DNA of 44,367 nt from Sedimentisphaerales bacterium (lineage in GTDB: Bacteria > Planctomycetota > Phycisphaerae > Sedimentisphaerales > Anaerobacaceae), in the NCBI GenBank assembly GCA_016932095.1, contig JAFGDN010000057.1, positions 1-44,367 of the forward strand, in the 5' to 3' direction. Shown here one piece after another: positions 1 through 44,367 of this stretch. Made by a program: the position numbers and the translations under genes. How positions within the stretch are numbered: position 1 is the first letter of the stretch; every line of letters starts with the position of its first letter. The notes under the pieces are model-generated. The model was not told the origin of the DNA. It was given only the letters and a program-made list of their open reading frames with translations, and did no database searches.

Positions 1-366
1 GACGTGTAATTCGAGTGTCGCCTCGAAGCAGTGCCCATCGCCGCCAAGCGTTCCGCCGGCTGTCTCACATTCGCCTGCGGAAAGAGTAAGCGAGCAGGTT
101 GAACATGATGACGGTCCATCACAGCAGACAAAATCTTTGAGAGTTCCGACCATCTCGATGGTAGTCCCGACGGGCAGACCAACGATAATCTTGAAGGGCT
201 CGTCGGGCGTAATATACTTGCAGCCGATCGGCGGCAACGTGGCCGTGCCCGTGCCATTATCCGGTTGAACACATGACTCAGCGGCAAAGGTGGCGGATAA
301 TGCAAGCATAAACAATACCACTACTAACATTAGGACGATTGGTTTGAATTTGGTCAATGTAAACAT
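1..366 (-). CDS. Secreted protein, N-terminal part (runs off left edge)
   Basis: The minus strand is open from an ATG at 366 to the window edge, giving 122 residues. An AAGGAGGAG ribosome site precedes the ATG by about 6 bases. The N-terminus is a classical Sec signal: a short basic stretch (MFTLTKFKP), a hydrophobic core of about 16 residues, and a likely cleavage site after TFA (about residue 29). The mature part is rich in Cys, Gly and Thr, with several Cys residues suited to disulfides in the cell envelope. I do not recognise the family and the C-terminus is missing, so no function is assigned. The signal peptide and strong ribosome site make it a real gene. Confidence 0.7.
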   Translation of the reverse strand, partial: MFTLTKFKPIVLMLVVVLFMLALSATFAAESCVQPDNGTGTATLPPIGCKYITPDEPFKIIVGLPVGTTIEMVGTLKDFVCCDGPSSCSTCSLTLSAGECETAGGTLGGDGHCFEATLELHV

Positions 367-1543
367 AATTCTCCTCCTTATCACTGCTTCCCACACTACT
401 ACGAGTTAGTGCAGAAAGCCGGTTACATTATATACCGTATTATATCATGAATCCGTCGTGATACAAGAGGAAAAAACGACTTCCCATCTGCGGTTCCACA
501 CTCGTCGGCCCAAAACGCACAAACCTATCCATTGGTTTATCCGTCCGCTGAGCGCTGAACGCTGTTTTTGGCTTTCAACTGCTCAACTGCCTGCCCTCGC
601 GTCTCGTTTTGAGAAGCAAAACGGCGGAGGTCGCCTGTCTAATTTCTCGCGAACCTTGTCCTGAGCATGCCTGCCCTTGAATGCCCTAGTCGGGGGTCGA
701 AGGAGCGTTGCAGTAGGCGAACCATTCCGACAAGAAATAAAACAAGTTGTGATGCCTTCATTTTCTTGACCTTGTGGTCTATGAATTCAGCCCTGTATCA
801 ATCTGTGATTTTAGAAAGGTTATTTATCAGTTCGTGTATATCATCTATCGCGTGTATGGCGGCGGCACAGGCGGTGGTAAATGATAGATAATCGATGACT
901 GATTATTGATGATTTGTAATTCGGAAGGCGCGGCGGAAGTTTGGCCGCGTCTTTTTTGTTTTGTCTGCTATTTGCTGGAATCCTGTCATTCATCGTTTTG
1001 CCGAACGTCTTCTCGAAAAGGGCAAGGCCTTCAAAGTTGTTATCACTGCCTGTATGCGAAAACTTCTCGTAATTCTCAACGTTATGATTCGGAATCAGAC
1101 CTTATGGCGTCCCGAAAAAATCTAAAAAAACATTTGATTTCAAACACAGCCGCTTTGTGGCTAAAAAACTTTTCTGCCTGTGGTGGACTCTGTGGCTGAA
1201 TTGAGAAAAATGCGTTTTTTATCGTTTCCAAAACGCTTTTTTGACGTAACCCTATGCCTGATAAAGAGTTAAATTCTGGACTAAAACAGTTGTTTAAAAC
1301 ATTTGTATAAAACAGTTGTTGGGCAAAAACGCGCAAGTATCCAAAACCAAAAATGGGAATTTTGAAAAAATTTTTTACTCCTTTCCCCATAAGGACTTAC
1401 GTCAATTCTCGCACTTCCGAAAATCGGATTTTTCGTCAATATCGCGCAAGTTCGCGCCTATAGGATGGAGAGACCTTGTGTGGGTCCTTCAGGGTTGTTT
1501 TGACAACTGAATAACGAATGTTGAACGAAGGGAGAACTCAGTT
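367..1543. other. Long intergenic region without a convincing gene
   Basis: Short ORFs occur on both strands but none has a ribosome site, normal composition or a recognisable domain. The stretch holds one copy of a 22-base repeat (733-754), a 13-base direct repeat TAAAACAGTTGTT at 1282-1294 and 1308-1320, and AT-rich words near 890-930 (TGATTATTGATGATTTGT) that recur almost unchanged near 18540. No tRNA or clear terminator was found by eye. Confidence 0.5.
733..754 (+). repeat. 22-base direct repeat, copy 1
   Basis: The word starting AGAAATAAAACAAGTTG differs from the copy at 3390-3411 at one base. Both copies are in the same orientation and bracket the HNH-AP2, XRE and ImmA genes. Confidence 0.6.
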
Positions 1544-2206
1544 ATGAAGGTTAACTTCCATATTTCATTCGAGATTCCGAAATTCATCGAGCGGTTCCTC
1601 GTCTGGCTGATTATGACCTGTTATCGCAGATTCTATGGCTGGGATATTCGCGTCATTCCGCTTACACGTTTTAAGTTTGCTATAGTTGACCCCGAAAACT
1701 TCGAAAAATTGAATGTCTTCAAATGGAGCGCCTGTCGTGCCAAACATACCTGGTATGCCACTCGAAATAAGGTTGTAAAAAAAGACGGCACTAACAGGGG
1801 CTGCGTCTGGATGCATCGGGAAATTGCCGCCGCACCGGCAAAGCTGGTCGTTGACCATTTCAATCACAATGGCCTCAATAACAGGAAAGAAAACCTCCGT
1901 ATCGCGACCAAGGCCCAGAACGCCTTCAATTGCAATAAAAGGTCAGGCCGATACACCTCGATATACAAGGGCGTGTCAAAATCGTATAATCGCTGGTATC
2001 CCAGAATCTTCGCTAATGGCAGGCAAATCAACCTCGGCTCCTGCGATACCGAAATCGAGGCCGCACGCGCCTACGACCGCGCCGCCCTCAAATACCACGG
2101 CCAATTCGCTTGTCTGAATTTCCCACGCGAGGACTACATTAACGAAACAGGTCCATCAAATCAAAGCTCGGATAAAAACGAAACTAATAAAGAAGGAGAT
2201 GTTTGA
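1544..2206 (+). CDS. HNH endonuclease with C-terminal AP2 DNA-binding domain
   Basis: This 220-residue protein has the layout of free-standing HNH homing-type endonucleases. An HNH core lies at about residues 88-127, with His91, the Asp104-His105 pair (VVDHFNHNG), Asn112/113 and the ENLRIAT..QN tail. An AP2 fold follows at about 140-193 (YKGVSK...W.PRI, then AARAYDRAA..YHG..A.LNFP). AP2 contacts DNA and HNH cuts it. The ATG follows GAAGGGAG by about 9 bases. Such genes are common in phages and as solitary mobile genes in Planctomycetota. It sits just upstream of a phage-type XRE/ImmA pair. The hydrophobic stretch at residues 10-30 is unusual and is not explained by either domain. Confidence 0.85.
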   Translation: MKVNFHISFEIPKFIERFLVWLIMTCYRRFYGWDIRVIPLTRFKFAIVDPENFEKLNVFKWSACRAKHTWYATRNKVVKKDGTNRGCVWMHREIAAAPAKLVVDHFNHNGLNNRKENLRIATKAQNAFNCNKRSGRYTSIYKGVSKSYNRWYPRIFANGRQINLGSCDTEIEAARAYDRAALKYHGQFACLNFPREDYINETGPSNQSSDKNETNKEGDV

Positions 2207-2279
2207 ATGTATTTATAATGCTTTGTTATTAAAGGAGTTAGAGCAAGATATTGAGATGTTAAAAAAATGTTTCAGGCCA

Positions 2280-2307
2280 TTGACAATTTAATCCGATATG
2301 TTATCAT
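2280..2307 (+). promoter_or_regulatory. Sigma70-type promoter of the XRE-ImmA pair
   Basis: TTGACA (2280-2285), a 16-base spacer and TATCAT (2302-2307). Transcription would start near 2314, about 30 bases before the XRE start codon. Confidence 0.6.
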
Positions 2308-2317
2308 AAATGATAAC
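2300..2317. promoter_or_regulatory. Palindromic operator over the -10 box
   Basis: GTTATCATAAATGATAAC has two perfect 8-base inverted arms around AA and covers the whole -10 box of the promoter ahead of the XRE gene. This is where an autorepressing dimer would block RNA polymerase. The XRE protein encoded 28 bases downstream is the obvious candidate ligand; that assignment is inferred. Confidence 0.6.
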
Positions 2318-2344
2318 AGTGGAGGCAAGGTGAAAGGGTAAATA

Positions 2345-2734
2345 ATGGGCAAGACGAAAGAGACCTTCGGCAAATACCTCAAGCAGTTACGCTTAACAGC
2401 CGGTTACGGGCTTAGGCGTTTTGCGGCTCTGATAGAAATTAAGGCGTCAAACCTCTGTGATATTGAGCACAACCGTCGTGCGATGCCAAAAGAATATGTG
2501 GAGTCGGTTGCTGAGGCGCTGGGCTTGGCTAAGGGCACTCAAGAGTGGGACAAGTTTTTTGATTTGGCTCGCGAGGCGGACTCGTTACCCGCCGACGTTC
2601 AACATGTGATAAGAAGGAATTTTGTGCCGGCCTTGTTGCGCACTATCGACAACGTCCAATTGTCGGACAAAGACATAAAAAAGCTCATCGACGAAATCCA
2701 GGGAAGGAAGCCGCCAAAGAATGCACCCAGGTAA
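2345..2734 (+). CDS. XRE-family HTH transcriptional regulator
   Basis: This 129-residue protein has an N-terminal Cro/C1-type helix-turn-helix at about residues 8-62 (FGKYLKQLR, GLRRFAALIEIKASNLCDIEHNRR, ESVAEALGL). A helical C-terminal tail may serve for dimerisation or partner contact. It overlaps the downstream peptidase gene by 14 bases, so the two are co-transcribed and probably translationally coupled. The pairing of an XRE repressor with an ImmA/IrrE peptidase is the known arrangement in which the peptidase inactivates the repressor, as with ImmR/ImmA of ICEBs1. A palindrome covering its own promoter supports autorepression. No toxin gene is visible next to it. Confidence 0.85.
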   Translation: MGKTKETFGKYLKQLRLTAGYGLRRFAALIEIKASNLCDIEHNRRAMPKEYVESVAEALGLAKGTQEWDKFFDLAREADSLPADVQHVIRRNFVPALLRTIDNVQLSDKDIKKLIDEIQGRKPPKNAPR

Positions 2735-3371
2735 ATACTGTCGCACATATACGGCCAAACAGCTTGAAGCAATCGCCCATGAGCAAATTCAAACCCTGAA
2801 GAAGCAGGGGCTGTTTACCGTTCCTGTTGATATCGAACTCATTGTCGAAAAAATACACGGGATGCAAATTGATGTTCAGCGGGGACTTAAAGAAACACAT
2901 CATATATGGGGCATGATTGGTCATTGTAAGGATACTAATCAGTTCCTCATTCTTATCGATGAAAATCTTTTCGACCTCGATTCTCTCCATCATGTATATC
3001 GTATGACTGTGGCTGAAGAGTTTGCTCACGGGCTCCTTCTTGGCGACGCTATTCGGGCGGTTACAAGCGCCGATGAGCTTCAAAAACACCACGATTGGCA
3101 TACGCATGACAGAAATGCAAAGAGGTTGGCCGCGGCCCTCTTAATGCCCGCAGAAAACGTCTCTAAAGACGCACGGGCTTATTATACCGAGCTTGTTAAT
3201 ATCACGGGCTTTGGGGACCCAAATTCCGTGAAGAAATATCTTGTGAAACAACTGGCCGAGAGATATGACGTTTCTCTGGCAAGTATGAGGTTTCGACTCA
3301 ACGAATGGCCCATCAAAATTTTTGATAAAATCGACCAGGCAATGAAAGACGGCCTGGATTTCCTCGAATAA
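2721..3371 (+). CDS. ImmA/IrrE-family metallopeptidase (motif variant EEFAH)
   Basis: This 216-residue protein belongs to the ImmA/IrrE (former DUF955) family. It has an N-terminal helical part with PVDIELIVEKIHGMQI (about 35-50), a beta region ending FLILID, then RMTVAEEFAHGLLL (94-107), and the family signature RNAKRLAAALLMP (131-143). In most members the zinc motif is HEXXH; here the first His is replaced by Glu (Glu99-Glu100-Phe-Ala-His103). Such Glu variants may still bind metal or may be regulatory, and I cannot tell which. The gene starts inside the XRE gene, so its likely job is control of that repressor by cleavage or binding. Weak Shine-Dalgarno (GGAAGG, about 13 bases upstream) fits translational coupling. 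Confidence 0.85.
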   Translation: MHPGKYCRTYTAKQLEAIAHEQIQTLKKQGLFTVPVDIELIVEKIHGMQIDVQRGLKETHHIWGMIGHCKDTNQFLILIDENLFDLDSLHHVYRMTVAEEFAHGLLLGDAIRAVTSADELQKHHDWHTHDRNAKRLAAALLMPAENVSKDARAYYTELVNITGFGDPNSVKKYLVKQLAERYDVSLASMRFRLNEWPIKIFDKIDQAMKDGLDFLE

Positions 3372-3389
3372 ATGATTATCCCCTCTTTC

Positions 3390-3411
3390 AGAAATAAAAC
3401 AAGTTGCGATG
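3390..3411 (+). repeat. 22-base direct repeat, copy 2
   Basis: Second copy of the repeat seen at 733-754 (one mismatch, same orientation), beginning 18 bases after the ImmA-type gene stop. The pair brackets about 2.6 kb containing HNH-AP2, XRE and ImmA genes. Confidence 0.6.
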
Positions 3412-3427
3412 TTTTGAAGAAACTGTT

Positions 3428-4081
3428 TTATGGTTTACCTTGTCTTTTCGGTGTGTGCTTCTTCAAGTTTTCTACTTTTATCTTTAGGGCAAGAGGTTGT
3501 AATAAATTTTCTACGATGTCAAAAACAAGATTTACGTCCTCTACAGATGGGTCGTGCCCCCTATGTGTTGCTGCATGTCCTGCGTCAAGCGCCGGCTCAA
3601 GGATTTCCCTGTTTTTCTTGCTCAGGTATCCATCCTCGACAAGTTTTTCCAGCTTTCTTTGAAATCCTCCGATGTCTCCAATGGTTGCGCTCATAAAGAG
3701 GTCAACAAGTGCCCTCGTCCCCATAAGTGCTAGACACTTGCTGTTTGCATGAAGAGCGGTGTATATCTCATCAATTAGTGATTGGAAGCCCGCAGGCAAA
3801 TCAAATATCCATTTTGGCATTTGACGGGAAATTGGGGGCGGGAAATAATCCGTTTCATCTACACCATTACCATAAGAGAGCAAATGCCGTCTTAGAGTAA
3901 TTGTTCCACATCCTCGGCATTGTAGCATAGTGTAGGTTACTTGCCAATCGATATCTGTGAGACATTCATCATTACCTATTTCCTCAGATTCATTTACCAC
4001 GCGAGTTGCTATCACCTCATGATTGGTCTGTTGCAAGCATCGGTTGCAATGCACTCGTTCGATTTTGTTTTCTTGTGTCAT
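3428..4081 (-). CDS. DUF4145 domain protein with N-terminal zinc ribbon
   Basis: This 217-residue protein opens with a zinc ribbon: Cys12-x2-Cys15 and Cys55-x2-Cys58 (CNRC and CRGC). A helical domain typical of DUF4145 follows at about residues 100-205 (LIDEIYTALHANSKCLALMGTRALVDL, then GYLSKKNREILEPALDAGHAATHRG...V..VFDIVENLL). DUF4145 proteins are frequent in defence islands and as fused domains in restriction enzymes; their biochemical role is unknown. The ATG follows AGAGGAAAAAC. The gene is oriented opposite to the XRE-ImmA pair and lies beside two other small minus-strand accessory genes. A role in defence is inferred only from the neighbourhood. Confidence 0.8.
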   Translation of the reverse strand: MTQENKIERVHCNRCLQQTNHEVIATRVVNESEEIGNDECLTDIDWQVTYTMLQCRGCGTITLRRHLLSYGNGVDETDYFPPPISRQMPKWIFDLPAGFQSLIDEIYTALHANSKCLALMGTRALVDLFMSATIGDIGGFQRKLEKLVEDGYLSKKNREILEPALDAGHAATHRGHDPSVEDVNLVFDIVENLLQPLALKIKVENLKKHTPKRQGKP

Positions 4082-4184
4082 TGTTTTTCCTCTAATAATA
4101 TGCTCGGTTCAACCGCACTTCGAGGTATATCGCGACGCGTTTTTAAAAAATTACTTTTGACTATTTTAAGTTGTTCCTCCTCCT

Positions 4185-4748
4185 TTATTTGGAAAGAACC
4201 GTATTCATGAAATCTGACTGTCGGTTAACATGCTTTCGATGCATCCGAAATAGGAAGGTGAAAATAAAAATGATAATTAAATATAGAGACCAAAACGACC
4301 ATATATAGTCGATTATCACGCTAAATCCGCACATATTGATGACCATAAGATGAACAGATAAGCTCGTAACGAGAATTGACGAACAGAGATTCCCGCATGC
4401 TTCTTTTATTACGACTAATCTTTCTACATCTTCCTTTTCGTCCATCGTTGCTTTCTTCAGAAAGCTCAAATATCGGACATAGAACTCTAATTGAGTTTCC
4501 GATTTTGGAAAGTAACGAATTAATTTGATGAGTTCTCCGAAGGACTGCATACAGAATCCAAGAACCCATGAAATGCCCAATAAAACAACCACCAGAAAAA
4601 CGTCAACCTTGATGTCCGGGACCAGAAAAAGCTTATTAGCTACGAAGTAATTGGCGCTAATAAACACAAGGCCAGGAATAATTTTCCCAAATAGGTCACG
4701 CAGATAAAACCTGTTATAGATTATGTTTATTATCTCCCGTCCATTCAT
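4185..4748 (-). CDS. Small membrane protein of unknown function
   Basis: This 187-residue protein is predicted to have about four membrane segments: near residues 22-40 (IIPGLVFISANYFVANKLF), 49-67 (VFLVVVLLGISWVLGF), 118-142 and 150-167 (YLIIIFIFTFLF). A charged cytoplasmic loop of about 45 residues lies between segments 2 and 3. The N-terminal FYLRDLFGKIIPG pattern resembles small membrane proteins found in accessory regions, but I cannot name a family. Start ATG at 4748 has AAGGGA about 8 bases upstream. It is AT-rich, has its own copy of the 39-base promoter repeat about 60 bases upstream, and shares that promoter type with the peptidase-like gene 5' of it. Confidence 0.65.
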   Translation of the reverse strand: MNGREIINIIYNRFYLRDLFGKIIPGLVFISANYFVANKLFLVPDIKVDVFLVVVLLGISWVLGFCMQSFGELIKLIRYFPKSETQLEFYVRYLSFLKKATMDEKEDVERLVVIKEACGNLCSSILVTSLSVHLMVINMCGFSVIIDYIWSFWSLYLIIIFIFTFLFRMHRKHVNRQSDFMNTVLSK

Positions 4749-4810
4749 ATTGTAATCCCTTAATATCTGTTCGGCTTTATAATCCCGACTTTGGAGACAA
4801 TCGGTTGATG

Positions 4811-4849
4811 CGCTTTATAACCAATTGCCGTCCTGTTTGTCAAAAGAAA
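4811..4849 (-). promoter_or_regulatory. Promoter repeat, copy A (for the membrane protein gene)
   Basis: Read on the minus strand: TTGACA (4843-4838), 18 bases, TATAAA (4819-4814). The whole 39-base block is repeated at 5408-5446 with two mismatches. Transcription would start near 4807, giving a leader of about 59 bases before the ATG at 4748. Confidence 0.65.
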
Positions 4850-4926
4850 TTATTGTTAAATTCTTCGTTGCGTAATACATTAAAATCGTACTTTGACATC
4901 GGATATCATAAAAGTGTATCACACTA

Positions 4927-5388
4927 TTATTTGCATATCTTTGCTGCTGTTATAATAGCCTCTTGTTCCATAGGTGCTTCGGGATAACCAATTGTCACGC
5001 ACTCATACAAATATTTCTGAAGAAAACTCTGAAAGCCGCCGAGCTGCTCATATTGAGAAGTATGAACGAACTCATGAATAATTATTCCACGATTACCCCA
5101 AAAATCAGAACGTACAAAAATACCGTATCTCAATGCCATTCCTATTGTTAAAGGCGTAATAAGCTGTGTTTCCTCCGCCGCCGCTCGAAGAACAGGATTT
5201 TCCGGTAGAGGAATACTCGAAACTTGTAATAATCTTATCTTCTCTGGATGACAAACTCCTGCATTTTTAGCGTCTATAATTTGCTCAGCCGTTAGTGAAA
5301 CTCCGTTATCGAGAATTATTCGCTCCTGTTCTTCGGCCCATTTACAAGCCATAGGCAGCAATATTTTGAATTGTTCCTGGCTAATCAT
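4927..5388 (-). CDS. Small zinc-metallopeptidase-like protein (HEFVH)
   Basis: This 153-residue protein carries a gluzincin-like zinc site: HEFVH at residues 105-109, followed about 33 residues later by APMEQEA, whose Glu is a plausible third ligand (HEXXH...E). The sequence after HEFVH (TSQYEQLGGFQSFLQKYLYE) resembles peptidase-like domains with HEhvHxxQY motifs found in toxin-associated proteins. I chose the ATG at 5388, which has GGAAGGA about 12 bases upstream, over an ATG 33 bases further upstream that has none and overlaps the promoter. It has no signal peptide, so it is probably cytoplasmic. It is bracketed by two direct copies of a promoter-bearing 39-base repeat. The substrate is unknown. 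Confidence 0.65.
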   Translation of the reverse strand: MISQEQFKILLPMACKWAEEQERIILDNGVSLTAEQIIDAKNAGVCHPEKIRLLQVSSIPLPENPVLRAAAEETQLITPLTIGMALRYGIFVRSDFWGNRGIIIHEFVHTSQYEQLGGFQSFLQKYLYECVTIGYPEAPMEQEAIITAAKICK

Positions 5389-5407
5389 AATTATGTCTTG
5401 TCCTTCC

Positions 5408-5446
5408 CGCTTTATACCCAATTGCCATCCTGTTTGTCAAAAGAAA
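5408..5446 (-). promoter_or_regulatory. Promoter repeat, copy B (for the peptidase-like gene)
   Basis: Read on the minus strand: TTGACA (5440-5435), 18 bases, TATAAA (5416-5411). It is nearly identical (37 of 39) to 4811-4849. The start point would fall near 5404, next to the ribosome site, so the leader would be only about 16 bases. Confidence 0.65.
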
Positions 5447-5533
5447 AACCTTTACCACCAAGGCACGAAATTTTATTTTTGTTATTAAAAAAGCAGTGTT
5501 AATCTGTGTGAATCAGTGTCTAAAAAAATAATT

Positions 5534-5563
5534 CTCTGCGGTCTTCGCGTGCTCTGCGGTGAA
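5534..5563 (+). repeat. CTCTGCGG-type dispersed repeat
   Basis: The block reads CTCTGCGGTCTTCGCG then TGCTCTGCGGTGAA. It belongs to a word family found as interspersed copies in many environmental bacterial genomes; an inverted relative lies at 8114-8141. The flanks (5444-5583) hold further low-complexity words such as AATCTGTGTGAATCAGTGTC. No gene is present between the peptidase-like gene and purM. Confidence 0.5.
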
Positions 5564-5584
5564 TCCTTTTGTGCCTTTTTGCGG

Positions 5585-6658
5585 CTAATCTTTAATAATC
5601 ACGTTTCCGCTGCCGGAGGTTATTCTGCCAATCTTATAGACCTTTTCGCCGTAGCCGGTCAACTTGCCGGCAATCGAGTCGGCGAAGTCCTCGGCCACAA
5701 CTAAAACAAAGCCAATCCCCATATTGAAAACGCGGAACATCTCCTCCTCCTCGACCGGGCCTTTTTCGGCCAGGAATTTGAAAACCGGCGGAACAGGCCA
5801 GCTCGATTTTTTCAAAACGGCGTCGAAGTTTTTCGGAATCACTCGAGTGATATTGCCGGGTAGCCCCGCCCCCGTGATATTGGCCATACCGTGGATGACC
5901 TTTTTGACCTTGTATTGACTAAGCAATCTGATAATCGGCCTGACGTAAATCTTCGTCGGCTCGAGCAGCACGTCACCCAAAATCCGGCCATCAAGCTCAG
6001 GGATATTATCCGTCGCCTGAAAATTGTTCACCTTAAAGCAGATATTGCGCGCCAGCGCATAGCCGTTACTATGCAGGCCCGATGAGGCCAAGCCCAAAAT
6101 GACGTCGCCTTTGCGGACGTTTTTAACGCCGGCGACGATTTTCTTTCGTTCGACGATGCCGACGGCAAAACCCGCCATATCAAAATCATCGGTTTTGTAG
6201 GTGTCGGGCATCTCAGCCGTCTCGCCGCCAATCAGCGCGCAATCGGCGATTCGACAGCCCTTGGCAACGCCTTTGACCATTTCAGCGACGATATACGGGT
6301 CGAGCTTATTAAGCGCTATATAATCGAGGAAAAACAGGGGTTCAGCCCCTAAGACCAGCATATCGTTGACGTTCATCGCGACAAGGTCGATTCCGACGGT
6401 ATCGAAGCGGTTCATAGCCGAGGCCAGCAGCACCTTGCTCCCAACCCCGTCGGTGCAGGCGACCAGCAGGGGATTTTTGTAGTTTCTCTTGAAGAGGCGT
6501 TCATCGTAATCGAGCCGGAACAGCCCCGCAAAGCCGCCTTTTAATGCCATTACGCGAGGGCCGAAGGTGCTGGCCACGTGGGGATAAATCAGGTCTTCCA
6601 TCCTGTCGCTGGCGTCGATATTGACCCCTGATTGAGCGTATGTTATCGGCTTTGCCAT
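5585..6658 (-). CDS. purM: Phosphoribosylformylglycinamidine cyclo-ligase (AIR synthetase)
   Basis: PurM makes aminoimidazole ribotide from FGAM with ATP, the fifth step of de novo purine synthesis, in the cytoplasm. Family marks are SGVNIDASDRMEDLI near the N-terminus, the nucleotide-binding TDGVGSK, DMLVLGAEPLFFLDY, ALIGGETAEMP, GLASSGLHSNGY and ITGAGLPGNI; length (357 residues) is normal. The ATG at 6658 is chosen because AGGA lies 7 bases upstream; an in-frame GTG two codons earlier has no better site. It follows purF by 9 bases, so the two form an operon. The C-terminus ends next to repeat-rich non-coding DNA. Confidence 0.97.
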   Translation of the reverse strand: MAKPITYAQSGVNIDASDRMEDLIYPHVASTFGPRVMALKGGFAGLFRLDYDERLFKRNYKNPLLVACTDGVGSKVLLASAMNRFDTVGIDLVAMNVNDMLVLGAEPLFFLDYIALNKLDPYIVAEMVKGVAKGCRIADCALIGGETAEMPDTYKTDDFDMAGFAVGIVERKKIVAGVKNVRKGDVILGLASSGLHSNGYALARNICFKVNNFQATDNIPELDGRILGDVLLEPTKIYVRPIIRLLSQYKVKKVIHGMANITGAGLPGNITRVIPKNFDAVLKKSSWPVPPVFKFLAEKGPVEEEEMFRVFNMGIGFVLVVAEDFADSIAGKLTGYGEKVYKIGRITSGSGNVIIKD

Positions 6659-6667
6659 TACCACATC

Positions 6668-8098
6668 CTATTGCATATCATCGAACATCCTCATTTGGTA
6701 GTGTTCGAGGTAAAATTTCGTTACGGCCACGTCAACTGGTATCGGGTATTTCCCCGCCCAGCACGCCACACAATAATTGTCTTTGGGGAGGGATGCGCAG
6801 GAGAGGAGGCCGTCGAGCGACATATAGCCCAGCGACTCGACTTCGAGGAAGTCGCGGATTTGCTCGAGGGTGCGGTTGTTGGCGATAAGCTCTTCCTTTG
6901 TCGGGAAGTCGATACCGTAAAAACAGGGGAACCGGATGGGTGGGCAGCTAACCCGCATATGGATTTCCTTAGCGCCGGCGTCGCGGAAGGCCTTGATTTT
7001 GCCCTTGGTGGTTGTGCCGCGGACGATTGAGTCATCGACGACGACGATACGCTTGCCGTTTACGACCTCACTGATGGGGGCAAGCTTGATTTTTACGTCC
7101 ATTTCACGCATTTTCTGGTCGGGGGAAATGAACGTCCTGCCGATGTAGTGCGAGCGAACCATACCCATATCGAATGGTATTTTTGATTGCTCGGCAAAGC
7201 CGATGGCGGCGGAGGTTCCGGAGTCGGGGATTGGGATTACAACGTCGGCTTTGACGGGGTGCTCAATGGCGAGGCGTCGGCCGAGCTTTTTTCGGAATTC
7301 GTGGACGTTTTCGCCGAAAATGAAGCTATTTTGCTTAGCGAAGTAAATATGTTCAAACAGGCAATGTGCGGGTTTGATTGAGCCGGGTTGGACGAAGAAT
7401 CGGCTGGACAGGCCGTTTTTATCGAGTTTGACGATTTCGCCCGGCTCGACTTCGCGTATGAATTTGGCGCCGATAGCATCGAGGGCGCAGGTTTCGCTTG
7501 CGACGACGTAGGCGCCGGCGTCGGTCTGGCCAATACAGAGGGGATGGATACCGTAAGGATCGCGGGCGGCCTCGATGCGGTCAGGGAACAAAAACAGGAG
7601 GCAAAACGCCCCCTGTAAATGATTAAGGACGTGGGCCAGCGGGTCGGGTTTGGCGACGTGGGTGGGCTTGGCAAGCAAGTGGCCGATGATTTCGGTGTCG
7701 GTAGTGGATTTGAAGATGCTGCCGTATGCCTCGTATTCGTCGTGCAAGAGGCCGGCGTTAATGAGGTTGCCGTTATGGGCGATGGCGACCTGACCCTGGG
7801 AATATTCGACGAAAAACGGCTGGCTGTTAATGAGTTTCGTTGAGCCGGTCGTAGAGTAGCGGACGTGGCCGATGGCGGTCGGGTTGGTCAGCTTTTTTAG
7901 CACCTCTGAGCCGGTGCGGAAGACCCTGCTGACGGTGCCCATAGCGGTATAGACCTGAATTGTAGCGCCATCGCTGGTGGCGATACCGGCGGATTCCTGG
8001 CCGCGATGCTGAAGTGCGAACAGGCCGTAATAGGTTTTCTGGACGGCCTGGGGGTCGCCGTAGATTCCGAAAAGGCCGCAATTTTCTTTTTTATCCAT
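6668..8098 (-). CDS. purF: Amidophosphoribosyltransferase
   Basis: PurF commits PRPP to purine synthesis by transferring ammonia from glutamine. I place the start at the ATG at 8098, giving 476 residues beginning MDKKENC; Cys7 would be the N-terminal nucleophile after propeptide removal, followed by GLFGIYGD and LQHRGQESAG. The reading frame stays open to 8440, but that extension is repeat-derived and would bury the nucleophile. The PRPP site VVVDDSIVRGTT and the C-terminal CASLPKDNYCVACWAGKYP are present; the Cys pattern is that of the B. subtilis-type enzyme with a [4Fe-4S] cluster and processed propeptide. The upstream ribosome site is weak (GGTGAG), and a dispersed repeat ends about 15 bases before the ATG. 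Confidence 0.96.
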   Translation of the reverse strand: MDKKENCGLFGIYGDPQAVQKTYYGLFALQHRGQESAGIATSDGATIQVYTAMGTVSRVFRTGSEVLKKLTNPTAIGHVRYSTTGSTKLINSQPFFVEYSQGQVAIAHNGNLINAGLLHDEYEAYGSIFKSTTDTEIIGHLLAKPTHVAKPDPLAHVLNHLQGAFCLLFLFPDRIEAARDPYGIHPLCIGQTDAGAYVVASETCALDAIGAKFIREVEPGEIVKLDKNGLSSRFFVQPGSIKPAHCLFEHIYFAKQNSFIFGENVHEFRKKLGRRLAIEHPVKADVVIPIPDSGTSAAIGFAEQSKIPFDMGMVRSHYIGRTFISPDQKMREMDVKIKLAPISEVVNGKRIVVVDDSIVRGTTTKGKIKAFRDAGAKEIHMRVSCPPIRFPCFYGIDFPTKEELIANNRTLEQIRDFLEVESLGYMSLDGLLSCASLPKDNYCVACWAGKYPIPVDVAVTKFYLEHYQMRMFDDMQ

Positions 8099-8113
8099 AT
8101 CAGACAAGTTACT

Positions 8114-8141
8114 CACCGCAGAGACCGCCGAGAACGCAGAG
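8114..8141 (-). repeat. CTCTGCGG-type dispersed repeat ahead of purF
   Basis: Read on the minus strand this starts CTCTGCGTTCTCGGCGG and ends TCTCTGCGGTG. It is related to the block at 5534-5563 but faces the other way, so the two bracket purF-purM. It forms the 5' flank of purF and supplies the only SD-like bases (GGTGAG). Confidence 0.55.
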
Positions 8142-8514
8142 AATAATGATAAAACAAAAACAACCCGCTTTTGGCGAGGTCTCGCTTTAGGCGGACAAGA
8201 GAATAGTTTAACTGAAACTGCCCCGTAAATCAATGATTGTAACAACATTATATTTACGGCGGGAAGGGAGTTTTGGATTGCTGATTTTCGATTGATGATT
8301 GCTGATTTCACGTTCAGCGGACAGGCCGGACACAAGACCCAAGACACCAGACGTAAGACCAAAGACATAAGACAAATTCTAAACCCGTCTTCGCTGCGCT
8401 TCGCCGAGACAAGTCCGAAACCCTCCGTTTGACTTTTCAAGAAAGCTCACCCCGAGGGCACTCGCCAGCGACGTGCGAGTGCAGGCGGGCAAGTCGCATT
8501 TTTTGTTAGTTTGC

Positions 8515-8575
8515 GTCGGTTTTTGACGGGAAATTTACGTTTTTTACGGAAAAAGCGCTGTTTTGAACGGTTTTT
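8515..8575 (+). repeat. 61-base dispersed repeat, copy 1
   Basis: Imperfect relative of 30983-31043. Shared blocks include AATTTRCGTTTTT, AAAAAGCRCTGTTTT and CGGTTTT in the same order and spacing. Both copies are intergenic. Confidence 0.5.
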
Positions 8576-8710
8576 GTTCGTTTTCGTTACTTTTCTGAAA
8601 AGCGGAGAAGCGATACCGTCATTTTCACACGGAAAACGAAGATGGACAAAGTAGGACAAGGATTTTAAGCTGGCGAAGTTGCGTTTGGACGCTAAAAAAC
8701 GTTGTTTACA

Positions 8711-8735
8711 TTAGTTGGCATTAGTTGGCATTAGT
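8711..8735 (+). repeat. 10-base tandem repeat (TTAGTTGGCA)
   Basis: About 2.5 units of TTAGTTGGCA. A degenerate set of the same unit lies at 34393-34420, also preceded by an AAAAACG tract. Confidence 0.6.
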
Positions 8736-8750
8736 ATGCAGTATAGTTCG

Positions 8751-8785
8751 TATCTCGTATCTCGTATCTCGTATTTCGTATCTCG
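8751..8785 (+). repeat. 7-base tandem repeat (TATCTCG)
   Basis: Five units of TATCTCG, the fourth with one change. It is a simple microsatellite with no spacers, so it is not a CRISPR. Confidence 0.8.
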
Positions 8786-9051
8786 TAATTTGGAAGCCGC
8801 CGGGCAGGCGGATTTTAACAAAAAATGGGCGCTTGTTTTGGGGAGATAAATGGGTCCCCTGTTCTTGGCCGAGAGAGCGGCACCCGGGGAGAGCGAGGCA
8901 GATGAGGAATGGGATTGACGGAAAAGAAAAACTTTGAGGTATTGTTGGGGCGGGAAAATTATCCGTTAAAAAAATCGGAGGATTGTTTTAGAGGGATTAG
9001 AGTGGTAAAATGACCTTTGAGGATGTATGAATTGAAAGAAAGGATGCTTTT

Positions 9052-9462
9052 TTGAGAAAACTTTGGTCATTCTCGACAACTGTCAGAAATCGCGAAAGAT
9101 TGCGGGATTTTTTGCAGGTTTTGAAAAATCTGGAGGGGCAGAATTTTACCCGTGATAATCAGGTCAAGTACCAAGTTCTGTTAATACAAAAAAAGGTTTA
9201 TGAACCAACGGGATTACCCACAACTTATCAAAATCTTTTCAAAGACCCTAATCCCGATAGTATCTCTTATGAAAAAGCACAAGAAATTTTTGATTATAAA
9301 AAATACGAAGACCCGCCTATGCGAGGCAGACAATCTGTAAATCCATTGAATAAAATGGGTTTCGCAATTGCAAGAGCGGGCTCCGGCCGAATTCAAATCA
9401 CTGAATTAGGGAATAAATTTCTTGCAGGTGATTATGATATTAGCTCTGTTTTCTTTAACTGA
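9052..9462 (+). CDS. AlwI-family restriction endonuclease, N-terminal fragment
   Basis: The 136 residues match the beginning of AlwI-family type II restriction enzymes: RKLWSFSTTVRNRERLRDFL, FTRDNQVKYQVLLIQKKVYEP, ISYEKAQEIFDYKKYEDPPMRGRQSVNPLNKMGFAIA and ITELGNKFLAGDYD. The family is usually several hundred residues long, so the later part, including the nuclease core, is absent. The frame stops at a clean TGA and only 18 bases separate it from the next gene. The start is a TTG with AAAGGA about 8 bases upstream; the only nearby ATG is out of frame. The block is clearly AT-richer than purF upstream. It is either the relic of a deletion or a stand-alone DNA-recognition subunit. No methyltransferase is nearby. 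Confidence 0.75.
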   Translation: MRKLWSFSTTVRNRERLRDFLQVLKNLEGQNFTRDNQVKYQVLLIQKKVYEPTGLPTTYQNLFKDPNPDSISYEKAQEIFDYKKYEDPPMRGRQSVNPLNKMGFAIARAGSGRIQITELGNKFLAGDYDISSVFFN

Positions 9463-9480
9463 AGTATTGGATGATTGACG

Positions 9481-9792
9481 ATGGCGATTCAAATACTTTC
9501 CAATTTAAATTATCCGATAGGCAATATCATAAATCAAGAATTGCAAAATGCCCAGATTGCACGAATGGCCGTTGCTTTCTTGAAATATTCCGGGTTAAAA
9601 GTAATTGAACAATCAATGGGGAAATGCCTCCAGAACAACGGCAGCATTGAAATTATTACGGGTTTAGATTTCAAAACAACAGATCCTCAATCGATCCATT
9701 ATATGATTAAACTTCATAGACGAACACCAAATCTGAAATTTTATTGCTATGGTGATAAAGATGAGAACAAAACGGATTTTTTTTCATCCTAA
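9481..9792 (+). CDS. PLD-family endonuclease, N-terminal part (frameshifted)
   Basis: This frame encodes the first 100 or so residues of a phospholipase-D-fold nuclease (AIQILSNLNYPIGNIINQELQNAQIARMAVAFLKYSGLKV, then IEIITGLDF). It runs into a stop just after a T8 run at 9777-9784. The continuing frame, with the HKD site, is 9749-10396. Removing one T joins them as KTDFFHPKLYLF, giving one protein of about 305 residues spanning 9481-10396. The ATG at 9481 is preferred over an in-frame TTG two codons upstream. The ribosome site is weak, so it may be coupled to the AlwI-type fragment that ends 18 bases earlier. Confidence 0.7.
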   Translation: MAIQILSNLNYPIGNIINQELQNAQIARMAVAFLKYSGLKVIEQSMGKCLQNNGSIEIITGLDFKTTDPQSIHYMIKLHRRTPNLKFYCYGDKDENKTDFFSS

Positions 9793-10396
9793 GCTATACC
9801 TTTTTCAGAATAAAAATGAAACTACTGGTATCATAGGAAGCACTAATTTGACAAGAGGAGGACTACTTACAAATTTTGAAGCAAACGTTATTTTCAAAGA
9901 GATCAAACCTATTTATTTCTCTCAATTAGAGGCCATCTATAATTCAGTAAAATTTACTGATTCCGTTTTTGCGCCCGATGAAGAATATTTGGCCGGCTAT
10001 TCAGAAGTTTACAAAGCGTTTCTTGAAAATGAAGAAAAAGCAAGTAAAGATAAAGGTGTTCAGGAAGTCATAGAACAAATTCAGAAAAGAGAACAACTAT
10101 TACCTGGTACTATTCCATCAATTAAAAGCATGATAATACAGGTTATTAAAAATAAACAGCAGCACGGAGAGAGTTTTGTCCCCTTACAAACGATTTATGA
10201 GGAAGTAGAAAAAATAGTAAAGGAGAAAAAACTTTCTTACAAAATGGATACATTTAGAAATTCTATTCATGGCGAGTTAAACAAACACGAAGTTCAAAGT
10301 AACCATCAGGATAATATGTCTTTGTTTATTCGATTATCTGAACAAAAAGGACTTTATTCTTTAACAGATAAGGGCAAAGGATATGGAGGCAGATGA
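9749..10396 (+). CDS. PLD-family (HKD) endonuclease, catalytic C-terminal part (frameshifted)
   Basis: This frame carries the HKD-type site HPKLYLFQNKN...GIIGSTNLTRGGLLTNFEANV, as in PLD-fold restriction endonucleases (BfiI/NgoFVII-like). Such enzymes cut DNA without metal and usually have one HxK...N motif per chain, working as dimers. After it come a linker with coiled-coil character (about 75-115) and a winged-helix-like C-terminal part (SMIIQVIKNKQQHGESFVPLQTIYEEVEKI to GLYSLTDKGKGYG). On its own it lacks the N-terminal half of the fold; that half is encoded in another frame at 9481-9792, separated by one extra T in a T8 run. The gene is AT-rich and lies between an AlwI-type fragment and a Bro-N gene, consistent with a transferred restriction module. 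Confidence 0.75.
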   Translation: MVIKMRTKRIFFHPKLYLFQNKNETTGIIGSTNLTRGGLLTNFEANVIFKEIKPIYFSQLEAIYNSVKFTDSVFAPDEEYLAGYSEVYKAFLENEEKASKDKGVQEVIEQIQKREQLLPGTIPSIKSMIIQVIKNKQQHGESFVPLQTIYEEVEKIVKEKKLSYKMDTFRNSIHGELNKHEVQSNHQDNMSLFIRLSEQKGLYSLTDKGKGYGGR

Positions 10397-10399
10397 TAA

Positions 10400-10582
10400 A
10401 TGGAACGAGAAGCCGAAAAGCTATTGTATGCAAGATTACCGTTAATAAATAGGCCGCGTTGCAATTCTTTCAATCCTGATGGAGGATTTTTGTTTTGTGG
10501 AAACAAAACTTTTCGATATCATTGTAAAGTGGCAGGAAAAAAATACTATCAGTGCGAAAAATGCAGAGGCATTAACCATTAA
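10400..10582 (+). CDS. Cysteine-containing microprotein (possible zinc ribbon)
   Basis: A 60-residue ORF starts three bases after the stop of the PLD endonuclease, with GGAGG about 10 bases upstream, so it is likely translated from the same message. It has Cys21, Cys33, Cys42, Cys52 and Cys55, ending KYYQCEKCRGINH. A CxxC pair plus upstream Cys/His suggests a small zinc-binding fold. I do not recognise the family. It could be an accessory subunit of the nuclease or a specificity or inhibitor peptide; that is inference from position only. Confidence 0.5.
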   Translation: MEREAEKLLYARLPLINRPRCNSFNPDGGFLFCGNKTFRYHCKVAGKKYYQCEKCRGINH

Positions 10583-10602
10583 TTTTCAGAATAGGGATAA
10601 AA

Positions 10603-11460
10603 ATGACAAATGATATTATACCTACGACAAAAATAGCTATTTTCAGAAATAAGGAAATCAGAAAAACCGTTCACAAAAACGAATGGTGGTTTTCGATAAC
10701 AGATATTATCGAGGCCCTTACCGGTAATGAAAGGCCGAGGAAATACTGGAATGACTTGAAGAAAAAGCTCATAAAAGAAGGTTATTTTGAAGTGTCCGAA
10801 AAAATCGGACAGTTGAAGTTACAGGCTCCGGACGGGAAACAACGTCTCACCGATTGCGCAAATACAGAAACACTGTTCAGGATCATTCAGACGATTCCAT
10901 CGCCGAAGGCGGAGCCGTTCAAGCGATGGCTTGCGAAGGTAGGTTATGAACGTGTCCAGGAAATTGAAGATCCCGAACTCGGAACAAAAAGGACCCGCGC
11001 TTTGTACAAAGCTAAAGGGTATCCTGATGACTGGATAGAAAAGCGTTTGCGGGGAATCGCGATACGCGAGGAATTGACAGAGGAATGGAAAAATCGCGGA
11101 GTAAAGGAAGAGCCGGAATACGCCATTCTCACCGCGGAAATCTCGAAGGCGACATTTGGACTGACGCCTTCACAATATAAACGGTTTAAAGGATTGAAGC
11201 GTGAAAATCTGCGGGACCATATGAACGACCTTGAACTGATATTCAATATGTTAGGTGAGGCGGCAACAACGGAGATAACTAGGAAGAAAGACTCGCAGGG
11301 ATTTATGGAGAACAAGGAGACAGCCCGCGAAGGAGGCGAGGTGGCGGGCAAGGCAAGAAAGGACTTAGAGTCGCGGACAGGCAAGAGAGTTGTATCTCGC
11401 GGGAATTATCTAGAGGAACCTGCGGCCAGAAAGGCATTGACGAAGAAGGATGAACGATAA
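10603..11460 (+). CDS. Bro-N domain protein, DinD-like
   Basis: This 285-residue protein starts with a Bro-N domain (about residues 10-115: KIAIFRNKEIRKTVHKNEWWFSITDIIEALTG, then RKYWNDLKKKL, LTDCANTETLFRIIQTIPSPKAEPFKRWLA). The conserved remainder ends ENKETAREGGEVAGKARKDLESRTGKRVVSRGNY, as in DinD-like bacterial proteins. Bro-N is a DNA-binding domain of viral and phage antirepressors; E. coli DinD is SOS-induced and acts on RecA filaments. The ATG follows AGGGATAAA. The gene sits just downstream of a broken restriction module; such proteins are frequent in mobile DNA. Which of DNA damage or phage regulation it serves here cannot be told from sequence. Confidence 0.85.
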   Translation: MTNDIIPTTKIAIFRNKEIRKTVHKNEWWFSITDIIEALTGNERPRKYWNDLKKKLIKEGYFEVSEKIGQLKLQAPDGKQRLTDCANTETLFRIIQTIPSPKAEPFKRWLAKVGYERVQEIEDPELGTKRTRALYKAKGYPDDWIEKRLRGIAIREELTEEWKNRGVKEEPEYAILTAEISKATFGLTPSQYKRFKGLKRENLRDHMNDLELIFNMLGEAATTEITRKKDSQGFMENKETAREGGEVAGKARKDLESRTGKRVVSRGNYLEEPAARKALTKKDER

Positions 11461-11545
11461 ACAAGGATGCATTGGATGTTTTTGGTATGATCCTGATGTT
11501 TGGCGCAAAGAAATAAACAGGATTGTGGAAGAGCATAAGGGATAA
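11450..11545 (+). CDS. Possible 31-residue CxxC microprotein
   Basis: An ATG overlapping the Bro-N stop by 11 bases opens a 31-residue frame, MNDKQGCIGCFWYDPDVWRK then EINRIVEEHKG. It has a CIGC motif and an amphipathic tail. GAAGAAGG lies directly before the ATG, which is close for a ribosome site, but the stop-start overlap favours coupling. It could be chance or a decayed fragment of a longer gene. Confidence 0.3.
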   Translation: MNDKQGCIGCFWYDPDVWRKEINRIVEEHKG

Positions 11546-11984
11546 TTAACGATAAGAATGGCTACAATGGATAAATATAACAAAGAAGAACATCATCATG
11601 CAATAATATAGGAGAAATTGACATGGCAATATGGTTATTGAGGGCGGGCGGGGACAGGCGAGGGGGAGCGCTGCACGAGAGATTAGACAGTTGAGCAGGA
11701 GGGCAGTAGAAAAAGTGGGAATGTGAGAAAGGTGGGAAGGGGGGGGTGGGAAGGGATGGAGAGTTGGATCCCCGGAAGAAGACCAAAGGAGCTAATGGCT
11801 CCCCTGTTCAATCCCGAATAAGCAGCACTCCCCCGATAGCAAAACCAGGATAGCAGCAATCGAGGGCAGGCGGGTTGAATTGGGTGGAAAGATAACTTTA
11901 TCAATTCATCATAATACCCTTAAAAGCCGATAAAAGGGGAGAAGAATTCAGGGATACACGGGAATATATCAAGGAGAATGGATT
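11546..11984. other. Intergenic region
   Basis: About 440 bases between the accessory block and the CARDB gene. It includes a purine-rich plus strand (11640-11760, G-rich with GGGGGGTGGG) and the AAGGAGAA ribosome site of the next gene at 11971-11978. No gene, RNA or clear terminator was recognised. Confidence 0.45.
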
Positions 11985-12581
11985 ATGGTGAAAATTACCA
12001 TCTCACCCGGCGTGACAAACATTATTATCGGGATACTGCTGATAATTATCGGCATAATACTGATTATTGTCGCCGCGACCAGGAAAGGGCTTTTATTGAA
12101 AATGTTAGCCGTGATTATGCCGTTAGCCGGGGTCGTCCTGATGTTTTACGGAGCGGCGAAGCTAACCGGTAGGAGTGTGAGTAAATTGCTCGAAAACGCG
12201 GCATATCCGCCTTTAAGAGGCAATTACGACCTGGCCGGCACAATCGAAGGATATACGCCCGACCCTGTCTTTGTCGGCGACAAAGTTACTTTTACGTGTA
12301 TTATAAGCAATGACGGCAAGGATAAGGTTCCAAAAGGAAGTTATATGCTTAAATTCTACGTTAACGAGGATTGCGTCTGGTATGACGGATTGACCGACGC
12401 AATACGCCCCGGCAGCGGCTTTACCTGCGGCAGTAATTTTACAGCAGACAAACCCGGCGAATACACATATAAGCTGGAAATTATACCCAGACACGGCCTG
12501 GTGGACGCAAATACCGCAAATAATGTAATCACCGGGACTCTTTTAGTGCGAGAGTCCGTCAAGGATTTCAAGAATCCTTAG
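11985..12581 (+). CDS. Membrane protein with CARDB-like domain
   Basis: This 198-residue protein has two membrane segments near the N-terminus (about 11-33, very Ile-rich, and 39-58). A beta-rich domain at about 85-195 is CARDB-like: VGDKVTFTCIISNDGKDKVPKGSYMLKFYV, then GEYTYKLEIIPRHGLVDANTANNVITGTLLV. CARDB is an Ig-like adhesion or structural fold usually outside the membrane. Start ATG has AAGGAGAA about 6 bases upstream. It converges with the aldo-keto reductase gene, the two stops being 6 bases apart. No operon partner; exact role unknown. Confidence 0.7.
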   Translation: MVKITISPGVTNIIIGILLIIIGIILIIVAATRKGLLLKMLAVIMPLAGVVLMFYGAAKLTGRSVSKLLENAAYPPLRGNYDLAGTIEGYTPDPVFVGDKVTFTCIISNDGKDKVPKGSYMLKFYVNEDCVWYDGLTDAIRPGSGFTCGSNFTADKPGEYTYKLEIIPRHGLVDANTANNVITGTLLVRESVKDFKNP

Positions 12582-12587
12582 AATACA

Positions 12588-13832
12588 TCACGCTAATTTT
12601 TCGAGTGCTTGTTTGACAAGCCGGGCGATAGGCATACGCTGCGGGCATCGGGCCTCGGCGGCGCTGTAATCCAGACCGGCGAGCTTGTTACGAACGTCGG
12701 CGGGGATTTCAGCGAAAGCGGCTTTGGCCAGTTGCTTGTCGCCGTAGCTGTTGTGATACATCAGGGAGCGCATAACGTCGCTGATATACGGGGCCTGGGG
12801 GACGGCCTGGTCGCAGATTTCGGCGCAGCCGGCACAGTAGCCGGAGCAGGTCAGGGCCGCGTATTGCTCTAAAACCATTCTGTCATCCCGCGCCAGTTTT
12901 GTCTTGTCCAATACCGCCGCGACGTTCTCGTTTATAATCGCGACGCTGTTCATACCGACGGTCGCGGCGGCGATGCGCTCATCCTCGAGAACGACCTTGA
13001 TTTTGGCCTGGCCCTCGGTGAAGCCCTTTTCGGAGAAGTGTTCGATGAGCTTTTTGTCATTATCGGTTTCGACTGTTACGCTTTTCTGTGTCTTCATCGC
13101 GGTTAGCGCTATGCCGGCCTTGTTGCAGGCGTCGATGGCCTTTTGCATTGTTGGGTCTTTGGTCAGGCGGAAGTTGTAAGTGGTCAGGATTGCGTCAATC
13201 CAGTCGAGTTTTGAGGCATCCCAGAGGCATTTCTGCATATTTTTGTGCGTGCTGAAGCCGAAGTATTTTATCAGGCCGCGTTTCTTGGCGTCCTGTGACC
13301 AGGCCTTAAGCTCGTCTGTAAGCTGGTCTATATCGTTGAGAACATGGACGCCGTAATAGACATCAATGTAGTCGGTGTTCATTCGCTTCAGCGAGGTTTG
13401 CAGACGTTCTTCGACATCCTTCACGCTTCTGGCGCCGGAGGCCTTGGTAGCGATAAAGATTTTTTTCCTGACGTCGGGATTTTCGGCGAGGAATTTGCCG
13501 ATGCAGATTTCGCTGTTGCCGCCCGTGTAGCCATAAGCGGTGTCCCAGTAGGTAACGCCCCATTTGAGAGACGACATCAAAATGACGGGGGTATCGACAA
13601 GCTGAATAGCCCCGAGGGACAATGCTGAGACCTCCTCTTCGGACCTGCCGAATTTTCGTTTAGGGATTTGCGGGGTTTCGGTTTGCGCTGCCGGCGCCGG
13701 CTGATTCTGGTCGGGGGTATTTGGCTCATTTGGCTCCGCGAAACTCTTTGCGCCAATGACGGAGCTTATACCGGCGACGCCGATTGATTTGAGAAAGTAT
13801 CTTCTGTCAACTGTGTTACGCTCGTTTTTCAT
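12588..13832 (-). CDS. Tat-exported aldo/keto reductase with C-terminal Cys cluster
   Basis: This 414-residue protein begins with a twin-arginine signal (Arg10-Arg11 in DRRYFLKS, then a hydrophobic stretch to SFAEP). A TIM-barrel aldo/keto reductase domain follows at about 58-310. The catalytic tetrad is visible: Asp97 and Tyr102 (or Tyr100) in WDTAYGYTGG, Lys130 in IATK, and His163 in YGVHV. After the barrel a CxxxCxxCxxxC cluster (329-340, CSGYCAGCAEIC) probably binds Fe-S. Export by Tat of an aldo/keto reductase with an Fe-S tail, last in an operon with a polyferredoxin and a DUF362 protein, points to an envelope redox chain rather than cytoplasmic NADPH chemistry. Substrate unknown. Confidence 0.88.
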   Translation of the reverse strand: MKNERNTVDRRYFLKSIGVAGISSVIGAKSFAEPNEPNTPDQNQPAPAAQTETPQIPKRKFGRSEEEVSALSLGAIQLVDTPVILMSSLKWGVTYWDTAYGYTGGNSEICIGKFLAENPDVRKKIFIATKASGARSVKDVEERLQTSLKRMNTDYIDVYYGVHVLNDIDQLTDELKAWSQDAKKRGLIKYFGFSTHKNMQKCLWDASKLDWIDAILTTYNFRLTKDPTMQKAIDACNKAGIALTAMKTQKSVTVETDNDKKLIEHFSEKGFTEGQAKIKVVLEDERIAAATVGMNSVAIINENVAAVLDKTKLARDDRMVLEQYAALTCSGYCAGCAEICDQAVPQAPYISDVMRSLMYHNSYGDKQLAKAAFAEIPADVRNKLAGLDYSAAEARCPQRMPIARLVKQALEKLA

Positions 13833-13838
13833 TTTTCA

Positions 13839-15569
13839 TCACCTCAATAATAATCTTCTGTTTTTGCTTCTCGTTTCGCCTTCCGCTGAGACCCTTATCG
13901 CGCGGAGGCCGCTGACGGGACATTCGTGCTCGCAGACGCCGCAGCCGATACATTTTTCGATATCGATATAAGGCCTTTGCAGGCACACCTGAATTTCAAT
14001 TTTGCCAGTTATAAGGGGTGTTTTTTCGTCTGATACCGAAAGCCCTATCGAGTCATCGGCATTGGCGGCAATTTTTCTTCGAGCGCCGTTTTCAAACAGG
14101 ACATAATAATCGCCCGTGCCGAATTTACCAGGTATTATACGCCGGTCGATGAGAATGGTGCTGCCTGTTATACTTTTTACCAAAGCCACGCCGTCTCTGA
14201 CAGTCGAGAAGGATTCCCGTGTGTAGATTGCCTTCGGGCTGACGGGGCAGTTTTCCTGGCAGACGATGCAGGGCTTATCAAGCGACCAGGGGAGGCACCT
14301 GTTACGGTCAATGAAGGCGGTTCCGAGCTTGACTGGGCCTTTGTCGGCGAAGTCGCCTTCGCCTTTTTTCTCGTCGAGTGTGATGGGCCTGATAGCGGAG
14401 GTGGAGCAGACCTGTCCGCAGGCGACGCAATTCAACTGGCAGCCGCTTGAGCCGATGCGGTTATTCAAAGTGGGCGTCCAAAGTCCTTCGAGGCCGGCCT
14501 CGATACCTGCCGGCTGAATGACGTTTGTGGGGCAGATTCTCATACACTGGCCGCACTTGATACACCTTTTGAGAAACTCGCGCTCTTCCAGCGCGCCCGG
14601 CGGGCGAATAAGGGAGCTTTCCCAGTTTGAGGCAAGCTTGCCACTTAGCCGAACCGCTGGAACAGCGAGGACGCCGCCGGCAAGTGATAAGCAGAAACCC
14701 CTGCGTGAAACATCCGCGGGCGTTTCACCCGCCAATGACGGGACGGTCTGGTAAGCGATGAGGTTGTGTTTGCAATCGTCTCGGCAGTTAAAGCAAAGGA
14801 CACATTCGGCGATTTTGATATTGCCTGACGGTTCACAGCCGCCTTCGCAGGATTTTTCGCACAGCTTGCAGTCGATGCACTCGCTTTTGGTCTTGCCGAT
14901 GCGCCATATCGAGAACCGGCTTATTATGCCGAAAAACGCGCCGAGGGGGCATAGGAACCGGCAGTAAAACCGGGGTATTACAAGATTCAACAACACTGCC
15001 GCTGCAAAAACCGTTAGGGTAAGCCAGCCAAGCTCATAAAAACGTGCCGCAACCGAAGTCAGGTTCGTGCCTCTATCCAGAACAGGCAGCAATACCAGAT
15101 TAAATGACCGCGTTACGAGCGGAATCGGGTCAAGAAGTCCCGTCTGCAATGAGCTTGCCAGTGAAGGGAACGCGGCCATAGCTAGGAGGAAAACGAGGAT
15201 GAGGTATTTTAAGGATTGGGCCTTGCGGTATTTGTTGAGCTGAATTTTATCGCTTACTTTTTTACTTCGATTGCCGAGGTAACCGACGAAATGATGAATC
15301 GAGCCGAATGGACAAACCCAGCCGCAGAAAAACCTGCCGAAGATTATCGTTACGATGACCATCCCCAGTGCACAATGCAAAGGCCAGTAAAATTTGCCTG
15401 TTGATAGTATGGTACCCAGAGCGACAAGCGGGTCGAGCTGTAAAATCCAGTTAATCGGCCAGTTCCGGATTTGCCAGAATTTTTCCCCGACCGTGGCGAC
15501 GATGCAGAACCACACAAACAGGGCGAAGAAGAACAACTGGCTTATCCGTCTTACTGTCGTAATTTTCAT
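13839..15569 (-). CDS. NapH/NapG-like membrane polyferredoxin with internal twin-arginine segment
   Basis: This 576-residue protein has a membrane half with segments near 12-28, 64-84, 120-138 and 180-198, and two CxxxCP motifs (CGWVCP 82-87, CRFLCP 203-208), as in NapH/MauN/RdxA. Two 4Fe-4S clusters follow: 231-245 (CIDCKLCEKSCEGGC) and 256-266. At 288-308 is SRRGFCLSLAGGVLAVPAV, a Tat-like signal in the middle of the chain. A NapG-like half follows with further clusters at 336-346, 377-388, 425-441 and 540-550. It looks like a fusion of a quinol-oxidising NapH-type subunit and an outer ferredoxin. It lies 7 bases after the DUF362 gene and 6 bases before the Tat reductase. Confidence 0.85.
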   Translation of the reverse strand: MKITTVRRISQLFFFALFVWFCIVATVGEKFWQIRNWPINWILQLDPLVALGTILSTGKFYWPLHCALGMVIVTIIFGRFFCGWVCPFGSIHHFVGYLGNRSKKVSDKIQLNKYRKAQSLKYLILVFLLAMAAFPSLASSLQTGLLDPIPLVTRSFNLVLLPVLDRGTNLTSVAARFYELGWLTLTVFAAAVLLNLVIPRFYCRFLCPLGAFFGIISRFSIWRIGKTKSECIDCKLCEKSCEGGCEPSGNIKIAECVLCFNCRDDCKHNLIAYQTVPSLAGETPADVSRRGFCLSLAGGVLAVPAVRLSGKLASNWESSLIRPPGALEEREFLKRCIKCGQCMRICPTNVIQPAGIEAGLEGLWTPTLNNRIGSSGCQLNCVACGQVCSTSAIRPITLDEKKGEGDFADKGPVKLGTAFIDRNRCLPWSLDKPCIVCQENCPVSPKAIYTRESFSTVRDGVALVKSITGSTILIDRRIIPGKFGTGDYYVLFENGARRKIAANADDSIGLSVSDEKTPLITGKIEIQVCLQRPYIDIEKCIGCGVCEHECPVSGLRAIRVSAEGETRSKNRRLLLR

Positions 15570-15576
15570 GTTATTT

Positions 15577-16590
15577 TCAGGTAACCTCGGCCCTCAATGG
15601 TTTGAGTGATTCGTAATCGGCTGTTCCTGCGCCGGCCTTTTCGGCAAGGGCTAAATACGGTAAATCCGCGGGTTTGCGGTTCAGGAGGGAACAGCCGAAG
15701 GCGTCGGCGGCGACCATATCGGCGGATGCAATCATCGTATTAGTTTTTTTAAGGTCCGAAACCGACCCGCCCGTCGGGCCGTTGGTCATCATTGTCGTTG
15801 TGCCGTCCAAGAGCACAAATGTCGGTTTTACAAGCATTGAAAGCTCGGCAATGATTGTGTTAATGTCCTGGTGGAAAATGTTGCGCCTGCCGCCTAAAAG
15901 CCCATACCAGTTTTTCATACTCATCGACGCGGCGCTGCGATGATGGTCTTTTACGGGGCCTATGCCGATGAGCTTGTTTGCGTCTTCAAGCGGGGCGGTG
16001 AAAACGGGGTAATCCTTAATCAGAACCCCGCCGTCGAGGGTGATATTACTGAACAGGTTATCTTTCGGCATCACGACGTCAGCGCCGGCCAAAGTTGCGG
16101 CCTTGCCAATGCCGCTTATCGCAAAACAGCTTGCGGGGTCGTTTATCGGGTTATCGGTAACAATGACTTTTTTGGCCCGCCCCCTGTCGTAACACAGCCG
16201 AATGACCGCGGCAACCACGTCGGGGTGGGCGGTTGCGCCCAAAAAAGCAGGCGAGGCGAAAGCAACGTTGGGTTTGATAACGACGACGTCGCCAGGCGAG
16301 ATAAAGCGTTCTATGCCGCCCAACAAATCGATTGCCTTATTAACGGTTTTGGTTCTGTCGCTGCCCTGCACGATTGAAAGCGTTTGTCCGTTTTTTCGGG
16401 GCACTGCAAGATCAGGCAATTGCTGAAGGTTTGCACGTGTTTCTACATCGCCATTTGGTCCATTACGGTCATAAAGCCAATAAGCGATACTGCCTGCGGC
16501 GGCGATTGACGCAGCCGCTTTTACGCCGCGGGCGAGCAATTGTCTGCGACCGAAATTGGTTTGGTTCTGGTCAGCCACCTGTTTTCTCAC
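15577..16590 (-). CDS. DUF362 domain protein with Tat-type signal
   Basis: This 337-residue protein has a twin-arginine N-terminus (Arg15-Arg16, GRRQLLARG, then an Ala-rich hydrophobic stretch to about residue 40). A DUF362 domain covers about 65-330 (DVVVIKPNVAFASP, TDNPINDPASCF, SGIGKAATLAGADVV, SMKNWYGLLGGRRNIFH). DUF362 proteins often carry or accompany Fe-S clusters and are poorly characterised; here few Cys remain, so the cluster function may sit in the neighbouring polyferredoxin. It overlaps the upstream DUF6599 gene by 20 bases, so the two are tightly coupled in one operon. Its partner proteins suggest an exported redox complex. Confidence 0.85.
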   Translation of the reverse strand: MRKQVADQNQTNFGRRQLLARGVKAAASIAAAGSIAYWLYDRNGPNGDVETRANLQQLPDLAVPRKNGQTLSIVQGSDRTKTVNKAIDLLGGIERFISPGDVVVIKPNVAFASPAFLGATAHPDVVAAVIRLCYDRGRAKKVIVTDNPINDPASCFAISGIGKAATLAGADVVMPKDNLFSNITLDGGVLIKDYPVFTAPLEDANKLIGIGPVKDHHRSAASMSMKNWYGLLGGRRNIFHQDINTIIAELSMLVKPTFVLLDGTTTMMTNGPTGGSVSDLKKTNTMIASADMVAADAFGCSLLNRKPADLPYLALAEKAGAGTADYESLKPLRAEVT

Positions 16591-17512
16591 TAATTTTATT
16601 AAGATGTTCGAACAAAACCGCCGCAGCTTTTATTGCCGAGTCCCTGTCGTCGGCCTCGTGAACACCGGCGATGAAATATCCCGCGGCGAAAACGATTTCT
16701 GTGCCGCCGTAAAAATCCAGAACGTTCGGGTCGATAACCTTTGCGCCGTTGGCCACCAAAAAGTCGGTATAGTTTTTGGCGACCGCACGTGCGTCATCTG
16801 AATTATTACGTTTGCTGAAGAAAATCGTTACAGTTTTTCCATCGGCATTAAATTTCGCGGAGTAAGTATCTGACAGGCCGTCGAAGGCGAAGGCGTCTTT
16901 AAGCTGAAGCTGCCAGCTTCCCGCAATAGTGCCGGGCGGGAAAAGTGTTATATCTTCTATCTCGTCTTTTTCATCATAGGGCAACTCGGCGAGCAGCTTT
17001 TTGGCGAGGATTTTCATTGCGTCGATAATCTCCTGCGACTCCGCGAAACCGACCATTTCGACATAATATTTGCCATAGGAAAAATATACGCCATTGGTTG
17101 TTTGATAGCCGAACTGCAATTCATTAAGGTCAATGACATCAGCCCTTTTTTGCCTGCTGTAAACAGAAAAGGCGTTTCTGGAATTACCCATATCAAAGGT
17201 GTAATGCTCAAAGCCAAGCTCGGCATTTACCGTATGGGCAAAGCGCTGAGTGGCCAGCGATTCAAAGCCGGCATCCTGATACATAGGGGCCTTGCCATCG
17301 ATTTTTTCGTAGAGGTTATCCGTATCATATGTTTCGGCTTCGCCAACAGGTAGAAAACCGCCTGTTTGCTGTCCCGATTCGGCCCCGAACCTCGCCAAAT
17401 CAAACAGCGACTGGATTACCAGAAGCACCGCCACGATTAAGACAAGGTGAAACAAATACAGGGTTCCGACGGCAGATTCAAATTTTCCGGCACGACCGGG
17501 GAGTAAACGCAT
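16571..17512 (-). CDS. DUF6599-type envelope protein, first gene of the redox operon
   Basis: This 313-residue protein has one membrane segment near the N-terminus (about 17-38) and a long external domain containing GEAETYDTDNLYEKIDGKAPMYQDAGFESLATQRF, which matches DUF6599 proteins found next to DUF362 and polyferredoxin genes. It heads a four-gene operon reading DUF6599, DUF362, polyferredoxin, Tat aldo/keto reductase, all with overlaps or gaps of 7 bases or less. The perfect consensus promoter at 17557-17585 lies upstream, giving a leader of about 37 bases. Its biochemical role is unknown; the single membrane anchor suggests a scaffold or receptor on the outer face. Confidence 0.75.
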   Translation of the reverse strand: MRLLPGRAGKFESAVGTLYLFHLVLIVAVLLVIQSLFDLARFGAESGQQTGGFLPVGEAETYDTDNLYEKIDGKAPMYQDAGFESLATQRFAHTVNAELGFEHYTFDMGNSRNAFSVYSRQKRADVIDLNELQFGYQTTNGVYFSYGKYYVEMVGFAESQEIIDAMKILAKKLLAELPYDEKDEIEDITLFPPGTIAGSWQLQLKDAFAFDGLSDTYSAKFNADGKTVTIFFSKRNNSDDARAVAKNYTDFLVANGAKVIDPNVLDFYGGTEIVFAAGYFIAGVHEADDRDSAIKAAAVLFEHLNKISEKTGG

Positions 17513-17556
17513 CTTGTTATCCCGCTAAAATTGTTTTGCTTTCGGAACGCTAAAGT

Positions 17557-17585
17557 ATTATACGTTTCCTGACCGGGTCTGTCAA
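17557..17585 (-). promoter_or_regulatory. Perfect consensus sigma70 promoter of the redox operon
   Basis: On the minus strand: TTGACA (17585-17580), exactly 17 bases, TATAAT (17562-17557). Transcription would start near 17550 and the first gene begins at 17512. Both hexamers match the consensus completely, unlike any other promoter in the window. Confidence 0.8.
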
Positions 17586-17623
17586 TTTATGAGGATAAAC
17601 GATACGAGATTGGGCGAGGCGAA

Positions 17624-18499
17624 ATGTTCGAACGGCTCATAGCGGCTATAACAGGGCCAACCTTTTGGGGCATTGTTTTAATCGCGATTATCCTGCTGGG
17701 CGCATCGGCCCAGGCGCTGACCCGGAAAAGCGGGCTTAAAATCGCTTTGTGCCAGATATTCATCGTCGACGGCGACAGGCAGGGCAACTTCACCCGGATT
17801 GAAAACGCAATCATTGAGGCCACATCGAAGGGCGCCTCAATAGTGTGTTTTCCCGAGGCATCGATGCTGGGCTGGCTTAATTCGGACGCTTATACGAGGG
17901 CGTGCACAATTCCCGGGCCGGACAGCGACCAGCTTTGTGCGCTTGCGAAAAAATACGCGGTGTTCCTGTGTATCGGGATTGAGGAGATAAAAAGCGGCCG
18001 ATTACATAACAGTGCGGTTGTCATCAGTGACCAGGGCGACATTATTCTCAAGCATCGCCAGGTAAACGTTCCCGAAAAGCTTATGAGTCCCCCTTACACG
18101 CCGGGCGCGGATGTTGATATCTGTACAGTAAAAACGCGATTTGGCCGGATTGGGGTGCTGGTTTGTGCGGACACACACAGCGATTGCCTTCTCAAACGGA
18201 TGGCGAATTTGAAGCCGGACCTGCTTTTGGTTCCTTACGGTTATGCCGAGGATGAGGCAAAATGGCCTGCTCATGGGCAGGAGTTTATGCGTATAGTGGT
18301 TAATGCCGCGACAACGACAAAAGCCAACGTGGTCGGGACAAACCTCGTGGGCCGAATAATAAAAGGCCCCTGGTCGGGCAAGATTTTTGGGGGCCAAAGC
18401 GTGGCGGTTGACAAAACGGGCAAAATCTTAGCCGTTGCCAAAGACCGCGACCGGGATATAAAGATTATATCAATAAACACTGCCATGCAATCGCTTTAG
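17624..18499 (+). CDS. Carbon-nitrogen hydrolase (nitrilase superfamily), membrane-anchored
   Basis: This 291-residue protein belongs to the nitrilase/amidase superfamily. The Glu-Lys-Cys triad is visible as Glu78 (CFPEAS), Lys143 (ILKHRQ) and Cys181 (GVLVCADTH). An N-terminal hydrophobic segment (about 13-33) is not part of the usual fold and would anchor the enzyme to the inner membrane, perhaps facing outside. The substrate cannot be told; nitrilase-fold enzymes hydrolyse amides, carbamoyl groups or act as amide ligases. It is divergent from the redox operon (111-base gap) and precedes tatA. The assigned ATG at 17624 has GAGG about 4 bases upstream. Confidence 0.85.
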   Translation: MFERLIAAITGPTFWGIVLIAIILLGASAQALTRKSGLKIALCQIFIVDGDRQGNFTRIENAIIEATSKGASIVCFPEASMLGWLNSDAYTRACTIPGPDSDQLCALAKKYAVFLCIGIEEIKSGRLHNSAVVISDQGDIILKHRQVNVPEKLMSPPYTPGADVDICTVKTRFGRIGVLVCADTHSDCLLKRMANLKPDLLLVPYGYAEDEAKWPAHGQEFMRIVVNAATTTKANVVGTNLVGRIIKGPWSGKIFGGQSVAVDKTGKILAVAKDRDRDIKIISINTAMQSL

Positions 18500-18523
18500 C
18501 GATGCAGCCGTGTATTACGATTG

Positions 18524-18539
18524 TCCCGACACATCGGGA
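18524..18539 (+). terminator. Short hairpin after the nitrilase gene
   Basis: TCCCGA, a 4-base loop and TCGGGA. It is followed by TTGATTATT rather than a T run, so it is at best a weak terminator or an RNA end-protecting hairpin. Confidence 0.3.
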
Positions 18540-18595
18540 TTGATTATTAATGATTTGTGATTTATGATACTCCGAAAACATAAAGGGAGCACAAA

Positions 18596-18865
18596 ATGAC
18601 TGAATATAACCAATGTTTGGCTATCTGGACACCTGGGCCGCTTGAGATAATAATAATAGCCGTCATAGCCCTGTTATTGTTCGGAAGGCGCCTTCCAGAA
18701 ATTGCCCGTAACCTCGGCCGAAGCTTAACGGAGTTTAAGAAAGGTCTGCACGAGGCGAATCAGGCAAAGGACGAGGTCGAAAACGACGTGCAAAAGGCCA
18801 AGGACGACATCGTGAAGGACATCAAGGACGCCACCGGTTCTGATAATCACGGCGATAAAGATTAA
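18596..18865 (+). CDS. tatA: Sec-independent translocase subunit TatA/TatB
   Basis: This 89-residue protein has the TatA layout: a short N-terminal membrane segment (about 14-30, [16 protein letters not shown]), a hinge ([11 protein letters not shown]), an amphipathic helix ([13 protein letters not shown]) and a charged tail. With TatC it forms the twin-arginine pore that exports folded, often cofactor-loaded proteins. It is preceded by AAAGGGAG and followed by tatC after a hairpin. The nearby operon encodes two Tat-tagged proteins and a protein with an internal Tat-like segment, which are natural clients. Confidence 0.93.
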
Positions 18866-18871
18866 CCGGGG

Positions 18872-18901
18872 AACCGGTGCGGGCAGCCGACGCCGGTTTT
18901 T
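18872..18901 (+). terminator. Hairpin plus T-run between tatA and tatC
   Basis: AACCGGTGCGG, a 4-base loop and a complementary arm (one bulged A, one G-T pair) ending CCGGTT, followed by TTT. As it lies inside the tatA-tatC unit it probably acts as a partial terminator lowering tatC relative to tatA. Confidence 0.55.
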
Positions 18902-18916
18902 ATCCTTCAAGTCGCA

Positions 18917-19696
18917 ATGAGCGGCACGAGAAAGCAATACGACCCTGCTAATGGCTCAACTATGAGTTTGGGAGACCATCTCGAAGAGTTGCGCGCCCGT
19001 ATTATCCTCGCCTTGGCGGGACTGGCGCTGGGCCTGATAGTGTGTTTAATCCTGGGAGGATGGATAGTTCGTTTTATTGAAAGGCCCTACGTCAGGATAA
19101 TGGGTGAGCAGACCCGTCTTCAGGCGCTGGGGCCCACGGACGGATTCATCTGCTATATGCAGATAGCGCTTATCAGCGGACTTATTCTTTCCTCGCCATG
19201 GGTGTTTTATCAACTGTGGATGTTCGTCGCCGCGGGTCTTTATCCCCACGAAAAAAAATACGTTTACACGGCCATACCTTTTATAGCATTTCTTTTCATC
19301 ACAGGAGCAATGTTTTTTATGTTTGTAATCGGACCGGTGGGGCTGACTTTTTTGATAAAATTCAATCAGGAGTTTCTGGGAGTGGCGTCGAATTTTACGT
19401 TCAAGAATTACGTTTCTTTTATAGCGCTTATGATGCTGGTTTTCGGCCTGGGCTTTCAGATGCCGCTGGTAATCTTTCTTTTGATTAAGACCGGAATCGT
19501 AAGCACGGATACTCTTCGAAAGTCAAGAAAGTTTGTAATCCTGACGGTCGTTATAATAGCGGCGGTTGCCACGCCGGGACCTGACCCGTTTTCCCAGTTG
19601 GCATTGGCAATCCCGCTTTACGGGCTTTTCGAGCTTGGCATATTACTGGCCGGATTATCCGAACGGCATAAAACGAACGAAAAAAGATTTACATAA
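18917..19696 (+). CDS. tatC: Sec-independent translocase subunit TatC
   Basis: This 259-residue protein carries the TatC features: the N-terminal signal-recognition motif LGDHLEELRARI (about 17-28), six membrane segments, the periplasmic loop with GPTDGFICYMQIALISGLI, SSPWVFYQLWMFVAAGLYPHEKKY, and the C-terminal ATPGPDPFSQLALAIPLYGLFELGI. TatC binds the RR signal and docks TatA. The ribosome site is poor (TCAAGTCGCA), which together with the upstream hairpin suggests low expression relative to tatA, matching the usual protein ratio. Confidence 0.95.
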   Translation: MSGTRKQYDPANGSTMSLGDHLEELRARIILALAGLALGLIVCLILGGWIVRFIERPYVRIMGEQTRLQALGPTDGFICYMQIALISGLILSSPWVFYQLWMFVAAGLYPHEKKYVYTAIPFIAFLFITGAMFFMFVIGPVGLTFLIKFNQEFLGVASNFTFKNYVSFIALMMLVFGLGFQMPLVIFLLIKTGIVSTDTLRKSRKFVILTVVIIAAVATPGPDPFSQLALAIPLYGLFELGILLAGLSERHKTNEKRFT

Positions 19697-19725
19697 ATGC
19701 GGGTTCGCCATATATTCGATGACCT

Positions 19726-21156
19726 ATGCTGACGCTGATAAATACAAACACGATGCAGCCGGCGATAGCCCCGATAGGGCTGGATTATATAGCCGGCGCC
19801 GCCAGACAGGCGGGCATTGAGGTCGAAGTGGTTGATTTGTGTCTGGCCGACGACACCGAATCGGCTCTGCGGGGAAATTTTAGCAAAAGTAAACCCGATT
19901 TAATCGGTCTTTCGCTTCGCAACGTTGACGACTGTTTCTGGCCAAGCTGCCAGTGGTTTATCCCGCAACTTGCCGATACAGTACGCCTAATACGCAGTTT
20001 GACTGATTCCCCGATAGTTATCGGCGGGGTGGGCTTTTCGATTTTCGCAAAGGAGATTGTCGCATACACGGGCGCCGAATTCGGAGTCTGCGGCGACGGC
20101 GAGCCGGCCATAATCAAGCTATACGGCGCTTTACACGGCGCAAAACATTTCGAGAATATCCCGGGACTGGTCTGGAGAAAGAACGACACAATTCACACAA
20201 ACCTGCCTGCCTGGGATACCGCCGGTCCCTTATCGCTGCCGACCAGCCGGGACGCGATTGATAACGCCGCTTATTTCAGGATTGGAGGCCAGTGCGGCAT
20301 CGAGACAAAACGCGGCTGCGACCGTCAGTGCATCTATTGTGCTGACCGGCTCTGCAAGGGAACGGCAACCCGTCTGAGAAATCCCGTCGAGGTCGCTGAT
20401 GAGGCGGAATCATTATTAAAGCAGGGAATTAACGTTCTTCATATATGTGACAGCGAATTCAATATACCAGGTGAGCACGCGATGGCCGTTTGTGAGGAGT
20501 TTATCCGCCGGGGTCTTGGTAAACGCCTGCGATGGTACACGTATATGGCGGTTGTGCCGTTCGATGGGGCGATGGCCTCGGCGATGCGGAAGGCCGGCTG
20601 CGTGGGTATCGATTTTACGGGCGATTCAGCCAGTTCCGCGATGCTGAAAACCTATCGCCAGCCGCACACCGCGGCATACCTCGATTCGGCAGTGCGATTC
20701 TGCAGGGAAAACGGGATAAAGGTGATGATTGATTTGCTTTTAGGCGGGCCTGGAGAGACGCCGGAGACCGTCAAGCAAACAATTGACTTTATCAAGCGGA
20801 CGAATCCAGATTGCGCAGGAGCGCCTCTGGGTGTGCGAGTTTACCCCGGCACTGAAATGGTGAGTATCGTGGCCGCGGAAGGGAACCCCGACACCAACCC
20901 GAATCTCCGCCGAAAATACACCGGGCCGATTGATTTATTCAAACCGACCTTTTACATATCCCATCTATTGGGTGAAAAAGCCGCCCGGCTGGTAAAGGAT
21001 TTAATCGACGGCGATAAAAGATTTTTTGAGCCCATAGATGAGGCCGATGCGGCCCTGACCGACCATAACTACAACGAAAATGCCGAACTGGTCCAAGCCA
21101 TTAAAAGAGGCGCACGCGGGGCATACTGGGAAATTCTCCGCAAACTGCGCGCATAG
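19726..21156 (+). CDS. Radical SAM protein with N-terminal B12-binding-like domain
   Basis: This 476-residue protein starts with a Rossmann-like B12-binding domain (about 1-145, PAIAPIGLDYIAGAARQAGIEVEVVDL, VIGGVGFS, CGDGEPAI) that lacks the DxHxxG motif. The radical SAM core follows, with the CxxxCxxC cluster motif at Cys198, Cys202 and Cys205 (KRGCDRQCIYC), then LHICDSEFN and DFTGDSAS and the late GGPGETPETV. It belongs to the B12-type radical SAM group whose members catalyse methylations or C-C rearrangements; the substrate is unknown. It begins 30 bases after tatC and ends 6 bases before the convergent small membrane protein. Confidence 0.85.
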   Translation: MLTLINTNTMQPAIAPIGLDYIAGAARQAGIEVEVVDLCLADDTESALRGNFSKSKPDLIGLSLRNVDDCFWPSCQWFIPQLADTVRLIRSLTDSPIVIGGVGFSIFAKEIVAYTGAEFGVCGDGEPAIIKLYGALHGAKHFENIPGLVWRKNDTIHTNLPAWDTAGPLSLPTSRDAIDNAAYFRIGGQCGIETKRGCDRQCIYCADRLCKGTATRLRNPVEVADEAESLLKQGINVLHICDSEFNIPGEHAMAVCEEFIRRGLGKRLRWYTYMAVVPFDGAMASAMRKAGCVGIDFTGDSASSAMLKTYRQPHTAAYLDSAVRFCRENGIKVMIDLLLGGPGETPETVKQTIDFIKRTNPDCAGAPLGVRVYPGTEMVSIVAAEGNPDTNPNLRRKYTGPIDLFKPTFYISHLLGEKAARLVKDLIDGDKRFFEPIDEADAALTDHNYNENAELVQAIKRGARGAYWEILRKLRA

Positions 21157-21162
21157 GAGTCG

Positions 21163-21375
21163 TCAAGATTTGCGGAAGTAATTGGCCGTCACCCAGTTGA
21201 AGTTAAACACGAAGTGCAGAATAACCAGCCCGAGGAAAATCATTCCGCCGCCCTGATGAAAAAACTCGAACGATTCGTGTGAGAGCTTCTCGCGAAATAA
21301 AACCGTTACAATCTGGTTGACGGCCAGTATGGCCAGAACCGGATTGAGGATTTTAAGCGCAGTATTTTTTCTCAT
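21163..21375 (-). CDS. Small membrane protein, DUF4405-like
   Basis: From the ATG at 21375 (GAAGGAAG 5 bases upstream) this is a 70-residue protein with two membrane helices (about 6-25 and 43-60). Conserved-looking His residues flank or lie in the helices (SHESFEFFHQGG, LGLVILHFVFNFNW). The pattern NP.LA....N..T...H......HQ.......VILHF..N..W resembles half of the DUF4405 haem-binding membrane family. The longer frame to 21450 adds a basic N-terminus without a ribosome site and is rejected. The function is not known; an electron-transfer role is inferred from the His pattern. Confidence 0.6.
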   Translation of the reverse strand: MRKNTALKILNPVLAILAVNQIVTVLFREKLSHESFEFFHQGGGMIFLGLVILHFVFNFNWVTANYFRKS

Positions 21376-21474
21376 AATTACTTCCTTCAAGCAACGTCTT
21401 TTTGTCTTTGAATCTGAGAAAAGAAGGCAAAAGTTTTCACCTCTTTTCATTGAACGGCTGACGCCTTATTTATC

Positions 21475-22881
21475 TTAATCCAGCACGACCTGTTCGTTAT
21501 ATTCAGGCACGGCGATTTTCCAGCCGGTTTTATCTCTTAAAAAGGAGCCAAAGGCCCTCTCGCTTTCCGGCTCGCCGTGAACGAGAAAGATTTGCCTCGG
21601 AGGGGTCTTGAATTTCATAAGCCAGCCGAGCATTTCATTTTTGTCGGCGTGTGCGGAAAAACCGTTTATTTGCGCAATCTTCGCCCTGATTTTGTATTTC
21701 TGACCGAGAATTCGCACCTGTTTTGCGCCATCGACGATAATCCTGCCCAGTGTTCCGGCCGCCTGGTAGCCCACGAACATTATCGTGCTTTCTTTTCTGG
21801 AGATGTTGTTGACGAGATGGTGCTTGATTCTTCCGCCCGTGCACATACCCGAGCCGGCAATAATCATAACCGTCCCGCTGATATGATTTATCGCTTTTGA
21901 CTCTTCGCTTGTGGACGTCATTTTTAAACCTGGAAAATCGAAGGGCGAGCGGTGCTGCGCGACAACCTCCCTCATTTCCCTGTCGTAAAGCTCAGGATGT
22001 TTTTTGAAGATTTCTGTAATCCTTGCGGCCATGGGGCTATCCAGAAAAACTACTATGTGCGGTATTACGTTCTCTTGAAGCAGTTCGCTGAGGTAGAAAA
22101 GGATTTCCTGCGCGCGTTCCAGTGCGAAGCTGGGAACGACTATATTGCCGCCTTTTTCGTGGGTCGAGTTTATAACGTCGGCCATTTGTTTTTTTATATC
22201 GCAGATTTCGCAGTGTGTTCTGTCGCCGTAGGTCGATTCAATAACGACATAGTCCGTTTTTTCCGGGACGCTCGGGTCGCGGACAATCGGCCGGTTGGGC
22301 CTACCGATGTCCCCGGAGAACAAAACAGACCTTTTCCGGCCGTTTTGGCCGACCTCGATGTTTACCATTGACGAACCAAGAACGTGACCGGCGTTGAACA
22401 GGGTAACGGTAACACCGTCGGCAATTTTCAATGGTTTTTTGTATTCGACCGGCTCAAAATGCGGGAAGCACGCCTCGGCGTCCTTTATCGTGTAAAGCGG
22501 GATTTCAGGATATGGTCCTTTCCTGCCCTCTTTTTCGTGCCTTTTACGTTTGTGTTCGGCGTCTTCTTCCTGCAGCTTGGCGGAATCGAGCAAAATCACC
22601 CGCGCAATCTCGGCCGTGGCCTGCGTGCAGTAGATTTTGCCTTTGAAGCCGTCGCGGACAATTTTCGGCAGTAAACCGCAGTGGTCCAGATGAGCATGTG
22701 TAAGGAAAACGGCGTTTATACTCTCGGGCGGCACGGCGAAGGGGTCCCAGTTTCTCGAAAGGTATTGCCTTTCCTGGTAAAGCCCGCAGTCAATCAGCAG
22801 GCGATTTCCATTCGCTTCCAAAAGATGCCGGGAACCCGTCACGTTCTGAGCCGCGCCTAAAAACTTTAATTTTATCTCCAT
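21475..22881 (-). CDS. Metallo-beta-lactamase/beta-CASP fold RNA-processing nuclease
   Basis: This 468-residue protein has the zinc site HAHLDH (62-67), further ligand motifs around HVLGSS and SGDIGRP, and the beta-CASP region (VVPSFALERAQEILFYLSELL, SGMCTGGRIKHHL) with a final SAHAD. This is the architecture of YSH1/CPSF-73-like and related exonucleases that act on RNA. Start ATG 22881 follows GGGAG; an in-frame TTG one codon upstream is not needed. It stands alone, divergent from the import operon. Confidence 0.92.
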   Translation of the reverse strand: MEIKLKFLGAAQNVTGSRHLLEANGNRLLIDCGLYQERQYLSRNWDPFAVPPESINAVFLTHAHLDHCGLLPKIVRDGFKGKIYCTQATAEIARVILLDSAKLQEEDAEHKRKRHEKEGRKGPYPEIPLYTIKDAEACFPHFEPVEYKKPLKIADGVTVTLFNAGHVLGSSMVNIEVGQNGRKRSVLFSGDIGRPNRPIVRDPSVPEKTDYVVIESTYGDRTHCEICDIKKQMADVINSTHEKGGNIVVPSFALERAQEILFYLSELLQENVIPHIVVFLDSPMAARITEIFKKHPELYDREMREVVAQHRSPFDFPGLKMTSTSEESKAINHISGTVMIIAGSGMCTGGRIKHHLVNNISRKESTIMFVGYQAAGTLGRIIVDGAKQVRILGQKYKIRAKIAQINGFSAHADKNEMLGWLMKFKTPPRQIFLVHGEPESERAFGSFLRDKTGWKIAVPEYNEQVVLD

Positions 22882-22997
22882 CAAACATCTCCCGGCAAGA
22901 AAAATGATTGCACAAGCTATTTTAATATAATAAACTTTCGACTAATGAATGACAAAACAATTATTCTAACCTTGTTCTGTTTATTGCGGGAGGCGCT

Positions 22998-24344
22998 ATG
23001 AACGAACTGAAAAACGAATCAACCACATCAAAAATCGGGAAATTTCGCTGGATTATCTGCGGGCTTTTATTTATTGCGACCGCCCTCAACTACATTGACC
23101 GGCAAATCCTCGGTATTCTCAAGCCGGCATTGGAGAAAGGCCTTAACTGGAGCGAGGGGGATTATGCCAGTATCGTGACCGCTTTTACCGTTGCCTACGC
23201 AATAGGTTACACCGGCGCGGGATGGTTTATAGACAGGGTCGGCGTAAAACGCGGATATGCCCTGGCGGTATTCTTCTGGTGCGTGGCGGAAATGGCCCAC
23301 GCCCTTAACTGGTTTATTCCAATCGACGCCAGAGTTAACTTAATAATATGGGCAATGCCCGCTACTGTTCTCGGTTTCTGCGTGGCTCGTTTTGCGCTGG
23401 GACTGGCAGAAGGAGGGAATTTCCCGGCGGCCGGCAAGACCGTAAGCGAATGGTTTCCCAAGAAGGAGCGCGCCCTGGCAGTGGGCATTTTTAACTCCGG
23501 AACCAATATCGGCGCGCTGGCTGCGCCGTTACTAATACTGTGGCTTGCCACAGATTTTAGCTGGCCGATTGCCTTCATAGTAACGCCCATAGTTGGTTTC
23601 ATCTGGGTTGTGATTTGGCTGATGTTTTACGACAGCCCCGACAAGCATAAACGTGTAACTCCCGCCGAACTTGCCTACATTCACAGCGACCCGCCCGACC
23701 CCCCCGGCCTGAAAATACCCTGGATAACGCTACTTCAATATCGTCAGACATGGATGTTTGTTATCGGGACAGGTATAAGCGGCACGATTTGGTGGTTCTG
23801 GCTTTACTGGGGTCCGGACTTCCTGTTCAAGCAATATGGGCTGAATATGAAACAGTTGGGTTTGCCGATGGTAGTTATTTATTTCATAACAGGTGTAGGC
23901 AGTATCGTCGGCGGATGGCTTTCCGGCTGGTTTATTAAGCGCGGCTGGTCAATAAACCTGTCCCGCAAAATGGCTATGCTGATTTGCGCCTTGTGCGTCG
24001 TGCCTGTATTCGCGGCATCAATGGTATCCAGCGTGTGGATAGCCGTGGCTTTGGTCGGGCTGGCGATGGCGGCACACCAGGGATTCGCCGCTAATCTTAT
24101 CACCACAGTTTCCGACACCGCTCCTCGCCGGATAGTGGCTTCCATTATGGGCCTGGGCGGCACGGCTGCGTGCGTTGGCGTAATAATTTTCGCCCAGGTC
24201 ATAGCTTATATCCTCGAAAAAACCGGGGAATACCGGGTATTGCTTTTCATCGCCTCTTGCGCGTATCTGATAAACCTGCTTATTATTCACCTGATAAACC
24301 CGCGTCTGAAATCGATGGAGTTTAATGTTCCGCAATCGACATAA
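22998..24344 (+). CDS. MFS transporter of the anion:cation symporter type (hexuronate-like)
   Basis: This 448-residue, 12-segment transporter has the ACS-family hallmarks of ExuT/GudP: LNYIDRQILGILKPAL near segment 1, WFIDRVGVKRGY in the first loop, FALGLAEGGNFPAAGKTVSEWFPKKERALAVGIFNSGTNIGAL in segments 4-5. These proteins import hexuronates, aldarates or related organic anions with protons. A strong ribosome site (GGGAGG) precedes it. The TRAP genes start 3 bases after its stop, so four transport genes share one message, an unusual doubling of import capacity for probably related sugar acids. Confidence 0.9.
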   Translation: MNELKNESTTSKIGKFRWIICGLLFIATALNYIDRQILGILKPALEKGLNWSEGDYASIVTAFTVAYAIGYTGAGWFIDRVGVKRGYALAVFFWCVAEMAHALNWFIPIDARVNLIIWAMPATVLGFCVARFALGLAEGGNFPAAGKTVSEWFPKKERALAVGIFNSGTNIGALAAPLLILWLATDFSWPIAFIVTPIVGFIWVVIWLMFYDSPDKHKRVTPAELAYIHSDPPDPPGLKIPWITLLQYRQTWMFVIGTGISGTIWWFWLYWGPDFLFKQYGLNMKQLGLPMVVIYFITGVGSIVGGWLSGWFIKRGWSINLSRKMAMLICALCVVPVFAASMVSSVWIAVALVGLAMAAHQGFAANLITTVSDTAPRRIVASIMGLGGTAACVGVIIFAQVIAYILEKTGEYRVLLFIASCAYLINLLIIHLINPRLKSMEFNVPQST

Positions 24345-24346
24345 CG

Positions 24347-25351
24347 ATGAGAAAGTTGCCGCAGCAACAAAAGTTAATCTTATTATTGCTGCTGGGCTTT
24401 TTGCTTACGGCGGTTGCGCTTGTCGGCTGTGACAGGAAAAAACGCGAGGTCAGGGTCCTAAAGCTCGCCCACGTGCTGGATACCGAGCACCCCGTCCATA
24501 AGGCAATGGTCTTTATGGCCCAAAGGGTCAAAGAGAAGTCCAATGGCAGGATGAGAATTGACATTTACCCAAGCGAACAGTTGGGTAGCGAGCGTGAGGC
24601 AATCGAACAGCTCCAGGTTGGCGCCCTTGCGATGACCAAGGCATCTTCATCTGCAATAGAGAGCTTTATCCCCAAAATGAAGGTTCTGGGATTGCCCTAT
24701 CTTTTCAGGGATTCCGAGCATTTCTGGAAGGCATTGGAGGGGCCGACGGGCAAGGAGATTCTGGCCTCCGGCGAGCCGGTGGGGCTTAGGGGATTGTGTT
24801 TTTATGACGCCGGCGCGAGAAGCTTTTATACCAAAAACAGACCTGTCGAGACGCCGGCTGACCTGAAAGGTATGAAAATCCGCGTCCAGAAAAGCGAAAT
24901 GGCCGTCAAAATGATTGTCGCGATGGGCGGCTCCGCCACGCCGATTGACTGGGGCGAGCTTTATACTTCTCTTCAACAGGGCGTAGTTGACGCTGCTGAA
25001 AACAACCCCCCGAGCTTCCAAAGCTCAATGCACTACGAGGTCTGCAAATATTACATTCTCGACGAGCATACGCGCTGCCCCGACGTTTTAATGGTTAGCA
25101 CGTTTGTCTGGAATAAACTGTCGCCTGATTTTCAGAGAATCCTGCAGGAAGCGGCCGACGAATCGGTTACGTACCAGCGCAAGCTTTGGGCTGAAAAAGA
25201 AAAGGAATGCCTCGAAATCGTCGAAAAGGCGGGCGTAACGGTAACTTATCCTGACAAATCGCCCTTCCGCGAGGCGACCAAAACGATATGGAAGGAATTT
25301 GAAGACACTGAAATCGGCGAAATTGCCGAAAGGATAGTTAAGATTCAATAG
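24347..25351 (+). CDS. TRAP transporter substrate-binding lipoprotein (DctP family)
   Basis: This 334-residue protein is a DctP-type binding protein. A lipoprotein signal ends in the lipobox LVGC (about residue 28), so it is membrane-tethered. Family motifs include LAHVLDTEHPVHKAM, LGSEREAIEQLQVGALAMT, GLRGLCFYDAGARSFYT (the family's usual GL..l...d.G.R....), the conserved Arg in LKGMKIRVQKS, and GVVDAAENNPPSF. TRAP binding proteins usually capture carboxylates, here plausibly uronates or aldonates. It is 3 bases after the MFS gene and 3 bases before the DctQ gene. Confidence 0.93.
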   Translation: MRKLPQQQKLILLLLLGFLLTAVALVGCDRKKREVRVLKLAHVLDTEHPVHKAMVFMAQRVKEKSNGRMRIDIYPSEQLGSEREAIEQLQVGALAMTKASSSAIESFIPKMKVLGLPYLFRDSEHFWKALEGPTGKEILASGEPVGLRGLCFYDAGARSFYTKNRPVETPADLKGMKIRVQKSEMAVKMIVAMGGSATPIDWGELYTSLQQGVVDAAENNPPSFQSSMHYEVCKYYILDEHTRCPDVLMVSTFVWNKLSPDFQRILQEAADESVTYQRKLWAEKEKECLEIVEKAGVTVTYPDKSPFREATKTIWKEFEDTEIGEIAERIVKIQ

Positions 25352-25354
25352 TCG

Positions 25355-25840
25355 ATGCTTGCCAAAGCCAAAAAAGTTCTCGATAAGACACTCGAATTGC
25401 TTGTAACGGTCTCGATGGGCGTTCTCGTTATAGACGTGGTCTGGCAGGTTATAACGCGATTCGTATTAAAACATCCCAGTTCCTGGACGGAAGAGCTGGC
25501 GACTTTTTTAATGATATGGGTGGGACTGCTCGGCTCAAGCGTCGCGCTGAACCGCGGGGCGCATCTTGGCATTGATTACCTGGTTACAAAATTATCACCT
25601 CGCAAGGCACTATGTGTTTCTTTATTTGTATTTGCCGTTGTAACGGCGTTTTCCCTGCTGGTAATGGTCGTCGGCGGAAGCCAGCTCGTTCACAGGACGC
25701 TTGTCACAAAACAAATATCGCCTGTGCTGGGGCTGAAGATGGGCTATGTATATCTGGCAATTCCGATAAGCGGTTTTTTTCTCGTTATTTACAGTATGGA
25801 ACTTTTTATCGAAACCCTTAAAAAGCTATTTCAAACCTGA
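25355..25840 (+). CDS. TRAP transporter small permease (DctQ family)
   Basis: This 161-residue protein has four membrane segments in DctQ order (about 14-36, 48-64, 84-106, 124-146). Motifs VIDVVWQVITRFVLKHPSSWTEELATFLMIWVGLLGSSVAL and GAHLGIDYL are characteristic. The small subunit stabilises the large permease and completes the sodium-driven transporter with DctP and DctM. It is in the middle of the import operon, 6 bases before DctM. Confidence 0.93.
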   Translation: MLAKAKKVLDKTLELLVTVSMGVLVIDVVWQVITRFVLKHPSSWTEELATFLMIWVGLLGSSVALNRGAHLGIDYLVTKLSPRKALCVSLFVFAVVTAFSLLVMVVGGSQLVHRTLVTKQISPVLGLKMGYVYLAIPISGFFLVIYSMELFIETLKKLFQT

Positions 25841-25846
25841 CGAATT

Positions 25847-27157
25847 ATGAGCATAGAGGCCTGGGCAATAACTGTTCTTGTAGTCAGTTTCTCGGTTCTG
25901 TTAGCGCTGAACGTTCCAGTCGCTTTCTGCATGGGTATAAGCACGCTGCTGGGTATTATGGTCGCCGGCGACCTGCCGTCGTTTCTGATTGTCGCGCAGC
26001 GAATGGCGACGGGTATCGACAGTTTTGCGCTTCTGGCGATACCGTTTTTCATTCTTTCGGGTCTGTTTATGGAGCGAGGCGGTATAGCACGACGGCTGAT
26101 TGATTTTGCCAACGTAGTCGTCGGCCGGTTTCGCGGGGGGCTGGCGTTTGCCAATATCCTGACCTGTATGCTTTTCGGCTCCATTTCCGGCTCGGCAAGC
26201 GCGGCGGTTTGCTCCGTCGGCGGCTTTATGATACCGGTTATGAACAAGATGGGCTACGACCGGGACTTCAACACTTCCGTCACGGTAACGGCCGCTACTA
26301 CGGGGCTGCTGATACCGCCCAGTAATATAATGATTGTCTATTCTCTGGCGACGGGCGGTATGGTTTCTATCGCCGCCCTGTTTATCGCGGGGGTGCTGCC
26401 GGGAATACTTATGGGGCTCGGCTTAATGGCCGTGGCGGGCGTGGTTTCAATCCGCAACAAATACGGCAAAGGCGAAAAGTTCGCTTTCACAGACGGCATC
26501 AAACGGTTCTTCGGCGCAATTCCGGCTCTTTTATTGATTGTGATTGTCCTCGGCGGCATCCTGTCAGGGGTATTTACGGCAACAGAGGCCTCGGCTATCG
26601 CGGTGGTTTATGCCTTCATTCTTTCGGTATTCGTTTACAGGGAGGTCAAGCTCAGTGAAATACCGGCCATACTGCTCAAGTCGGCAGTTACGACGTCGGT
26701 TGTTTTTCTGCTTATTGCCACCTCAATGGCGATGAGCTGGTTTTTAGCCCTTGAGAACGTCCCGCAGAATTTGAGCGCGTTTCTGCTTGGCCTGACCGAC
26801 AGCAAAATCGTAATTCTGCTTATCATAAACATTTTGCTTTTAATCGTAGGGATGTTTATGGATATGACCCCGGCTGTTCTGATTTTCACTCCGATTTTCC
26901 TGCCGGTGCTGAAAAAATTCGGTGTTGACCCGCTTCACTTCGGAATCATAATGATTATCAACCTTTGTATCGGGCTTTGCACGCCGCCTGTGGGCACGGT
27001 CCTGTTCCTCGGCTGCGGCATAGGAGGAACATCGGTAACAAAAGTTATGCGTTACGTATTGCCGTTTTTCGCGGCGATGCTTGTTGCGCTGTTTATCTGC
27101 ACATACGTCCCGGAGGTCTCACTGGCTCTGCCCCGCTGGCTCGGATTGATTAAATAG
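25847..27157 (+). CDS. TRAP transporter large permease (DctM family)
   Basis: This 436-residue protein is the main sodium-coupled channel of the TRAP system with about 12 membrane segments. Typical motifs are NVPVAFCMGIS, LLAIPFFILSGLFMERGGIARRLIDFANVVVGRFRGGLAFANILTCMLFGSISGSASAAVCSVG, GLLIPPSNIMIVYSLATGG, TATEASAIAVVYAFI, and TPPVGTVLF near the end. Together with the two preceding genes it makes a complete tripartite importer; last gene of the operon. Confidence 0.95.
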   Translation: MSIEAWAITVLVVSFSVLLALNVPVAFCMGISTLLGIMVAGDLPSFLIVAQRMATGIDSFALLAIPFFILSGLFMERGGIARRLIDFANVVVGRFRGGLAFANILTCMLFGSISGSASAAVCSVGGFMIPVMNKMGYDRDFNTSVTVTAATTGLLIPPSNIMIVYSLATGGMVSIAALFIAGVLPGILMGLGLMAVAGVVSIRNKYGKGEKFAFTDGIKRFFGAIPALLLIVIVLGGILSGVFTATEASAIAVVYAFILSVFVYREVKLSEIPAILLKSAVTTSVVFLLIATSMAMSWFLALENVPQNLSAFLLGLTDSKIVILLIINILLLIVGMFMDMTPAVLIFTPIFLPVLKKFGVDPLHFGIIMIINLCIGLCTPPVGTVLFLGCGIGGTSVTKVMRYVLPFFAAMLVALFICTYVPEVSLALPRWLGLIK

Positions 27158-27244
27158 CATTTGTATCGACTTACAAAGAGCGGCTGTGGCGTGGCGTAAT
27201 CGCCGGCAGACATAATACTTAACGCTATCCAACTATCTTATAGT

Positions 27245-27274
27245 ATGGCAGTCGAGCTTGAACTGAGCTATAAT
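27245..27274 (+). promoter_or_regulatory. hemA promoter close to the start codon
   Basis: ATGGCA (27245-27250, 4 of 6), an 18-base spacer, and a perfect TATAAT (27269-27274). Only 8 bases separate the -10 box from the hemA ATG, so transcription would begin at or within a base or two of the start codon. No ribosome site is present. Confidence 0.6.
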
Positions 27275-27282
27275 AAGCCGAT

Positions 27283-28557
27283 ATGGAGCTAATCCTACAG
27301 AGCATAAATTATCACGATTGCCCGGTTGAACAGCGTGAAAAAGTGTCATTCACAAGCGGGCAGCAGCGTGAAATTATAAGCACCCTGATTGAGCAGAAGG
27401 GCATCGTCGAGGCGGCAATTCTGCAAACGTGCAACCGCACTGAAATCTACCTTTACGCTCAAAAGACCGGCAGCCGGAGACAACCGGTCAACAAGCTCTT
27501 GGGGCAATTCGGCGATGACATCGGGAAAACCTGGCGAAAGCACAGCAGGCAAAAACGCGGCATCGGCGTCGCCCGCCATCTTTTCAAAGTTGCCGCGGGT
27601 CTGGATTCGCAAATGTTAGGCGAGAACCAGATACTCTCGCAGGTCAAGGCCGCATACCGCACGTCGATTGAATGTCGGGCGAGCAAATTCGTTTTTCACC
27701 GGCTGTTTCATACGGCGTTTCGAGCGGGCAAGGCCGTGCGAACGCAGACCGATATCAACTGCGGGGCGGTTTCGATAAGCTTGGCGGCGGTCGAGCTTGC
27801 GAAAGAAAAAATGAATTTCTGGTCAAGCTCGGCAATGGTAATAGGCGCCGGAGAAAATGCGGAGCTTGCTGCCCGATACCTGGTCAAAGGCGGCATCGGC
27901 TCCCTGGTCATAGCAAACAGAAGCAGGAGTAAAGCTGAAGCGTTATGTAAACGGTTGGGGAAGGGCCGGGCAATTTCACTGAAAGCGATACCGCAGACGC
28001 TCAAGGACGTTGACCTGGTAATCGCATCGACAGGTTCCACAGAGCCGGTTGTTGCGCACAAAAACGTAAAGGGAGTCATGCAAAAAAGAAGGAAGCCCCT
28101 TTTAATGATTGATATAGCAGTGCCGAGAGACATAGATGAGAAAATAGGCAAATGCGAGAGGGTTACCCTGGTCAATATCGACGACCTCGACAAGCGAATT
28201 GCCGCCAACCGGGAGAAACGCTCAAGTGAAATACCGAGGGCCGAAAAAATCGTGGATGATTTCACCAACAAATTTGAGCAATGGCACAAAACGCTATCGG
28301 TGGTTCCCGTTGTCTCACAGCTTACTCAAAAAGTTACCGAAATAGCACGCGCGGAAGCCAAACGCTACACAAAGGATTTTGGCGTCGAAAACGCCAAAAA
28401 ACTTGAGACGTTCGCCGAATCGCTTGCAAAAAAGCTGCTTCACGGCCCCGTCAGCTTCATTAAAAACGCCGATGACGACGACCTAACGACGCAGCAGCTC
28501 CGGTCGCTTGACCTGATAAACAAGATGTTTCTTCTCGATGACGAGGGCGGGAAATGA
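27283..28557 (+). CDS. hemA: Glutamyl-tRNA reductase
   Basis: HemA reduces glutamyl-tRNA(Glu) to glutamate-1-semialdehyde with NADPH, opening tetrapyrrole synthesis. The 424-residue protein has the N-terminal domain with catalytic Cys50 (ILQTCNRTEIY), VARHLFKVAAGLDSQMLGENQILSQVKAAY, the NADPH domain with IGAGENAELAARYL and VIANRSRSKAEAL, and the C-terminal dimerisation helix. The ATG has no Shine-Dalgarno; the TATAAT box 8 bases upstream suggests a leaderless message. hemC overlaps its end by 4 bases (ATGA). Confidence 0.96.
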   Translation: MELILQSINYHDCPVEQREKVSFTSGQQREIISTLIEQKGIVEAAILQTCNRTEIYLYAQKTGSRRQPVNKLLGQFGDDIGKTWRKHSRQKRGIGVARHLFKVAAGLDSQMLGENQILSQVKAAYRTSIECRASKFVFHRLFHTAFRAGKAVRTQTDINCGAVSISLAAVELAKEKMNFWSSSAMVIGAGENAELAARYLVKGGIGSLVIANRSRSKAEALCKRLGKGRAISLKAIPQTLKDVDLVIASTGSTEPVVAHKNVKGVMQKRRKPLLMIDIAVPRDIDEKIGKCERVTLVNIDDLDKRIAANREKRSSEIPRAEKIVDDFTNKFEQWHKTLSVVPVVSQLTQKVTEIARAEAKRYTKDFGVENAKKLETFAESLAKKLLHGPVSFIKNADDDDLTTQQLRSLDLINKMFLLDDEGGK

Positions 28558-29468
28558 AAAAAACGCTAATCGTCGCGACTCGCGGCGGCGCTTTGGCTGA
28601 GGTTCAGACCGGAATTGTAATATCATATCTTCAGAAAATTCACCCCGATATTGAAATACGTGTCAAAAAAATCGCATCCGAAGGCGATAAAGACCGCCGG
28701 ACTACGCTCTGGGAATTGAAAGAAACGGGCTTTTTTACGTCTTTGCTCGAAGACGCCCTTATAGCGGGCCAGGCCGACGCGGCGGTTCATAGTTTCAAGG
28801 ACCTGCCCACTGCGATTCGTAAGGGTTTGACTATCGGGGCGGTTCTTAATCGTAAGTTTCCTGAGGATTGCCTCGTATCGGCGGCGCCAATTAAAACTAT
28901 CGACGAGTTGCCAAAAGGAGCGAAGGTCGGCACGTCGAGCTTGAGGAGGACCGTCCAGTTGAAGCGATTACGAGAGGATTTGCAGTGCGTCCCCATAAGG
29001 GGCAACGTAGATACGCGATTGAGGAAGCTCCAACAGGCCGATTCCGCCTCGGCGGACAAGTTCGACGCGATAGTTCTTGCCCGAGCCGGTCTCGAACGGC
29101 TGGGCCTGGCCGATAAAATATCAATCGTTTTTGACCCCGGCGAGTTTATCCCATCGCCCGCGCAGGGCGCTTTAGCCGTGGAAATTCGAGCCGATGATTC
29201 GGAGACAAGGGAACTCATCTCAAAGCTCGATGAAAAAGAAACTCGCGTCGAGACAACAGCGGAACGACTGGTTTTTGCCGCCTTAGGATGCGGCTGTCAC
29301 GCGCCGGCGGGGGTATTTGCGCGAATCCAAAACGACGCCATCACCATATCGGCCTTCAATTGCGACCCCGACGGCAAAAATTACGCCCGCGCCGCCGTTA
29401 CGGGACCGGTATCAAACGCTGAAACGTTGGCCTTATCCCTGGCCGAGAAAATACGTTCCGGTCATTAA
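28554..29468 (+). CDS. hemC: Hydroxymethylbilane synthase (porphobilinogen deaminase)
   Basis: HemC joins four porphobilinogens into hydroxymethylbilane on a covalently bound dipyrromethane cofactor. The 304-residue protein shows ATRGGALAEVQT, ALIAGQADAAVHSFKDLPT, VGTSSLRRTVQLKRLREDLQCVPIRGNVDTRLRKL, FIPSPAQGALAVEIR, and the cofactor-bearing Cys in LGCGCHAPAG. The ATG lies inside the hemA stop (ATGA), so translation is coupled. hemB and the later steps are not in the window. Confidence 0.96.
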   Translation: MKKTLIVATRGGALAEVQTGIVISYLQKIHPDIEIRVKKIASEGDKDRRTTLWELKETGFFTSLLEDALIAGQADAAVHSFKDLPTAIRKGLTIGAVLNRKFPEDCLVSAAPIKTIDELPKGAKVGTSSLRRTVQLKRLREDLQCVPIRGNVDTRLRKLQQADSASADKFDAIVLARAGLERLGLADKISIVFDPGEFIPSPAQGALAVEIRADDSETRELISKLDEKETRVETTAERLVFAALGCGCHAPAGVFARIQNDAITISAFNCDPDGKNYARAAVTGPVSNAETLALSLAEKIRSGH

Positions 29469-29486
29469 ACAACGTTCAATTAAACC

Positions 29487-30224
29487 TCATTTCGCGGCTG
29501 GCGTATTTGCATCCTTTGTTTCCGGGGTCTGTATCATCTGGCCTACTGTAACGGCCAGGACGAAATCGCGCGCATTGTTGGCGTTGAGAGGGCTTCTCGA
29601 ACGAAACGCCTGGCCCGCTTTGTAGTTTGTTTCCTCGCCTGCGTTTCGGAACCAGACCATTTTACTTATATCGGCTTCCGAGGTTATTTCGAAGATATAC
29701 TGATGGTCGGCCGTAAGCGCAACTTGGTCAGCGCCGTCGAAGGCCAAATCGAGGACGCCGACCTGGTCATTGGAATCCATAAAGCCGGCCCACGTTGCGG
29801 ATAACACGCTTGAAAATAAGTTTTTGGAAACGTTATCGCCGGGTTTGAAGGTGTGCTTGTCCATATCGCCGACATCGGACCAGTCGCTCGCTGAGTTTTC
29901 CTTGCCGTCCCAGGTGCCGGCGTCAAACAAATTGATATTGAAGGTAACGGGGGCGGTGCCGGAGATGACTATCTGGATATGGCTGAGATTACCGCCGGTT
30001 GAAGCGGTCCAGCTTTGGGCAAGTGAATATGGTGCGGCGCCTCCGTAGTTGTTCTCACCCTGGCTGAAAGTCGAGGGATTTGCGGCGGTGGCATCCGTCG
30101 CCGCTATGGGCCAGCTCGTTATATTGCTGTTAGCGGAATAACCGGTTATGCTGACCGACACGCCTGCTAACGCCGGTGTGCTTAACGCCGCGACGATAAC
30201 CAGATAAGCTAATTTTCTGCACAT
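29487..30224 (-). CDS. Secreted protein of unknown function
   Basis: From the ATG at 30224 this is 245 residues: Sec signal peptide (MCRKLAYLVIVAALSTPALA, cleavage after ALA), then a beta-rich, Ser/Thr/Asn-rich mature domain. It includes SLAQSWTASTGGNLSHIQIVISG, VTFNINLFDAGTW and HQYIFEITSEADI, resembling a jelly-roll or carbohydrate-binding-like sandwich. It lacks a PEP-CTERM or other C-terminal anchor; the tail is short and hydrophilic. An upstream ATG five codons earlier is possible, but GAGG sits 9 bases ahead of the chosen one. It converges with hemC across 18 bases. Confidence 0.7.
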   Translation of the reverse strand: MCRKLAYLVIVAALSTPALAGVSVSITGYSANSNITSWPIAATDATAANPSTFSQGENNYGGAAPYSLAQSWTASTGGNLSHIQIVISGTAPVTFNINLFDAGTWDGKENSASDWSDVGDMDKHTFKPGDNVSKNLFSSVLSATWAGFMDSNDQVGVLDLAFDGADQVALTADHQYIFEITSEADISKMVWFRNAGEETNYKAGQAFRSRSPLNANNARDFVLAVTVGQMIQTPETKDANTPAAK

Positions 30225-30324
30225 AGTTTTTTTCCTCATTTTTAATTGTTAATGCTTTTGTTGTTATAAAGTTACGGTTCATATATTTTGCACATTCCTG
30301 CCTGTTTTTTCAAGTCAAAGGTTG

Positions 30325-30330
30325 TATAAT
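30325..30330 (+). promoter_or_regulatory. TATAAT box 7 bases from the next ATG
   Basis: TATAAT at 30325-30330 is followed by AGACGGC and the ATG at 30338. No good -35 and no ribosome site is visible. The spacing implies a leaderless transcript. Confidence 0.5.
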
Positions 30331-30337
30331 AGACGGC

Positions 30338-30649
30338 ATGGAAACGCTGAAATTATTATACGATTTTTTCCCAACGGCCGTATATACGGGCAAATGCCTC
30401 GTATTTATCAGCGAGGACTGGCGGGTCGAGCTTACCGAACATAAAGACAACGACTACACAAAGGGGGCGGCGCAACCGGCCTTGATTCGGGTGCGGGTCT
30501 TTAAGAAGGCCCTTAACGGCGAGTTTGTGCCGGGGCATTTCGAGGATTTCCAGCTACCAACGCTGAATGAATTAGCTGAGCAGATTGAAAAATATGTCCA
30601 GATGGCCATCGGCGCAAATCTCCGCGAGCGGACGACTGAAGACGGATGA
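30338..30649 (+). CDS. Conserved-looking small protein of unknown function
   Basis: This is a 103-residue soluble protein starting METLKLLYDFFPTAVYTG. It has no recognised domain. The composition is that of a normal coding gene and it is followed 10 bases later by the DUF167 gene, whose ribosome site overlaps its 3' region, so the two are probably co-transcribed. The unusual 5' end (TATAAT 7 bases from the ATG) is shared with hemA and apbE. Confidence 0.6.
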   Translation: METLKLLYDFFPTAVYTGKCLVFISEDWRVELTEHKDNDYTKGAAQPALIRVRVFKKALNGEFVPGHFEDFQLPTLNELAEQIEKYVQMAIGANLRERTTEDG

Positions 30650-30659
30650 CGGAGAACAG

Positions 30660-30971
30660 ATGACAGAAGACAGGGGACGGGGAGAGTTAAAAATACAACA
30701 AGCGAATAACGCGACTGTTTTTACGGTCAAGGTGGTTCCCCGTTCGAGTAAAACCGCGATAGCGGGCGTATTGGGGGAGATGCTGAAAATAAAACTTTCG
30801 GCTGCGCCTGAAAAGGGCAAGGCCAACGAGGCGTTAATCGTTTTTTTGGCTGAAACCCTGGGCGTGAAGAAAAACGCCATAACGATTACAGCCGGCCAGA
30901 CCTCGCCGGTTAAAACTATTCGAATAACAGGTATATCCGCCGAAATGGTCCTGCAAAAGCTAAATCAATAG
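30660..30971 (+). CDS. DUF167 (YggU) family protein
   Basis: From the ATG at 30660 (GGAG 5 bases upstream) this is a 103-residue protein of the YggU/DUF167 family: FTVKVVPRSSKTAIAGVLGEMLKIKLSAAPEKGKANEALIVFLAETLGVKKNAITITAGQTSPVKTIRI. The fold is small alpha/beta; the biological role is unknown although the family is widespread. A longer frame beginning at 30585 lies within the preceding gene and is rejected. Confidence 0.88.
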   Translation: MTEDRGRGELKIQQANNATVFTVKVVPRSSKTAIAGVLGEMLKIKLSAAPEKGKANEALIVFLAETLGVKKNAITITAGQTSPVKTIRITGISAEMVLQKLNQ

Positions 30972-30982
30972 ACGCTCATTTA

Positions 30983-31043
30983 CACTGTTTTTAACGGAAA
31001 ATTTGCGTTTTTGATGCAAAAAAGCACTGTTTTCAGCGGTTTT
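30983..31043 (+). repeat. 61-base dispersed repeat, copy 2
   Basis: Imperfect copy of 8515-8575, in the same orientation, lying just 3' of DUF167 and beside the end of the IS256-family transposase remnant. Confidence 0.5.
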
Positions 31044-31067
31044 CAACACCCAGCGAAAATTATCGGT

Positions 31068-31334
31068 TTAAGCAGACACCGCAAATTGCTCAACTTGCAT
31101 CTCATCAAGTCGCCCCATACTCATATACCTTTTCGTTGCCCAGCCAGCGCCGGCAATGTGTCTGAGCCGGGCGGCAGCCAGCATCAAAGCCGAGTTGTCA
31201 TCGGGGAAACAGCCCACAACACGACTCCTGCGTCGGAGCTCGCGCATTACACGCTCCAATGGGTTGTTCGTGCGAATCTGTCGCCAGTGCTCACGAGGGA
31301 AGGCGTAATAGCATAACGTCTCTGCGGCGCCAGC
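31068..31334 (-). pseudogene. IS256-family transposase, C-terminal remnant
   Basis: Read on the minus strand, 88 residues match the end of IS256/Mutator-type transposases: YYAFPREHWRQIRTNNPLERV, RELRRRSRVVGCFPDDNSALML, ARLRHIAGAGWATKRYMSM. An in-frame TGA at 31335-31337 precedes the fragment, and the N-terminal part with the first DDE residues is absent. No start codon or ribosome site remains. The remnant ends a few bases from the stop of the radical SAM gene (31350), so an old insertion or deletion event touched this junction. No terminal inverted repeat is visible. Confidence 0.8.
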
Positions 31335-31349
31335 TCAGCGAATGTCGGG

Positions 31350-33176
31350 TCATTCTGCAGCACCCCGGCGGCGTGCGAACAGCGTAAAATCTCTGTGACT
31401 CATCGCCTCGGCGAAATGTTTGAGAAGGTAATCCTTTTCCGGGCCGCCTAAGTGCTCCCAGGGTAAAATCTCATCAGTCGAAAAATGTTTTTGTGCGGCG
31501 GTATCGAGATTCATTCCGAATTTCCCAAAGGCGTCTTCCCAAATTTGCGGCTTGAATGACTCCCTCCATAAATCGAATTTCGCCCCGTTTCGCCAGGCGT
31601 CCTCAATCACGTCGGCCAATCGCCTGCCTCCCCTGCCTATTGCCGATTCGAGAAGCGATTGCTCGATACCGTGAAATTTGAACTGGAGGAACTTAGCGCC
31701 TAATTTCTTTTTCTCGTCAAGTATGAGCCATTTTGCTTTCTCGAAATATTCCCCCGGCTTTTGCGCCAGCCAGCCGAAGGGCGTATGCGGCTTGGGGACA
31801 AGCCAGCTTACGGTTATATTGACCGAGGCGGTTTTGCCGTCAATTTCCTTTCGCAATCTCGCCAGTTTATTCGCAAGATGAACAATTTGCTTTACGTCGT
31901 CTTCTGTCTCGCCGGGAAGGCCTGTCATAAAATATAGTTTTAATTTTTGCCAGCCCGCCTTATATGCTTCCAGGACGGCGGCAAACAAATCCTCGTCTTT
32001 GATGGGTTTATTGATTATTTGCCGGAGGTTTTCAGTCGCCGCCTCGACGGCGAAAGTCAATCCGCTTTTACGAACCGAGGAAACGAGCTTCGGCAGTAAT
32101 TGCAGATGTTTATCGACCCGCAAGCTCGGTAAAGACAAGCCCACGTATTTGTCCGCGAAATAATTTTGCAGCCGGTCAATCAGAGTTTCGATATCGGGGT
32201 AATCTGCCGTTGACAAGCTCAATAAACTGACAGTTTCAAAGCCGGTTGATTCATAACAACTTTTGGCCATATCGATAATTTTATCGATGCTGCGATAACG
32301 AATCGGCCTGCGGCAGAAGCTCGCCTGGCAGAACCGGCATCGGCCGGGACAGCCGCGCATAATCTCGATACTGATTCGCTCCTGCACCGCCTCGGCGAAA
32401 GGCACAATCGGCCTTGTCGGCACGGGCGCATTATCGAGGTCATCGACAGCGGCGTTTCTCAGTCGCGTCGGCAGTCCTGATTCGAGCGGCGTAAACGATT
32501 TGATTTTGTCGCTCTCGTAGTCGAATTTGTAAAGCGAAGGCACATAAGCCCAGTCGAATTTTTTCGCGGCGGCAAGCAGAATGTCTTTTTTGAAGGCGCT
32601 TTCCTTTTTCATATTGATAATAAGGTTTGCCAAACCGACGACGGCGTTTTCCGCCTCGCCGAGTATAAGCAAGTCGATAAATTCCGCCATCGGCTCACAG
32701 CAGTTTGCCATACCGCCGCCCGCGATAACCAACGGGTCATTTTCGGTTCGCTTTTCGCTTCGGACGGCCAGGCCGGCCAAATCCAGCATATTCAGAACGT
32801 TGGTATAACAAAGCTCATTAGTCAAGCTAAAGCCGATAACGTCGAAACTGCCCAGGGCCGCCCTGGATTCGAGCGAAAAAAGAGGGATACCCTTCTGGCG
32901 AAGGATTTCTTCTGCGTCTAACCACGGCGTAAAGACGCGTTCCGCCGCGACGCCCCGCATTTTATTTAGAATATCATAAATAATGGCAAGCCCCGTATAG
33001 CTCATACCGACTTCGTAAGTATCGGGGAAACAAAGGGCGACTTTCAGGTCGCAATTATGCAGGTCTTTCTTGATTTGGTTGATTTCGCCGCCGATGTACC
33101 GGCTGGGTCTGCGGACGAACGGCAGGAATTCACCCTCGATTCTGTCAGTCGGTGTTATCGGTTCTTTTTTGTTCAC
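31350..33176 (-). CDS. Radical SAM protein, TIGR03960-like, with B12-binding-like domain
   Basis: This 608-residue protein matches the TIGR03960 type: RYIGGEINQIKKDL at the N-terminus, KVALCFPDTYEVGMSYTGLAIIYDILN, RVFTPWLDAEEILR (B12-like domain), and a radical SAM core with the 4Fe-4S motif at Cys276, Cys280 and Cys283 (CPGRCRFCQ), followed by SLSTADYPD and FMTGLPGETEDDV. In many bacteria this protein is paired with a DUF2344 partner; none is present here. It starts with GTG at 33176 only 6 bases from a TATAAT, so it may be leaderless. Divergent from apbE across 31 bases. It probably modifies an RNA or protein; substrate unknown. Confidence 0.88.
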   Translation of the reverse strand: MNKKEPITPTDRIEGEFLPFVRRPSRYIGGEINQIKKDLHNCDLKVALCFPDTYEVGMSYTGLAIIYDILNKMRGVAAERVFTPWLDAEEILRQKGIPLFSLESRAALGSFDVIGFSLTNELCYTNVLNMLDLAGLAVRSEKRTENDPLVIAGGGMANCCEPMAEFIDLLILGEAENAVVGLANLIINMKKESAFKKDILLAAAKKFDWAYVPSLYKFDYESDKIKSFTPLESGLPTRLRNAAVDDLDNAPVPTRPIVPFAEAVQERISIEIMRGCPGRCRFCQASFCRRPIRYRSIDKIIDMAKSCYESTGFETVSLLSLSTADYPDIETLIDRLQNYFADKYVGLSLPSLRVDKHLQLLPKLVSSVRKSGLTFAVEAATENLRQIINKPIKDEDLFAAVLEAYKAGWQKLKLYFMTGLPGETEDDVKQIVHLANKLARLRKEIDGKTASVNITVSWLVPKPHTPFGWLAQKPGEYFEKAKWLILDEKKKLGAKFLQFKFHGIEQSLLESAIGRGGRRLADVIEDAWRNGAKFDLWRESFKPQIWEDAFGKFGMNLDTAAQKHFSTDEILPWEHLGGPEKDYLLKHFAEAMSHRDFTLFARRRGAAE

Positions 33177-33182
33177 CCGGCT

Positions 33183-33197
33183 ATTATAACGTATAAT
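33183..33197. promoter_or_regulatory. Back-to-back -10 boxes for the radical SAM gene and apbE
   Basis: ATTATAACGTATAAT is a near-palindrome: TATAAT at 33192-33197 reads toward apbE (10 bases to its ATG), and TATAAT on the minus strand (33188-33183) reads toward the radical SAM gene (6 bases to its GTG). The intergenic gap is 31 bases, so each -35 falls inside or beside the opposite gene (TTGTTC at 33169-33174 for apbE). Neither gene has a ribosome site. Confidence 0.6.
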
Positions 33198-33207
33198 CGC
33201 TACGAGT

Positions 33208-34245
33208 ATGAAGCCAAACAGACGGCAAATCCTGGCAGGCGTTGTCGCGGGCCTGTGCCTTATTGCGGCGGCTTACTATGTCGGCAAATTTATCGACAGG
33301 CCCGCGCAGGTTGACGGCGGTTACCGCCAGGTAATGGGCACGTTCGCCCGAATCGTAGCCGTGGCAAACAAACCCCGCCAGGCCCGAACCTGTATCGAGG
33401 CGGGCTTCGACGAGATAAGACGAATTGAAGCCGTTTGTAGCGCCTTCAAAGCCGATTCGGAGCTTAGCAAAATTAACCGCGAGGCGTTTAACGGCCCGGT
33501 CAAGGTAAGCCCAGAGCTTTTTGGGCTCTTGCGGAAAAGCGTTGAATACAGCAAGTTATCGAACGGCGCTTTCGATATCACAGTCGGGCCTGTGGTTGAC
33601 CTTTGGCGAAAGGCAGGCGAGGCAAATTCAATGCCCGGTGCCGAGGCGCTTGCCGAGGCAAAATCGCGCGTCGGCTATGAAAAGCTGCTCCTCGATGCTA
33701 ACACGCAGACCATACGATTTGCCGTTGCCGGTATGCGCCTCGATTTAGGCGGGATTGCCAAGGGCTACTCGGTCGATAACGCGGTTGAAATAATGCGGCA
33801 AAAAGGCGCAATCGCCGGTATGGTCGATGCAGGCGGCAATATATACTGTTTCGGCAAGCCCCTCGATAAAGCCGTGTGGCTGGTTGGGGTTCAGGACCCC
33901 AATTTAGAGAACAGCGAGCCGTTGATGGTTTTGAAATTACAGGATTATGCTGTTGCGACAAGCGGGGATTACAGGCGTTTTGTTACAATCGCCGGCAGAA
34001 AGGTCAGCCATATTATTGATACCATGACCGCCACAGGGGCGAATAAACTGGCAGGCGATACGATAATCGCCAAAACCGCGATGGAGGCCGACGCGATTTC
34101 GACCGCCGTCAACGTTTTAGGACCCGAAAAAGGCCTTGCCCTGATTGAATCCTTCGCTGATGTCGAATGTATCCTGATAACCGCCGGGCCTGAGTATCGG
34201 GTTGTCAAGAGCAGCGGAGCGAATAGTTACATAATGGAGAATTGA
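33208..34245 (+). CDS. apbE: FAD:protein FMN transferase
   Basis: ApbE transfers FMN from FAD to a threonine in flavoproteins such as RnfG/NqrC-type subunits. The 345-residue protein has a membrane segment at about 8-25, so it acts outside the cytoplasm. Motifs VMGTFARIV, FKADSELSKINR, FDITVGPVVDLWR, LDLGGIAKGYSVD, VDAGGNIYCFG, TSGDYRRF, HIIDTMTA and ADAISTA are family hallmarks. No client flavoprotein with the S(T)GAT signature was spotted in the window. The membrane-anchored redox operon at 12.6-17.5 kb shows the same envelope redox theme but is not evidence of a link. No ribosome site; see the -10 box 10 bases upstream. Confidence 0.93.
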   Translation: MKPNRRQILAGVVAGLCLIAAAYYVGKFIDRPAQVDGGYRQVMGTFARIVAVANKPRQARTCIEAGFDEIRRIEAVCSAFKADSELSKINREAFNGPVKVSPELFGLLRKSVEYSKLSNGAFDITVGPVVDLWRKAGEANSMPGAEALAEAKSRVGYEKLLLDANTQTIRFAVAGMRLDLGGIAKGYSVDNAVEIMRQKGAIAGMVDAGGNIYCFGKPLDKAVWLVGVQDPNLENSEPLMVLKLQDYAVATSGDYRRFVTIAGRKVSHIIDTMTATGANKLAGDTIIAKTAMEADAISTAVNVLGPEKGLALIESFADVECILITAGPEYRVVKSSGANSYIMEN

Positions 34246-34766
34246 GGCAAACGTCAAACGTCCAACATCGAAAATTGAACATCCAAGCAATAAAAAAGGC
34301 ATGCCAAAGACGAATTGGGGGTAAAATAATATAAGTGGAAACTTATAATATAACCGAAATTTGAAAAAAAGTTGGAGAAAAACGCAACTTGTCATTACTT
34401 GCCATTAGTTGTCATTGCTGAGGAGTGGACAAACCTTGATTTTAAGCGAAAAGTTACCCGATGCTCAATATTCGTAGCGGATAGGACAAAATCCCAAATT
34501 CTAATTTTTGGATAGGCCTTAAAATCGTGTCAGGGTATAGACAGCTAAAATTCAGCAAAGATTTGCTGGATAAAGAGTTGCTCAAATCGTCGGTTCTCAA
34601 AAAGTGACAATAGTAACAAAAGTGCCATCGATTTTTGGCACATTTTGCCAAATATCTGGTATCTTATGCTCTTTATATGATGCCCCCGCTATTAATACTC
34701 AGAGATAACTTCACGTATGTCGTAAAGTTATATCTTTTTTTGGCTTATTCTTACCCGTTATGAATC
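34246..34766. other. Intergenic region between apbE and the GHMP kinase
   Basis: About 520 bases, AT-rich. It holds a degenerate set of the 10-base repeat (34393-34420, CATTACTTGC/CATTAGTTGT) and a terminator-like hairpin at 34705-34741 on the plus strand. No credible ORF. The hairpin lies about 460 bases past apbE, so a small RNA in this stretch is possible but unproven. Confidence 0.5.
34705..34741 (+). terminator. Rho-independent terminator-like hairpin
   Basis: ATAACTT pairs with AAGTTAT (plus an inner ACG/CGT), and ATCTTTTTTT follows. It faces the plus strand and would protect the end of the minus-strand sugar operon from plus-strand read-through. Confidence 0.55.
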
Positions 34767-36011
34767 TCAAAGTATTCCATCATAAACTGCAACTCCTTCA
34801 ACCAACCTACAGGTATGTACTGCAAACTTCTCAGCATACGCCGGATGAATGTGAGGATAGAAGGTTTTGATTGCTTCGATTAATGCATTGGTACTTTCAA
34901 CACGGGTGATGGCGCCTGCGGCACCTTTGTCTCCTCCGCCTAACATTCTTTCACCCAAAACACCTGGTATTTTTCTTGCAATATCGCACATTGTTTCAAG
35001 TTCAGGGCCGGAAATATTGTAATCGTCATGTAGCCCAATACCATCATCACGGAATATTTGTCCGACGGTTTCAATGTCACCCGCTTTCCATGCATCAATC
35101 ATTTGGTAAAAGCGATGTTGGGCTTCGTATATGTATTTCATACGACTGCATAAGTGCGGGTATTCGCTGTCGAATTGAGTTTTTATTTTATTGTAAAGCT
35201 TTAAGTCTTTTATGTCGCCAAGAGATGAAATATCGAAGCCCGATTTTTGTGCTATTTCCACCAGTTGTTCACATTCTGCTTTTCGAATTTTATACGTGGA
35301 TTTTTCCAGGCCCGGCCGAACAGTTCCGGTGTCCATACAGACGATGTGAAATTTGGTGGCATTTTTGCCAAGAGGAACATAATTTATTGTTCTGTCTTTT
35401 GGATTGTAATGAGTTCCCATTCCTTCTTTGGCGAAAAGTATCATGATCTGGTCGAGTTGGCCACAGGGTGAACCAATGTAATCATTTTCTACAGCCTGCG
35501 CCCAGTCTGCAATTTTGAGACGGTTTTCAATTTTGATATTGTTTGCGTCAAGTATTGACAGTATTAGGTTAATTGTTAGCGATGCTGAACGCGACATGCC
35601 GCCGCCGGGGATATTGCCATATACTATGCCGTCAAAACCTTTTGATAGTTTTACTCCTTCTCGCCTTAGAACATATTCAACGCCAAAAGGAAATCGTGCC
35701 CAGCTATGGGCTATAGACGGCGATTTTGGTTCGGGGATCTCACCAAGCTTGAATTCGATTATACCATCATCGGGGAAATTTCCGCTAAATAGTCTTATTC
35801 GGTCTGTGTTATTAGGTTTGTAGGCAAACCAAATAAATCTATCAGTACCTATGCCAAAAAGTTCTGTACCATTATAATCGCCATGCTCAACACCAAAACA
35901 GAAACGCGAAGAGGTTCTTCTTACGCGGCCATGATGAATGTCTATACCAGTGACACGGGACAATTGTTGAAGTTCATTTATAGCATTGCGGTTTTGGATT
36001 TCTGATTCCAT
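34767..36011 (-). CDS. GHMP kinase, galactokinase-like sugar kinase
   Basis: From the ATG at 36011 this is 414 residues. Galactokinase marks are VEHGDYNG (41-48, corresponding to the substrate-binding E-H-x-D), the ATP-binding loop GNIPGGGMSRSASL (132-145), SPCGQLDQI with the catalytic Asp187 (family CGxxDQ), and LGGGDKGAAGA (358-367). The first motif lacks the usual GRVNLIGEH wording (RFCFGVEH) and loop Ser-Ser is Ser-Arg-Ser, so the substrate may not be galactose; a uronic acid or another aldose is equally plausible. The gene and the SSS transporter upstream are AT-richer than the transketolase end of the cluster, as if the two parts joined from different sources. Confidence 0.82.
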   Translation of the reverse strand: MESEIQNRNAINELQQLSRVTGIDIHHGRVRRTSSRFCFGVEHGDYNGTELFGIGTDRFIWFAYKPNNTDRIRLFSGNFPDDGIIEFKLGEIPEPKSPSIAHSWARFPFGVEYVLRREGVKLSKGFDGIVYGNIPGGGMSRSASLTINLILSILDANNIKIENRLKIADWAQAVENDYIGSPCGQLDQIMILFAKEGMGTHYNPKDRTINYVPLGKNATKFHIVCMDTGTVRPGLEKSTYKIRKAECEQLVEIAQKSGFDISSLGDIKDLKLYNKIKTQFDSEYPHLCSRMKYIYEAQHRFYQMIDAWKAGDIETVGQIFRDDGIGLHDDYNISGPELETMCDIARKIPGVLGERMLGGGDKGAAGAITRVESTNALIEAIKTFYPHIHPAYAEKFAVHTCRLVEGVAVYDGIL

Positions 36012-36100
36012 GTTCTGCACTTTTCTATGGTTCTTAAAAAATAATACTATGCATTTTCTGTTGTTTTAAGCTATTGTCGCAATGCGGCTCGGGAAAATTG

Positions 36101-37771
36101 TTACCAAAAAATAATGTAAAGCGTAACGGTCGCCAGAATCGTCACAATTCCAACAGCATACCTGTGACGATACGGCTTAACGTCAATTTTGGCCGTTGGA
36201 AATGTTTGAGCAACTGGTAAAGGTTTCATAATTCCGATGAGAATCATCACAACCGCAAGAATAATGAAAATGATTGCCATGTGATGTAAAAATGCTATCG
36301 TGCTGAACTTGTACACATACCACTTTAGGGACTTTTCGATGATTGTTCCCGCTTCGAAACTTGACTTCATAATCCAGCCAGGAATGCGGAAGAGTGCGTA
36401 AAGTAATGCGCCAAGAATCAAAGCGATTTTCGCAGCTATGGCCGGAATTCTTTTGAATACCATTCCAACGATAAATGCGGATACAATACCCGGAGTGATA
36501 AATCCCCATATTTCCTGGATATACCTGAAAACACCTTCGAAACTGGAAATCACCGGTGCCCATAAGCAGGCGATAACCACAATTACAGCGGTAGCGTATC
36601 GTCCTACGGCGACTTCCCTCTGAGTGTCTGCTTTTCGATTAACAAACTTTTTATAGATATCCAGGGTAAAGATGGTCGCCGCCGAGTTGATGCCGGAATT
36701 AAATGAACTCATCACTGCACCGGCGAGAGCGGCAAGCATAATTCCCCGAAGGTGAACAGGCAATATGTTCTTAATCATATATGGGTATGCTCCGTCTCCG
36801 CTCGGCACTTCTTTACTATAAAGATGGAAAGCCATTATTCCTGGTATCACAATTATAAAAGGAATCAGTAGTTTGAGCCAAGCGGCCAAAAATATCCCTT
36901 TTTGTCCTTCGGCCATGCTTTTGGCCCCCAATGTCCGCTGGGTAATGAACTGATTCAGTCCCCAGTAGAACAGGTTGGGTATCCATAAACCGCCGACAAA
37001 GACCGCTAACCATGGTACATCCGGGTCGTTCCATGGCAGAACGGTATGAAGCTTGTCATGGTTGGCCTGTGCAAAGTTTTTCCAACCTTCTATCAAATTG
37101 CCGTTACCGATTGTATGCAATCCTAAAAAAGAGACAACAGCACCTCCCAGCAATAGTGTGCCGCCTTGGATGAGATCTGACCATACGACAGCCTTTAGTC
37201 CCCCGTAGATTGTATATGAAGCAGCGATAATGCCTATTGTCCATATACTTGCTATCATCGCCCAAAATTCCGCCTTATCCTGAGCGAAGCCGAATCGTGT
37301 TTCAAAAATGCCGCCTATGTCAAAGATGGCATTTAATGCGATAGCTCCGCTGAATACTACGGTGGCCAAAAAACAAATCACATATATAACCATCAGATAA
37401 GCAGCCATAATTGTTCTTGTACCCGTGTCGTATCGCCATTGAAGATATTCGGGCATGGTGTAAATGCCAGCGCTCAGGAACTTTGGCAAAAGCCACCAGG
37501 CAACAAAAGTCAGACATATCGCAGACATCCATTCATAACTTGCTATAGCCAGACCGACCCTGCCGAAAGCTACACCAGCCATACCAACGAAATGTTCGGT
37601 GGAAATATTGGATGCGATAAGTGAGAAACCTATTAGTGGCCAGGTCAGACTCCTGCCGGCAAGAAAATAGTCCTCTGAACTGCGCTCTTTACGACCGGCA
37701 TATAAAGAGATGGAAACAACCGCCGCCATGAAGAACAGAAATACGATAAGGTCGGCTAATCCTAGTTCCAT
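36101..37771 (-). CDS. Sodium:solute symporter (SGLT-type)
   Basis: This 556-residue, about 14-segment transporter is of the SSS/SGLT family: SLYAGRKERSSEDYFLAGRSLTWPLIGFSLIASNISTEHFVGMAG is the canonical start, with the substrate-region YTIYGGLKAVVWSDLIQGG and NQFITQRTLGAKS. SGLT proteins co-import sugars, inositol or related polyols with sodium. ATG at 37771 has AAGGATATGTC upstream. The kinase gene follows after 89 bases, so imported sugar is likely phosphorylated by the GHMP kinase. The specific sugar is unknown. Confidence 0.92.
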   Translation of the reverse strand: MELGLADLIVFLFFMAAVVSISLYAGRKERSSEDYFLAGRSLTWPLIGFSLIASNISTEHFVGMAGVAFGRVGLAIASYEWMSAICLTFVAWWLLPKFLSAGIYTMPEYLQWRYDTGTRTIMAAYLMVIYVICFLATVVFSGAIALNAIFDIGGIFETRFGFAQDKAEFWAMIASIWTIGIIAASYTIYGGLKAVVWSDLIQGGTLLLGGAVVSFLGLHTIGNGNLIEGWKNFAQANHDKLHTVLPWNDPDVPWLAVFVGGLWIPNLFYWGLNQFITQRTLGAKSMAEGQKGIFLAAWLKLLIPFIIVIPGIMAFHLYSKEVPSGDGAYPYMIKNILPVHLRGIMLAALAGAVMSSFNSGINSAATIFTLDIYKKFVNRKADTQREVAVGRYATAVIVVIACLWAPVISSFEGVFRYIQEIWGFITPGIVSAFIVGMVFKRIPAIAAKIALILGALLYALFRIPGWIMKSSFEAGTIIEKSLKWYVYKFSTIAFLHHMAIIFIILAVVMILIGIMKPLPVAQTFPTAKIDVKPYRHRYAVGIVTILATVTLYIIFW

Positions 37772-37871
37772 GACATATCCTTATGCTGTAGTAGTCAAAG
37801 CTTGCTTCCAGATTTCCAGGAAGCTTTATTTTTCTATTAATCTCCGAACAAACCTGCTTTTTACTTTTTCG

Positions 37872-39260
37872 CTAAAGAACAATCAAGCTCATTATCCAAA
37901 CGACCAAAGCCGAAGTGACACCTATAATCAAAGTGGCGAGAGTATGGGTTTTATAACCGGTCTTGACGTCCATTCCGCTCATTTGAGTAACGACCCAGAA
38001 AAAGCTGTCGTTGGCGTGAGAGACAACCATTGAGCCGGCGCCAATGGATAACACGACAAGGGCCCTGGCGATTCCGGACTCAAAACCCAGAGACGACATT
38101 AACGGCGACATTAAAGAGGCAGTCGTAATCAGGGCGACTGTCGAGGAACCCTGTGCGCTTTTTATGGCCGCTGCGATGATAAATGGCAGCCAGATACCCA
38201 AATTGGCTTTCGAGAGAGATTTGCTCAACACATCGGCAATTGGGGAATTTCGCAAGACCATTCCGAATGCGCCGCCTGCTCCGGTAATCATGATTATTAT
38301 CGCTGCGCTTAACAGGGATTGCCCCAACCAGCCTGTTGTCGATAACATCCTCATATCGAGTTTCCTGGGAAGACGAAAGGACAAAAGGACGCCTATGAGT
38401 AATGCGATGACCGGCTCTCCGATAAATCCTACAATATTTTTAAGTGATGCAATAAACGGCTCTCCTGTCATAACTACAGTAGTTTTCACAATACTCTGCC
38501 AGAGACCATCCGGTGCCTTCGGATAATCAGCGATAGATTTTGCCACAATCAGGAAAATTGGCACTACAATTGGAATAAACGCCTTGAACGCGGTCGGAGC
38601 TTCCTTAAGCCGGGCTTCCACATCTGCTTCCGAAAGCTCAGGATTGGGTTCTATATAGATTTTCGACGCGAATTTTACGGCGAATACCCAGCCGACTACA
38701 AGAGCAAATGCGCTTACAATCAGGCTGAAGAAAATGACCAATCCGAGGTCGGCGTCGAGCATACCTGCGGCGGCGATAGGTCCCGGCGTCGGCGGAACAA
38801 GGCAATGAGTGGCGGTAAGACCGACGGCCAATGCTACTACCGGGCCTACAAGCGATATTTTGGCTCTCTTGGAAAGCGCTCTGTTCAACGGCGCGAGGAT
38901 GACAAAGCCGGAATCCGCAAAGACCGGTATGGAAACGATGTAACCGATAATGGACATTGCCAATGGGACGTGCTTTTCGCCGATAATTTTCAGGATTCTT
39001 TCGGCGATGGCGAATGCCCCGCCTGAACGTTCAAGAAATGTCCCGATGATGATACCAGCGATGATTACGATTCCAATTTTCCCGATAGTTTCGCCGAATC
39101 CCCCGTTTATCGATTCGACAATTTTAGTAAGCGGCATGCGGGCAAAAAGGCCGAATCCGACCGCGGCGAATAAAAGGGCCAAAAACGGATGAAGATGGAA
39201 TTTGCTCGTTGAGATGACGATAAAAAGTATGCTGATGAGCAGAAGTAAAATCAGAAGCAC
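37872..39260 (-). CDS. GntP-family organic acid permease
   Basis: This 462-residue transporter is of the gluconate permease family: KFHLHPFLALLFAAVGFGL, GGFGETIGKIGIVIIAG, IVSIPVFADSGFVILAPLNRAL, LTATHCLVPPTPGPIAAAG, AAAIKSAQGSSTVALIT, SHANDSFFWVVTQMSGMDVKTGYKT. It starts with GTG at 39260 after AAAGGA. GntP-family proteins import aldonates such as gluconate, or glycerate-type hydroxy acids, by proton symport. It sits between a reductase acting on hydroxy acids and the SSS transporter, so the cluster serves sugar acids as well as a free sugar. Confidence 0.9.
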   Translation of the reverse strand: MLLILLLLISILFIVISTSKFHLHPFLALLFAAVGFGLFARMPLTKIVESINGGFGETIGKIGIVIIAGIIIGTFLERSGGAFAIAERILKIIGEKHVPLAMSIIGYIVSIPVFADSGFVILAPLNRALSKRAKISLVGPVVALAVGLTATHCLVPPTPGPIAAAGMLDADLGLVIFFSLIVSAFALVVGWVFAVKFASKIYIEPNPELSEADVEARLKEAPTAFKAFIPIVVPIFLIVAKSIADYPKAPDGLWQSIVKTTVVMTGEPFIASLKNIVGFIGEPVIALLIGVLLSFRLPRKLDMRMLSTTGWLGQSLLSAAIIIMITGAGGAFGMVLRNSPIADVLSKSLSKANLGIWLPFIIAAAIKSAQGSSTVALITTASLMSPLMSSLGFESGIARALVVLSIGAGSMVVSHANDSFFWVVTQMSGMDVKTGYKTHTLATLIIGVTSALVVWIMSLIVL

Positions 39261-39305
39261 AAACAGAATCCTTTCAATAAAGGACGTGCAATTGCATTAG
39301 CACTT

Positions 39306-40202
39306 TCATTTTTTAGGGCGTCTGACCCCGACTTTGGCGGACTTCTCGTAGAACTGGATAATCCCGCCGTGGTCATCACCGGCTTTTGCGTCAACCTTAA
39401 GCGCCTGCATAATTTCCATTACAACGCCGGTCAGTGGAACCGGCACGCCAATCTCGTGAGCGGTGTCCAAGGCGTTGGCCAGGTCCTTGATGTGCAGCTC
39501 AATCCTGAAACCCGGCTTGAAGTTGCCGTCGAGAACCAGAGGCATTTTGGCGTTGAGGACATTGCTGCCTGCCAGACCGCCTCGGACGGCCTGGAAAACC
39601 TTTTCCGGGTCAACGCCCGCCTTTGTCGCAAGAACCATTGCCTCGGACATCGCGGCGATATTCAATGCCACGATTATCTGGTTGGCGAGTTTTGTCGTAT
39701 TGCCACTGCCGATATCGCCGACAAGCACGGCTGAAGAACCCATAACCTTGAGGATGTCCTCGACCTTTTCAAAGACCTCTTTTTTGCCGCCGACCATAAT
39801 CGCGAGCGTTCCGTCTTTGGCCTTCGGCTCACCGCCGCTGACGGGCGCATCGAGCATTTCAACACTTTTCTTTTGGGCCTCGGCGGCGATTTCTTTGGAA
39901 ACCAATGGGGCGATTGAGCTCATATCAATCAGAATCGTGCCTGTTTTTGCGCCCTCAAGAACGCCGTTCGCCCCGAGCACTGCTTTTTTCACGTCCGGCG
40001 AGTTGGGCAGCATTGTAATCACAACCTCGCTTTGGGCGGCGACGTCCCTGCTGCTCTTGCATTCTTTTGCGCCGGCCGCGACGACTTCCTTCACCGGTTG
40101 CGGCCTGATGTCATAGACCGTTAGGTTGTAGCCGGCCTTGATAAGGTTCATTGCCATAGGTTTGCCCATGATTCCCAGCCCGATAAATCCAATCTTTTTC
40201 AT
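39306..40202 (-). CDS. Beta-hydroxyacid dehydrogenase, tartronate-semialdehyde-reductase-like
   Basis: This 298-residue protein has the NAD(P) motif GFIGLGIMGKPMAMNL (5-20), the substrate motif DAPVSGGEPKAKDGTL (118-132) and the catalytic Lys171 in GSGNTTKLANQ. These are the marks of GarR/GlxR (2-hydroxy-3-oxopropionate reductase) and 3-hydroxyisobutyrate dehydrogenase. The GntP neighbour and sugar-acid context favour tartronate semialdehyde to glycerate, but related small semialdehydes are possible. The gene follows the zinc dehydrogenase by 32 bases. Confidence 0.88.
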   Translation of the reverse strand: MKKIGFIGLGIMGKPMAMNLIKAGYNLTVYDIRPQPVKEVVAAGAKECKSSRDVAAQSEVVITMLPNSPDVKKAVLGANGVLEGAKTGTILIDMSSIAPLVSKEIAAEAQKKSVEMLDAPVSGGEPKAKDGTLAIMVGGKKEVFEKVEDILKVMGSSAVLVGDIGSGNTTKLANQIIVALNIAAMSEAMVLATKAGVDPEKVFQAVRGGLAGSNVLNAKMPLVLDGNFKPGFRIELHIKDLANALDTAHEIGVPVPLTGVVMEIMQALKVDAKAGDDHGGIIQFYEKSAKVGVRRPKK

Positions 40203-40234
40203 TGCTGCTATCCCGTAAAATTCACAATAAAATT

Positions 40235-41287
40235 TCAGTCAATCGGGGTTAAAACCACTTTCATCGCTTTTTTGGTTTCAACCAGCTCGAACGCTTCTTC
40301 CCACTTGTCAATAGGAAGCTCGTGCGTTATCAATCGCTCCAGGTCGATTTGGCCTGTGCTCATCAGCGTGAGGCATTTTTCCCAGACATCCCAAGTATGG
40401 CTGAAATGCCCTTTAAAGGTGACGGATTTTGCAATCAGCGGGTCTAAGCTGAAATTTACGGGCTTTGGGCCCCAGCCGATTTTGGTGATTTGGCCGTTCG
40501 GACGCACGGCTGACATCGATAATTTCAGCGTTTCAGCAGCCCCGGCAGTATCCACGATTAAATCCGCGCCGTAGCCGTCGCCCATAGACATTATTTTCGG
40601 CAAAGGGTCAATCCTGCTGCTGTTGATGATGATTGTGGCGCCGCAGGATTTGGCCAGCTCAAGCCGGTCATCGTCGCCCTGAGTGCCGATGGCGATGATT
40701 TGACCTGCCCCGCAAAGCTGCGCCATTTTCATACACAACAGCCCAATCGGCCCCGGCCCGATTACGACTACCGTATCGCCGGGATTCACTGTGCTGTTGC
40801 ATATTACCGACTTATAGGCCACGCACAAGGGCTCCGTTAATGACGCCGCCTTTAGCGAGACGTTGTCCGGGACCCTGTGAAGTACCCGTTCCGGAACTTT
40901 AACGTATCTGGTAAATGCCCCGTCGAGGTGAAAGCCGAATCCTTTTCGTCCCCTGCAAAGGTGATAATTGTTAGTCCGGCAAAGGGCGCACTGGCCGCAG
41001 TAGTCGGCATGGGTTTCAGACGTAACGCGGTCGCCGACTTTGAAGTTGCTTACCTGTTTGCCTGCCTGGACGATTATGCCCGCGAATTCGTGACCTAAAA
41101 TAAAAGGGCAGTTAAAATTGAAAGCGACCGTTCCATTATGCATATGCGGGTCGGTCCCGCAGACGCCGACGTATGACACTTCGACTAACGTATCGTTGGG
41201 GCCAATTTGAGGGACAGGCACCTCGCGCAGTTCCGTCGCGTTGGCGACGTTATCGAATTTGACTACTGCTTTCATTGTTGTTTTCAT
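40235..41287 (-). CDS. Zinc-dependent alcohol dehydrogenase (polyol/threonine-type)
   Basis: This 350-residue MDR-family dehydrogenase has the catalytic zinc ligands Cys43 (GVCGTDPHMHNG) and His66-Glu67 (GHEFAG), the structural zinc Cys97/100/103/111, and the NAD-binding VVVIGPGPIGLLCMKMAQLCGAG. Closest types are sorbitol, L-threonine and L-idonate dehydrogenases. It probably oxidises a polyol or sugar-acid hydroxyl to a ketone that feeds the transketolase encoded upstream. Two in-frame ATGs (41287 and 41275) are possible; neither has a strong ribosome site, and the longer is given. Confidence 0.9.
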   Translation of the reverse strand: MKTTMKAVVKFDNVANATELREVPVPQIGPNDTLVEVSYVGVCGTDPHMHNGTVAFNFNCPFILGHEFAGIIVQAGKQVSNFKVGDRVTSETHADYCGQCALCRTNNYHLCRGRKGFGFHLDGAFTRYVKVPERVLHRVPDNVSLKAASLTEPLCVAYKSVICNSTVNPGDTVVVIGPGPIGLLCMKMAQLCGAGQIIAIGTQGDDDRLELAKSCGATIIINSSRIDPLPKIMSMGDGYGADLIVDTAGAAETLKLSMSAVRPNGQITKIGWGPKPVNFSLDPLIAKSVTFKGHFSHTWDVWEKCLTLMSTGQIDLERLITHELPIDKWEEAFELVETKKAMKVVLTPID

Positions 41288-41302
41288 ATTTGCTCGCGTC
41301 TT

Positions 41303-42232
41303 CTATTTCAAAACCTTTTTAACCGCATTGACAATCGCGGCATCGGTCAAGCCGTAATGTTCCAATAGTTGCTCGTAGCTCAGCGCCGACTGGCCGAAGC
41401 AATCCTGTATGGCGACGGCTTCCAGCGGCAGGCCAGAGCCCCTCATCGCAAAGGCGACAATACTCGCCAGTCCGCCGATGATTGTATGCTCCTCGACCGT
41501 TACAATTCCTTTTACGCCCTCGGCCAGCTTCTTTATTGCTTTCTCGTCAACCGGTTTCAAGGTGCTGACGTTGACAATTCTCGCGGAAATACCCTGTTTT
41601 TCGAGCGCATCAGCGGCCTTGAGCGCCTTATAGACCATATAGCCGTGAGCAAATACGATTACGTCCTTACCTTCCCGTATCACGGCCGGCCTGCCGATTT
41701 CGAATTCCTGCTTTTCGTCGGTAACGTCGGGAATATCATTACGGGGTATGCGAATATATACGGGGCCGTCATACTCGACGGCCGCCTTTACCATTTTTTT
41801 TGTCTCGATACCATCGGCGGGCGATAAAACGGTCATATTCGGTATCGCACGCATAATAGCCACGTCCTCGATACCCTGATGCGTCGCGCCGTCGCCGAAA
41901 TCCGAAATGCCGCAGCTCGAGCCGACGATTTTGACGTTCAGCTTGCCGATGCAGACGCTGACGCGAATCTGGTCGTAAGGCCTGCCCGCGGCGAAGACAG
42001 CGAAAGAATTGGCGAACGCGATTTTGCCGCAAAGCGCCAAACCAGCCGCTACGGATACCATATTCTGCTCGCCGATACCCATCTCGAAAAATCGCCCGGG
42101 AAACTCCTTCTCGAACAATTTCGTCATTGTGGTTTTGCTCAGGTCGGCTTCGAGGACGACGATTCGCTCGTTTTCCCTGCCTAATTGAACTAACGTCTCA
42201 CCGTAAACTGTCCTGCAATTTTGCATATTCAT
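41303..42232 (-). CDS. Transketolase C-terminal subunit
   Basis: This 309-residue protein holds the pyrimidine-binding and C-terminal domains of transketolase: DLSKTTMTKLF, FFEMGIGEQNMVSVAAGLALCGKIAFANSFAVFA (with the Glu that activates TPP), GDGATHQGIEDVAIMRAIPNMTVLSPAD, and KGIVTVEEHTIIGGL. It works with the N-terminal subunit encoded 12 bases upstream. Split transketolases of this type occur in pentose-type and sugar-acid pathways as well as in the central pentose phosphate route. The ATG at 42232 has GAGGG about 10 bases upstream. Confidence 0.93.
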   Translation of the reverse strand: MNMQNCRTVYGETLVQLGRENERIVVLEADLSKTTMTKLFEKEFPGRFFEMGIGEQNMVSVAAGLALCGKIAFANSFAVFAAGRPYDQIRVSVCIGKLNVKIVGSSCGISDFGDGATHQGIEDVAIMRAIPNMTVLSPADGIETKKMVKAAVEYDGPVYIRIPRNDIPDVTDEKQEFEIGRPAVIREGKDVIVFAHGYMVYKALKAADALEKQGISARIVNVSTLKPVDEKAIKKLAEGVKGIVTVEEHTIIGGLASIVAFAMRGSGLPLEAVAIQDCFGQSALSYEQLLEHYGLTDAAIVNAVKKVLK

Positions 42233-42244
42233 TTGAGCTTACCC

Positions 42245-43072
42245 TCAATCCTCGAACAGCCGGCGTGCCGTTTCAAATTGTTCCTGTGTCATTATTCCGT
42301 GGTGAAATTCGGCCTTACCCTCGGCAAAAGACACGCCCTTACTCTTGACGGTATGAGCGATGAGCGTCACGGGTTTGCCCTTGACCTTGTCGGCCTCATC
42401 CAGCGCATCGGCGATTTGCCTGATATCGTGCCCGTCGATAACAATTACATGCCAGCCGAACGCCTCCCATTTTTCGGGGTGCGGGTTGGTATCGTATCGC
42501 TCGACAATCGGGCCGGTCGCCTGGACAAGGTTTTTGTCGAAAATCGCGACAAGGTTATCCAGCTTATAAAAGGCCGCCGTGAGCGAGGCCTCCCAAATCT
42601 GCCCTTCGGCGATTTCGCCGTCTCCAAGTATGCAGTAAACCTTATAATCCTTTTTATCGATTTTCCCCGCCATTGCCATCCCGCAGGCGACGCTAAGCCC
42701 CTGCCCTAACGAGCCGGTGTATGCCTCGATGCCGGCCGTCCTTAACATCTCGGGATGGCCCTGCAGAATCGTTCCTAATTCCTTCAGCGTGGCCAATTCC
42801 TTCTTCGGGAAATACCCGCATTCAGCCAGCGCCGCGTATTGCGCCAAGGCGGCGTGGCCTTTGCTGAGCAACAGCCGGTCCCTGTCGGGCCATTTGAGAT
42901 TTTTAGGATTATGACGCATCTTGTGAAAGTAAAGCACAGCGACAATATCAGCGATTGAGCACGACCCACCCAAATGGCCGGGCTTACCCGCCCCAATCAT
43001 CATTACGATATCGTAACGCAACTTCTTCGCTGTCTTTTCCAGCTCTTTTATCTTTTCTTGTGATATTGCCAT
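42245..43072 (-). CDS. Transketolase N-terminal (TPP-binding) subunit
   Basis: From the ATG at 43072 (GGAAGG 5 bases upstream) this is 275 residues. It carries MMIGAGKPGHLGGSCSIADIVAVLYF, LSKGHAALAQYAALAECGYF, AYTGSLGQGLSVACGMAMAGK and the TPP motif GDGEIAEGQIWEASLTAAFYKLDNLVAIFDKN. The frame stays open to 43156, but that extension is made of repeated TAGAATTTAGAA-type words and has no ribosome site. First gene of the minus-strand cluster that runs through to the GHMP kinase. Gaps within the cluster are 12 to 100 bases. Confidence 0.94.
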   Translation of the reverse strand: MAISQEKIKELEKTAKKLRYDIVMMIGAGKPGHLGGSCSIADIVAVLYFHKMRHNPKNLKWPDRDRLLLSKGHAALAQYAALAECGYFPKKELATLKELGTILQGHPEMLRTAGIEAYTGSLGQGLSVACGMAMAGKIDKKDYKVYCILGDGEIAEGQIWEASLTAAFYKLDNLVAIFDKNLVQATGPIVERYDTNPHPEKWEAFGWHVIVIDGHDIRQIADALDEADKVKGKPVTLIAHTVKSKGVSFAEGKAEFHHGIMTQEQFETARRLFED

Positions 43073-43645
43073 AATCACCTTCCCGCAGCGAAATTCTAAA
43101 TTCTTGATTCTAACTTCTAAATTCAATAACTTAACAAAATCCCCCGCCTTACGCAACGAAGCTTTTAAGGCCGGTCGATTTTATACATTGAAGGATGCTG
43201 AACTTTTAGAAACGGAACTTTGACGCAAAATCACCTGTCTTCTTTCGCCATTCAGTAATATAATGTTTTCTTAAGTCCTGAAGGTTGTGAATTTTTGAAT
43301 TATAATGGAAACAAGTATGGCATCCTCGGAATTCGGCAAAAATAAAATTTTGACGTATATTATTTTTCTCATATTTGATAGCGTTGGCCGTCAATTTCTG
43401 TCCCGGCTAATGGCGTGGCTTATGCTGTTATGCACCATTTCTCCCTGAAGGCATTTTTTTGTGTGAAGCGGCCATAAGCTCGACCCCGCTATTGAACATA
43501 AGTTCTTTCAAGCCAGTCACTTACGATTGGCTTATTTTAAGCGTATCTGTTGAGAAAAAGCCACATCGCATATTAAGCACCGGTATGATTATTCCGATAA
43601 AAGCTTAACGTGGGAGAATTGCTTATTCGTTGGAGCTGAAAAAAG
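43073..43645. other. Intergenic region between the sugar cluster and the kinase-like gene
   Basis: About 570 bases. It includes AT-rich words next to the transketolase gene (43088-43135), a possible -10 box for the minus strand (TATAAA near 43180), and a plus-strand hairpin at 43510-43533 (AAGCCAGT/ATTGGCTT) followed by ATTTT. A 62-residue minus-strand ORF (43206-43394) has no ribosome site and is not accepted. Confidence 0.45.
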
Positions 43646-44367
43646 ATGATTGAATGCCTCAGTTGCGGTTTTATTAACGCTGATAAAGCCCATCAGTGCA
43701 GGAAATGCACATCGCCGCTTTTGAGCCGTGACCTTCGATGCGGATTATATACCTACGGAGGCACCAGCAACGGGCAGGTTCTACAGATGCGTTACGCTAT
43801 TACTCACGAGCTTAGTTCTGATGTTACGGGGGTCAAATATCTTGCTGAGGACGTAGAAGGGAAAAAAGACGTAATAATCTGGGCGCTGCCGATAGTTGTG
43901 GGTCAAGATGAAGAAAACATACGCTCTCTTTCTGAACTGTGCAATAGTTTAAAAGAGCTATCTGACGAGCATATCTTAAATGTGTCGGATTTTTATCCTG
44001 AAAAGAATGTCAGATACGCTGTTACTGAGTATGTCGATGGGTGTTCGCTGGAGGAGAGAGTCGCATCTGAAGGGCCGTTAAATATTGAGACGGCGCTGGA
44101 GATATTTGGTCCGCTCGCCCGGAGTATGGATATTGTTCATAAACAGGGATTTATTCATGGCGATATCAGTCCCGCTAACATCCTGATAAGCTCGAAAGGC
44201 GTTGTAAAGCTTGCAAATTTTGCGATTGGTAAAGCAATAAAAGAAATGCTTGCACAGTCATTGCCGCAGGAGGATATAAAACAATCTTTTTATACCGCAC
44301 CGGAACAATTGGAAAATTCAATTTGTTCTGCTCAGAGCGACATATATTCACTGGCGGCCTGCATCTA
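43646..44367 (+). CDS. Zinc-ribbon protein kinase homologue, probable pseudokinase (runs off right edge)
   Basis: The open frame from the ATG at 43646 runs to the edge (240 residues). An N-terminal zinc ribbon has Cys4-x2-Cys7 and Cys18-x2-Cys21. A Hanks-type kinase domain follows from about residue 50 (YAITHELSSDVTGVKYLAED) with TEYVDGCSLEERV, HGDISPANIL (171-180), and APEQLE (218-223). Key residues are altered: the VAIK Lys position reads Trp79 (VIIWALP), and the DFG motif reads Asn191-Phe-Ala. Asp173 and Asn178 of the catalytic loop remain. It therefore probably binds partners or nucleotide without normal kinase activity. GGAG lies about 11 bases upstream. Confidence 0.8.
   Translation, partial: MIECLSCGFINADKAHQCRKCTSPLLSRDLRCGLYTYGGTSNGQVLQMRYAITHELSSDVTGVKYLAEDVEGKKDVIIWALPIVVGQDEENIRSLSELCNSLKELSDEHILNVSDFYPEKNVRYAVTEYVDGCSLEERVASEGPLNIETALEIFGPLARSMDIVHKQGFIHGDISPANILISSKGVVKLANFAIGKAIKEMLAQSLPQEDIKQSFYTAPEQLENSICSAQSDIYSLAACI

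Follow-up and report, generated by a model that had tools for sequence, protein, structure and literature searches.

Four minus-strand open reading frames lie closely packed between positions 12588 and 17512 of the window (the whole 44,367-nucleotide stretch of DNA that was analysed), encoding, in gene order, a DUF6599 protein, a Tat-tagged DUF362 protein, a fused NapH-NapG polyferredoxin (PFD), and a Tat-tagged aldo/keto reductase (AKR). The same set had been proposed from a reading of the sequence alone, and each member was located as an open reading frame and recognized by Pfam (DUF6599, 1.5e-34; DUF362, 4.3e-39; Fer4_5 and Fer4 domains in the PFD; and Aldo_ket_red, 1.1e-23, in the AKR). 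The genes and their surroundings, by window position, are as follows:

12588 to 13832, minus strand: Tat-tagged AKR, 414 aa, with the tetrad D97, Y102, K130, and H163 and a predicted one-cluster tail (C333, C336, C340, C396)
13839 to 15569, minus strand: PFD, a fused NapH-NapG protein of 576 aa (Pfam, NapH/NapG models, motif conservation)
15577 to 16590, minus strand: DUF362 protein, 337 aa, GTG start, with a Tat signal (R15 R16) and a predicted LarA-type fold (Pfam, motif, AF2 model)
16571 to 17512, minus strand: DUF6599 protein, 313 aa, with one N-terminal membrane helix followed by two alpha/beta domains
17557 to 17585, minus strand: perfect sigma-70 promoter (TTGACA-N17-TATAAT), 44 nt 5' of the DUF6599 start
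17624 to 18499, plus strand, divergent: carbon-nitrogen hydrolase (nitrilase-type, by Pfam) with an N-terminal membrane helix
18596 to 18865, plus strand, divergent: TatA, a neighbour in Planctomycetota only
18917 to 19696, plus strand, divergent: TatC, a neighbour in Planctomycetota only

The spacing is as tight as the sequence-only reading had held, with a 20-nt overlap between the DUF6599 and DUF362 genes followed by gaps of 7 nt (DUF362-PFD) and 6 nt (PFD-AKR). The promoter is the sole 12/12 site in the 44-kb window, sites scoring 11-12/12 recur no more than 200 nt upstream of the DUF6599 gene in 15 of 17 relatives, and a scan of the coding strand inside the window's operon revealed no promoter-like sites. 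As for the earlier description of a Tat-linked Fe-S redox operon, the single operon, the Tat export, the NapH/NapG-like polyferredoxin, and the Fe-S AKR were all supported, while the Fe-S ligand set had been misread.

The tatA and tatC genes do lie just beyond the cassette, as had been remarked, starting at 18596 and 18917 with the nitrilase-type gene standing between them and the cassette. Inclusion of TatAC in the module was considered and rejected, because this neighbourhood recurs in Planctomycetota relatives and is absent beside the Desulfobacterota cassettes; the hydrolase, which is conserved in near relatives only, likewise falls outside the module. Elsewhere in the window, the gene at 33208-34245, 16 kb from the cassette, encodes an ApbE-family flavin transferase that carries a membrane segment at its N-terminus (ApbE-type enzymes flavinylate exported redox proteins). 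At 9475-10396, two overlapping frames (9475-9792 and 9749-10396, the second matching PF13091) may be the halves of a single PLD-like protein, with a possible frameshift between them, beside a Bro-N gene at 10603-11460.

Conservation of the four-gene order

For a distant survey, genome contigs were scanned with a profile of the PFD alignment, 328 relatives were confirmed, and the best 80 loci were analysed, with DUF6599, DUF362, and AKR placed around each PFD by HMMs built in this analysis. The order DUF6599-DUF362-PFD-AKR on one strand was found in 54 of these 80 loci and, among the 62 whose contigs reach far enough on both sides, in 47, counts that are biased upward by the selection of loci for PFD similarity. 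Thirty-nine of the 47 (still among the best 80 of 328) lie outside the Planctomycetota, so that the conservation across this phylum which the sequence-only reading had proposed to look for was not only found but exceeded. Judged by record title, the full order extends to Planctomycetota, Desulfobacterota-type Deltaproteobacteria, Verrucomicrobiota, Sumerlaeota, Lentisphaerota, Myxococcota, and Gemmatimonadota, with the proviso that many of the loci come from metagenome bins, for which single phylum assignments may be wrong, and several from cultured strains; a Neomarinimicrobiota locus (L174) holds three of the four genes. Cultured or named sulfate reducers with the full cassette include Desulfosarcina alkanivorans, Solidesulfovibrio aerotolerans, Desulfacinum infernum, and Desulforhabdus sp. 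TSK. Median spacings are about -7, +10, and +33 nt (31 cassettes, measured from HMM ends), and conservation of the gene order is far beyond chance. At survey loci where the AKR is missing, the genes following the PFD are unrelated and no alternative terminal enzyme was found; around the Desulfobacterota loci, no constant outer partners were detected beyond scattered thiamine-type and other genes. A FastTree phylogeny of the PFD, in which one row (L166) sits on a very long branch and is of unsure placement, groups mostly by phylum but needs 13 label changes where 9 would be the minimum, which leaves room for a few transfers.

Co-occurrence was surveyed closer to home in 61 related genomes, one per species. 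With cut-offs set after the scores were known (AKR, E < about 1e-90; PFD, > about 370 bits), 29 genomes carry both AKR and PFD, 2 the AKR only, 1 the PFD only, and 29 neither (Fisher 6e-14), while PFD and DUF362 occur together in 28, PFD only in 2, DUF362 only in none, and neither in 31 (Fisher 2e-15), p-values that are overstated since related genomes are not independent. AKR and PFD are thus gained or lost jointly across these genomes. Alternatively, the four genes may share a neighbourhood but no pathway, kept together by horizontal transfer or genomic inertia. This would accommodate the few genomes (G142, G169, G186) in which either the AKR or a strong PFD match is present without the other, as well as the existence of solo AKR copies; yet one order with close spacing across seven phyla, the joint loss, and the fusion of DUF6599 to PFD-type proteins leave it a very small probability. 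Given one order in many phyla, the four genes almost certainly act as a unit.

The polyferredoxin, DUF6599, and DUF362

The PFD combines a membrane part, bearing two cytoplasmic [4Fe-4S] motifs and the paired NapH cysteines, with four exported [4Fe-4S] motifs, and all of these motif cysteines are invariant in 27 sequences. An internal twin-arginine, R289-R290 in DVSRRGFCLSLAGGVLAVPA, lies before the last membrane helix and is kept in nearly all of 30 relatives. The NapH/NapG likeness noted earlier is supported by tandem matches to the napH and NapG models, though these remain below the curated cut-offs (75 bits against 213 needed for NapH/MauN, and 63 against 269 for NapG). By its internal twin-arginine and its four outward and NapH-type motifs, the PFD is assigned to the Sec/Tat dual-targeted polyferredoxin family, for which the architecture has been described, membrane targeting has been tested by reporter fusions, and Tat-dependent export has been demonstrated experimentally for one member (Tooke et al., 2017; PMC5449189). 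The MLMS-1-type protein of that study shares with the PFD the NapH-NapG fusion, the twin-arginine right before the last helix, and the four outward [4Fe-4S] motifs; the study concerns membrane insertion only, and as "DUF362" and "aldo" are absent from its main text, the partners described here are additional. The cassette also resembles NapGH and flavinylated NapH-like systems in joining a NapH membrane module to an exported oxidoreductase, but differs from them in the fusion of NapH with NapG and in its AKR partner, a term absent from the main text of the relevant survey (PMC8238504). Pfam detected no FMN-binding domain in the cassette.

The AF2 model of DUF6599 (pLDDT 93.3) resembles, in its first half, the PknH sensor domain (Z 12.0) and RseB-type domains. 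As family f48 and G138 carry DUF6599 as a C-terminal extension of a NapH-NapG polyferredoxin, and as DUF6599 adjoins an AKR without a PFD in L066, L068, and L073, it appears to link the two, and is probably a membrane-anchored periplasmic scaffold or docking protein. Such C-terminal fusions to NapH-NapG-type polyferredoxins, at L076, L077, L080, and L082 (G138, G049, G122, and G106), stand beside rpsO-/pnp-like genes, and in G088 a DUF362 gene lies directly upstream of a polyferredoxin-DUF6599 fusion.

The twin-arginine of DUF362 (R15/R16) is present in 64 of 64 relatives. Sequence-based searches yielded no usable match of DUF362 or DUF6599 to solved structures; in the AF2 model of DUF362 (pLDDT 93.8), a lactate-racemase (LarA) fold is recognized, with LarA entries at Z 15-17 over about 206 residues and the next unrelated fold at 5.5. 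The shared portion is the N-terminal domain of LarA (5huq, 9eid), whereas DUF362 is without the LarA C-terminal domain, is exported, and shows no co-occurrence with biosynthesis of the nickel-pincer nucleotide (NPN). An NPN cofactor was suggested by this fold together with the invariant H216, K226, and H240, the spacing of which is close to that of H174/K184/H200 in LarA under manual gapless anchoring, and DUF362 could on these grounds be the real enzyme of the operon, a LarA-like hydride-transfer protein using NPN, for which the AKR and PFD would serve as redox partners. Membership of DUF362 and LarA in the same Pfam clan (PMC11770544) and the presence of LarC in the window's genome lend themselves to this proposal, to which we assign a very small probability: the hhalign alignment of DUF362 to LarA falls short of significance and places K184 opposite R236 rather than K226, and LarC occurs in 13 of 30 PFD-positive against 11 of 31 PFD-negative genomes (Fisher p = 0.6), being missing from 17 of the 30 and from some cassette-bearing genomes estimated to be 95-98 percent complete. 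An NPN requirement for DUF362 was rejected on this lack of co-occurrence, and the nickel-pincer idea is not needed by the data. The window's genome also encodes a distant Lar_N relative (G000:C43:107861-108334, L207), with the LarC gene on another contig (L206).

The aldo/keto reductase and its Fe-S tail

All 69 AKR relatives match the PF00248 barrel profile, and the tetrad is kept nearly throughout (D97 in 69/69, Y102 in 67/69, K130 in 69/69, and H163 in 68/69); barrel and tetrad together place the protein in the aldo/keto reductase superfamily, which is usually regarded as purely NAD(P)H-dependent. In the tail, C333, C336, and C340 are cysteine in every one of the 69 sequences and the distal C396 in 68, and these four residues are the putative ligands of a single [4Fe-4S] cluster. 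The CxxxCxxCxxxC tail read earlier did not hold, as its first cysteine (C329) is kept in only 24 of the 69 and the fourth ligand would instead be C396. AKRs with two-cluster ferredoxin tails, like those at L068 and L073, share the barrel, the C-terminal Fe-S tail, and the Tat signal with the cassette AKR, but have two clusters, where the cassette AKRs would have a single cluster plus the PFD; the comparison suggests that one cluster has been lost in the latter.

In related genomes, a single PFD is often followed by two or three AKR genes in tandem, and decayed copies (a split second copy in G149, and one with an internal stop in G151) point to copies being gained and lost. Second copies at L088 (9640-10867) and at G151:C22:181156-182403 are interrupted, either by a change of frame or by an internal TGA. 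Solo paralogs with the same Fe-S tail, apart from any PFD within the stretch examined, occur at L119-L121, L094, L095, L097, L100, and L106, and the catalytic His (H163) is Tyr in those of L119 and L121.

In 67 of 69 relatives, Asn is retained at the position usual for the adenine site (N303), which suggests that the AKR may still hold NADP(H). Nothing that could switch between one- and two-electron transfer, such as a flavin, can be seen between the one-electron cluster and the AKR, which transfers hydride, and the cluster could therefore have a structural role. An exported AKR with tightly bound NADP(H) might then be a self-contained dismutase or isomerase, for which glucose-fructose oxidoreductase provides a model, and the PFD would only assemble or reductively repair the cluster. 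Conservation of D97, Y102, K130, and H163 along with N303, the missing switch, and the Tat pathway itself, which exports proteins folded and cofactor-loaded, all fit such an enzyme; nevertheless, we consider it unlikely, since the AKR tracks the PFD almost perfectly and is its sole recurrent downstream partner, which is more than a maturation helper needs, and since four exported clusters suggest sustained electron flow.

A candidate link between the quinone pool and exported aldo/keto reductases

Beyond the conserved gene order, co-occurrence, motifs, folds, and promoter, our favoured reading, held with somewhat better than even confidence, is that the four genes form a cross-phylum, self-contained operon for an exported oxidoreductase tied to the respiratory chain, with the PFD as the coupling between exported AKRs and the quinone pool. 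On its NapH side, the PFD would exchange electrons with the quinone pool of the membrane; it would move them over the four outward-facing [4Fe-4S] clusters, and give them to, or take them from, the Tat-exported AKRs through a putative contact with the single tail [4Fe-4S] cluster. The membrane-anchored DUF6599 would most likely act as the docking site that brings DUF362 and the AKR to the PFD. DUF362, an exported partner with a LarA fold, may bind substrate or cofactor. That one PFD is accompanied by several AKR copies, tandem or scattered, suggests a single electron conduit for several substrates. The model has a gap at the one-electron-to-hydride step in the AKR.

The sequence is compatible with either direction of flow, quinol to reductase or oxidase to quinone. 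Outward flow, with the AKR as a reductase, receives a slight leaning, and characterised NapGH systems run outward. With a potential of about -75 mV, menaquinol is poorly suited to reducing carbonyls near -200 mV, and most carbonyl reductions would need energy input, which counts against simple outward flow. Inward flow, with the AKR as a dehydrogenase feeding quinone, is put a little short of even, and NapH-like modules serve both reductases and oxidases (PMC8238504).

A search of the open-access literature found no description of the four-gene cassette, in agreement with the earlier impression that the module is uncharacterised, though it may be described elsewhere. Occurrence of the full cassette in cultured or named sulfate reducers renders the proposal testable. 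More tentatively, the cassette could represent a new respiratory enzyme class, in which AKRs outside the cell membrane, free of the NAD(P)H-dependent cytoplasm, are quinone-linked via a polyferredoxin, with one conduit for several AKRs. The enzymes known to be served by NapH-like modules act on nitrate, nitrous oxide, organohalides, and alcohols; if true, a cassette connecting AKRs with the quinone pool would add aldo/keto reductases to the enzymes so served, and it gives a context to DUF362, DUF6599, and a polyferredoxin so far studied for its targeting only.
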